From: Candidatus Bathyanammoxibius amoris
GTDB taxonomy: Bacteria; Planctomycetota; Brocadiia; Brocadiales; Bathyanammoxibiaceae
DNA: 44,866 bases
Assembly (NCBI GenBank): GCA_024451685.1
Contig: JAMXCW010000016.1
Coordinates: 1 to 44,866 of the forward strand
Reading direction: 5' to 3'
The notes beneath the pieces are model-generated. The model ran no database searches. It was not told where the DNA came from and worked only from the letters and a program-made list of their open reading frames with translations. Positions 1-44,866 of the stretch are shown in pieces; position 1 is the stretch's first letter, and every line of letters starts with the position of its first letter. A program made the position numbers and the translations under genes.

Positions 1-2
1 AC

Positions 3-1175
3 GAGATATGTACCACCGATGACACAAAACCGTTTGATTATGTTTTGAGAGGAGAAGGAGAGTCTTCCTTCTCTGAGCTGTTGGACTCCATCGAGGGAAA
101 GCGGCGTATGGAATCCGTACGCGGCCTCTCGTACCGCAACGGCGACGGGTTCATCCACAACTCCCCCCGGCCGCCGGAAGACCTTGACAAACTGAACCTC
201 CCCGACAGGACAAAGAGGATATGGCCCGGCAACCACTATAACGGACTGATACTCGACATAATAGAGACGTCCAGGGGCTGCACCATGCCCTGCAATTTCT
301 GCTGTATGGAAAAGATGTACGGAAAAAGTTTTCGGGCGTACAGCATCCCACGGGTCATAGAAGACATCGGAAACTGTAAGAAGCTGGGCGCCCGCTGGAT
401 CATCATCTCAGATGACAATATCTGCCTCGACATCAACAGGTTCGAGGACCTGTGTGACGCCATATCGGACGCCGGACACAACGATATAAACTATATAGTA
501 CAGGCATCAAGCACAGGCATAGCCTCCTCGGAGAAACTCGTCAAGAAGATGGCGCGGGCAGGATTTAAGATAGTCTTTCTGGGGATAGAAAACGTTGATG
601 AAGAAAACTTGCGCATGCTGAAGAAGGGCAACATCATAAACAGTACGCGCAAGGCGGTAAAGATGCTGCACGACAACGACATGCTGGTGACCGGCGGCAT
701 AATCCTGGGCAGTCCCGAAGACAAAGAAGAAGCCATTGCCAACAACTACAGCTTTCTCAAGGAACTGGATGTAGACTTCTACGCTGACCAGATACTTACA
801 CCCTATCCCAAGACCCCGATAAGGGATGAGATGCTCCAGATGGGACTCATAACCAACAAGGAAGACTACAGGAGATACAATACCTTCTGGGCCAATATAA
901 AGACTAACCATCTCTCTTCCGAAGAGATACAATTTCTACGGTGGAAGTACAACATGCTTTATGGAGACTATATGCTGGCCACCAAGACCTTCAAAAGGAC
1001 CCAGCCACTGACATACTTCCTGGTGAACTACTTCTGGAGGCCTATGAACAGATTGAGGAACCTGCTCTCCCGCAAGAATGCCACTGAATGGGAGCGCTAC
1101 AGGGAAGACATGCAAAGGGCAGAAGACACTAACAGCTTCCCAGACCTGTACAATAACACGGACACCTCCAAGTGA
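3..1175 (+). CDS. B12-binding-type radical SAM protein (5' truncated by window edge)
   Basis: The reading frame is open to the first bases of the window, and the residues before position 45 (ending FDYVLRGEGE) match the end of a B12-binding domain as found in B12-dependent radical SAM proteins. The TTG at 45 is therefore an internal Leu codon and the true start lies outside the window. The radical SAM core is marked by GCTMPCNFC (CxxxCxxC, about 13 codons after RIWPGNH), which ligates the SAM-binding 4Fe-4S cluster. The later GIENVDE and GGIILGSPED stretches fit the TIM-barrel strands of the B12-binding subfamily. Members perform methylations or ring rearrangements, and the substrate cannot be read from sequence. 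It is followed after 65 bp by a DUF362-ferredoxin gene on the same strand, possibly co-transcribed. Family assignment is firm; function is unknown. Confidence 0.85.
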   Translation, partial: EICTTDDTKPFDYVLRGEGESSFSELLDSIEGKRRMESVRGLSYRNGDGFIHNSPRPPEDLDKLNLPDRTKRIWPGNHYNGLILDIIETSRGCTMPCNFCCMEKMYGKSFRAYSIPRVIEDIGNCKKLGARWIIISDDNICLDINRFEDLCDAISDAGHNDINYIVQASSTGIASSEKLVKKMARAGFKIVFLGIENVDEENLRMLKKGNIINSTRKAVKMLHDNDMLVTGGIILGSPEDKEEAIANNYSFLKELDVDFYADQILTPYPKTPIRDEMLQMGLITNKEDYRRYNTFWANIKTNHLSSEEIQFLRWKYNMLYGDYMLATKTFKRTQPLTYFLVNYFWRPMNRLRNLLSRKNATEWERYREDMQRAEDTNSFPDLYNNTDTSK

Positions 1176-1240
1176 CTTTCCCTTGCCTTTCGGCACATCG
1201 AGAAGTATAATTTCCCCATCCATTGATTAAGGAAAACATT

Positions 1241-2452
1241 GTGTCCACAGCACAAACCGTATCCATAACCCGCTGCGATAATTATGATGTGCCCAAGGTC
1301 TACAAGGCGGTGAAGCAGACCCTTGAGCAAGTAGACGGCATCCATAAACTGCTGGGCCAGAAGAAGAAGGTGTTGCTCAAATTGAACCTCCTGTCTTCTT
1401 CGCTGGGGCCGGAGTACGCGGTAAACACACACCCTGCCGTTGTAAGGGCGCTGGTCGATTTCTTCCAAAAGGAGGTGGGCGCCGAGGTCTACATCGGCGA
1501 CTCCTGCGGAAGCCTCAGAGACGGCTCCACCAACAAGGCTTTCAGGGTCACAAGACTCGATAAGGTGGCTGAAGACACAGGCGCCAAGTGGGTCAACTTC
1601 GACCAGGACAAGCACATTGACATCAAGAAGACCAACGGCGCGACCCTTCCGGCCTTCCGTATGGCAAGGACGGTGAAGGACGTTGACCTGGTGGTCTCCG
1701 TCCCGAAGCTGAAGACCCACGGGCTCACAAAATATACGGGGGCGCTAAAAAATACCCTAGGCGTCATACCCGCAAAAGGTAAGAAGGACGTCCACATACA
1801 GGCCCCCAAACCCACCGACTTCGCCCAGGCCCTGATAGACATCTATGAAGAGGTCGTGCCACACCTTGTCTTGATGGACGCCATCGTGGGTATGGAGGGT
1901 AACGGCCCCAACGCAGGCGACCCGAGGAAAATTGGTCTCATTATCGCCAGTAACAACGGGGTTGCCCTGGACGCCGTGGCCTCAAGCATCATTGGTTTTG
2001 AGCCGCTGGGCATACCCACTATCAGATACGCGCAAGAGAGGGGGCTGGGGACGGCCGACCTGAATAAAATTGATATCAAGGGCGAGCGGCTGAAAGACGT
2101 CTCGATACCGGATTTCAAGAAACCCGGCAACGCAGTCCAGGACTTCGCCATGAACTATCTGCCGGGATTCCTCTTCGCAAAGTTCTTTGATATTTCCTGC
2201 GACTCGTATTCCACCGTTTACGAGCCCAACTGCACAAAGTGTTACGCCTGCATCAAGAACTGCCCCGTCCAGGCCATAACCCCAACCGGAACCGGCGAAA
2301 CCGCGCGCGTGGATAAAGAAAAATGTATCGGGTGTTTCTGCTGCGACGAGGTATGCGACTACAAGGCCATTGTAATGGAACGTCACGCCATAGGGAAGGT
2401 GTTCCTGAAAATAGCAAAGTTCGTTGGCGCGGAAAGGATGTCGGAAGGCTGA
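1241..2452 (+). CDS. DUF362 protein with C-terminal 2x[4Fe-4S] ferredoxin domain
   Basis: A 403-residue protein with an N-terminal DUF362 domain (about residues 10-290, including KLNLLSS, GDSCGS and VSVPKLKTHG) and a C-terminal bacterial ferredoxin domain with CTKCYACIKNCP and CIGCFCCDEVC, two four-cysteine motifs that should bind two 4Fe-4S clusters. DUF362 proteins are iron-sulfur proteins of unsettled function, often beside radical SAM or redox enzymes, so this one may donate electrons to its upstream radical SAM neighbour (inference). I chose GTG 1241 because AAGGA at 1229-1233 lies 7 nt upstream. The longer TTG option at 1223 lacks a ribosome-binding site. The motifs are complete and no truncation is seen. 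Confidence 0.85.
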   Translation: MSTAQTVSITRCDNYDVPKVYKAVKQTLEQVDGIHKLLGQKKKVLLKLNLLSSSLGPEYAVNTHPAVVRALVDFFQKEVGAEVYIGDSCGSLRDGSTNKAFRVTRLDKVAEDTGAKWVNFDQDKHIDIKKTNGATLPAFRMARTVKDVDLVVSVPKLKTHGLTKYTGALKNTLGVIPAKGKKDVHIQAPKPTDFAQALIDIYEEVVPHLVLMDAIVGMEGNGPNAGDPRKIGLIIASNNGVALDAVASSIIGFEPLGIPTIRYAQERGLGTADLNKIDIKGERLKDVSIPDFKKPGNAVQDFAMNYLPGFLFAKFFDISCDSYSTVYEPNCTKCYACIKNCPVQAITPTGTGETARVDKEKCIGCFCCDEVCDYKAIVMERHAIGKVFLKIAKFVGAERMSEG

Positions 2453-2610
2453 CCCTCCGGTTACCACCCCCCCCCTCCAGGTCGTAAATCACGTTAGACA
2501 CCACACGTTGCCACTGTAAGTTTTTCTTTCCATTTTGGTAGTCCGGTAGCCGCCATTCCTGTACAATGCTCCCAAAATAATCCAACTCCCTTACCCGGAA
2601 AGGAGGCAAG

Positions 2611-3960
2611 ATGCAGTGGCACAAGATATTCACCCCGGAGATAACGGAACTCATTGAACAGAGAGACCTTAAGGAGCTAGGAGAATTTCTCCGCAGGCTG
2701 CACCCGGCCGACATTGTAGACATCCTGAGAGACCTGCCCTCCGCCGACAGGGTCCTGGCATTCAGGGTCCTGGATAAGGCAAAACTCGCCTGGGTGTTCT
2801 CCCTCTTCGAGCCGGAAGAGCAGGAGGAACTCCTAAAACTGTTTACAGAACAAAAGGTCAAAGAGATTCTCCTGGAAATGGACCCGGACGACAGGGCCCA
2901 ACTCCTGGAGGAGCTCCCCGCCAACGTGGTCAAGAAACTTCTGGCCCTGCTGCCGCACGATGAAAAGGAGGTCACAAACCTTATACTTAACTACCCCGAC
3001 GACTCCGCAGGCAGACTCATCACGACCGACTACGTGGCCTTAAGGGCGGATAAGACCGCCGCTCAGGCCATCGAGTATATAAGAGAAACAGGGCCGGATA
3101 AAGAGACCATATACGTCTGCTACGTGATAGACAATACCAGAAAGCTCATAGGCGTAGTCTCCCTCAGAGAATTAATACTCGCGCAGCCGTCCAAGAAGGT
3201 GGGCGACATAATGAATACCATCTTCTCCTACGTGAAGACCACCGACGACCAGGAGGTGGCGGCCAAGGTAATACAGAAGTACGACCTCCTGGCCGTGCCC
3301 GTGGTTGATCTGGAAGGCCGGCTTGTGGGTATAGTCACCGTTGACGACGTGATTGACATCTTCGAAGAAGAGGCCACCGAGGATATGGAAAAGATGGCCG
3401 CCGTGCGACTGCCAGAGGAAGAATACTTCAAGGCCGACTTCTTTAAGGTGATAAAGAAGCGTGGCACATGGCTCATCATACTTATACTCGCCGAGACGTT
3501 CACAAGCGACCTGATAGAAAACTACACCACCTCTCTGACGTCCCTCGTGGCCCTGGCCTACTTCATCCCCATGCTCACCAGTTCAGGCGGCAACACGGGC
3601 GCACAGTCGTCGACGCTGGTAATCCGCGCCCTGGCCATAGGCGAGGTCGGCCTCGGAGAATGGTGGAAGATCATACGACGTGAGTTATGGATAGGAACCA
3701 CACTGGGGGTCATACTCGGAGGTATAGCATACCTCAAGGTCTATCATACCCTCGGAGACTCTACAACCGGACTCGCGGTGGGGATTGCGCTGCTTGCCGT
3801 AGTACTGTTCGGAAACATCCTCGGCGCCACAATACCACTGATATTCAGACGGCTGGGATGGGACCCCGCTACCGTGTCGTCGCCGCTCATAGCGACGATC
3901 CTTGACCTCTCCGGCCTGCTCATATACTTCGAGGTCACACGCAGAATGCTGAGCCTATGA
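2611..3960 (+). CDS. mgtE: Magnesium transporter MgtE
   Basis: A 449-residue protein of normal MgtE length and architecture. The superhelical N domain (about 1-130) has LHPADIVDILRDLP and the repeated LLEEL/LLALLP helices. Two CBS domains follow (about 135-255; VGVVSLRELI, VGIVTVDDVIDI), then a C-terminal membrane domain of about five helices from residue 280, with the pore-region motif SSGGNTGAQSSTL. The family forms homodimeric Mg2+ channels in the inner membrane, gated by Mg2+ binding to the N and CBS domains. AAAGGAGG lies just upstream of the ATG. The 158-bp leader before it shows no recognisable Mg2+ riboswitch. The gene is last in the plus block and convergent with the CbiX-like gene. 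Confidence 0.95.
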   Translation: MQWHKIFTPEITELIEQRDLKELGEFLRRLHPADIVDILRDLPSADRVLAFRVLDKAKLAWVFSLFEPEEQEELLKLFTEQKVKEILLEMDPDDRAQLLEELPANVVKKLLALLPHDEKEVTNLILNYPDDSAGRLITTDYVALRADKTAAQAIEYIRETGPDKETIYVCYVIDNTRKLIGVVSLRELILAQPSKKVGDIMNTIFSYVKTTDDQEVAAKVIQKYDLLAVPVVDLEGRLVGIVTVDDVIDIFEEEATEDMEKMAAVRLPEEEYFKADFFKVIKKRGTWLIILILAETFTSDLIENYTTSLTSLVALAYFIPMLTSSGGNTGAQSSTLVIRALAIGEVGLGEWWKIIRRELWIGTTLGVILGGIAYLKVYHTLGDSTTGLAVGIALLAVVLFGNILGATIPLIFRRLGWDPATVSSPLIATILDLSGLLIYFEVTRRMLSL

Positions 3961-4138
3961 GGCGTGAATACCAGGCTGTATCTTGAAGTCTGATAAATCA
4001 GGTCGTGCCTGAGGCAGATTCGCCTCTGGCGAACAACTACAGTTGGAATTGTATTTTTGCGGGTGCCGCAGGGCTTCTTGACCTGCCTTACCCCTAATTC
4101 TTTACAGTAATAGGGTATACCCGACGCACCCTCTTCAC
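3961..4138. other. Convergent intergenic region mgtE / cbiX-like
   Basis: This gap separates two converging genes. Only weak inverted repeats are visible (for example TGCGG/CCGCA around 4057-4069) and none carries a clear T-run, so no terminator is called. Confidence 0.4.
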
Positions 4139-4963
4139 TTAACGAATATTGCCTGTGGCCTGCTGCTCTATCCATATCGTTATGTTCGGATGCGGCAGCA
4201 GCGGGCTTCCAAACCGGAACTCAAGCCCCTCCAGCCTCTCCCTTATACCCTCCTCAATGCCGCCGCTCGCCAGGACGTAGGGGATTACCAGTACACGAGA
4301 GTCCTTTCCCGACCGCTTCACCATCTCCCTCAGGTTTCTCCTGGCCTCTTCCCAAACCTCTCTGGAGGCATCGTCCCGCACCGTCGCGACCAGGACGTCC
4401 TTGAAACCTCCTGCCTCCTTTACAAACAGGGCGATTCGTCTCATGTCCTTGAGCCACAACTCGTTAAGCTCCGGGTCGTTCGGGCCGTGACCCACCAGTA
4501 TGACCACCTCGTCCGCCGGGTCCTCGCTAAGCCCCCTTGCCCTTTCCAGGACGATTTCAGAGACCAGGGGTGAGGCATCAAGCGCGCCGGTCATTGTAAA
4601 ACTGACATTACCCTCTATTTCTCTCTGAGGGTGTTCAGGGTCGAGTCCGAGCAGGCGTTTTGTGTTATAGATAATCGGGCTGTGAGACGAGATAAAGAGC
4701 GGGACTGTGATTATAGACATTGCACCCCTCTTTTCCAGCCTGGTTACGGCCTCCTGAATGGTCTTCGGGTCTGCCATACCAAATGCCATGTCGACGTTGT
4801 AGCGTTCTTCAAGCGGTTCTACGGCATCCCTGATCTGTTCGTTCCACAAGGCAATTTTGCTCCCGTGCGCCAGAACCAGTATCCCCTCGCCACCCTGAGC
4901 GGCATGGGCCGGTAAAACACCCATAACAAATGAAGACAAGATAACACTAATAATTGCAACCAT
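4139..4963 (-). CDS. Exported CbiX/SirB-type sirohydrochlorin chelatase-like protein
   Basis: A 274-residue protein. After an N-terminal hydrophobic segment ending VLPAHAAQGG, a plausible signal peptide with an AHA-A cleavage site near residue 22, come two CbiX-type half-domains. The first begins ILVLAHGSK with the candidate metal-binding His, and the second has VILVGHGPNDPEL. CbiX/CbiK/SirB enzymes insert Co2+ or Fe2+ into sirohydrochlorin for cobalamin or siroheme. They are usually cytoplasmic, although a periplasmic CbiK is known in Desulfovibrio. The signal peptide lacks the usual positive n-region. The ATG lies two codons beyond the der stop, in the same frame (TAG TTC ATG), and its ribosome-binding site GGAGGAGG sits inside the end of der, so translation is probably coupled. 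A secreted binding or chaperone role is an alternative to catalysis. Confidence 0.75.
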   Translation of the reverse strand: MVAIISVILSSFVMGVLPAHAAQGGEGILVLAHGSKIALWNEQIRDAVEPLEERYNVDMAFGMADPKTIQEAVTRLEKRGAMSIITVPLFISSHSPIIYNTKRLLGLDPEHPQREIEGNVSFTMTGALDASPLVSEIVLERARGLSEDPADEVVILVGHGPNDPELNELWLKDMRRIALFVKEAGGFKDVLVATVRDDASREVWEEARRNLREMVKRSGKDSRVLVIPYVLASGGIEEGIRERLEGLEFRFGSPLLPHPNITIWIEQQATGNIR

Positions 4964-4966
4964 GAA

Positions 4967-6346
4967 CTACCTCCTCCTCTCCCTGAAGAAGAATCTGAGG
5001 GGTATTTCGGCGAATGGAAATTCCGAGCGGAGCCTGTTGGCGAGATAGCGAACATACGCGTCGTCAAAGAGGGAAGGGTGGTTGACAAATAACACAAACG
5101 TCGGCGGCGCGACCGTTACCTGAGTCGCAAAAAAGACCTTGCCCACCCTGCCGTGCTTTCTTCTCGACGACCGCTCTGAAAGGGCCTCGCCAAGTATCTT
5201 ATTCAACCCAGAGGTGCCGACCCTGGTATTTGCCTGCCGAAAGAGTTCCTGGGCCAGTTTTACGGTAGCTACCACGTTCTTCGCGTTCTTCGCGCTGATA
5301 AAAGAAACTGGCGCATAAGAAAGCCCGGGGAGCTTGTGACGTACATATTTTACAAACTCTGCGGTGTCCGTATTCCCGGCAAGGTCCCACTTATTAATCA
5401 CAATGATGCAGGGTATGTATTGTTCGGCGATGTATGCGCCCAATTTCTTGTCTACCTGTGAGACCTCTTCGGTGGCGTCCAGCAGTAACAGCACCACGTT
5501 GGACCTTCTGACCGACCCCTTGGCCCTGACAAGGCCGTAAAATTCCACTGTTCCCTCCACCTGGCGCTGTTTCCTTACCCCGGCGGTGTCTATGGCCACA
5601 AAGGTCTCGCCCTTCAGTTCGAACCTTACGTCCACAGAGTCGCGTGTGGTGCCGGGTATCTCACTGACTATCATCCTCTCCTCGTGGGCGAGGGTGTTTA
5701 TAAGGGTTGACTTGCCGGCGTTGCGCCTGCCCACCACTGCCAGTTTCATCTGCGGGTCAGGTGCCTCCGCCCCGGATGGGACAAGGGCCGCAATCTCGCC
5801 CAGAAGCTCGGCCCTTCCAAGACCCTGCTTGGCCGAAAACGGCAGCGGCTCTCCAAAACCCAGTTTGAAGAACTCGGTCTTGAGGGTGATAAGTCCCGGA
5901 TCGTCTACCTTGTTCGCCACCAGCAAGACAGGCTTGTGCACATGGCGAAGTCTATCTGCCACCATCTCGTCAAGGGGAACAACCCCGTCGCGAACGTCCA
6001 CGACAAACAACAATATACTCGCCTTCTCCAGAGCAATCTCTATCTGCTCCTCAACATGACGGGCCATCTCTTCGACATCCTGGATGCCCATGCCTCCGGT
6101 ATCCATGAGCTCAAACCTCTTGCCACCCTGCGTCATCTCGGTCGACACCCTGTCTCTTGTAACGCCGCACTCAGGGTCCACAATGGCTATGCGCCGCCTT
6201 GCCAGACGGTTAAATATGGACGACTTCCCCACATTGGGCCGGCCTACGATTGCCACGACAGGGAGTCCGGTATGGGCGACGTCCCGCCCCGGCCCTTCCG
6301 TGACGCCTGTCTTCTCAGTCTTAACGCCATTCGTAACCATGCCCAT
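4967..6346 (-). CDS. der: Ribosome-assembly GTPase Der (EngA)
   Basis: An essential tandem-GTPase that helps mature the 50S subunit. The first G domain has GRPNVGKSS (G1), GVTRDR (G2), DTGG (G3) and NKVD (G4). The second has GRRNAGKST, GTTRDS, DTAG and NKWD. A KH-like C-terminal domain follows, ending in a basic RERRR tail. Length is about 459 residues, normal for Der. Start choice is uncertain. ATG 6346, ATG 6340 and GTG 6361 are all in frame, and I prefer 6346 because AGGT lies a few bases upstream. A 15-25 residue extension precedes the first G1 motif. The following cbiX-like gene begins 3 bp after the stop. No frameshift or missing motif was seen. Confidence 0.95.
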   Translation of the reverse strand: MGMVTNGVKTEKTGVTEGPGRDVAHTGLPVVAIVGRPNVGKSSIFNRLARRRIAIVDPECGVTRDRVSTEMTQGGKRFELMDTGGMGIQDVEEMARHVEEQIEIALEKASILLFVVDVRDGVVPLDEMVADRLRHVHKPVLLVANKVDDPGLITLKTEFFKLGFGEPLPFSAKQGLGRAELLGEIAALVPSGAEAPDPQMKLAVVGRRNAGKSTLINTLAHEERMIVSEIPGTTRDSVDVRFELKGETFVAIDTAGVRKQRQVEGTVEFYGLVRAKGSVRRSNVVLLLLDATEEVSQVDKKLGAYIAEQYIPCIIVINKWDLAGNTDTAEFVKYVRHKLPGLSYAPVSFISAKNAKNVVATVKLAQELFRQANTRVGTSGLNKILGEALSERSSRRKHGRVGKVFFATQVTVAPPTFVLFVNHPSLFDDAYVRYLANRLRSEFPFAEIPLRFFFRERRR

Positions 6347-6361
6347 ATTATACCTGAACAC

Positions 6362-6734
6362 TAACGATACGGTAGGGATTTACATGCCGGTCTTCCATAG
6401 CGGAAATATGCACGTCCACACCCTCTTATGTCTTTACAAGTACAATAGTTCCGATGAATTTTTTACTTGACTCTCCCGGCAATAACAGAGAAAATGCAGG
6501 GGCCGCTTACGGCGTTTGTCTCACGGATTGAGACTTCCGCAAGATATAAAATCTTGAAGTACATTTAGGACATACCGGTGCAACCTCCGGAGGGAGCGTC
6601 TTAAGTAATGATTATAATGTTTCTGTTGTCTACAGTAGGCGCGTATCTATTTTACAACAGAAATAAGCGGGGGGGGAAATGCCGTTAACTTCAACAGGCT
6701 ACATCTCCGCAGGCAAAAACTGCAAATGAGGTGG
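6362..6734. other. 373-bp intergenic region with inverted repeats upstream of der
   Basis: No convincing gene on either strand. It should hold the der promoter, but no clear -35/-10 pair was found. Visible structure: GTCTCA/TGAGAC hairpin arms around 6517-6533, a 10-bp palindrome CCTCCGGAGG at 6584-6593, and a 10-bp perfect inverted repeat at 6620-6663. A structured leader or small RNA is possible but unsupported. Confidence 0.4.
6620..6663. repeat. 10-bp inverted repeat, 24-nt spacer
   Basis: The arms TTTCTGTTGT (6620-6629) and ACAACAGAAA (6654-6663) are exact reverse complements. The element lies about 70 bp past the stop of the minus-strand hypothetical gene. It could be a long-loop transcript-end hairpin, but there is no T-run, so it could equally be a protein-binding site. 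Confidence 0.5.
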
Positions 6735-7235
6735 TTAGGCGAGAGAATTAGAAACCTCTTTACGTAATTCCACTACTACACAGCCCTTCTTTATTTCAAA
6801 GGCCACCACGTTTACGTCCTCAGGTATCTTGGACAGGTCCAGCGATACGGACCTGCGTGAATCATCGTAGCTGAGGAATTCTGTCCGGTCGCACATTCCC
6901 ACGATGTCCAGGAAGTTCTTTAGGGCGGGGCCCTTCTCCTGGCGCACGTACGCCATCTTACCGGACGGGTCGGCCTCCGCGGTACACACAAAGGTCAGGC
7001 TGAATATGGAGAAACCGGCGTGAAGATTTAAAAACCCGTCTTCCAGTTCCACTCTGGCAGACACTCCCGGATGATGGATCTTCATGTGCTCAGCAAAGTC
7101 TTCCTCGGTGAACGTTACCGGGCCGCTGGTTAATTCTTCAACAATCCCGGCCGCATCTTCTGAATCGCTGCATGCCCTCAGTAGCTTATCCACCCACTGA
7201 GCTATCTTGCTGTTTTCTTCTATGTTATTTTTCAC
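6735..7235 (-). CDS. Hypothetical protein, 166 aa
   Basis: I do not recognise a family. The protein is soluble, with no signal peptide or membrane helix. The first 45 residues look helical (IAQWVDKLLRAC). The rest alternates short strands (SARVELEDGFLNLHAGF, MAYVRQEKGPALKNFL, NVVAFEIKKGCVVVELRK), suggesting a small alpha+beta fold with a ligand- or lipid-binding-like sheet (inference). It starts at GTG 7235, whose GTGA overlaps the TGA of a decayed upstream reading frame. This is the overlap usual in operons, so the two probably once formed a transcription unit. No informative neighbour gives a function. Confidence 0.65.
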   Translation of the reverse strand: MKNNIEENSKIAQWVDKLLRACSDSEDAAGIVEELTSGPVTFTEEDFAEHMKIHHPGVSARVELEDGFLNLHAGFSIFSLTFVCTAEADPSGKMAYVRQEKGPALKNFLDIVGMCDRTEFLSYDDSRRSVSLDLSKIPEDVNVVAFEIKKGCVVVELRKEVSNSLA

Positions 7236-7481
7236 AGTTGCCGTGTGCAGTCTTGAGCTAGACCTAAAAGCTGTTTATACATGAAAGCCGGTGCTAGTTC
7301 ATTTACAGTTTTCCTTGTTTCCCCTATTTCGTTTTCCATGGAATCAAGGGAGCTTATTTCCCCTTTAACTGATTTTACTTCCTTAACCAATGTTGGATAC
7401 TTCTTTTTTAATTGCGCTAAGCAGCCCTATGTTTCATTCAATTGATCTTACGTCCTTGCTAATATTAGAAACGTCTTTAAT
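7232..7481 (-). pseudogene. Frameshifted coiled-coil gene remnant
   Basis: On the minus strand an open frame (7232-7426) encodes 64 residues of charged heptad-like sequence (LVKEVKSVKGEISSL, then MENEIGETRKTVNEL), ending in a TGA that overlaps the GTG start of the 166-aa gene. There is a stop just upstream of this frame. In another frame, 7437-7481 encodes a similar stretch (IKDVSNISKDVRSIE) ending at 7434. The two pieces look like one coiled-coil protein broken by a frameshift and stops. No good start codon remains. Alternatively, only a 35-residue peptide starting at the internal Met is made. The family is unknown. Confidence 0.45.
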
Positions 7482-7750
7482 TTATTATTAGATTAGCTCA
7501 TTTTAACTGCTAATAAGTGTAGCACTTAGCAAAAGAAGGAAGAAGTGTATGACCAAATGGGCCGATTTCAAACGAATCAAACAAGAAGTAAGTATTGAGG
7601 ACGTCCTTGTACGCTGCGGTGTGGCTGGTGTGAATGCGTCAGAAGTCAGATAGCGAGGGAAGAATTTTTTGTTCAAATACTACTTGTGGCGCAGGTCTGC
7701 CTGCTATTATGACTATGACGTCAGGGCAAGAGAAAAAGGAAGGGAAATTG
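7236..7750. other. 515-bp gap holding decayed genes
   Basis: No intact gene is visible between the 166-aa gene and the XRE/HD-GYP gene. The gap holds the coiled-coil remnant (minus) and the primase-like remnant (plus), separated by an AT-rich stretch (7440-7540). It is poorer in GC than its surroundings, consistent with neutral decay or foreign origin. Confidence 0.5.
7549..7653 (+). pseudogene. N-terminal remnant of a CHC2 zinc-finger / DNA primase-like gene
   Basis: ATG 7549, preceded by a GGAAG-type ribosome-binding site, opens a 34-residue frame whose start (TKWADFKRIKQEVSIEDVLV) resembles the opening of CHC2 zinc-finger primase-like proteins of mobile elements. The frame stops after VRCGV and a short non-matching tail. 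A +1 frame downstream (about 7655-7720) contains RIFCSNTTCGAG, loosely like the zinc-binding CxxCGAGG part. This suggests a decayed or rearranged gene. The match is from memory and is modest. Together with the neighbouring decayed frame it marks a short scar between 7232 and 7750. Confidence 0.4.
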
Positions 7751-8701
7751 TCAGATGGATGTGCTATTACTTTTTATCTTAAGAAACGCCTTTACAATAT
7801 CGGGGTCAAGTTGCGTTCCGGATTTTTCCTTTAACGCTTGAACGACTTCTTTCTTGTTCATCCCTTTTCTATACGGCCGGTCAGTAGCGGTCATCGCATC
7901 TTCTACTTCCGCCACGGCTATAATCCGCGAATAGAGCGGGATCTGATCCCCTTTCAGACTGTCCGGGTAACCTCCCCCACCCCAGTGCTCATGGTGGTGA
8001 CGTATCGCGAGGCAAATTGTATCAAAGCCATCAACAGACCTCAAGATTTCATCACCTTTTACGGGATGTGATTTTATAATCTCATAATCATCCTTGCTTA
8101 GGGCTCCTGCCTTTTCCCATACATCATCATCACTGAGCAATATTCCGATATCGTGGAGCAGGGATGCCAATTTTAGTTCGTTATTTTGGTCAGGGCTCAG
8201 CCCAAGTGACTCACCAATCAATCCCGCACTGAGTTCTACGTTCTTCGCGTGTCCCGTCTTCCAGGGCGCTTTACATTCCAGCGCACTTATAATCGACTTT
8301 ATGGCATTACCGAGCACATCAATGCTGTAGTACTTGGTGTTGCTCATAACGCTGTTCAACTTGTCCAGGTCTCTACATATTTTAGTCGTCCATTTGCTTA
8401 TATCACTCAGCTGCCGCAAAGGGTTTTCGGCTGGATCTGCACTCCTTGTAAGATAGCCTGCCGGCCCGTTCAGCGGGTTGGAACTTAGGTCGTCTTGAAG
8501 AAATATCTCATGCAACTGGATGTTGAGGGCGGCGGCAAGCTTCTCGAGGTTCGCAAGGCTGATATTAACCTCGCCTCTTTCCACGGCGCCCACATAGGTA
8601 CTGTGAAGCTCGGCCCTGTGTCCCAGTTCTTCCTGGGTGAAGCCGCGGCCGGTCCTTATCTGCCTTATTCTGGTGCCAATCACCTTGCGTTTTGTTATCA
8701 T
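7751..8701 (-). CDS. XRE-family HTH fused to HD-GYP phosphodiesterase-like domain
   Basis: A 316-residue two-domain protein. Residues 9-65 form an XRE/Cro-type helix-turn-helix (FTQEELGHRAELHSTYVGAV). After a linker, residues 125-310 form an HD-GYP domain with GHA (H151), HD (183-184), H212, the HHHEHW run (235-240) and GYP (244-246), followed by TATDRPYRKG. HD-GYP enzymes hydrolyse cyclic di-GMP. Two sites deviate: the Lys of HDxGK is Ile (HDIGI), and the Asp of the usual AVAD motif is Glu (AVAEVEDAM, E265). Activity is therefore uncertain, and the domain may act as a ligand sensor for the DNA-binding half. It starts at ATG 8701 with no strong ribosome-binding site and stands alone beside the decayed region. 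Confidence 0.85.
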   Translation of the reverse strand: MITKRKVIGTRIRQIRTGRGFTQEELGHRAELHSTYVGAVERGEVNISLANLEKLAAALNIQLHEIFLQDDLSSNPLNGPAGYLTRSADPAENPLRQLSDISKWTTKICRDLDKLNSVMSNTKYYSIDVLGNAIKSIISALECKAPWKTGHAKNVELSAGLIGESLGLSPDQNNELKLASLLHDIGILLSDDDVWEKAGALSKDDYEIIKSHPVKGDEILRSVDGFDTICLAIRHHHEHWGGGGYPDSLKGDQIPLYSRIIAVAEVEDAMTATDRPYRKGMNKKEVVQALKEKSGTQLDPDIVKAFLKIKSNSTSI

Positions 8702-8811
8702 TCAGTATCCCGGCTCAAACTGCGTCTTAAATGCAGCGTGTTCCGTAGAAACCCGGCCACATATACGTTTCAAGACCACTATACAATAAAAACTTCACAA
8801 CCTGAGTTACT

Positions 8812-8874
8812 AAAAACCCTTACCAGCTAAGACCTTGCGTTGTCGGCACTAATTTGACATTTTATAGGGTTTTT
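8812..8874 (-). terminator. Possible long-loop terminator after the membrane-protein gene
   Basis: Arms AAAAACCCT (8812-8820) and AGGGTTTTT (8866-8874) are exact complements over 9 bp, 40 bp past the stop of the minus-strand membrane protein, and on that strand the second arm ends in a T-run. The 45-nt loop makes this weak. Confidence 0.3.
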
Positions 8875-8913
8875 GTCTGTCATAGCTCTCACGAGGAAGG
8901 TCTGTTGCCCCTC

Positions 8914-10140
8914 CTATTCGCTTTTTTCCTCTGGTTCAGCCGGAGACGTGGGCCCAGGCGGCGATTCCTCCGGTGGCGATTCTTCCGGCGGCGATTCCTC
9001 TGGCTGTGCCTCCTCCTCAGGTGCCGGAGACGTTGTAAAATCCGCGCCTGTCTCCTCAATATAAACGTCTTCGACTTCCGTGCCGTCTACATCCTTCCTC
9101 ATTAACAGATAAAGCACGCTCTGGGCAGAGCCCACAAATGCGGCAGCTACGGCCCAGACCATTAGCTTAATCAAAAGCAGGTAAAAAACCAGTGTTATGG
9201 CGGTGAAGACCAGTGTCTTTGAACCCAAAACATTGAGGGCAAATTTTGCATGTGTAATATAGCCGTATTTTGTGGCAAGGCCGCTCGGGTGCGTGAGGCC
9301 GTTAACGGCCGTTACGACGTCCTGGAACTTTTCGCCCATACCCATGCCGACGGTGGTAAAACTCGTACTTATCAGCAGATCAACGGCTGTGGCAACTAAA
9401 TACACACAAATGGTGCCGTAGACCGCGGCGGAGGCACAGTAAATAACGAACCCGGCAGGTTTAGACAACACGTAGGAATACGCCCTGCTCATCGCGTCAA
9501 AGGCATCGGAGCCATCAGCGCTGATTGTGGGAAACATGAGCCCTGCGCCAACGGCACCAATTATACCCACAAACAATATCAAAAAACTGAACACAAGAAT
9601 TACCGGGAAGCCTATGGCGACCAACACCTCTAAAAACTTCACCTGTCCGATAAACCCGCCAAGCACGTTAAGCAGCACAAAAAACAACACACCAACCAAC
9701 GGGGCCATCGGTCCCCAGAAATAAGACCAGAACTTTTTTGTCGAGTACTTAACCGAATCCACCAGCCCCACTTTAGTGCCCCTGGCATACTCCAGTGAGG
9801 CTATTCTAGTAATTGCTCCCCCTATGATGGACCATATGGCAAGCAGACCAAATATTATGAGGGCGAGGGGTATATAAGTCTTCCAGTTTCCTGAGGTGAA
9901 AGCCATAGAAAAACTGGTAAATATGTCACCGGCGCCCTCCGCAGGGGGCTTTAGAAAACTTGCAACTACCATCACCGGGCTCACCTGAACGATCTTAAAC
10001 ACCGAGAAGGGCCACAATATACCGCACACCCAAAGCACACTCGCCAATACGCCAACAAAGCCCAGAAGAACTCTCTTTAGATCAAAGGCCGCCCAGAAGG
10101 CATAAGACATATCCTGCCAGTTCTCTTTCCTCTCTGACAT
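8914..10140 (-). CDS. Polytopic membrane protein with Pro/Glu-rich C-terminal tail
   Basis: A 408-residue protein with about six hydrophobic helices, including RVLLGFVGVLASVLWVCGIL near the N-terminus, IPLALIIFGLLAIWSIIGG, VLFFVLLNVLGG and a final helix near residues 320-345. The last 50 residues form an acidic, proline-rich soluble tail with three EESPP units. I recognise no named family. It resembles uncharacterised membrane proteins of Planctomycetota (weak recollection). The start has AGGGG just upstream of the ATG. No catalytic or transport motif is visible, so transport, scaffold and envelope roles all remain open. It is transcribed toward the XRE/HD-GYP gene but over 200 bp away, so probably a single-gene unit. 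Confidence 0.7.
   Translation of the reverse strand: MSERKENWQDMSYAFWAAFDLKRVLLGFVGVLASVLWVCGILWPFSVFKIVQVSPVMVVASFLKPPAEGAGDIFTSFSMAFTSGNWKTYIPLALIIFGLLAIWSIIGGAITRIASLEYARGTKVGLVDSVKYSTKKFWSYFWGPMAPLVGVLFFVLLNVLGGFIGQVKFLEVLVAIGFPVILVFSFLILFVGIIGAVGAGLMFPTISADGSDAFDAMSRAYSYVLSKPAGFVIYCASAAVYGTICVYLVATAVDLLISTSFTTVGMGMGEKFQDVVTAVNGLTHPSGLATKYGYITHAKFALNVLGSKTLVFTAITLVFYLLLIKLMVWAVAAAFVGSAQSVLYLLMRKDVDGTEVEDVYIEETGADFTTSPAPEEEAQPEESPPEESPPEESPPGPTSPAEPEEKSE
8960..9004 (-). repeat. Three 15-bp tandem repeats encoding EESPP
   Basis: Units at 8960-8974, 8975-8989 and 8990-9004 differ at only a few bases and encode three EESPP copies in the membrane protein tail. Such in-frame repeats can change copy number without disrupting the gene. 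Confidence 0.75.
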
Positions 10141-10416
10141 CTCTACCCCTTTATTTTGGACAGGCTAGATTTTGGACAGACTAACGCAAAATTGTAGCAT
10201 GGAAAATAACCAGAAAGGCCAAGAAAATCAAGGAGTTTTTACTGAACAGATAAACACCGGGACAACTGAAAAGCGTCATTTTCGGCGTTTTAGGGCCTTA
10301 TTGTCGAACAGGTGCAACCTGCCTACGGCACAAATCAGCCTCTGCCAGCAATAAACAATAAGGACATGATGACAGGACGTATTCTACCACGCGCCAACAA
10401 CGAAATCCCAAGCATT
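10141..10416. other. Upstream region of the membrane-protein gene
   Basis: No gene is supported. On the minus strand, two direct copies of CTGTCCAAAAT lie 16 bp apart just upstream of the ribosome-binding site (plus-strand 10153-10182). A TTGATT/TATTTT pair with 17-bp spacing lies a little further upstream. A 60-residue frame on the plus strand has no ribosome-binding site and is not called. Confidence 0.35.
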
Positions 10417-10614
10417 TTATCCGCCTTCGGATCCATCTGTCTCTTCCGCTCTATCCGGCGACAGAGGCTCTTCTATCTTATGCTCTTCCTCTACCCACTT
10501 ACCCAGGTCTATAAGCTTGCAACGCTCGGAGCAGAAGGGGAAGAAGGGGAGTTCACTTGTTGACGTATAGACCAATTCCTTACCACAGTATCGACACTCT
10601 ATCTTGGGTATCAT
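10417..10614 (-). CDS. yacG: YacG-type DNA gyrase inhibitor, zinc-binding
   Basis: From ATG 10614 the product is 65 residues, the usual YacG size. It has IECRYCGKEL followed by FPFCSERCKLIDLGKWVEEE. The four cysteines of CxxC and CxxxC form the zinc finger, and the CKxIDLGxW stretch is diagnostic. E. coli YacG binds GyrB and inhibits supercoiling. The acidic tail (SPDRAEETDGSEGG) is poorly conserved in the family. The frame could extend to 10773, but that part overlaps grpE and does not look like YacG, so the internal start is preferred. No strong ribosome-binding site is seen, and GTG 10638 is an alternative. It is third in dnaJ-grpE-yacG. Confidence 0.8.
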   Translation of the reverse strand: MIPKIECRYCGKELVYTSTSELPFFPFCSERCKLIDLGKWVEEEHKIEEPLSPDRAEETDGSEGG

Positions 10615-10678
10615 ATCAAAATAAAAGGACTTAGGCACACGGCCATAAACGTTTCCGTGTCCCTGGTTCCAGATGTCG

Positions 10679-11419
10679 TCACACGACAGGCTCTTCTTCG
10701 CCCATCTCGGGACCGGTATCCATCCCCCGCGAGTCTCCGGGGGGCGCACCTGGAGATTTTTTTGGGCCCTCACCGGCTTCTCCCGCAGGCTCTTCTGTTT
10801 CTGCCGTACTTTTCCCGGCCTCTGCAGCAGTCCTTTTAGAGACCTTAACCTTTGCCGGCCTCAGAACGTTGTCATTCAAAAAGAAACCCTGCTCGACCTC
10901 CTCAAGAACGGTGTGGTGGGGAAACTCGTTGTCTTCCATCTCCATGACAGCCTCGTGTAACTCGGGGTTAAACGCCTGGCCCTGTTGTCCGTGTATGGGC
11001 CTGACCCCGAAACCGTCAAGAACCTTGATTAACTGGTCCTGGATGAGTTCCACGCCCTGAAGGAATTCTTCCAATGACCCTTTTGACCCTTTGTCAGAAT
11101 TTTCCGCAGACTTCACGGCCCTTGAAAGATTGTCCAGGACGGGTAAAATGGCGCGCATCACGTCTTGAACCGCTAAACGGTTTTGTATTTCGATGTCTTT
11201 TCTCGCCCGCTTTTGATAATTTTGCAGGTCTGCCTTTGCCCTGAGGAGCATGTTCATGTATTCGTCTCTCTCCCCGGCCTTTTTCTTGAGCTCAGAATAT
11301 TCCTTCTCTGAGAGCTTTGCTGTCTCAGCTTCGGGAGCCGTTTCCGCCCCTTGAACTTCGGATGCCTCTGTTTGCCCGGCCATCATCTCTTCTCTTCTTT
11401 TCTTCTTTTCTTTTACCAT
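10679..11419 (-). CDS. grpE: Nucleotide exchange factor GrpE
   Basis: GrpE releases ADP from DnaK. The 246-residue product has a charged, disordered N-terminus (about 1-40), a long coiled coil (EKEYSELKKKAGERDEYMN onward), the four-helix region with ILPVLDNLSRAV, and the beta-wing with FNPELHEAVMEME and NDNVLRPAKVKV. The C-terminal 45 residues (rich in E, G, P) extend beyond typical GrpE and look disordered. Its ATG overlaps the dnaJ stop in TAATG, so translation is coupled. dnaK is not in the window. Normal core motifs are present, so assignment is firm. Confidence 0.93.
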   Translation of the reverse strand: MVKEKKKRREEMMAGQTEASEVQGAETAPEAETAKLSEKEYSELKKKAGERDEYMNMLLRAKADLQNYQKRARKDIEIQNRLAVQDVMRAILPVLDNLSRAVKSAENSDKGSKGSLEEFLQGVELIQDQLIKVLDGFGVRPIHGQQGQAFNPELHEAVMEMEDNEFPHHTVLEEVEQGFFLNDNVLRPAKVKVSKRTAAEAGKSTAETEEPAGEAGEGPKKSPGAPPGDSRGMDTGPEMGEEEPVV

Positions 11420-12549
11420 TACCTGAAGTACTCCTTCACCTTTCGCAAAAAGCTCTTTTGCTTCGGACTAAGGCTCTTGTTCTCCATACTCGCAAACTCC
11501 CTGAGAAGTTCCTCCTGTCTCTCCGTAAGCTTAACCGGTGTCTCGACCACCACGCGCACCAGGAGCTGGCCCTTACCCCACCCGCGCATGGAAGGAAGAC
11601 CCTCTCCCCTCACCGGGATAACGTCTCCGTATTGAGTACCCACGGGTATTTTCACCTTGATAACGGTTCCCTTCAGCGTAGGTACGTCAACTTCACATCC
11701 AAGAGCGGCCTGCGTGAAACTCACGGGCAGTTCACAGACGATGTCGCTGCCCTGTCTCTCGAAGATTGGATGGGGCTTAATGTGTATGTCACAATAAAGG
11801 TCTCCACTCGGCGCGCCGTTTTCACCGGGTTCTCCCTGGCCCGCAACGCGCAGCCTGACTCCGCTCTCTATACCGGGAGGCACCTGTACCTTTATGTGAT
11901 GTCTCTTCGCGACGCGCGCGTTGCCATGGCATATCGGACACGGGTGCTCGATTATCTTTCCCTGCCCGCCACACTTGCTGCACGCGGTGCGCAGGACAAA
12001 GAATCCCTGTGACTGCTGGACCTCCCCCTTGCCGCCACACTGGGAACAGACCCTGAGAGACGTTCCGGGTTTAAGACCCGTACCCTTACAGGTATCACAG
12101 GGCTCACGCCTGTTCAGGGCGATGGTTTTCTCCACACCCGTTGCCGCCTCACGCAGGTCTATTTCTACGTCAACCCTCAGACTCGCGCCGCGACGCGGAG
12201 CGGTGCGACTCTGGGCTCGCGCACCGAAGAAATCCTCAAATATATTACCACCGCCAAAGACGTCGCTAAAATGTTCGAATATCTCATCAAACGACGTGAA
12301 GTGTGCCTCAGCACCTTTTATGCCTGCGCGTCCATATCTGTCGTAGCGCGCCCTCTTATCCGTGTCGCCCAGTATCTCATACGCCTCCGCAGCCTTCTTA
12401 AAGTTCGCCTCAGCGTCCTTGTTTCCGGGGTTTCTGTCCGGATGGTATTTCAGGGCCATCTTCCGGTAGGCCTTTTTTATGTCTTCCTGCGAGGCCTTTT
12501 TGTCTACGTCCAGGATACTGTAAAAATCTTCTTGGCTCACCCGGGCCAT
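11419..12549 (-). CDS. dnaJ: Chaperone DnaJ (Hsp40, type I)
   Basis: A 376-residue type I Hsp40 that delivers clients to DnaK and stimulates its ATPase. The J domain (about 1-70) contains YHPDRN with the HPD triad. A short G/F-type linker follows (GGGNIFEDFFG). The zinc-binding region has CDTCKGTG, CSQCGGKG, CSKCGGQG and CPICHGNA. The last repeat lacks the final glycine of CxxCxGxG, but its cysteines are intact. The C-terminal substrate-binding domains are complete. ATG 12549 is chosen because AGGGA lies 7 nt upstream, and it gives the normal N-terminus. A near-consensus promoter lies 58 bp upstream. It heads dnaJ-grpE-yacG. Confidence 0.95.
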   Translation of the reverse strand: MARVSQEDFYSILDVDKKASQEDIKKAYRKMALKYHPDRNPGNKDAEANFKKAAEAYEILGDTDKRARYDRYGRAGIKGAEAHFTSFDEIFEHFSDVFGGGNIFEDFFGARAQSRTAPRRGASLRVDVEIDLREAATGVEKTIALNRREPCDTCKGTGLKPGTSLRVCSQCGGKGEVQQSQGFFVLRTACSKCGGQGKIIEHPCPICHGNARVAKRHHIKVQVPPGIESGVRLRVAGQGEPGENGAPSGDLYCDIHIKPHPIFERQGSDIVCELPVSFTQAALGCEVDVPTLKGTVIKVKIPVGTQYGDVIPVRGEGLPSMRGWGKGQLLVRVVVETPVKLTERQEELLREFASMENKSLSPKQKSFLRKVKEYFR

Positions 12550-12606
12550 AAGTCTTTCCCTGTTAACGGTTAGAACAAACAATAGGCATGATTTGCTTGA
12601 AGCTTA

Positions 12607-12634
12607 ATTATATTTTCACAACAGTAAAATGCAA
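12607..12634 (-). promoter_or_regulatory. Sigma70-type promoter of dnaJ-grpE-yacG
   Basis: On the minus strand TTGCAT (12634-12629) and a perfect TATAAT (12612-12607) are separated by 16 bp, giving a predicted transcript start near 12600 and a leader of about 50 nt before the dnaJ ATG. No CIRCE or HAIR operator overlaps it. Confidence 0.6.
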
Positions 12635-12728
12635 GGGTGTTTATTCTGAAGAGCTCTGAAAAAACTATTCCTCATGAAGTCCAGTACCCCTGGCCGTTAA
12701 ATTTTTTTGGTAGACAACGACCTTTACA

Positions 12729-12780
12729 GCAGGGGCACGGCATGCCGTGCCCCTGCATTCGTCCGTTCAGAGAACGGACG
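12729..12780. repeat. REP-like palindromic pair
   Basis: A 28-bp perfect palindrome (12729-12756; half-site GCAGGGGCACGGCA) is followed after 3 bp by a second hairpin with arms CGTCCGTT and AACGGACG (12760-12780, 5-nt loop). The layout of two adjacent hairpins and the GCAGGGGCA core resemble the elements at 20590-20712 and 44614-44665. Confidence 0.7.
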
Positions 12781-12806
12781 CTGCACCTGCAATAATCTGC
12801 TTGAGT

Positions 12807-12860
12807 AACGTGCCAGCTTGCCCGTCCCACGCATAGCTTTGGATGGCTTGCCGGCACGTT
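12807..12860. repeat. Imperfect inverted repeat with 11-bp arms
   Basis: Arms AACGTGCCAGC (12807-12817) and GCCGGCACGTT (12850-12860) pair with one mismatch. It lies directly next to the REP-like pair and may be part of the same composite element. Confidence 0.5.
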
Positions 12861-12893
12861 CTTGTACAAGGCTTTTTTGTTACTCCATACAAC

Positions 12894-12933
12894 AAAAAAG
12901 GCTGCTCTGTAAACTCAAACAGAGTAGCCTTTT
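12894..12933 (-). terminator. Rho-independent terminator of the groEL2-groES-groEL1 operon
   Basis: Two 15-bp arms (12896-12910 and 12919-12933) pair along their full length with a single G-U wobble and an 8-nt loop. On the minus strand the stem is followed by a run of T (complement of 12894-12899). It lies 40 bp past the groEL1 stop. Confidence 0.85.
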
Positions 12934-12973
12934 CATTAGAAGCAGAATTTTGGAAAAACTTGTTTCAGAATAA

Positions 12974-14611
<1,638 letters not shown>

Positions 14612-14671
14612 CTAAAATTTCTATTCTTGCCGCCGGGCACCTGTAGTCTTAAATGACTGTCCCCGGCGTCG

Positions 14672-14959
14672 TTATCCTATCCTGGCCAGGATGTCTGACT
14701 CTTTCATTATGAGATATTCTTTTCCGTCAACTGTTACCTCTGTGCCCGCATAGTTGCTGAAGAACACGTTGTCACCCTTCTTTATGCTAAGGGGAACCCT
14801 CTTGCCGTCATCTCCAAGCCTGCCTTTACCTGCCGCAATAACCTTCCCCCTGGACGGCCTCTCCTTTGCGCTCTCAGGCAGGACTATACCACCGGTGGTT
14901 TTTTCCTTCGCCTCTAACCTCTCTATAACAACACGATCATCTAAGGGCTTAATGGACAT
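14672..14959 (-). CDS. groES: Co-chaperonin GroES
   Basis: A 95-residue Hsp10 with normal length. It begins [17 protein letters not shown], has the mobile-loop region ([19 protein letters not shown]) that docks GroEL, and closes with [14 protein letters not shown]. Heptamers cap the GroEL ring. A strong AAGGAGGAGG ribosome-binding site precedes the ATG. It is 33 bp after groEL2 and 72 bp before groEL1, an unusual placement between two chaperonin genes. It is the only groES in the window and may have to serve all three GroELs. Confidence 0.96.
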
Positions 14960-14992
14960 ACTACATCCTCCTCCTTATCGCTTACAGACGGC

Positions 14993-16618
14993 TTACATAC
15001 CATGGGCATGGGCCGCCGGCCTTCCCTCTTTCTCTTTCTTGGGGATATCACTGACCACGCAGTCTACCATCAGAAGGGTCCCCGCGATGCTGGAAGCGTT
15101 CTGAAGCGCGCAGCGTGTCACCTTGGTAGGATCTATAATACCGGCCTCTATCAAATTAGAGAATTCTTGACCTGTGGCATCAAAACCATACGCGCGGTCC
15201 CTGGATTCCAGTATCTTTTTGACCACAACAGCACCTTCCCGTCCGGCATTCTCGGATATCTGTGCGGCGGGCACCGAAAGCGCGCGTCTTATGATGTCAC
15301 ACCCGACGGCCTCGTCTCCCTTGAGACCGAGCCCGTCTTCCAGGATCTGTGCGGCCCTTAAAAGCGCTACGCCGCCGCCGGGCACCACGCCCTCTTCTAT
15401 GGCCGCCCTGGTGGCATGGAGTGCGTCCTCTATCATCGCCTTCTTCTGTTTAATCTCTGTCTCGGTGGCGGCGCCGACGTTTATCTGCGCAACCCCGCCG
15501 GCCAGCTTTGCCAGCCGTTCCTGAAGCTTTTCTTTATCATAATCGCTGGTGGTGGCTTCTATCTCCGAGCGTATCTGGTTTATCCGCCCGACAATGGCCT
15601 TGTGAGGACCGGCACCCCTGACAATCGTGGTATGCTCTGAATCGATGGTAACTTTCTTGGCATGGCCCATCTGCTTCAACTCCACGGACTCCAGCTGTAT
15701 TCCCAGGTCTTTAAAAATGGGTTTTCCGTCCGTCAGAATCGCAACGTCTTCAAGCATCGCCTTTCTGCGGTCTCCATATCCGGGGGCCTTGACCGCGCAG
15801 CAGGAAAGCGTCCCACGGACCTTGTTAACTACCATGGTGGCCAACGCCTCACCTTCCACATCTTCCGCTATTATCAAGATAGGTTTCCCGCTCCGGGCTA
15901 TCTTTTCCAGGATCGGCACCAACCCCTTTATCCCGGAAATCTTGTCTTCGTATACAAGTATGTAAGGGTCTTCAAGCTCTACGCGCATGTTGTCCGGGTC
16001 GGTTACAAAGTGGGGAGAGAGGTACCCGCGGTCAAACTGCATGCCCTCAACGACCTCCACCTCTGTTACCGGGCGCTTTCCCTCTTCGACAGTAATGACA
16101 CCGTCCTTGCCCACCTTATCCATGGCACTGGCTATCATCTTGCCTATCTCGGGGTCATTGTTAGCCGCAATAGCGCCTATGTTGGCTATCTCGGCCTGCT
16201 CTTTTATCTGCTTGCTCGTATCTCTCAGGTGTTCAACCACCTTGTCCACGGCCTTCTTCATACCGCGGTTTAACAGTAATGGTGCTGCACCGGCGGCCAC
16301 GTTCTTCAACCCCTCCCTGAAAATGGCCTCCGCCAGCACGGTTGCAGTCGTTGTCCCGTCCCCGGCCACGTCACTGGTCTTTGACGCGACCTCTCTGACA
16401 AGCCTGGCCCCCATGTTTTCGTACGGGTCACTTAGCTCTATCTCTTCAGCCACAGAGACACCGTCTTTTGTAACCGTCGGGCTGCCGTATCCCTTATCCA
16501 ATATGGCATTCCTACCCCTGGGTCCCAGGGTGGACTTCACCGCGCGCGAAAGCTTTACAACACCCCTTAAAAGTGCTTCCCTTGCGTTTTCTCTAAAGGC
16601 AAGCTGTTTAGCCGCCAT
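14993..16618 (-). CDS. Chaperonin GroEL, paralogue 2 (upstream of groES)
   Basis: A 541-residue Hsp60. ATP-binding motifs are intact ([23 protein letters not shown]). The apical site reads GYLSPHF. His203 replaces the substrate-contacting Tyr203 of E. coli GroEL, which is needed for substrate binding there. The C-terminus is short and histidine-bearing (RPAAHAHGM), with no GGM repeats. ATG 16618 is chosen because GGGAGGG lies 6 nt upstream. A TTG 15 bp further upstream would add five residues. It is first in groEL2-groES-groEL1, and a 15-bp inverted repeat lies 172 bp upstream. Different substrate choice from paralogue 1 is likely (inference). Confidence 0.93.
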
Positions 16619-16850
16619 TACGGTCCCTCCCAATATTAAACGTATGTATCATAAATGCCAGCATGCTTCTAACTTTCGCAAACCTTGTGCCAATACCCAC
16701 CCATGGAAAGGTAATACATAACGTAATATACCATTTGTACTTACGACATGCCATTCTTCCGGCATATTACCTCCATTCTACACGCCTTACCTGTCAATTT
16801 GGCAGGGCTTGAAAGAGATTATAAAAAAGGTTAAGATTGAATGTTTACCT
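16619..16850. other. Divergent control region groEL2 / uvrA
   Basis: A 232-bp intergenic region driving groEL2 leftward and uvrA rightward. The only clear element is the inverted repeat at 16791-16805. On the minus strand it contains TTGACA, which could be a -35 box, but no well-spaced -10 follows. No CIRCE consensus is present. Confidence 0.5.
16791..16805 (-). promoter_or_regulatory. Putative stress operator (inverted repeat) upstream of groEL2
   Basis: On the minus strand the site reads CTGCCAAATTGACAG: two 7-bp half-sites around one central base, with one mismatch. It matches the site upstream of groEL3 (44557-44571) at 14 of 15 positions, and both sit 155-175 bp from the first ATG. It contains TTGACA, so a bound protein could block RNA polymerase. 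Confidence 0.55.
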
Positions 16851-19652
16851 ATGGAGACAGAAAACAACTATATATCCATCCGGGGCGCAAGGGTACATAA
16901 TCTTAAAGATGTCGATTTAGACATACCCAGGGACAGGCTCGTCGTAATCACTGGTATCAGTGGTTCCGGCAAGTCGTCCCTCGCCTTTGACACCATATTC
17001 GCCGAAGGCCAGAGGCGCTACATAGAGTCGCTCTCCACCTATGCCCGCCAGTTCCTGGAACAACTCGAGAAGCCTGACGTAGACCATATTGAAGGGCTGC
17101 CTCCCACAGTGGCTATAGAGCAGCGAACGATAGCCACCAACCCCCGTTCAACGGTAGCCACAACGAGTGAGATATACGATTATCTTCGCCTTCTATACGC
17201 GCGCACGGGCACTCCACACTGTCACCAGTGCGGGCAAGAGGTCAGCCGTCAAAGCGTTGAGGAGATTGCCGAGAAGGTGATGCAGGTACCGCCGGGTACC
17301 AGGATAATGCTGCTGGCCCCGGTTATAAAGGGCAGGAAAGGTGAACACCGGGAGGTCCTGGAGGCCATAAGGAAGGAGGGCTTTGTAAGGGCGAGGGTAG
17401 ACGGCGTGCTGGTAGACATAACAGGGCTCACAAGATTGAGCCGCTACAAGATCCACAACATAGAAGTGCTGGTAGACCGCCTGGTGGTAAAAGAGGAGAT
17501 TGGTGACAGGCTCTACAATTCTATCCAGACCTGCCTCGGGGTGGGAGAGGGGATGATGGTTCTTTCGCAGGAGAAGAGGCGCGAGTGGCACGACACACTC
17601 TACAGCCAGCGCTACGCCTGCAAGCGATGCGGTGTGGGTCTTGAAGAGCTGGCACCAAGGCTATTTTCTTTCAATAGTCCGTGCGGTGCCTGCCCCGCCT
17701 GTGAGGGCCTCGGCTCGAAGATGGAGTTCGACCCTGAGCTTGTCGTGCCGGATGACGGTCTCAGTCTGAGACAGGGGGCCGTACAGGCCTGCGAAGACCC
17801 AGGTACAAGAATGGACCGTCAATACGCGAGGCTTTTGAAAGATTTCTCCAAGAAATTCCCCGCACCTCTTGACACCCCTTTCAAGAAGCTCCCCAGGGGC
17901 ATAAGACAGACCTTTCTCTACGGCACAAACGGCACAACAGGAAAAGACTTCGACGGCGTGATACCCACCCTCAGGAAGCTGTACGATAAAACGGGACGCA
18001 AGGCTGTGAAGAGGCGGCTCGAGTCTTACATGTCGGAACGCCCGTGTGAGGCCTGCAACGGCGCAAGGCTAAGGCCTGAGGCGCTGGCCGTCAAAATAGA
18101 CAAGAAAACAATCAGTGAGCTTACGTCCATGCACGTTGAAAAGGCCCTGCAATTCTTCCGGGACCTGTCTTTTTCCGGAGAAAGGGAGCTGATAGCCAGA
18201 GAGATACTGAAAGAGGTCGCCGGGCGGCTAAAGTTCATGGCGGAACTGGGACTGGGCTACCTGACCTTAGACCGCACCAGTACCACCCTCTCAGGCGGAG
18301 AGGCCCAGCGGCTGAGGCTTTCCTCCCAGGTTGGTTCGGGACTGATGGGGGTGTGCTACGTGCTGGATGAACCCACCATAGGTCTTCACGCAAGAGATTG
18401 CGGGAAGCTTATCAAGACGCTTAAATCGCTGCGGGACCAGGGAAACACGGTAATCGTGGTGGAGCATGATGAAGAGACAATCAGAAACGCCGATGAGATA
18501 ATCGACCTGGGGCCGGGCGCGGGAGACATGGGTGGGAACATAGTAACTCATGGAACACTGTCGAACATAATGGAACGGAACGCCTCTATTACGGCAAGCT
18601 ATTTAAGAAATGAACTGAACATAAGCCTCCCCTCAAGACGGAGGAAGATAAAACCCGAAAACGCCATAATCATAAAGGGCGCCAGGGAAAACAATCTGAA
18701 GTCGATAGACGTTGCGTTTCCCCTGGGTGTTTTCTGCTGCGTCACCGGAGTGTCGGGGTCGGGCAAGAGCACCCTTGTTGACCAGATACTGCACCGGGCA
18801 CTGAGCCGGGCAATCTACAGGAGCAACCTTAAGCCCGGCGAGCATGACCGCATCGTCAACATCGAGAGGATAGATAAGGTAATCGAAATAGACCAGTCGC
18901 CCATCGGCCGCACGCCGCGCTCAAACCCGGCCACATACACCAAGGCCTTCACTCATATCAGGCAGGTCTTCTCGCAGACCAAGGAGGCAAGATTAAGGGG
19001 GTACGGTCCCGGCCGTTTTAGTTTCAACGTCAGGGTGGGCAGGTGCCAGGGCTGCGGGGGACAGGGCACGAATAAGCTGGAGATGCACTTCCTGCCGGAT
19101 ACCTACGTTACCTGTGACCAGTGCCGGGGGAAAAGGTACAACAGGGAGACGCTGGAAATCGTTTATAAGGACAAGACCATTGCCGACGTACTGGCCATGA
19201 CGGTGGACGAGGCCTATGATTTCTACAGGAACATCCCGAAGATAGAGCGCACCCTCAGGACACTAAGAGGCGTCGGCCTGAGTTACATGACGCTGGGCCA
19301 GCCGTCTAACACACTCTCCGGCGGTGAGGCACAGAGGGTGAAGCTGGCCACCGAACTTGCCAAATATCCCACAGGAAAGACCCTCTACATACTTGACGAG
19401 CCCACCGTGGGCCTCCACTTCGCCGACATAGAAAACCTGCTTAAGATACTCAACCGGCTGGTCGACATGGGCAACACCGTGATAGTTATAGAACACCACA
19501 TGGACGTAATAAAGCAGGCCGACCACGTTGTGGACCTGGGGCCGGAGGGTGGAGACGCCGGAGGGGAGCTGGTGGCCGCGGGCACGCCCGAGCAGGTGGC
19601 AGAAAACAGGAGGTCGCACACCGGCCGCGTCCTGAAGAAATACCTTGCATAG
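16851..19652 (+). CDS. uvrA: Excinuclease ABC subunit A (UvrA)
   Basis: A 933-residue DNA-damage recognition ATPase that loads UvrB in nucleotide excision repair. The first ATPase half has GISGSGKSS, zinc-module cysteines ([16 protein letters not shown]) and [11 protein letters not shown]. The second has [26 protein letters not shown] and [12 protein letters not shown]. Each has a Walker B ([22 protein letters not shown]). Length and motif order are normal. The frame opens at TTG 16809, but ATG 16851 gives the usual N-terminus ([11 protein letters not shown] shortly after), although neither has a strong ribosome-binding site. uvrB and uvrC are not in the window. Confidence 0.95.
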
Positions 19653-19670
19653 GTAAGTAAGCCCTGTTAA

Positions 19671-19695
19671 ATACGGCGTAAGGTAATTGCCGTAT
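19671..19695. repeat. 7-bp inverted repeat after uvrA
   Basis: ATACGGC (19671-19677) and GCCGTAT (19689-19695) are perfect arms around an 11-nt loop in the 65-bp gap between uvrA and the next gene. There is no T-run, so it may be a weak attenuator or 3' processing hairpin. Confidence 0.35.
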
Positions 19696-19717
19696 CAAGC
19701 AAAAGGAGGTTATCAGG

Positions 19718-20545
19718 ATGGACTTCGATCTGGGTCAGAGCCTGCGCAACGCGTCGAAACAGGTCTTAGAAGGTTGCAGACAGATACACTCAAGCACCGA
19801 TCACAGGGCAGCCAGGAGAGAACTTCGGGACTATATAACAAAAGAATTTCTCAGAAAATACGTGCCGGACGCGTATGGCACGGAAAGGGGTTACATAATA
19901 ACCTCCGGGGGACATTCGAGTTATGAACTCGACATCATCATCTACGACAAAACAAAGACCCCCCTGTTGTGCCGGCAGGGAAACTCTCACGTACTGCCGG
20001 TTGAAGGGGTATACATTACCGCCGAGGTACACTCTTCACTGACGTTCGAGGACCTGGAGAGGAGCATCGGAGACACCGAAAGGATAAAAAAACTGAAAAA
20101 ATCCGCGTATCTGAAACCCCCGACGCCAGTATATAGAATACGTGAGTTCGGGGTGTTGAAGGATTATTTCAACATCGTCTCTCACATCCTCGTTTATGAC
20201 TCGCCGTATACCATGAAAGAACTCACCGGGAAATTAATGGAACTCAACCACAACCGGAACGTACTGCCACAACACCAGATTGACAGCATCTTCATACTCA
20301 ATAAGGGGGTAATCTTTAATTACAGAGAGGTGGAACTTGGGGGCAAGACGCAGTTCATGGTACTGGAGGACACCTACCGCGCCTATACCGATTCAGAAGA
20401 CGCCTTACAACTGTTCTACCTGGCCATAATGAGCCGTCTGGGCAGGGTCTGGACGCACGGCATCGACCTTCGGGAATACGTAAAGATACAGCTCGAACCA
20501 AACGTGCTGAAACATCTGGAGAGTAACCGGCCGGAGAACTACTAG
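19718..20545 (+). CDS. DUF6602-like protein with altered PD-(D/E)xK-type core
   Basis: A 275-residue soluble protein. Its central part (GGHSSYELDIIIYD at 64-77, PLLCRQGNSHVLPVEGVYI at 82-100, AEVHSSL at 102-108) follows the DUF6602 pattern, in which a DIIIYD strand and an EVK strand suggest a restriction-endonuclease-like fold. Here the expected Lys of ExK is His105, with Asp72 and Glu103 present. The protein may be an inactive nuclease-fold protein or use a variant site. An AGGAGG ribosome-binding site lies 7 nt before the ATG. It sits 65 bp after uvrA on the same strand, but a repair role is not established. Family assignment is from recalled motifs, moderate confidence. Confidence 0.6.
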   Translation: MDFDLGQSLRNASKQVLEGCRQIHSSTDHRAARRELRDYITKEFLRKYVPDAYGTERGYIITSGGHSSYELDIIIYDKTKTPLLCRQGNSHVLPVEGVYITAEVHSSLTFEDLERSIGDTERIKKLKKSAYLKPPTPVYRIREFGVLKDYFNIVSHILVYDSPYTMKELTGKLMELNHNRNVLPQHQIDSIFILNKGVIFNYREVELGGKTQFMVLEDTYRAYTDSEDALQLFYLAIMSRLGRVWTHGIDLREYVKIQLEPNVLKHLESNRPENY

Positions 20546-20589
20546 GGACCACAGAAAACGCCGCACGATTGTTATTCTAAAGCACCGCA

Positions 20590-20713
20590 GGGGCAGGTCA
20601 AGGCCACGCCTTGACCATGAATCAATAGATTACAGTGCGTCGGGTTGAAAACCCGCCCTCAGCCTGGACGCACCCTGCAAACATCAATTGTAGCGGCAGA
20701 GCTTGCTCTGCCA
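20590..20713. repeat. Cluster of three REP-like hairpins
   Basis: Three palindromes lie in tandem. GGTCAAGGC/GCCTTGACC at 20596-20616 is perfect, with a 3-nt loop. GTGCGTC/GACGCAC at 20635-20673 encloses an inner hairpin CGGGTT/AACCCG. GGCAGAGC/GCTCTGCC at 20695-20712 is perfect, with a TT loop and preceded by GTAG. The last shares the GTAG-palindrome layout with the element at 44614-44665. It lies between the convergent ends of two genes and could act as a bidirectional transcript end. Confidence 0.7.
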
Positions 20714-20778
20714 GACACTGACTGTCATGTCGAGCGAGCCCAACCACTGCAAAACCCTTTCTGTCTCTACTAAACATT

Positions 20779-21942
20779 CTACGCAAAGGCCCTCAGTCCC
20801 AGCACGTCCCTGCCTATTATTAGCTTCTGTATCTCTGAGGTGCCCTCGTATATAGTGGCCACACGCGCGTCGCGCAGGTATCTTTCCACGGGAAACTCGT
20901 CCGAATAGCCGTAGCCGCCGTGTATCTGCACGGCCATATTGGCCGCCCTCAGGGCGGCCTCTGAGGCAAAGTATTTTGCAATAGACGTCTCCAGGGTGCC
21001 CCTCTTGCCTTTGTTCTTCACGTCCGCGGCCTTATAGACCAGGAGCCTCGCGGCCTCGGTATCCGTAACCATGCGGGCGACCATGTCCTGAATCAGTTGA
21101 AAAGAACCTATGAGCCTGTCGAACTGGACGCGTTCCTTTGCGTATTTGACGCCCGCGTCTATGCATGCCTGGGATATGCCCACGCACCCTGCCGCAACAC
21201 TGAAGCGCCCGTTATCAAGTCCCGACAGGACCACTTTAAACCCCTGCCCGACCGCTCCCAGCACGGCGGGACCGGGAACTTCACAGTCTTCCAGGAAAAT
21301 TTCTGCCGTGTTTGAAGACCTCAGGCCGAGCTTGTTCTCTATATCTCTTGTGGTAAATCCCTTCGTCTTCTTGCACTCGACAAGGAAGGCCGTCAGGCCC
21401 TCGTGTTTCTCCCTGTCATCGGTTCCGGTTCGCGCGATAACGATGGCAAGGTCTGCGACTCCGGCATTTGATATCCAGGTCTTTGCCCCGTTCAGAACCC
21501 AATCGTCTCCGGCCGGGACAGCCCTGGTGCTCTGGTTGGCGGCGTCCGAGCCTGCGCCGGGTTCTGTCAGGGCGAAGCACCCGATCATCTCGCCCCTGCA
21601 TAGCAGGGGCAGGTATTTCTGTTTTTGCTCCTCCGTGCCCCAGTTGAGGATGCACAGCTCAACGAGTGATACCTGCACGGAGAGGGTTGTCCTTACCGAC
21701 GAGCATGCCCTTCCAATCTCTTCGGTGATTATGGCATGACTTGTGAAATCCAGCCCGGCACCGCCGTATTTCTCCGGGACGGGGCCGCCCACCAGACCCA
21801 GAGGGGCCATCTTTTTTATTATCTCATGCGGGAAGCGGCACTTCCTGTCGTTCTCTCTCGCGACCGGGATGATTTCCCCCTCGGCAAACCTCCAGGCCAT
21901 TTCCTTTACGGCCTTCTGCTCCGGAGTCAGTTCAAAGTCCAT
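20779..21942 (-). CDS. Acyl-CoA dehydrogenase
   Basis: A 387-residue FAD enzyme of the short/branched-chain acyl-CoA dehydrogenase type, which oxidises an acyl-CoA to the 2-enoyl-CoA and passes electrons to ETF. FAD-binding motifs include CFALTEPGAGSDA and WISNAG. The C-terminal domain has QIHGGYGYSDEFPVERYLRDARV and the IYEGTSEIQ motif, whose first Glu aligns with the catalytic base of MCAD/SCAD. ATG 21942 has AGGAGGT 7 nt upstream. GTG 21951 would add three residues without benefit. No ETF, thiolase or hydratase genes are adjacent, so the physiological substrate is unknown. The neighbouring minus-strand gene is a GGDEF-like protein, an unrelated function. Confidence 0.93.
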   Translation of the reverse strand: MDFELTPEQKAVKEMAWRFAEGEIIPVARENDRKCRFPHEIIKKMAPLGLVGGPVPEKYGGAGLDFTSHAIITEEIGRACSSVRTTLSVQVSLVELCILNWGTEEQKQKYLPLLCRGEMIGCFALTEPGAGSDAANQSTRAVPAGDDWVLNGAKTWISNAGVADLAIVIARTGTDDREKHEGLTAFLVECKKTKGFTTRDIENKLGLRSSNTAEIFLEDCEVPGPAVLGAVGQGFKVVLSGLDNGRFSVAAGCVGISQACIDAGVKYAKERVQFDRLIGSFQLIQDMVARMVTDTEAARLLVYKAADVKNKGKRGTLETSIAKYFASEAALRAANMAVQIHGGYGYSDEFPVERYLRDARVATIYEGTSEIQKLIIGRDVLGLRAFA

Positions 21943-22029
21943 TGAAACCACCTCCTGTGGGTTAGGCAGGTCTTACTTATGCCGTGTGTGGATAGGGGTC
22001 ATCGCCGTGTGTGGGAGGACAAGAAAACG

Positions 22030-22512
22030 TTATGCCAAATCTCTCCACAGGCACGGGGCGTCTCCGCCCTGCGAGAGGGCCTGGGCGAGGGCGGTTTCCG
22101 CACAACGTATGAGGTCTCCCGGAGTATTTACACCCTTATCGGAGACATTGGATATACCCATGCTCACGGCTAGTTTATTTTCGGGTTGGCCTGGTAATTT
22201 GTATTGTGAGAACACCCTGTGAATCCTCTGTGCCACAAAAGAGGTTCCATCGGTGTTTACCATGGGCAGCACTACAAGTAACTTTTCTTTGGTGTAAGGC
22301 GCAATGATGTCTGATGTCCTTACCATGCTTGAGAGGAGCGCTATCGACTCGTCCAGCATTTTATCCAGGAAAGCGGCGCCTCTCTTCTCTATGTTCTCAG
22401 TAAGGCCAGACACGCACACCACAATACAAGATAGTTGCAGGTCGTATCTCTTGGCGCGCTCGAATTCGGATTTAAGCAGTGTTTCGAGCAGGTTGTGGTC
22501 GCGAACTTCCAT
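22030..22512 (-). CDS. Stand-alone degenerate GGDEF domain protein
   Basis: A 160-residue single-domain protein with the GGDEF fold pattern: an ETLLKSEFERAKRYDLQLSCIV start, then RTSDIIAPYTKEKLLVVLP where catalytic proteins have RxxDxxxRyGGDEFaviLP, then a SMGISN strand. The GGDEF signature is replaced by TKEKL (residues 74-78), so diguanylate cyclase activity is not expected. It may bind GTP or cyclic di-GMP, or act as a protein partner. There is no sensory domain. The ATG is preceded by a purine-rich GGGGAGGGGAGAG. An HD-GYP-like protein with an altered active site is encoded at 7751-8701, so both c-di-GMP-type proteins of the window deviate. Confidence 0.75.
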   Translation of the reverse strand: MEVRDHNLLETLLKSEFERAKRYDLQLSCIVVCVSGLTENIEKRGAAFLDKMLDESIALLSSMVRTSDIIAPYTKEKLLVVLPMVNTDGTSFVAQRIHRVFSQYKLPGQPENKLAVSMGISNVSDKGVNTPGDLIRCAETALAQALSQGGDAPCLWRDLA

Positions 22513-22671
22513 AACCCTCTCCCCTCCCCTTGGGTCTTAAGATTTTTAAGGAGAATTTCCTCCCATGTATATCTGCCCCCTATTTTATAGAAAATCCCCG
22601 CCAGTTACAGTCAATTTAGAGTCTGCCTGGGCGTTCGCGCAATGTCTCTGAGGCGTATGCAGGGCCTCCTC

Positions 22672-23469
22672 TTAAGAAGAGGTGTGCTCGATGTCTTCCC
22701 GGGCTATCTCTCGAATCTTCTTCAGTCTTTCCAGCATGGAAGACAGCTTGTCGATAGGCAGCATGGTTGCCGGGTCGCACAACGCCTTCTCAGGTTCTTC
22801 ATGAACCTCAATGAATATCCCATCGGCACCTGCAGCCACGGCAGCCCTTGCAACAGGTTCCGCCATACGTCTGTCTCCGCCTGAAGTGTTACCCTGTTCG
22901 CCCGGCAGTTGTACACTGTGCGTCGCGTCAAATAATACGGGATAACCAATCTCTTTTAGTATGACTATTGACCTCATGTCGCTGACCAGATTGTTGTATC
23001 CGAAGGTGGTCCCCCTCTCGGTAAAGATTATATTGTCGTTACCGGTGCTGAGGATTTTTTCGGCCACCAGCTTCATATCCCATGGCGCCATGAATTGACC
23101 TTTCTTGACGTTTACGGGTATGCCGGTCTTCGCCGCACTGAGGATGAGGTCTGTTTGACGACAGAGAAAGGCCGGTATCTGTATAACGTCCAGGACCTTG
23201 GCGGCCGCCTCCACCTCTTCGGGGTAGTGAACGTCCGAGAGGACTGGTATCTCCAGCGAAGACTTCACCTCGTGGAGTATTTCCAGGCCCTCAACAAGTC
23301 CCGGGCCGCGGAACGAGTGCATGGAACTCCTGTTTGCCTTGTCATAAGAGGCCTTAAACACAAAAGGTAAGTCGAGACCTTGAAGGAGTTCCTTCAGCCT
23401 CTTTGCTATTCTAAGACACGCCTCTCTGGTCTCAATTACACAGGGGCCAGCCACAACGGCCAGAGGCAT
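22672..23469 (-). CDS. kdsA: 3-deoxy-D-manno-octulosonate 8-phosphate synthase
   Basis: KdsA condenses arabinose 5-phosphate with phosphoenolpyruvate to Kdo-8-phosphate, the precursor of the LPS sugar Kdo. The 265-residue product has AGPCVIET at the start, FKASYDKANRSS, IPAFLCRQTDL, VKKGQFMAPWD, FTERGTTFGYNN and DATHSVQLPG, all diagnostic. Cys10 in AGPC (Asn in E. coli) places it in the metal-dependent class, like the Aquifex enzyme. The frame is open 22 codons upstream of ATG 23469, without ATG, GTG or TTG. Those residues (VRIKNLSIGPD) resemble the N-terminal strand of longer KdsA proteins, so a non-standard start cannot be excluded. The product implies an outer membrane with LPS. Confidence 0.95.
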   Translation of the reverse strand: MPLAVVAGPCVIETREACLRIAKRLKELLQGLDLPFVFKASYDKANRSSMHSFRGPGLVEGLEILHEVKSSLEIPVLSDVHYPEEVEAAAKVLDVIQIPAFLCRQTDLILSAAKTGIPVNVKKGQFMAPWDMKLVAEKILSTGNDNIIFTERGTTFGYNNLVSDMRSIVILKEIGYPVLFDATHSVQLPGEQGNTSGGDRRMAEPVARAAVAAGADGIFIEVHEEPEKALCDPATMLPIDKLSSMLERLKKIREIAREDIEHTSS

Positions 23470-23794
23470 ATCAGGTCCAATAGAGAGGTTTTTTATACGG
23501 ACGGATTTCGTGGGCTTTACCCCCCTAAGTAGATGTTAAATGCTACCTCTTACAAAGGGGTATTTCTCTGAAAACGATACTATACCATAGACTTACTGCA
23601 CAGTCAAATCCGTAAATCAGATAAATTTTAGTTGCAATCCTAGCCTGTATTGCATATATTTGCCATGTATAAAATGGATGAGGTATACATGTTACGACCT
23701 CCCTGTAAATTTCTGCCATTTGCGAGCAACTTGTCTGCTGAGAAAGAGTTGCGGAATCACACCCTGTACGTAGTTGTTGTGTTAAGGAGAGAAT
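23470..23794. other. 325-bp divergent region kdsA / TPR gene
   Basis: AT-rich and without a gene. It holds the predicted promoter of the TPR gene at 23632-23660, with a weaker TTGCCA/TATACA pair (18-bp spacing) at 23660-23689. The kdsA-proximal 60 bp remain in the kdsA frame. Confidence 0.5.
23632..23660 (+). promoter_or_regulatory. Sigma70-type promoter of the TPR/alpha-CTD gene
   Basis: TTGCAA (23632-23637) and TATATT (23655-23660) are separated by 17 bp, close to consensus. The predicted start near 23667 leaves a leader of about 125 nt before the ATG. Confidence 0.5.
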
Positions 23795-25147
23795 ATGGAT
23801 ATAGCGGCTGATACAAGTATATTGGAATCCGAGGACATCTCGAGGGATGACGTAAGACTATTAAGAAACAAGGTTTATGCCTCGGCAGACGAAAAGAAAA
23901 ACCTTGAGGAAGAGGTAGAAAAACTCTCACAGACTGTAAAGAGCGACCAGGACCCTGCTAAGACGAAAATGCTTTGCCAGGGCTTGGGCATCGGTCTCTG
24001 GCTGTTAGGACGTGCAAAGGAGGCTGTGGAGGTATTGGGGGAGGTAAAGTCACGAAGGGTCCCCGCCTATTATCTGGGGAAATGTTACGAGGAATTGGGC
24101 GAATATGAAAAGGCCTTGGACAGCCTTGAGATGTCCCGAAAAGACGGCGCAAGGGAGTTTGACCTGGAGATGGACTTGATAGGCGTGAAGAGAAAGGCCG
24201 GGATGCTAAAAGAGGCCTTGAAGAGGGTGACGCAACTGTCGAAGGCCCATGGTGATGAAGCCGAATTACATTACCAGTGGGGCTGTTGTCTTGAGGACGA
24301 GGGGGAGTATGTTGACGCCATGTCTCATTATCAAAAGGCGTTGGAGCTTGACCCCGAGCATGCCGGGGCGCACTTCCGCATAGCCTATAATTACGACCTT
24401 GAGGGGGAAGACGATAAAGCCATCGAATATTATGAAAAATGCGAGGGCCTCACGCCCACCTTTACCAGCGTGTTTATCAACCTCGGCACGCTGTATGAAG
24501 ACCGTGGAGAATACGAGAAGGCGATAACATGTTTTGAAACCGTGCTCAGGGCCGACCCAGACAACGAAAAGGCATATCTTTATCTCAAGGACGCGAAGGC
24601 CTCCCTTAACATGTACTACGACGAGGAGAGGATAAAGGCCAGGGATAGAGCGTGTGAGGTACTCAACATACCCATATCAGATTTTGAGCTCTCGGTAAGA
24701 AGCAAAAATTGTCTGGAGCGGATGAATATCCGCACCTTAAGGGACCTTACCCTGGTAACTGAGACAGACCTGCTTTCTTACAAGAATTTTGGAGAGACCT
24801 CTTTGAACGAGATAAAAGACGTGTTGGTACAAAAGGGGTTGTCCCTGGGGCAGGCCCTGGAGGCACCCAGGAGTTTCCTGGAGGCGTCCAGGAGGTCTGA
24901 GGAGCAGGCCGCGGTGCTTGAGAGTCCTTTAGCTATGTTGGAGTTGTCGGCCCGCACCACAAAGGCCCTTGAGAAACTGGAGGTAAAAACCGTTGCTGAA
25001 CTGGTGTCCATGTCTGAAGAGGAACTCAGTTCTCACAAGACGTTCAAGAGTGATTATCTGGCGGAGATAAAAGAGAAATTGCTGGCGTATGAACTGAGTC
25101 TGAAAAAAGAGGGGGAGGAGGAGAAGGAGGAGAGTTCAGAAGACTAG
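23795..25147 (+). CDS. TPR protein with two tandem RNA polymerase alpha-CTD-like domains
   Basis: A 450-residue soluble protein. Residues 60-270 contain TPR repeats, clearest at 155-190 (AELHYQWGCCLEDEGEYVD then KALELDPEHA), 191-224 and 225-258. Residues 290-352 match the C-terminal domain of the RNA polymerase alpha subunit: FELSVRSKNCLERM and FGETSLNEIKDVLVQKGLSL. E. coli alpha R265, N268, C269, G296, S299 and E302 have counterparts here (R302, N305, C306 and the FGETSLNE run), but K298 becomes Thr. Residues 376-436 form a second, more divergent copy (MLELSARTTKALEKL, YLAEIKEKLL). A Glu/Lys-rich tail closes the protein. The rest of alpha is missing. A role in DNA or transcription-factor docking is inferred. 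It is followed by ruvC after 58 bp. Confidence 0.88.
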   Translation: MDIAADTSILESEDISRDDVRLLRNKVYASADEKKNLEEEVEKLSQTVKSDQDPAKTKMLCQGLGIGLWLLGRAKEAVEVLGEVKSRRVPAYYLGKCYEELGEYEKALDSLEMSRKDGAREFDLEMDLIGVKRKAGMLKEALKRVTQLSKAHGDEAELHYQWGCCLEDEGEYVDAMSHYQKALELDPEHAGAHFRIAYNYDLEGEDDKAIEYYEKCEGLTPTFTSVFINLGTLYEDRGEYEKAITCFETVLRADPDNEKAYLYLKDAKASLNMYYDEERIKARDRACEVLNIPISDFELSVRSKNCLERMNIRTLRDLTLVTETDLLSYKNFGETSLNEIKDVLVQKGLSLGQALEAPRSFLEASRRSEEQAAVLESPLAMLELSARTTKALEKLEVKTVAELVSMSEEELSSHKTFKSDYLAEIKEKLLAYELSLKKEGEEEKEESSED

Positions 25148-25205
25148 TATGTTTTGAATCCAGGTCTTCGGTCTGCAATTCAAGGGGGGTGGCGCTCAGG
25201 TCTTT

Positions 25206-25739
25206 TTGGAAGAGGGTGTTGTAACATTGCAAGTGTCAGGGTGGGTCTCAGGGCGAGTGTTAGGGGTTGATCCCGGCCTCGCGGTAACTGGTTTCGCCGT
25301 GGTGGAGGTTCTTGAACGGGGCGGCCAGGTAAAAGATTACGGTTGCATAAGAACCAGTTCCAAGCTTGCCAAGCCTGAGCGGCTAGGTGCCATATACAAC
25401 GGTATACACGACATAATCTCTAAGTGGTCGCCGAATTTACTTGTTATAGAAGACGCCTTTGTCAATATGAAATATCCTAAGGCCGCGCTTCAACTGGGAG
25501 AGGTAAGAGGCGCAATAAGCGTGGCGGCCCGGAACTTGAACGTAGACGTTTGTGAAATAATGCCTTCCGAGGCGAAACTGGCATTGACCGGTAATGGTGG
25601 CGCCGGTAAGGCACAGGTGGCGAACGCGGTGAGGAGGATACTGGTTACAGACGCCCCTTTCGGGTCAAGTCACGTCTCAGACGCGCTTGCACTGGCCCTG
25701 ACGGGTCTGTCCCGGAGTGGCCGGTTCAATTGGCCCTGA
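25206..25739 (+). CDS. ruvC: Holliday junction endonuclease RuvC
   Basis: RuvC resolves Holliday junctions made during recombinational repair. The acidic catalytic residues are visible in LGVDPGLA (first Asp), LLVIEDAFV (Glu) and SHVSDALALAL (Asp). The frame opens at TTG 25206, but RuvC proteins usually start one or two residues before the LGVDPG strand. TTG 25227 (GAGGGTG about 8 nt upstream), GTG 25233 or GTG 25257 may be the real start, so up to 17 N-terminal residues are doubtful. It lies in ruvC-ruvA-ruvB order, 102 bp before ruvA. The motifs are intact and the length, about 160-177 residues, is normal. Confidence 0.92.
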   Translation: MEEGVVTLQVSGWVSGRVLGVDPGLAVTGFAVVEVLERGGQVKDYGCIRTSSKLAKPERLGAIYNGIHDIISKWSPNLLVIEDAFVNMKYPKAALQLGEVRGAISVAARNLNVDVCEIMPSEAKLALTGNGGAGKAQVANAVRRILVTDAPFGSSHVSDALALALTGLSRSGRFNWP

Positions 25740-25841
25740 GAGGCGACGGGGAGCCGATTTGGCTGATAAGCAACACCACACTCAACCGATGGCCAATAAC
25801 CGAACATCTTTTTCCGGCGAAAGAGCCGTCTTTTACGTCAC

Positions 25842-26456
25842 GTGATCCGGTACCTTAAAGGAACACTATTAAAAAAGGAAGACGACAGAATCGTTCTATT
25901 TACAAACGGCGTTGGATATGAAGTCCGGTTGCCCGTAGTGGTAAGGTCAACGTACAATGAAAAGGAGATTGGCGAGGAGGTAGAGCTTTACATCTCCTAC
26001 CAGCAGGCCGAAAAGCAGCCGAAACCTGTCCTTGTCGGTTTCAATAGTGAACCTGAGCGGGAGTTTTTTGAGAAACTCCTTACCGTGCACCGTATAGGGA
26101 CCTCAACGGCGGTAGACGCCCTCACAATACCCATAAGCAGGATAGCAAAGGCCATTGAGGATAAAGACGTCTCCACGTTGAAAAAGCTGAATGGCATTGG
26201 GGCGCGCGCCGCGGAAAAGATTGTTGCCGAGCTAAACGGTAAGATGGCAAAATACGCCCTGATGAGTGAAGGCGCTCCACTTGAGCCAGGTGAACCGGAA
26301 GACCTTAAAAAGCAGGTGGTAGACGTGCTGGTCAGGCAGCTGGGGTACAGGTCCAGCGAGGCGTCCAGAATGGTCGAAACGGCCATGGAGAGGTCTCCGG
26401 AAATCAGTTCTCCTGAGAAGCTGTTTGAAGAGGTCTACAAGTACCAGAAAACTTGA
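25842..26456 (+). CDS. ruvA: Holliday junction branch migration protein RuvA
   Basis: A 204-residue DNA-binding tetramer subunit that positions RuvB on the junction. It starts at GTG 25842 (MIRYLKGTLLKK). The N-terminal OB-fold includes GVGYEVRLP. Helix-hairpin-helix motifs occur at LLTVHRIGTSTAVDAL and LKKLNGIGARAAEKIVAEL, and the C-terminal RuvB-interacting domain begins at PEDLKKQVVDVL. The first hairpin reads RIGTSTA, where many RuvA proteins have GIGPKLA, a mild divergence. No strong ribosome-binding site precedes the GTG. It is followed 57 bp later by ruvB. Confidence 0.95.
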   Translation: MIRYLKGTLLKKEDDRIVLFTNGVGYEVRLPVVVRSTYNEKEIGEEVELYISYQQAEKQPKPVLVGFNSEPEREFFEKLLTVHRIGTSTAVDALTIPISRIAKAIEDKDVSTLKKLNGIGARAAEKIVAELNGKMAKYALMSEGAPLEPGEPEDLKKQVVDVLVRQLGYRSSEASRMVETAMERSPEISSPEKLFEEVYKYQKT

Positions 26457-26513
26457 GAAAACCTGATACGGGTGAGGGGGAAGTTCGCACCTTTTTAACA
26501 TAGGAGGCCCATA

Positions 26514-27572
26514 ATGGTGCCACCGGAAACTTGTGAAGCCTTACACCCGGCCTCTACCTCCGGCGGGAATGACGTGTACAACCTGAGGCCCAAAAATTTA
26601 TCCGAATATATCGGCCAGTCACAGGTGGTCGAATCTCTCGGTATCGCCGTAGAGGCCGCGAAGAAAAGGGCCGACGCCGTGGACCACGTCCTTCTGTTCG
26701 GCCCCCCCGGACTGGGCAAGACAACCCTCGCCAACATAATTGCCGTAGAGATGGAGGTGGATATAGTTACCACGTCCGGCCCCGCCCTTGAAAAGAGCGG
26801 AGATTTGATAGGTATACTGACGAATCTAAAAAAAGGAGACGTCCTTTTTATAGATGAGATCCATCGCGTGCCCAAGACAGTAGAAGAATACCTGTACTCC
26901 GCTATGGAAGATTATTTTATAAACGTCATTTTTGACAAAGGGATGAACGCGCGCAGTTATCGTTCGAGGCTGGAGGAGTTTACCATGGTGGGCGCGACCA
27001 CCAGGGCAGGGCTTCTGTCCTCCCCGCTCAGAGAGAGGTTCGGCATACAGAGGGGCCTGGATTTTTACAGCATAGAGGAACTCTCCAGGGTCATCGCGCG
27101 TTCCGCGTCACTTCTCGGCGTGACCATTGAAAATGACGGCATCGGGGAGATAGCAAAACGTTCCCGGGGAACTCCGAGGATAGCCAACAGGGTTCTCAGG
27201 CGGGTCAGGGACTATGCCGAAGTACGGTCAAATGGCGTGATAACAAGTTCTGTCGCATGCGACGCCCTTCGCCTGGAAGGTATCGACGAGGAAGGGCTTT
27301 CAATATTGGACCGGAAATTCCTGGAGACTATAATCTGTAATTATAAAGGCGGCCCGGTCGGGCTGGAGGCGATAGCGGCCGTCCTTCACGAGGAGCCGGA
27401 CACCCTCGCGGACATGGTGGAACCCTATCTGCTGAAGGCCGGTTTCGTGCTCAGGACACCAAAGGGCAGAAAGGCCACCGAACGCGCCTATTCCCGTCTG
27501 GGGCACCCCGTGCCTGACGGGACCGGCGGACAGCTTCCTCTACTACCCGGACATAAAGGAAGTAATACATGA
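26514..27572 (+). CDS. ruvB: Holliday junction ATPase RuvB
   Basis: A 352-residue AAA+ motor that drives branch migration. It shows the RuvB opening [13 protein letters not shown], Walker [10 protein letters not shown], Walker B LFIDEIHR, the sensor region MVGATTRAG, the arginine-finger region LRERFGI, and the winged-helix C-terminus ([17 protein letters not shown]). TAGGAGGCCC precedes the ATG. The stop overlaps the next gene in ATGA, so ruvB and queH are translationally coupled. A 15-residue low-complexity lead before NLRPK and a short tail ([12 protein letters not shown]) are the only unusual parts. Confidence 0.96.
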
Positions 27573-28141
27573 GACTCCTGCTTCACGTCTGCTGTTCGCC
27601 CTGTCTCTGCGCCCCGCTGGAAGAGCTTAAGAAAGACAGCCTGGAGATAGAGGGTTTCTTTTATAACCCGAACATACACCCACTGCTGGAGTTTCGCCGG
27701 AGATTGAAGTCGGTTAAGGTATACCAGGAATCATCGCCCGTGCGTATTCATTACTGTGAAGATTACGGGCTGAATGAGTTCCTCGAAACGGTTGAGCGTT
27801 ATGATGCGCCACAGAGGTGCAATGATTGTTACCACATGAGGCTTACTGCCACGGCCAGGCATGCGCGCGCCAACGGCTTCGACGCCTTCAGCACCGCGCT
27901 GCTCTTCAGTGACAGGCAGAAGCACGAACTCCTGAAAAAGGTCGGAGAAGAAGTCTCACACAGGGAGGGATTACCATTTTATTATATGGACTATCGCCAC
28001 CTCTACGCTGAAAGCCACGAGATGGCAAAAAAGAGGTGTCTTTACCTGCAGTCTTATTGCGGATGTGTGTTTAGCGAACAAGAACGCTACGATCCCACCA
28101 CTAAATATCTTTACAAGGGGAATCTGAACGTCCGGTCATGA
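27569..28141 (+). CDS. queH: Epoxyqueuosine reductase QueH (DUF208)
   Basis: QueH reduces epoxyqueuosine to queuosine in the wobble position of tRNAs, as a non-homologous replacement of QueG. The 190-residue product has the family cysteine motifs LLHVCCSPC (HxCCxPC), [10 protein letters not shown] and YCGCVFSE, which bind a 4Fe-4S cluster and a mononuclear iron. The ATG overlaps the ruvB stop by 4 bp. tgt, which inserts the queuine precursor base, lies 1.3 kb downstream on the same strand, so two steps of the pathway are encoded nearby. The spoIID-like gene between them is unrelated. No queA is seen. Confidence 0.92.
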
Positions 28142-28186
28142 AGTTGTTAGAGGGTGGCATATATAATGGTTATACAGAATAGATGA

Positions 28187-29383
28187 TTGGGAGGATTTAA
28201 TCTGAGAGTTGACTGCGAGTGCGGCCACCCCACACTCAGGAAGAGGGCGTTACTCCCTATTATATTAACCCTCTATCTTTCATCCTGCGGGAAACCAGCC
28301 GCTGAATATAAATACGAGGCCATCTGGCGTAAAGCCCCGGAGGTGCAGGTGGTGTTATTGAAAGACGCAAAAACCGCCAGGCTGGCGCTGCACGCGCCAT
28401 ACAGGCTGGTTAACATGAACAGCGGCAAGACACTTCTTAGAGGCAACGGGCTTGGAGAAACAAGTGTCTCTTTCAGCGGCAGCGCGTTTATACTCGGGAG
28501 AGAGAGTTTTCGCGCAGCCGGTGTTAAGCTTGTTTGCCGCAGGGACGGTGCGGTGGAGCTGAACGGCACCCGTTATCGCGGAGAGGTCTCTCTCGTCGCA
28601 GCGCCTTTGAACAGGTTGAAAGCCCTCAACCGCCTCAGCGTGGAGGAATATATCAGGGGCGTCCTGGGGAGCGAGATGCCCAATTACTGGGACAAGGAGG
28701 CATTGATGGCCCAGGCCATATGCATAAGGACCTACGCACTCGACATGAAAATGAGCGACAAGAAACTCAGCTCCCTGCATCTGGCCTATCGCGGAACCAC
28801 AAACGAGAATTGGAGACTTGACAAGATAGTGGAGGAGACCAAGGGTATAGTCATGTTCTATAAAGGCAAGCTCTTTCCCGCCTATTTCCACAGCACCTGC
28901 GGCGGGCATACGGAGGACGCCGCCCATGTGTTCGGTAACAAGGGCCTGGCACCCCTCAGTGGCGTAGAATGCGGATTCTGTGACAGGTCTAAATACTACC
29001 AATGGGAAGCAGACATTAACAAGGCCGATATTGAAGAGAAACTAAAAAAGAAATACCCGGGACTGAAAGGGGTCTCCACCGTAGTGCCCGCCAACCCCGG
29101 GCCTGGCGGGCACAGCTCCACGGTAGTGATAAAACACGACGGTGGAGAGCTGAAAATGGGAGCCAACCAGTTTCGTCTCCTGGTGGGCCCAAACGTCCTG
29201 TACTCTACCGCCTTTTCCGCGCAGGAAAGCGGCCCTGTGATAAAATTTACCGGGAGTGGATGGGGACACGGTGTGGGTATGTGTCAATATGGCGCAGAAG
29301 GGATGGCAGAAAAAGGCGCTCAATGGTACCAGATACTGAGACACTATTACCCCGGGGCAAAGTTTGTAAAGGTTTATCAGTAA
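28187..29383 (+). CDS. SpoIID/LytB-family lipoprotein, probable peptidoglycan lytic transglycosylase
   Basis: A 390-400 residue protein. A basic stretch (LRKRALL), a hydrophobic helix and the lipobox LSSC near residue 34 indicate a lipid-anchored exported protein. The SpoIID catalytic region follows: VEEYIRGVLGSEMPNYW, whose Glu matches the catalytic Glu of Bacillus SpoIID, then QAICIRTYAL, STCGGHTED and GSGWGHGVGMCQYGA. SpoIID cleaves denuded glycan strands, so the gene speaks for peptidoglycan turnover. Start: TTG 28187 has no ribosome-binding site, while GGGAGG (28189-28194) stands 7 nt before an in-frame CTG at 28202, which may be the real start. It sits between queH and tgt. Confidence 0.88.
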   Translation: MGGFNLRVDCECGHPTLRKRALLPIILTLYLSSCGKPAAEYKYEAIWRKAPEVQVVLLKDAKTARLALHAPYRLVNMNSGKTLLRGNGLGETSVSFSGSAFILGRESFRAAGVKLVCRRDGAVELNGTRYRGEVSLVAAPLNRLKALNRLSVEEYIRGVLGSEMPNYWDKEALMAQAICIRTYALDMKMSDKKLSSLHLAYRGTTNENWRLDKIVEETKGIVMFYKGKLFPAYFHSTCGGHTEDAAHVFGNKGLAPLSGVECGFCDRSKYYQWEADINKADIEEKLKKKYPGLKGVSTVVPANPGPGGHSSTVVIKHDGGELKMGANQFRLLVGPNVLYSTAFSAQESGPVIKFTGSGWGHGVGMCQYGAEGMAEKGAQWYQILRHYYPGAKFVKVYQ

Positions 29384-29455
29384 CGGGCCCGTACCAGCCT
29401 GCCGGCTAATGAGGCGCACGAACCGTGAAGGGTGGGCAGGCAGGGAGACTGTTTT

Positions 29456-30580
29456 TTGCGGTTCAGGGTATTAGGGACAGATAGCCGCTCAAATGCGAGA
29501 TACGGTGAGATAGAAACGGGCCATGGGACAATAAAGACTCCGGTCTTTATGCCCGTTGGGACCCAGGCAACGGTAAAGACGTTAACACCCGTCCAGCTTA
29601 AGGAGCTGGGTGTAGAGGCCATTATATGCAATGCGTATCACCTGAGCCTCAGGCCGGGCCAGCAGGTTGTGAAGGATTTGGGTGGTATTCACCGCTTCAT
29701 GGGCTGGGACAGGGCTATTGCCACCGACAGCGGCGGGTATCAGGTATTTTCCCTGAAAAATATTACCCGGATCTCTGAAGAGGGTGTAGAATTTTCTTCC
29801 CCCGTTGCGGGGGAGCCTGTATTCTTCACACCGGAGAAGGTGATGGATATTCAGATGACTCTGGGAAGTGATATAATGATGCCGTTTGACCATTGTGTTT
29901 CTTATCCGTGTGAGCGTGACGACGCGAAAGAGGCCATGCTCAGGACCAGTAGATGGGCCGGGAGGTGTCAGGCCGCCTTATCCGCCCGCAGGCCGGGTAA
30001 GCACGCCCTTTTTGGTATAATACAGGGCAGTGTATTCAAGGACCTGCGCCTGGAGAGCGTGGAACGCCTGGGTGAAATGGACCTGGACGGCTACGCCGTG
30101 GGCGGGCTGAGCGTGGGAGAGGGCCGGTATCTTATGAACGAAGTACTGGATTATACCATAGAAAAGCTCCCGTGGGATAAGCCGCGTTACCTCATGGGTG
30201 TGGGTCCGCCGGCAGATATTATGGACGCCGTCGAAAAGGGTGTGGACATGTTTGACTGCGTGCTGCCGACGCGTAACGGCCGAAATGGCTGCGCCTTCAC
30301 CTGGAGCGGGAAGATAAAGCTCTTTAACAGCGTTTACAGGAACGACCAAAGGCCCCTGGACGACAGATGTGGCTGCTATACGTGCAGGACGTTCTCCCGC
30401 GCCTACCTGCGACATCTGTTTTTCGCAGGAGAGATACTGGCTATGACGCTTGTGTCTCTGCATAACGTGTATTTCTTTCAGGAGATAATGTCCGGCGCCC
30501 GTGAGGCCATCCTTAACGGAACCTTTGGCAGTTTTAAAAATAGGCTTGTTGAGGCCCAAGAAAAGGAGAACGATAAATGA
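29456..30580 (+). CDS. tgt: tRNA-guanine transglycosylase (queuine tRNA-ribosyltransferase)
   Basis: Tgt exchanges the wobble guanine of GUN-anticodon tRNAs for preQ1. The 374-residue product has the nucleophile region ATDSGGYQVFSL, GGLSVGEG, the DCVLPTRNGRNG motif with the second catalytic Asp, and the zinc site CGCYTCRTFSRAYLRHL. TTG 29456 is preferred because AGGGAG lies 8 nt upstream and it yields the normal start (RFRVLGTD). A GTG at 29432 would add eight residues with little support. Its stop overlaps yajC by 4 bp, the classic tgt-yajC-secDF arrangement. queH lies upstream in the same block. Confidence 0.95.
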   Translation: MRFRVLGTDSRSNARYGEIETGHGTIKTPVFMPVGTQATVKTLTPVQLKELGVEAIICNAYHLSLRPGQQVVKDLGGIHRFMGWDRAIATDSGGYQVFSLKNITRISEEGVEFSSPVAGEPVFFTPEKVMDIQMTLGSDIMMPFDHCVSYPCERDDAKEAMLRTSRWAGRCQAALSARRPGKHALFGIIQGSVFKDLRLESVERLGEMDLDGYAVGGLSVGEGRYLMNEVLDYTIEKLPWDKPRYLMGVGPPADIMDAVEKGVDMFDCVLPTRNGRNGCAFTWSGKIKLFNSVYRNDQRPLDDRCGCYTCRTFSRAYLRHLFFAGEILAMTLVSLHNVYFFQEIMSGAREAILNGTFGSFKNRLVEAQEKENDK

Positions 30581-30897
30581 TTTTCCTAGCTCAAGCACCA
30601 GTCCACCCGTCTGTGTTCTGGGCCACTATGGTGCCATTTCTAATAATGGCCACTATCATCTATTTGTTTATCATCAGACCCCAGAAGACAAAAGAGGCGC
30701 GGAGACTGGAGATGCTTGCCGGCATAAAGAAGAACGACAAGGTAATAACCAGTGGGGGTGTACACGGCACGGTTCTTAACGTCAAGGAAACGGAACTTGT
30801 GCTTCTGATAGACACCAACAAAGATATTAAAATAAAGATAGAAAGAGACGCCGTTACGTCTGTGCTGAATAAGGGAGAGAAAGACAGTGAGGGCTGA
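30577..30897 (+). CDS. yajC: Sec translocon accessory protein YajC
   Basis: A 106-residue single-span inner-membrane protein that associates with SecDF-YidC. It has one N-terminal helix (FWATMVPFLIMATIIYLFII) followed by RPQKTKEARR and the conserved MLAGIKKNDKVITSGGVHG and IERDAVTSVL stretches. The ATG overlaps the tgt stop in ATGA. It is 69 bp before secDF. The size and motif order are normal. Confidence 0.93.
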   Translation: MIFLAQAPVHPSVFWATMVPFLIMATIIYLFIIRPQKTKEARRLEMLAGIKKNDKVITSGGVHGTVLNVKETELVLLIDTNKDIKIKIERDAVTSVLNKGEKDSEG

Positions 30898-30966
30898 GCT
30901 GGCCACTAACTCCCGTAAGATTTAAGACAACCTGCACCTGGACGAGGAGGATAAGAAGAGAGGAAA

Positions 30967-33900
30967 ATGCCTAAGGAAATCTACCGCTGGAAGATGCCAC
31001 TTATAGTAATCTTGATTGCCGTTGCCATCTTTGCCCTTTATCCGCCGACCAACAAGGTGATGAAGGTTGAGAAGATAAAGGAAGTCGACGGGCAGGTCGT
31101 GGAACGGGAAATAATAGAAAAGTCGTGGATGACCTTTTTGATGGGGAAACCTGTCCGCAAAGAGGTTATCATCAGGGAGGAAATTGGCGCTGACGGCAAG
31201 AAAATAACCGAAAAAATTGTGGAAGAGATAGCCAGGGGTAGAGTAAAGCTGGGTCTGGACCTCAGGGGTGGGTCTGAGCTCACATACAAGGTAAGGATCT
31301 CACCCGCTGAGGATAAGCCGGGGATTACCCAGGAGGTTATAGACGTACTGGAGAAGAGAATAGACCCCAGAGGCATAATGGAGTACAGGATACAGGAGCA
31401 GGGATACCACCGCATCCTTATTCAGGTTCCGGGCGCCAGCCACTACGAGACAGAAAAGCTCAAGGAGCGGATAGTGCGGCTGGGGAAGCTTGAATTCAGG
31501 ATTGGCGCGCCAAGAGACTCTAAGGAGTACAAAGACGCCCTCGAGGGTAAACCCGTGGCGGGTTACTACAAGCATTGGGTCGGAAAAAAGAAGGGAGAGA
31601 CGGGCGAGCTTACGGAAGAATGGTACCTGGTACGGAACAAGATAGAGCTCAGCGGAGAGAATTTGTCCAGGGTCTATCCCGACCGCAAGAACGTGCAACC
31701 CGTAGTAGGCTTTGAGTTTAATACCGAGGGCAAGGCAAAGTTCAGCCAGCTCACCGAGCGGAATATCGGGAAGCCGCTTGCCATTATTCTCGACGATATA
31801 CTGTACTCCTCGCCGGTTATCCGCGAGCGTATACCGGGCCGGGGCATTATCGAGGGGAACTTCACACAGGAAGAGGTCAATAATCTCCTGGCTATTATGC
31901 GGGCAGGAAGCCTTCCGGCCGACCTTGACCTGGAAATGGAAATAAGCGTAGGCCCCAGCCTGGGTAGAGATTCTATCAGACACGGTCTAACGGCAGGTCT
32001 TGTGGGTGGCGCATTTGTCGTGTTCTTCATGGCGACATATTATCTTGGCGCGGGCCTGGTCGCCAACATGGCGCTGGGTTTAAACATGCTTCTTGTCATA
32101 GGGACCCTGGCACTTTTAGGAGCCACGCTGACCCTTCCCGGTATCGCGGGACTGGTGTTGATTGTAGGTATGGCGGTAGACGCCAACGTGCTGATCTTTG
32201 AGAGAATCAGGGAAGAGATAAACAGGGGTAAGGCAATACCGCAGGCGCTGAAGACCGGTTACGAAAAGGCATTTACCACAATTATCGACTCGAACCTGAC
32301 CACACTTATCACCGCCCTCATACTCTACGCCGTGGGTACCGGTCCCGTTAAGGGTTTCGGTATAACCCTGACGATCGGCCTCCTGGTCAACCTCTTTACC
32401 GCCATATTCGTTACCAGGGTGATATTTGAGATCCTGGACATGAAGGCGTTCAGGATGTTACAGTTCTTCCAGAGACCACACCTGCAACTCCTCAGTTTCT
32501 TTAAGGTGACGGCCCTGGCATCGGTCGTGTTGATTGCCATCGGGCTGACGGTCTTTACGTGGCGGGGCAACGACAAGTACGATATAGACTTTACGGGTGG
32601 CACGCTGGTACATCTACAACTGGCTGACCCCACACCAACCGGGGCCGTAAGGGACGCATTGGCCAACGCAGGCTATGACAACGCAGAGGTCCAGGGCATC
32701 TGGGATACAGCCACCGTATCTGCGGCAGAGGCGTCAGAGTTTGGAATAAGGATAAAGGGCATAAGCGATGAAAAGGCCTCCGAGAAACTGGAAAACGACG
32801 TCAAAAAGGCCCTTGGCAACCGGTTGGGCGATATGGCGTTCGGCGCGACGCCCGCAATTTTGAAGCTGACACTGCAGGCCCCGGCAGAGGAATCTGAACT
32901 CAGAGCACAGCTTGCCAACATGGGATATACCAACGAGGACATAATATCACTTTATCCCGTCGGTGTAACGACTAAGAGCTTTAAGATTACCGTACCAACC
33001 TTAAGAGATATAAATGCGCGTGTTGAGACCACGGAACTTCTTTCCCAGGGTATACCAGGTCTGGCCTTTAACGAGGTAAACCTAAGTTTTGGAGAGATGA
33101 GAGAGGTAGCGCCCCAGGCAGTTGCGCCGGGGATGATGCCCATCGCCCGGGGCGGGCTTGAATGTGACCTCAGCAGCCCTGTAGACCCTCAGCTTCTCGA
33201 GCTGGAGCTCGAAAGGTGGGGTTTTACAGACGTTGTCGTCATAATGCGAGAAGAGAGGACGAGAAAAGCACGCAGTTCGCGGCTTGAGATACGCGGCCCG
33301 GTGAACACTTTGACCGAGATAAAGGAGGGGATGGAAAAAACCGTCAAGCTCCCCGCGTTTACGTTCCTGACGGACACCTCTCTGAGGATAGAACTGGACA
33401 GCCCTCAAGAAAAACAGGTCCTGAAAGACCATCTCACGGCACTCGGTGTCACCCGGCTAATCTCTCTGAACGCGCCGTCCGAGTCCTTCTCAATAGAGAT
33501 GAACCCCTTAAGCGCCAGCAAGGTCCAAGAGAAGATAAGTGACGACATAATTGATACGTTCAAGGACAGTTTTCTCCATGAAAAGACAGGTGTGAGCTTT
33601 GAAGACCTGCCGGAGACGGCCGGCGCGGAGGGGTCCGCCACAGAGCCGGAAGCGGCTGAATCCCTGGTGCTTATGACCCCTGGCAAACCCATGATAAAGG
33701 AGAGAATAGAGGACATACTCTCAAAAGCGGGCTACGCCGGTGCGCTGGCAGAGACCCTTGAACCGGGAAAGACCTATCGCTCTGTGAAGATCCGTATAAA
33801 GACCACAGAGGTTGAGGCGATGAAGGCTGACCTGACCAAGGCCCTTATGGTTACCGATCCGCTGAAGAGGGTGGTAAGTATTGGTTCAACGGTTGCCGGA

Positions 33901-34524
33901 GAGATGAAGAACAGGGCGGTTTTGGCACTTATATTTGCCTTGTTTGCCATTATCATTTATATATGGATTCGCTTCGGCGAGATCAAGTTCGGCGTTGCCG
34001 CGGTCTTAGCCCTTATACATGACGTGCTCTTTGCTATGGGGGCGGTAGCCGTGGCGGGTTGTTATCCCGCTATCTTTGGCGACGTCAAGATGAACCTCGC
34101 CATGGTAGCCTCCTTCCTCACGCTCATCGGTTATTCGCTCAACGATACTATTGTGGTTTTCGACAGGATAAGGGAGAACATGGCCGGTAAAAAGACGGTG
34201 AGCGAGGAGTTGGTCAATGAAAGCATAAATCAAACCTTGAACCGGACGGTAATAACGTCTGTAACCACGTTCTTCGTGATATCGTCCCTCTATTTCCTGG
34301 GCGGTACGGAGATACACGGTTTTGCGTTTGTTATGATGGTTGGTGTGGTGGTTGGTACGTATTCTTCTATATTTGTTGCGAGCCCCGTCCTTGTCTACTG
34401 GTCAACGGTAAGGAAGGGCTTTGGTTTTGTGTTTTTAGTTTTGACTGCGCCCCTGTGGATCCCCTGGAAAGTGATTAAGAGCTTACTTGGGGGCGGGAGC
34501 AGTATTCGTCCACGCAGGGCGTAG
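30967..34524 (+). CDS. secDF: SecD-SecF fusion with expanded periplasmic region
   Basis: A 1185-residue fusion of SecD and SecF, which use the proton gradient to pull exported proteins through SecYEG. The SecD half (1-500) has an N-terminal helix, GLDLRGGSELTYKV (D98 region), the P1 domain, and helices from about 340 with GMAVDANVLIFERIREE. The SecF half begins near 508 with KYDIDFTGGT and ends in five helices from 982 (YSLNDTIVVFDRIREN at about 1056-1071). Bacterial SecDF fusions are usually 730-850 residues. The surplus lies between 547 and 970, where about five copies of a roughly 65-residue beta-alpha-beta unit occur in place of one. The ATG is preceded by AGAGAGG. It closes the tgt-yajC-secDF cluster. 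Confidence 0.95.
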   Translation: MPKEIYRWKMPLIVILIAVAIFALYPPTNKVMKVEKIKEVDGQVVEREIIEKSWMTFLMGKPVRKEVIIREEIGADGKKITEKIVEEIARGRVKLGLDLRGGSELTYKVRISPAEDKPGITQEVIDVLEKRIDPRGIMEYRIQEQGYHRILIQVPGASHYETEKLKERIVRLGKLEFRIGAPRDSKEYKDALEGKPVAGYYKHWVGKKKGETGELTEEWYLVRNKIELSGENLSRVYPDRKNVQPVVGFEFNTEGKAKFSQLTERNIGKPLAIILDDILYSSPVIRERIPGRGIIEGNFTQEEVNNLLAIMRAGSLPADLDLEMEISVGPSLGRDSIRHGLTAGLVGGAFVVFFMATYYLGAGLVANMALGLNMLLVIGTLALLGATLTLPGIAGLVLIVGMAVDANVLIFERIREEINRGKAIPQALKTGYEKAFTTIIDSNLTTLITALILYAVGTGPVKGFGITLTIGLLVNLFTAIFVTRVIFEILDMKAFRMLQFFQRPHLQLLSFFKVTALASVVLIAIGLTVFTWRGNDKYDIDFTGGTLVHLQLADPTPTGAVRDALANAGYDNAEVQGIWDTATVSAAEASEFGIRIKGISDEKASEKLENDVKKALGNRLGDMAFGATPAILKLTLQAPAEESELRAQLANMGYTNEDIISLYPVGVTTKSFKITVPTLRDINARVETTELLSQGIPGLAFNEVNLSFGEMREVAPQAVAPGMMPIARGGLECDLSSPVDPQLLELELERWGFTDVVVIMREERTRKARSSRLEIRGPVNTLTEIKEGMEKTVKLPAFTFLTDTSLRIELDSPQEKQVLKDHLTALGVTRLISLNAPSESFSIEMNPLSASKVQEKISDDIIDTFKDSFLHEKTGVSFEDLPETAGAEGSATEPEAAESLVLMTPGKPMIKERIEDILSKAGYAGALAETLEPGKTYRSVKIRIKTTEVEAMKADLTKALMVTDPLKRVVSIGSTVAGEMKNRAVLALIFALFAIIIYIWIRFGEIKFGVAAVLALIHDVLFAMGAVAVAGCYPAIFGDVKMNLAMVASFLTLIGYSLNDTIVVFDRIRENMAGKKTVSEELVNESINQTLNRTVITSVTTFFVISSLYFLGGTEIHGFAFVMMVGVVVGTYSSIFVASPVLVYWSTVRKGFGFVFLVLTAPLWIPWKVIKSLLGGGSSIRPRRA

Positions 34525-34575
34525 AAAGACGGAAGGATTTGGGGTGGCGCCTTTTACTGTTTTTCAGGAGGCGTT

Positions 34576-35526
34576 ATGTCTACAGGAAGAAAGAGCATTA
34601 TCAGAAGATGGGAGACACAGGTAGGAATAGGGGTGGCAGTTGCGTGCTTTGCGGTGCTGGGTGTGTTTCTTGGTCTAAAGATCGGGAGTGATAAGCCGGA
34701 TAAGGCCATAAAGACGCAGCAGACCGAGAAAGCCTCTATCGTTAAGAAAGCCCCGCGCACCAAAGCGGCCAGACCGGCCGAAGTGGTGCTGAAGGTTGAT
34801 AAAAGGACTCTAGGGATCCCCGACCTGGGCGGGCCAGGCAGGGAAGTATCAGATTTGCCGCCAGAGGCTTATGGAGAAGGTGAACCTGTTGAGGCGGAAG
34901 ACGCCCTGGTTCTGTACAAGAGTAACAGGTTGAAAGCGGCGCGGCATGGGCGGCCATCGGTGGTTGAATATTTATCAGAACGAAGGCAGGAAACGGTTTT
35001 TGAGGAACCTCCTGCGATAGCGTCTTCTTCTGAGGAGATGGTCGCAGCTAGTGATATGGGAGTAAGCGGCACGGCAGTTGCCGAAGACGCCGTAACGTCG
35101 GCGGAGAGTGGCGTCGAGGATAAGGTTGCAGCCGCCTTCCCCAGGGCACATAAGGTCAGGCCCAGTGACACACTGATGGACATCTCAAAAGAGTATTACG
35201 GTACCGTATCAAAGTGGAACCTAATCTATGAAACAAACGGCCTGTCGAACAGAGACATATTAATTGTTGGTCAGGAGTTGGTAATCCCGTCCCTGGACTC
35301 CCAGGCTGTTCCGCAGCAAAAACCCGTGGTGAAGAAGGTGTCATCCAGCGGCAGGAGAGGTTCATTAGGAGTCGCCCACAGGGTGCAACGCGGCGATACA
35401 CTGCGGAAGCTGGCCAAGGCATACTACAAAGACGAGTCAGGATGGAAGAAGATTTCCAAGGCGAACAAGGGGGCTCTGAAAGGCCGGGAAACGCTTAAAC
35501 CAGGGGAGGTGCTTATAATCCCCTGA
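34576..35526 (+). CDS. Membrane-anchored protein with two LysM domains
   Basis: A 316-residue protein. A single N-terminal helix (VGIGVAVACFAVLGVFLGLKIG, near residues 16-37) anchors it, leaving the rest on the periplasmic side. A low-complexity Ala/Glu/Val linker of about 150 residues follows. The C-terminal third holds two LysM domains: HKVRPSDTLMDISKEYYG with GQELVIPS, and HRVQRGDTLRKLAKAYYK with PGEVLIIP. LysM binds N-acetylglucosamine in peptidoglycan, so it probably tethers membrane to cell wall. There is no catalytic domain. CAGGAGG precedes the ATG. It follows secDF by 51 bp and precedes the propeller gene by 31 bp, suggesting co-transcription. It supports peptidoglycan in this organism, along with the SpoIID-like gene. 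Confidence 0.85.
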   Translation: MSTGRKSIIRRWETQVGIGVAVACFAVLGVFLGLKIGSDKPDKAIKTQQTEKASIVKKAPRTKAARPAEVVLKVDKRTLGIPDLGGPGREVSDLPPEAYGEGEPVEAEDALVLYKSNRLKAARHGRPSVVEYLSERRQETVFEEPPAIASSSEEMVAASDMGVSGTAVAEDAVTSAESGVEDKVAAAFPRAHKVRPSDTLMDISKEYYGTVSKWNLIYETNGLSNRDILIVGQELVIPSLDSQAVPQQKPVVKKVSSSGRRGSLGVAHRVQRGDTLRKLAKAYYKDESGWKKISKANKGALKGRETLKPGEVLIIP

Positions 35527-35557
35527 TTAAACATCTGTTGGTATCGGAGAGAGAAAC

Positions 35558-36697
35558 ATGGGAAATGCTATGGTAAGGAGGATGCTGCGCCTTTGCTGTT
35601 TAACGGGCTTTGTTCTGGCCCTGAGTGGAGGCGCCTACGAACTCAGGGCACAGGTTATGAGCAGTCCGTTTCCTTTGTTCAAGCATGACCTGCAACATAC
35701 AGGGAGGAGTAAACACAAAGGCGCTCAAACTGCAAACTGCAAGTGGACGTATCCGTCAAATGACCAGATCGTCTCTTCGCCTGTTGTGAGCGATAGCGGA
35801 ATAATCTATTTTGGGAGCCTGGACGGGAACCTGTACGCGGTAAAACCTGACGGGCATACCAAGTGGTTCTTTACCACGAGGAGCGACATCTTTTCCACAC
35901 CCGCCATTGACACTGCCGGCACGATATACGTGGGCACCAGCGGCAACTTCCTGTATGCCATCGGGAAGGACATGAAGCAGAGATGGAAGTTCAGGACCGG
36001 GGGGGCCATCCTGTCGTCTCCAAACATAGGCCCGGACGGGACCATCTACATAGGGAGTATGGACGGCAAGCTCTACGCCATAACCTCTGACGGGGTCACC
36101 CGGTGGACTTATCAGACCGGTGACAGCATAGCGGTTTCCTCTCCAGCCGTGGCCTCAAACGGTACCATTTACGTGGGCTCCAGAGACAGGAAGCTCCATG
36201 CCGTAGACGCGAAAACCGGAAAAAAGAAGTGGGTCTTCCTCGCAGGCGACAAGGTCGATTCCGCACCATCTGTCGGGGATGACGGCACCGTATATTTCGG
36301 CGCCAATAACGGGATACTGTACGCCCTGGACCCGAACGGTAAACAGCAGTGGAAGTATGAGACGGGGTCCTGGATATACGCCTCCCCCTCCATAGGTGCT
36401 GACGGCACGATTTATTTTGGGGCGAAGGACGGCAAGATTTACGCATTGGACAAGGACGGCAAGCTGAAGTGGAGCTTTTCTACCGGAGACGGCGTGAGTT
36501 CTTCCTCGGCCATAGGTTCTGACGGGACGATATACGTCGGTTCGTGGGACAGCAAGCTCTATGCCATCGACCCTGACGGCAAACTCAAATGGAGCTACGA
36601 CACGGGCGCCTCCATAGCCAGTTCACCGGCAATCGCCTCCGACGGCACCGTCTACGTGGGATGCGATAGCGGCACGCTGTACGCGTTCGGGGAGTAG
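35558..36697 (+). CDS. Secreted PQQ-like eight-bladed beta-propeller protein
   Basis: A 379-residue protein with an N-terminal signal sequence (LRLCCLTGFVLALSGGA, probable cleavage near ELRAQ). Eight repeats of about 40 residues follow the pattern SSP-x-IGSDGTIYVGS-x-DGKLYAID-x-DGK-x-KW. The last blade is incomplete (DGTVYVGCDSGTLYAFGE) and is probably closed by the N-terminal CKWTYPSND strand, a Velcro closure typical of propellers. Related to PQQ-dependent dehydrogenase and BamB-like repeats, but no PQQ or metal ligands or dehydrogenase motif are seen, so a binding or scaffold role is more likely. It follows the LysM gene by 31 bp, and both products are outside the cytoplasm. Confidence 0.85.
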   Translation: MGNAMVRRMLRLCCLTGFVLALSGGAYELRAQVMSSPFPLFKHDLQHTGRSKHKGAQTANCKWTYPSNDQIVSSPVVSDSGIIYFGSLDGNLYAVKPDGHTKWFFTTRSDIFSTPAIDTAGTIYVGTSGNFLYAIGKDMKQRWKFRTGGAILSSPNIGPDGTIYIGSMDGKLYAITSDGVTRWTYQTGDSIAVSSPAVASNGTIYVGSRDRKLHAVDAKTGKKKWVFLAGDKVDSAPSVGDDGTVYFGANNGILYALDPNGKQQWKYETGSWIYASPSIGADGTIYFGAKDGKIYALDKDGKLKWSFSTGDGVSSSSAIGSDGTIYVGSWDSKLYAIDPDGKLKWSYDTGASIASSPAIASDGTVYVGCDSGTLYAFGE

Positions 36698-36736
36698 TAG
36701 TACTTTTTCCCTGACAGGTGTATAGAAAGCGGTATC

Positions 36737-36766
36737 TTGACCGGAGCAGCACTTTTGTGATATAAA
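36737..36766 (+). promoter_or_regulatory. Sigma70-type promoter of the ahbC-like gene
   Basis: TTGACC (36737-36742) and TATAAA (36761-36766) are 18 bp apart. The predicted transcript start near 36773 leaves a short leader containing GAGGAGGGG before the ATG at 36805. Confidence 0.6.
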
Positions 36767-36778
36767 CGAGAAAGTGCT
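36748..36778. promoter_or_regulatory. 8-bp inverted repeat spanning the -10 box (putative operator)
   Basis: AGCACTTT (36748-36755) and AAAGTGCT (36771-36778) are perfect arms separated by 15 bp that include the -10 box TATAAA. A protein bound here would block RNA polymerase. The arms do not match FNR/CRP or Fur consensus. Confidence 0.5.
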
Positions 36779-36804
36779 TGTAATCGAGGAGGGGTAGTGT
36801 CTGC

Positions 36805-38007
36805 ATGATAGGTATATCTAAATTATACTGTGGGACCGTTGAACCGTCGGATGCGCTCCGCTACGGCAGGCAGTCGAAGCGGCTCCCGTCACATCTCCTC
36901 CAGTTCTCCAGCGACAAGAAACCCGTTGTGGTATGGAACATGGGCCAGCGCTGCAACCTGAAGTGTATACACTGCTACTCCCAGTCGAGAGACATAGAGT
37001 ATCCCGGTGAACTTACGACCGAGGAAGCAAAGGCCATGCTCGACGACCTTGCCAACTACGGCGCCCCCGTTATACTCTTCTCCGGCGGCGAACCCCTTAT
37101 GAGGGAAGACCTCCTCGAACTCGCCCATCACGCCAAGAGCAAGGGCCTCCGGGCCGTGATAAGCACAAACGGCACCCTGATTACAAGAGAAAAGGCGAAG
37201 GAGCTTAAGTCTGTCGGCCTCTCCTACGTCGGCGTAAGCCTCGACGGCATGAAAGAGACCAACGACCGCTTCCGCGCCGTTGAGGGCGCCTTTGACATGG
37301 CCATCCAGGGTATCAGGAACTGCATGGCCGAAGGAATAAAGGTCGGCCTTCGCTTTACGATAAACAAGGGGAACGCGCAGGATATCCCCGATATATTCGA
37401 GCTTATCTATAACGAGGGCATCCCCAGGGTATGCTTCTACCATCTGGTCTATGCCGGAAGGGGTTCCAAGCTCATAAAGGAAGACCTCAACCACGAGGAG
37501 ACGCGCCGGGTGGTCGACCTTATTATGGATAAGACAAGAGAGATGCATGGCCGGGGCCATAAGCTTGAGGTGCTGACGGTCGACAACCACGCGGACGGGC
37601 CGTACCTCTACCTGCGCATGAAGGGGGAAAACCCGAAGAGGGCCGCCGAGGTCTACGAACTCCTACAGATGAACGAGGGCAACAGTTCTGGCAAGGGCCT
37701 CGCCTGCATAAGCTGGGACGGGGCCGTGCACCCGGACCAGTTCTGGAGGCACATCATACTGGGCAACGTGAAAGACAGGCCGTTTAGCGAGATATGGGAC
37801 GATATATCCAACCCGCTCATGGCCCGGCTGAAGGACAAAAAACCACACCTCAAGGGCCGCTGCGCCGAGTGCCGGTGGCTGAACATCTGCGGCGGTAACT
37901 TCAGGGCGCGCGCCGAGGCCTATTACGGCGACATGTGGGCCCCCGACCCGGCCTGTTACCTCAGCGACGAAGAGATCGGCATCGCCGTAGGCGCCGCACG
38001 GGAATAA
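36805..38007 (+). CDS. ahbC: Radical SAM haem-synthesis enzyme, AhbC-like (NirJ/PqqE group, SPASM-type)
   Basis: A 400-residue radical SAM protein. It starts MIGISKLYCG, as recalled for AhbC/NirJ proteins. CNLKCIHC (C50, C54, C57) binds the SAM cluster. FSGGEPLMREDL and STNGTLITREKA are standard core motifs. Auxiliary cluster cysteines occur in GLACISWDG (C301), CAECRWLNIC (353-362) and DPACYL (C384). AhbC removes the acetate side chains from 12,18-didecarboxysiroheme to give Fe-coproporphyrin in the siroheme-dependent haem pathway, while NirJ acts in haem d1 synthesis. AhbC versus NirJ cannot be decided without a tree, and ahbAB/ahbD are not in the window. It has its own promoter and an operator-like repeat. 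Confidence 0.8.
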   Translation: MIGISKLYCGTVEPSDALRYGRQSKRLPSHLLQFSSDKKPVVVWNMGQRCNLKCIHCYSQSRDIEYPGELTTEEAKAMLDDLANYGAPVILFSGGEPLMREDLLELAHHAKSKGLRAVISTNGTLITREKAKELKSVGLSYVGVSLDGMKETNDRFRAVEGAFDMAIQGIRNCMAEGIKVGLRFTINKGNAQDIPDIFELIYNEGIPRVCFYHLVYAGRGSKLIKEDLNHEETRRVVDLIMDKTREMHGRGHKLEVLTVDNHADGPYLYLRMKGENPKRAAEVYELLQMNEGNSSGKGLACISWDGAVHPDQFWRHIILGNVKDRPFSEIWDDISNPLMARLKDKKPHLKGRCAECRWLNICGGNFRARAEAYYGDMWAPDPACYLSDEEIGIAVGAARE

Positions 38008-38033
38008 AACCCACCGTCATTATTCATTCAAAT

Positions 38034-39239
38034 TCAAGCCTTTGGATTTGACGTAACCCCCGCCCGCGGCCTTTTCTCCGCGTGAGGAGAGGCTTTTTTG
38101 TCGTCCATTAACAAACGCTGCGCGGTTGCGACACCTCTGCCCGGCTCTACCGGGTAGCCGCTGTCGTGCAGGCCCTTCTCCACGGCGGCGATGGCCGTTA
38201 TGACGTCAAAATCATTCATGTAACCCACGTGCGCCATACGGAATATCCGGCCCTTCAACTCGACCTGCCCGCCGGCTATGCTGACGCCGTATTTGTCCCT
38301 CAGATTCCTTATGAAAGCCACGCCGTCTACGCCGTCAGGCACCTTGACCGCCGTCAGTATATCGCAGGGTTGCCGGGCGAAGAGTTCCAGCCCCAGGGCC
38401 TTTACGGCCTCTCTTGTGGCCCGTGCGAGCCGTGCGTGCCTGGCCCAGACGTTTTCCAGACCCTCCTCCTTTATCATCTCCAGCGCCGTCTTAAGGGCCA
38501 CAACAAGCGACACGGCGGGCGTGAAGGGTGTGGTGTCCTTCTTGAGCGCCTTATCCATGACACGGAGGTCCCAGTAGTATCTGGGCAGGCCCGCCTTTTT
38601 TATCGCGTCCTGCGCCGTAGGTCTGACAGCCGCGAAGGCCAGACCCGGTGGCATCATAAGGCCCTTCTGTGAACTGGTTACCGCCACGTCCACCTGCCAT
38701 TTGTCCATAAAAAACGGGCTTACGCCGACAGCCGTTATGGCGTCAACTATTAAAAGAACCGGATAACCCTTGACTATGCCGGCAATGGTCTCAATATCAT
38801 TCTGCACCCCTGTCGATGTCTCGCACTGGGTGATAAAAACAGCCTTAATGGACTTATTTTTCTCAAGCGCGGCCTCTATCGCCTCCGGTTCTGCGGCGCT
38901 GCCGTATTCCACGTCCACGCAAACTGTCTTCACCCCGTACGCCTCGCAGAGTTCGGCCCATCGCTCCCCGAACTTACCGCCGCGCGCTACCAGGGCCGTG
39001 TCACCCCTTGATAGCAGGTTGACCACGCATGCCTCCATCGCACCCGTGCCGGATGAGGTGAACGTGTAGACCTTGCCCTCTCTGGTCTGGAACAGGTCTT
39101 TGAGGTCTTCCGAGACCACTGCAAGCAGCCTGGAGAATTCGGGCGTGCGGTGGTGTATAAGCGGAGCCGCCTCTGCCAGAGATACCTCCGGCGGTACAGG
39201 CGTAGGCCCCGGCGTAAATAGGTAATGCTTCTTTACCAT
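38034..39239 (-). CDS. PLP-dependent class V aminotransferase (serine-pyruvate / alanine-glyoxylate type)
   Basis: A 401-residue fold-type I PLP enzyme. It begins FTPGPTPVPPEV and APLIHHRTPEF, hallmarks of the alanine-glyoxylate/serine-pyruvate aminotransferase subgroup. It has the PLP-binding SSGTGAMEA (62-70), LLIVDAITAVG with the PLP-nitrogen Asp, and VTSSQKGLMMPPG with the Schiff-base Lys192. Likely reactions are serine or alanine to glyoxylate or pyruvate. Some close relatives instead act on phosphonates or purine-derived substrates, so the substrate is not fixed. The C-terminal 30 residues are basic and poorly conserved. It is last in lon-small protein-aminotransferase and convergent with the ahbC-like gene, 26 bp away. 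Confidence 0.88.
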   Translation of the reverse strand: MVKKHYLFTPGPTPVPPEVSLAEAAPLIHHRTPEFSRLLAVVSEDLKDLFQTREGKVYTFTSSGTGAMEACVVNLLSRGDTALVARGGKFGERWAELCEAYGVKTVCVDVEYGSAAEPEAIEAALEKNKSIKAVFITQCETSTGVQNDIETIAGIVKGYPVLLIVDAITAVGVSPFFMDKWQVDVAVTSSQKGLMMPPGLAFAAVRPTAQDAIKKAGLPRYYWDLRVMDKALKKDTTPFTPAVSLVVALKTALEMIKEEGLENVWARHARLARATREAVKALGLELFARQPCDILTAVKVPDGVDGVAFIRNLRDKYGVSIAGGQVELKGRIFRMAHVGYMNDFDVITAIAAVEKGLHDSGYPVEPGRGVATAQRLLMDDKKASPHAEKRPRAGVTSNPKA

Positions 39240-39393
39240 GGTTTTATGTCTAAAGGATTAAGAACTCTCCAAAAACCCTCAGGTTAAACGGGAAAGCGTT
39301 ATAAAAGTAATTGCGTATTATAGTTTGATGCGGGGCGCTGTCAACAAAATCAAGCCGTCCGGGCGGTCGAGACGTTTCAAAACCGGAACCCCC

Positions 39394-39585
39394 CTATTCC
39401 TTCTTCCGCCTCTCCCGCATCTCGTTATAGAGCAGGATGGACTCGAGGTCGGGCAGGATGGAAAGGGCCAGCTGCCGCTCCACCTGCGCTTCCTTCAGCA
39501 GTTTTGCCAGTTTGCCGCCCTCTTCATACGTCAGACCAATCAGGATTTCATCCATCACCTTGCGCCTGTCAACCACTCGTACCAT
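39394..39585 (-). CDS. Small basic/acidic helical protein, 63 aa
   Basis: I do not recognise a family. ATG 39585 has AGAGGA 5 nt upstream and gives 63 residues. The product looks all-helical: DRRKVMDEILIGLTYEEGGKL and then an amphipathic ERQLALSILPDLESILLYNE followed by the MRERRKKE end. There are no membrane helices, cysteines or signal peptide. It lies 69 bp after lon and 154 bp before the aminotransferase, same strand. A lon-linked regulatory or adaptor role is only a suggestion from position. It is real-looking because it has a clear ribosome-binding site and fills the space between two same-strand genes. Confidence 0.6.
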   Translation of the reverse strand: MVRVVDRRKVMDEILIGLTYEEGGKLAKLLKEAQVERQLALSILPDLESILLYNEMRERRKKE

Positions 39586-39654
39586 GGCAGTCCTCTTCAA
39601 CTATGATTAAAGGTTACGCCGGTCAGTTGGCTGGAGGGGCCGAAGATCTTGACG

Positions 39655-42105
39655 TTACGTCACCTTTACGAGCTTTTCTCCCGCTTTTCTTCCCTGGTCT
39701 TTTTGCTCCGCGGTCCCAAAGACGATGGGGAACATCTCATCTATCTTCTCGACAAAGTGGAAGTCAATATCGGCCTTAATCTTTTCGGGCACGTCTACGA
39801 GGTCCTTGTCGTTCCTTTTTGGCATTACCAGGACCGAGATACCGGCCCTCTTCGCGGCCAGGACCTTTTCTTTAATACCGCCTACCGGCAGCACCTTGCC
39901 CCTTAGCGTTATTTCACCTGTCATTGCCACCTCTGGCAGTACGGGTCGCTGCGTGAGGAGGGATATAAGGGACATTGCCATGGTTACACCCGCTGACGGA
40001 CCGTCCTTGGGTATCGCCCCCGCGGGCACGTGTATGTGGAAGTCGTATTTTGTAAAATCCTCAAGCGATATGCCTAGTTCCTTTGTCTTGGAGCGCACGT
40101 AGCTCATAGCCGCCTCGGCAGACTCCTTCATAACCTCGCCCAGAGACCCGGTGAGTGTCAGCTTGCCGGAGCCGGGCATGTAGGTAGATTCTATAAAGAG
40201 TATGTCTCCGCCCGTGGGAGTCCACGCCAACCCGGTAGCAACGCCGGGTTCTGCAGTCCGCTCCGCTATCTCACTGAAGTATACAGGAGGTCCGAGAAGT
40301 TCGTCCAGAGAATCCGCCTTTATCGTCATAGATTTGACCTTTTCGGCCGCGACCTCCTTTGCCACCTTTCGGCATAGGGTGGCTATAGTCCTCTCAAGGT
40401 TTCTCAGGCCCGCTTCCTTTGTGTAGGTGCTTATGACGGTCTCCAGGGCGTCGTCTTCAATGGTTATGGCCTTCTCGCTGAGGCCGTGTTCCTTTATCTG
40501 CTTGGGTATTAAGAACTGTCTGGCTATGGATATCTTTTCCTCTTGCGTGTACCCCGGCAGTTCCAGGACCTCCATGCGGTCCTTGAGGGCCGGGGGAACG
40601 GGGTCAAGGAAGTTGGCGGTGGTGATGAACATGACCTTTGAGACGTCAAACGGCACCTCAAGATAATGGTCTGAGAAGGCGAAGTTCTGTTCAGGGTCGA
40701 GGACCTCAAGCAGCGCGCTGGCCGGGTCGCCACGGAAGTCCGTGCCAAGCTTGTCTATCTCGTCCATCATAAAGACGGGGTTGTTTGACTCGGCCTTGCG
40801 GAGTTGCTGGATAATCCTCCCCGGCAGGGCGCCTATGTACGTACGGCGATGGCCCCTTATCTCAGCCTCGTCTCTTACGCCGCCGAGCGATATGCGCACG
40901 AACTTGCGTCCGAGTGCGCGGGCGATAGACTTGCCGAGAGACGTCTTCCCCGTCCCCGGAGGGCCGACAAAACACAAGATGGGGCCCTTCATGTCCTCCT
41001 TCAGCTTGCGCACCGCAAGATACTCCAGGATCCTCTCCTTCACCTTTTTCAGGTCATAGTGGTCTTCGTCGAGCACCTTTTGCGCGGCGTTAATGTCCAG
41101 GTTATCAGTCGTGCTCACGTTCCAGGGAAGCGACAGAACCCAGTCCAGATATGTGCGTGAAACGGTATACTCGGCGGCCTGAGGGGGCATGTTTTCGAGC
41201 CGGGCCAGTTCTCGTTCCGCCTCTTTTTTGGCCTCGGGAGGCAGCTTGATCTCTTCTATTTTCTTCCTGAGTTCGTTAACCTCCACGGTGCGCTCATCGC
41301 CTTCACCCAGTTCGTCCTGTATGGCCTTGAGCTGCTGGCGGAGGTAGTATTCCCTCTGGCCCTTATCTACCTTACTCCTCACCTGGCCCTGAATCTTTTT
41401 GGCCATCTCCAGCACCTCCATCTCATGGTTGATGAAGGTGTTCACCTTTTTCAGCCTTTGCTTTACGTTTACGGTCTCAAGTATCTCTTCCTTCTCCTGC
41501 AGGCTTATCGACAGGTGGGAGGCAATCATATCTGCCAGCCTGCCGGGGTGTTCTATGTTCATAACCGCGATCTTCAGCTCCTCGGGGAGGTTAGCGGCCA
41601 TGGATATCATCTTCAAGAACAGGTCCGAAGCGCTGCGGGTCAGGGCGTCCATTTCCATTCCCGTTTCCACTTCGTCCTCAAGGGTATGTACCTTTGCGAC
41701 GAGGTAAGGGTCTTTTTGTGTAAACTCGTCAATCTTGAGGCGCGAGGTTCCCTGAATCAGCATCCTTGCCGAGTTATCCGGCATCCGCAGCATTTGAAGG
41801 ACTATTACGGCGGTGGCGTATTCATAAATATCTTCCGGCTGCACATCCCCTTCCTTCTTCCCTTCCCTCTGGAGGCTCAGCCCCAGAAGTCTTTTTCCCG
41901 TAAGGACGTTATCGAGAAGTTTTAGCTCCTTTTCCGTGGAGACGCCGAGGGCGGTCACCATCTGCGGGAAGACTACGGTGTCCACGACAGGGAGTATCGG
42001 CAGTTCGGAAGGTATTTCAACCTCATCGTGTACAAGGACGTCGTCCGGAGCCGGTAATATCTTACTGTCTTTTTCCAGAGAAGATGGTTTCTCCTTGCTT
42101 CCCAT
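39655..42105 (-). CDS. lon: ATP-dependent protease Lon
   Basis: An 816-residue LonA protease. The N-terminal substrate domain begins at PILPVVDTVVFPQMV. A coiled coil (EREYYLRQQLKAIQDELGEG-like region) leads to the AAA+ module with Walker A GPPGTGKTSLG, Walker B FMMDEIDKLG and the sensor region ITTANFLDPVP. The protease domain holds the Ser-Lys dyad in PKDGPSAGVTMAM (Ser) and GGIKEKVLAAKRAG (Lys). ATG 42105 is chosen since AGAGG lies 9 nt upstream, and the TTG at 42138 has weaker support. The 40-residue Lys/Glu/Ser-rich lead and a short basic tail are the only extras. hsp20 ends 39 bp upstream of it, so hsp20 and lon are probably co-transcribed. Confidence 0.96.
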   Translation of the reverse strand: MGSKEKPSSLEKDSKILPAPDDVLVHDEVEIPSELPILPVVDTVVFPQMVTALGVSTEKELKLLDNVLTGKRLLGLSLQREGKKEGDVQPEDIYEYATAVIVLQMLRMPDNSARMLIQGTSRLKIDEFTQKDPYLVAKVHTLEDEVETGMEMDALTRSASDLFLKMISMAANLPEELKIAVMNIEHPGRLADMIASHLSISLQEKEEILETVNVKQRLKKVNTFINHEMEVLEMAKKIQGQVRSKVDKGQREYYLRQQLKAIQDELGEGDERTVEVNELRKKIEEIKLPPEAKKEAERELARLENMPPQAAEYTVSRTYLDWVLSLPWNVSTTDNLDINAAQKVLDEDHYDLKKVKERILEYLAVRKLKEDMKGPILCFVGPPGTGKTSLGKSIARALGRKFVRISLGGVRDEAEIRGHRRTYIGALPGRIIQQLRKAESNNPVFMMDEIDKLGTDFRGDPASALLEVLDPEQNFAFSDHYLEVPFDVSKVMFITTANFLDPVPPALKDRMEVLELPGYTQEEKISIARQFLIPKQIKEHGLSEKAITIEDDALETVISTYTKEAGLRNLERTIATLCRKVAKEVAAEKVKSMTIKADSLDELLGPPVYFSEIAERTAEPGVATGLAWTPTGGDILFIESTYMPGSGKLTLTGSLGEVMKESAEAAMSYVRSKTKELGISLEDFTKYDFHIHVPAGAIPKDGPSAGVTMAMSLISLLTQRPVLPEVAMTGEITLRGKVLPVGGIKEKVLAAKRAGISVLVMPKRNDKDLVDVPEKIKADIDFHFVEKIDEMFPIVFGTAEQKDQGRKAGEKLVKVT

Positions 42106-42144
42106 ATTTTTCTGCCTCTGAAAAGATGTACCGGACAAGGCGCG

Positions 42145-42564
42145 TTACAGGTAGATTCTTACGGCCTTTTCTGTCCTTCGGGGTTCCTGAGACTTGGGCA
42201 CGGTGATCGCCAGAAAGCCGTCTTTGTAGTGAGCTTCAATTTTGTCTTCATCTACGTACTTTGGGAGAGTGATGCTTCTCTCAAAATATCCGTATCTCAC
42301 CTCCATAACATAGAAACACAGCTTTTTGTGTTCCGAAGGGTCCAGTCTTTTGCCGCTTATCACCAGGGTATTGCCTTCAAGCACGATGGAGATGTCCTTC
42401 TCTCTGGCCCCGGCTACTGCCATTTTTATTATAAATGCCTCTTCCGTTTCATAAACATCGGTTGGTGGTCGCCAGGTCTCAGTATCGAAGGAGTGGAAGG
42501 GATTTTTAATGCATATAAATTCCTGGAAGATTTTGTCCATCTTGAAACTGGGGGGCACCGCCAT
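42145..42564 (-). CDS. hsp20: Small heat-shock protein Hsp20 (alpha-crystallin family)
   Basis: A 139-residue ATP-independent holdase. The alpha-crystallin domain runs from WRPPTDVYETEEAFII to FLAITVPK, with FERSITLPKYVDEDKI and AHYKDGFL, which are strand motifs of the family. The C-terminal RIYL includes the IxL-type motif that docks neighbouring subunits. The N-terminal arm is short (about 30 residues). A strong AGGAGG lies 5 nt before the ATG. It is just upstream of lon and downstream of groEL3, all minus strand, forming a stress cluster. No ROSE-type thermometer was recognised in the leader. Confidence 0.93.
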   Translation of the reverse strand: MAVPPSFKMDKIFQEFICIKNPFHSFDTETWRPPTDVYETEEAFIIKMAVAGAREKDISIVLEGNTLVISGKRLDPSEHKKLCFYVMEVRYGYFERSITLPKYVDEDKIEAHYKDGFLAITVPKSQEPRRTEKAVRIYL

Positions 42565-42767
42565 TATCGCCTCCTAACAGTATCATTTAACGGTACTTAG
42601 AAACTACTCTTGACAGTTAGTTTACCATAGCCGGGTATAAAATTCAAAAACTTTTTAGCCCTGGCCAGCGGCTCTTCGTGACGAGTCGTGTCGGGGGGGG
42701 TGTAGTGATAAAGAAGATTAAGGCGCGGGCCTTTTGCCGTTAGCCCGCCTCTTTTTCACCGGGTTCT
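42565..42767. other. Region between groEL3 and hsp20
   Basis: 203 bp without a gene. GGCGCGGGC and GCCCGCC (42720-42752) form an imperfect hairpin 20 bp past the groEL3 stop, with a T-run on the plus strand only, so it is a weak candidate terminator. A single TTGACAG half-site of the groEL operator occurs at 42610-42616. Confidence 0.35.
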
Positions 42768-44402
42768 CTAGTACATGTCTCCATACCCGCCGTATCCGCC
42801 GGGCATAGGTGGCGCGGCTTTCTTCTTTTCAGGAATTTGTCCTACAAGTGCATCCGTAGTCAGCAGGAGAGCCGCCACGCTGACGGCGTTTTGGAGCGCG
42901 CACCTGACAACTTTAGTCGGGTCAATGATACCCTCTTTTATCATGTCGCAGTATTTGTTCTTGCTTGCGTCATAGCCGAAGTTGTCGTTGCCGTCCATGA
43001 TCTTTTCTACGACTACCGGCCCGTGAATTCCCGCGTTGGAAGCTATCTGTGAGGTGGGTGCCCTCAGCGCGCGACGCAGGATGTCAACGCCGACAGCCTC
43101 ACCGCCCTTCAGCTTCAGCCCGTCGAGGGCCGAGAGGCTCCTTAAGAGTGCCACTCCGCCACCGGGGAGTATGCCTTCCTCCACCGCCGCGCGGGTAGCG
43201 TGAAGGGCGTCCTCCACCCTGGCCTTCTTCTCCTTCATCTCGCTCTCCGTCGCAGCGCCTACTTCTATTTGCGCCACGCCGCCAGCCAGCTTCGCCAGCC
43301 TCTCCTCCAACTTCTCACGGTCGTAGTCGGACGTAGTCGCGCTTATCTCATTTCTCATCTGTTCTATACGGCCCTGTATGGCCTTACTGTCACCGGCGCC
43401 CTCGATGATGGTGGTGTTCTCTTTTTCGATAACCACCTTCTTTGCCCTGCCCAGGTCGCTTAGTTTAACCCCCTCTATGTCTACGCCCAGGTCTTCAAAT
43501 ATGGCGTTTCCGCCCGTCAGGATGGCTATGTCCTGGAGCATCGCCTTGCGCTTGTCACCGTACCCCGGAGCCTTGACGGCGGCACACTTAAGCACACCGC
43601 GGAGTTTGTTGACCACTATCAGGGTCAGCGCCTCTCCCTCCACGTCTTCCGCTATTATCAACAGGGGTTTCCCCTGCTGGGCCACCTGTTCCAGAACGGG
43701 TACGATGCTCTTTGCGGTGCTTATCTTTTTCTCATGTATGAGCACATACGGCTCCTCCAGGACGGCCTCCATGCCCTTCGGGTCCGTTATGAAGTACGGT
43801 GAGAGATAGCCCTTGTCGAACTGAAGCCCTTCAATCCATTTTACGGTGGTCTCCAGGCTTTTACCCTCTTCCACGGTGATAACGCCGTCCTTGCCCACCT
43901 TCTCCATCGCATCGGCTATGATCTTGCCCACCTCATGGTCATGGTTTGACGCGACAGTGCCGACCTGCTCTATCTCCTTACGTCCTTTGACGGGGATACT
44001 TATCTGTTTGAGTTTCTTTACCACGGCCGCAGCCGCCTTATCGATTCCACGCTTCAGGGCCATCGCATTCTCACCGGCCGTTACGTTCTTCAGCCCCTCG
44101 ATGAAGATTGCCTCCGCCAGCACCGTTGCCGTCGTGGTGCCGTCACCGGCCACGTCACTGGTCTTCGCCGAGACGGACTTCACCATCTGCGCACCTATAT
44201 TCTCTAAATGGTCTTCAAGCTCTATCTCTTTGGCAACGGTGACACCGTCCTTGGTTATGGTGGGCGAGCCGAAGCTCTTTTGCAGTATCACGTTCCGGCC
44301 CCTCGGGCCTAGAGTTATCTTTACGGCGTCTGAGAGCTTCTTAATGCCGTTACGGATGGCCTCCCAGGCCTCCTGGTTGAAGACTATCTTTTTGGCTGGC
44401 AT
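42768..44402 (-). CDS. Chaperonin GroEL, paralogue 3 (beside hsp20-lon)
   Basis: A 544-residue Hsp60 with intact ATP site ([22 protein letters not shown]) and apical motif KGYLSPYF, where Tyr199/Tyr203/Phe204 of E. coli are kept and Arg197 is Lys. The C-terminus ([14 protein letters not shown]) is glycine-rich and closest to a flexible GGM tail, unlike paralogues 1 and 2. No groES is adjacent, so it must use the distant groES or act without one. AGGAG lies before the ATG. A 15-bp inverted repeat 155 bp upstream matches the one before groEL2. It is probably stress-responsive, given its hsp20-lon neighbours (inference). Confidence 0.95.
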
Positions 44403-44556
44403 CTCTATCTCCTCTTTCTATATTGAAACTTATCTAATAAGTTAGCAAACCCAGTGCCAAAATTCCAGGCCCAAAACAATGGGTGAGTGTGCGTATAAGT
44501 GTTGTGTGTGTAGTACATTAAGTTGCGATATGACATTCCGTCCCCTCCCCCAGCGG

Positions 44557-44571
44557 CTGTCAAATTGGCAG
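44557..44571 (-). promoter_or_regulatory. Putative stress operator (inverted repeat) upstream of groEL3
   Basis: On the minus strand the site reads CTGCCAATTTGACAG, the same as the groEL2 site apart from the central base. It includes TTGACA, a possible -35 box, but a well-spaced -10 is not obvious. Confidence 0.55.
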
Positions 44572-44613
44572 TGTCTTGTATTTTTAACCATCCGCCTTTT
44601 TGCATGTTTTTGC

Positions 44614-44665
44614 GTAGGGACAGGGCTTGTCCCTGTCCGCGGACAGCCGCAAGGGCTGTCCCTAC
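44614..44665. repeat. REP-like double hairpin
   Basis: Two 21-nt hairpins, each with perfect 8-bp arms (GGACAGGG/CCCTGTCC and GGACAGCC/GGCTGTCC) and 5-nt loops, are separated by GC. GTAG and CTAC flank them, so GTAGGGACAG and CTGTCCCTAC also pair over the whole element. The arrangement matches the elements at 12729-12780 and 20690-20712. Confidence 0.75.
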
Positions 44666-44707
44666 AATAAACTTTGCTTCCACAGAATGACGTTGGCCAA
44701 ATTTCTT

Positions 44708-44866
44708 CTACTGCGGTTCGGCGTATTCCTTGGAGAACAGGCGGTTTACTCTGGTGTCGGCCTCAAGGAGGCCGGTAAGGATCAGTTCTATACCCGTCTC
44801 GGAGACGATGTATTCTTGCCCCTCGTCGGTGGTAAGGGGCTGGTTGTGCGCAATCTTGTTTATCAT
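44708..44866 (-). CDS. Small protein or 3' part of a gene at the window edge, 52 aa
   Basis: On the minus strand a frame runs from ATG at the last three bases of the window to a TAG at 44708. The residues (TTDEGQEYIVSETGIELILTG is split in the middle by no stop; LEADTRVNRLFSKEY follows) look like a real protein rather than random sequence. Because the ATG coincides with the window edge, the gene could be complete or could continue upstream. I do not recognise the family. It lies 307 bp upstream of groEL3 on the same strand. Confidence 0.5.
   Translation of the reverse strand: MINKIAHNQPLTTDEGQEYIVSETGIELILTGLLEADTRVNRLFSKEYAEPQ

Follow-up and report, generated by a model that had tools for sequence, protein, structure and literature searches.

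A near-universal protein of Planctomycetota carries two tandem RNA polymerase alpha-CTDs on a TPR scaffold and is probably a promoter-type DNA binder

A gene encoding a TPR protein with two tandem copies of the RNA polymerase (RNAP) alpha C-terminal domain (alpha-CTD; copies CTD1 and CTD2) is present phylum-wide in Planctomycetota, normally in single copy. Since CTD1 is kept more strictly than the polymerase's own CTD, the protein probably serves the phylum as a core DNA-binding factor, so far undescribed, that acts most likely at promoters. The gene was analyzed in a stretch of 44,866 nucleotides from Candidatus Bathyanammoxibius amoris (contig JAMXCW010000016.1), called the window below, in which the following features were assigned:

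23784–23789, plus strand: Shine-Dalgarno sequence AAGGAG, shortly 5′ of the ATG
23795–25147, plus strand: TPR-alphaCTD1-alphaCTD2 protein, 450 aa, ATG start (ORF and Pfam)
23954–24637, plus strand: TPR superhelix, residues 54–281 (Pfam, AF2 model, conservation over 86 sequences)
24566–24664, plus strand: long helix, residues 258–290, running directly into CTD1 (AF2 model)
24659–24853, plus strand: CTD1, residues 289–353, DNA-contact and sigma-contact residues kept
24917–25108, plus strand: CTD2, residues 375–438, DNA-contact residues partly gone in Brocadiales

Pfam family PF03118 (RNA_pol_A_CTD) matched the whole protein in two stretches with 111.9 bits (cut-off 23.8; E 1.2e-32), the individual copies scoring 77.9 and 50.1 bits. 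TPR_2 matched in four stretches of tandem 34-residue helical repeats (E 1.8e-28), in agreement with the AF2 model. Neither of the alpha-NTD families PF01000 and PF01193 gave a Pfam match, which together confirms the architecture proposed in an earlier note on this DNA, namely two tandem alpha-CTDs on a TPR scaffold without the alpha-NTD. The rpoA models remained far below their cut-off on this protein (110.5 vs 227.8 bits), and the true rpoA of the genome is located elsewhere, on contig C10; the protein belongs with the alpha-CTD domain family and not with the alpha subunits (RpoA). PDB sequence matches to residues 285–450 were all RNAP alpha subunits (best 5.7e-14), with only CTD1 being covered. 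In the AF2 model (pLDDT 85), the TPR superhelix is followed by the long helix, CTD1, a disordered linker and CTD2. The best 50 Foldseek matches to the CTD part alone, likewise modelled with AF2, were alpha-CTDs of RNAP or alpha subunits that include this domain, among them 9zum (Caulobacter alpha-CTD on AT-rich DNA), with a TM to the target of up to 0.94. A generic helix-hairpin-helix (HhH) domain as in DNA repair, the identity that the note had set against its own assignment, was rejected, because no HhH family was found by Pfam at E<0.01 and the Foldseek matches were alpha-CTDs.

For comparison of residues, the alpha-CTDs were numbered by alignment to the E. coli alpha-CTD, the CTD1 set comprising 86 sequences. 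The DNA-contact residues of CTD1 are conserved to 100% (R265), 94% (N268), 95% (C269), 100% (N294), 100% (G296), 99% (S299), and 99% (E302), and the sigma-contact acids to 91% (D259) and 92% (E261); E286/E288 are also conserved, and R317 is not kept. In the window, the residues named earlier proved to be correctly assigned both for CTD1 (R302 = R265, N305 = N268, C306 = C269, G333 = G296, T335 at 298, S336 = S299, E339 = E302) and for CTD2 (R387, K390 and K418 at 265, 268 and 296). Beyond that list, CTD1 keeps N331 (= N294) and carries E334 at K297, a charge reversal; Glu or Asp at this position, found in 96% of CTD1, is a CTD1-specific change, by which a backbone contact could be weakened. 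The view that all contacts except K298 are kept thus holds for the residue itself, but Thr298 is not a loss, because the RpoA of the phylum has it too (90% of 29 sequences). In nine matched genomes, mean CTD identity was 72.0% for CTD1 vs 61.3% for the RpoA CTD, and CTD1 is 51% identical to the E. coli alpha-CTD and 45% to the RpoA CTD of its own genome. Its signature consists of F260, M273, Y/F292, E297, a hydrophobic residue (I/M/L) at 306 (Lys in 100% of RpoA) and K310. As we judge from the known fold, several CTD1-specific positions face away from the DNA, hinting at a protein interface.

CTD2 outside Brocadiales retains R265 (98%), N294 (93%), G296 (98%), S299 (90%), and E302 (100%), whereas in Brocadiales G296 is gone, N294 is down to 8% and S299 is lost. 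From the set R265, N268, N294, G296, S299 and E302, complete in CTD1, the CTD2 of the window has only R265 and E302 left. Its description as degenerate is therefore accurate for Brocadiales including the window and does not extend to the rest of Planctomycetota, where the domain is intact, so that the copy in the window represents local decay of a once competent domain. In Brocadiales, to judge from the residues, only CTD1 still looks DNA-competent. Within the TPR region (n = 86), the last repeats are the best conserved part, with N229 (100%), E235 (95%), D236 (93%), C246 (91%), M273 (94%), and D276 (91%) in protein numbering and the near-invariant motifs FRxAYxxDLxGEDxxA (194–209), NLGxLYEDxGxYxKA (229–243), and DA..SLNMYYDE (266–277).

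A strong homologue (E below 1e-40, hand count) was present in 140 of 149 sampled Planctomycetota genomes, the nine others being mostly incomplete assemblies. The gene is near-universal in the phylum and not an isolated oddity, and this distribution rejects a chance or isolated fusion. In 118 of the 149 genomes (hand count), the number of PF03118 domains was exactly three, which at inspected loci corresponds to one copy in RpoA and two in the TPR-alphaCTD protein. Phylum specificity was compared against Verrucomicrobiota (79 genomes) and Bacteroidota (61 genomes) only, and there mostly the single copy of RpoA was found. The nearest named relatives belong to Brocadiales, Scalindua, Brocadia and further Planctomycetota. 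An origin from a mobile element was rejected, as there was no full-length plasmid match and the listed plasmid matches were TPR-only or rpoA-like; named phage matches were annotated as rpoA, and the remaining ones carried no annotation. A tree joined CTD1 with CTD2 (SH-aLRT 99), from 62 columns only and with a grouping of CTD1 and planctomycete RpoA not rejected (p-AU 0.68). In one genome of the same order (G088, loci L010/L096), the homologue is a 387-aa frame with one CTD, without CTD2 and without an adjoining ruvA. Eight long homologues were scanned for N-terminal fusions hinting at a partner, and TPRs alone were found. As the earlier note had stated, no function appears to be described for this architecture: nothing relevant on TPR + alpha-CTD proteins was found in the open-access papers covered, which does not prove absence.

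With moderate confidence, we regard the protein as a bivalent minor-groove DNA adaptor that acts through its alpha-CTDs and couples a partner via the TPRs, most likely in transcription initiation. Its two alpha-CTDs, detached from RNAP, would reach with an R265-type arginine (R302; the homologues of R387) into the minor groove of AT-rich DNA resembling UP elements, in the manner of the polymerase's alpha-CTD, while the TPR superhelix would grip a partner through its strongly conserved last repeats and the acidic patch D259/E261 of CTD1 would face sigma region 4. Certain promoters would thereby be given extra alpha-CTDs, or a TPR-bound protein would be tethered there. The RpoD of the same genome reads HPVRS at the place that we take to be equivalent to R603 of E. 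coli sigma70, and the Arg appears to be kept. In E. coli, D259/E261 of alpha contact R603 of sigma70 (PMC5511352), and R265 and N268 of the alpha-CTD are required for DNA binding (PMC11434276). The analysis shows the architecture, the fold match, the conservation, the distribution and the linkage to ruvA; from there on, we infer DNA binding via R302, sigma contact, recruitment of a partner by the TPRs and a promoter role, promoter-type DNA binding being probable. This reading is favored by the conservation of the contact residues in CTD1 and, outside Brocadiales, in CTD2, the stricter conservation of CTD1 than of the RpoA CTD, the near-universality of the gene and the DNA-bound alpha-CTD structures among the Foldseek matches; the K297 reversal in CTD1, the alpha-CTD of PglW outside transcription (see below), and the recurrence of ruvA, which is no transcription gene, as neighbor count against it. 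A more specific and rather doubtful version makes the protein an extra, near-universal initiation component of Planctomycetota, in which a TPR arm holds a trans-acting alpha-CTD pair that would dock next to sigma at promoters and bring a phylum-specific partner to them. For the gene itself, one promoter candidate was assigned:

23632–23660, plus strand: candidate promoter TTGCAA-17-TATATT (consensus match only)

It is abutted on its 5′ side by the AT-rich TAAATTTTAG (23622–23631), which is largely kept in three relatives and could be a putative UP element involved in autoregulation. A promoter motif shared genome-wide was rejected, since TAAATTTTAGTTGCA was found exactly once in its own genome, without a regulon.

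Detached alpha-CTDs also occur in other proteins of these phyla, and in six of seven further non-RpoA alpha-CTD ORFs examined (Verrucomicrobiota, Planctomycetota) sigma70 region 4 is present as well:

L182, 504–1754 (Verrucomicrobiota genome G196): complete sigma-70-family factor (regions 1.2, 2, 3, 4) with C-terminal alpha-CTD
L187, 1593–4001, and L188, 1538–3499 (Planctomycetota): alpha-CTD-like repeats and sigma70 region 4
L183, L184 and L185 (Verrucomicrobiota): alpha-CTD-like repeats and sigma70 region 4

Loose alpha-CTDs thus accompany sigma in Verrucomicrobiota and Planctomycetota, which favors a role near sigma. All six share with the TPR-alphaCTD protein a CTD detached from alpha, in one to three copies and in the same group of phyla; they differ by having sigma region 4 in place of the TPRs and by being sporadic instead of universal, with one to three alpha-CTD-like repeats each and a weak HARE-HTH match in two among L183–L185, L187 and L188. 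A fourth, short alpha-CTD ORF (L186, 786–1448; genome G136, family f24), in which no further domain was recognized, is present in genomes of one planctomycete family. The TPR superhelix is common to MamA and the TPR domain of O-GlcNAc transferase, and none of these is known to carry an alpha-CTD. Compared with the RpoA CTD (PF03118), the fold, the DNA set around residue 265 and the sigma acids 259/261 are the same; RpoA, however, holds its CTD on a flexible tether to the polymerase, whereas the TPR-alphaCTD protein lacks the alpha-NTD and has two tandem CTDs on a TPR scaffold. A detached alpha-CTD-like helical domain outside transcription is known from the defence protein PglW of BREX type 2 (PMC12839542), to whose alpha-CTD-like part the CTD2 of the window aligns (E 4.4e-9, a whole-protein figure). 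PglW differs in being a kinase/nuclease defence protein with a single CTD, without a common TPR scaffold and not a core gene.

The gene neighborhood raises an alternative that we consider unlikely, namely an accessory protein of recombination or repair, whose alpha-CTDs would solely be minor-groove binders bringing a TPR partner or RuvAB to DNA and whose membership in a ruv operon would be functional. Downstream in the window lie:

25206–25739, plus strand: ruvC, the next gene (Pfam PF02075)
25842–26456, plus strand: ruvA (Pfam)
26514–27572, plus strand: ruvB (Pfam)

The TPR-alphaCTD gene heads this same-strand run, which continues with queH, a SpoIID-domain gene, tgt, a small ORF and secDF; a DAHP-synthetase-family gene lies upstream in opposite direction. 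SecD and SecF are fused in one ORF of 1185 aa (30967–34524), in which the SecD match ends at about 616 and the SecF match, a long stretch further on, begins at 910. Two neighboring Cpn60 chaperonin genes (12974–14599 and 14993–16633) are located on the minus strand, with a DnaJ gene further downstream. RuvA was encoded downstream on the same strand at 42 of 93 loci from 16 families spread over the family tree, counts that are approximate owing to short flanks at some loci and to repeated loci from the same genome. The distance to ruvA is often a few bases, the two genes adjoin directly in most of the 16 families, and ruvC stands between them only in the family of the window and close relatives; at one further locus, ruvA is convergent. 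Most simply, the two genes would have formed an ancestral pair whose linkage was lost repeatedly. Against a functional link, however, sampled families without the linkage outnumber those with it, so that it is dispensable; operon partners may share expression only, ruv genes also occur in phyla without the TPR-alphaCTD protein, and D259/E261 would be retained without obvious reason. RNAP or sigma genes were not seen among the recurrent neighbors, a result that counts against the promoter reading.

Quite improbable in our estimation is a decoy or anti-activator, in which the detached alpha-CTDs would take up activators or sigma region 4 in competition with RNAP. The conservation of the sigma patch (D259/E261) and of E286/E288 fits such a function, but the best-kept residues are the DNA contacts, for which a pure decoy would have no use. 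The competition for activators that the earlier note had offered gains little here, as R317 is missing from the 287 determinant, an E. coli feature whose full conservation is confined to Gammaproteobacteria (PMC12531629). A nucleoid or chromosome organiser, bridging AT-rich DNA genome-wide through a scaffold that links two minor-groove binders, would suit a near-universal gene with tandem, DNA-competent-looking CTDs in most of the phylum; we think it very improbable, as the protein is retained although CTD2 is decayed in Brocadiales and absent in one genome, and the sigma-patch conservation would be left unexplained. Purely protein–protein contact by the alpha-CTD fold, with DNA residues retained for folding, would agree with the probable protein interface of CTD1 (its own conserved M273, I/M/L306, K310 and F260, several judged off the DNA side) but is hardly credible, since the CTD2 of Brocadiales keeps its predicted fold without N294, G296 and S299, which are thus not required for folding.

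Within the phylum, a transposon essentiality map is available for Planctopirus limnophila (PMC10632474). The TPR-alphaCTD protein means that the alpha-CTD can exist as a free-standing module, and the stronger conservation of CTD1 than of the RpoA CTD in the compared genomes suggests that an additional factor, so far undescribed, takes part in reading planctomycete promoters.
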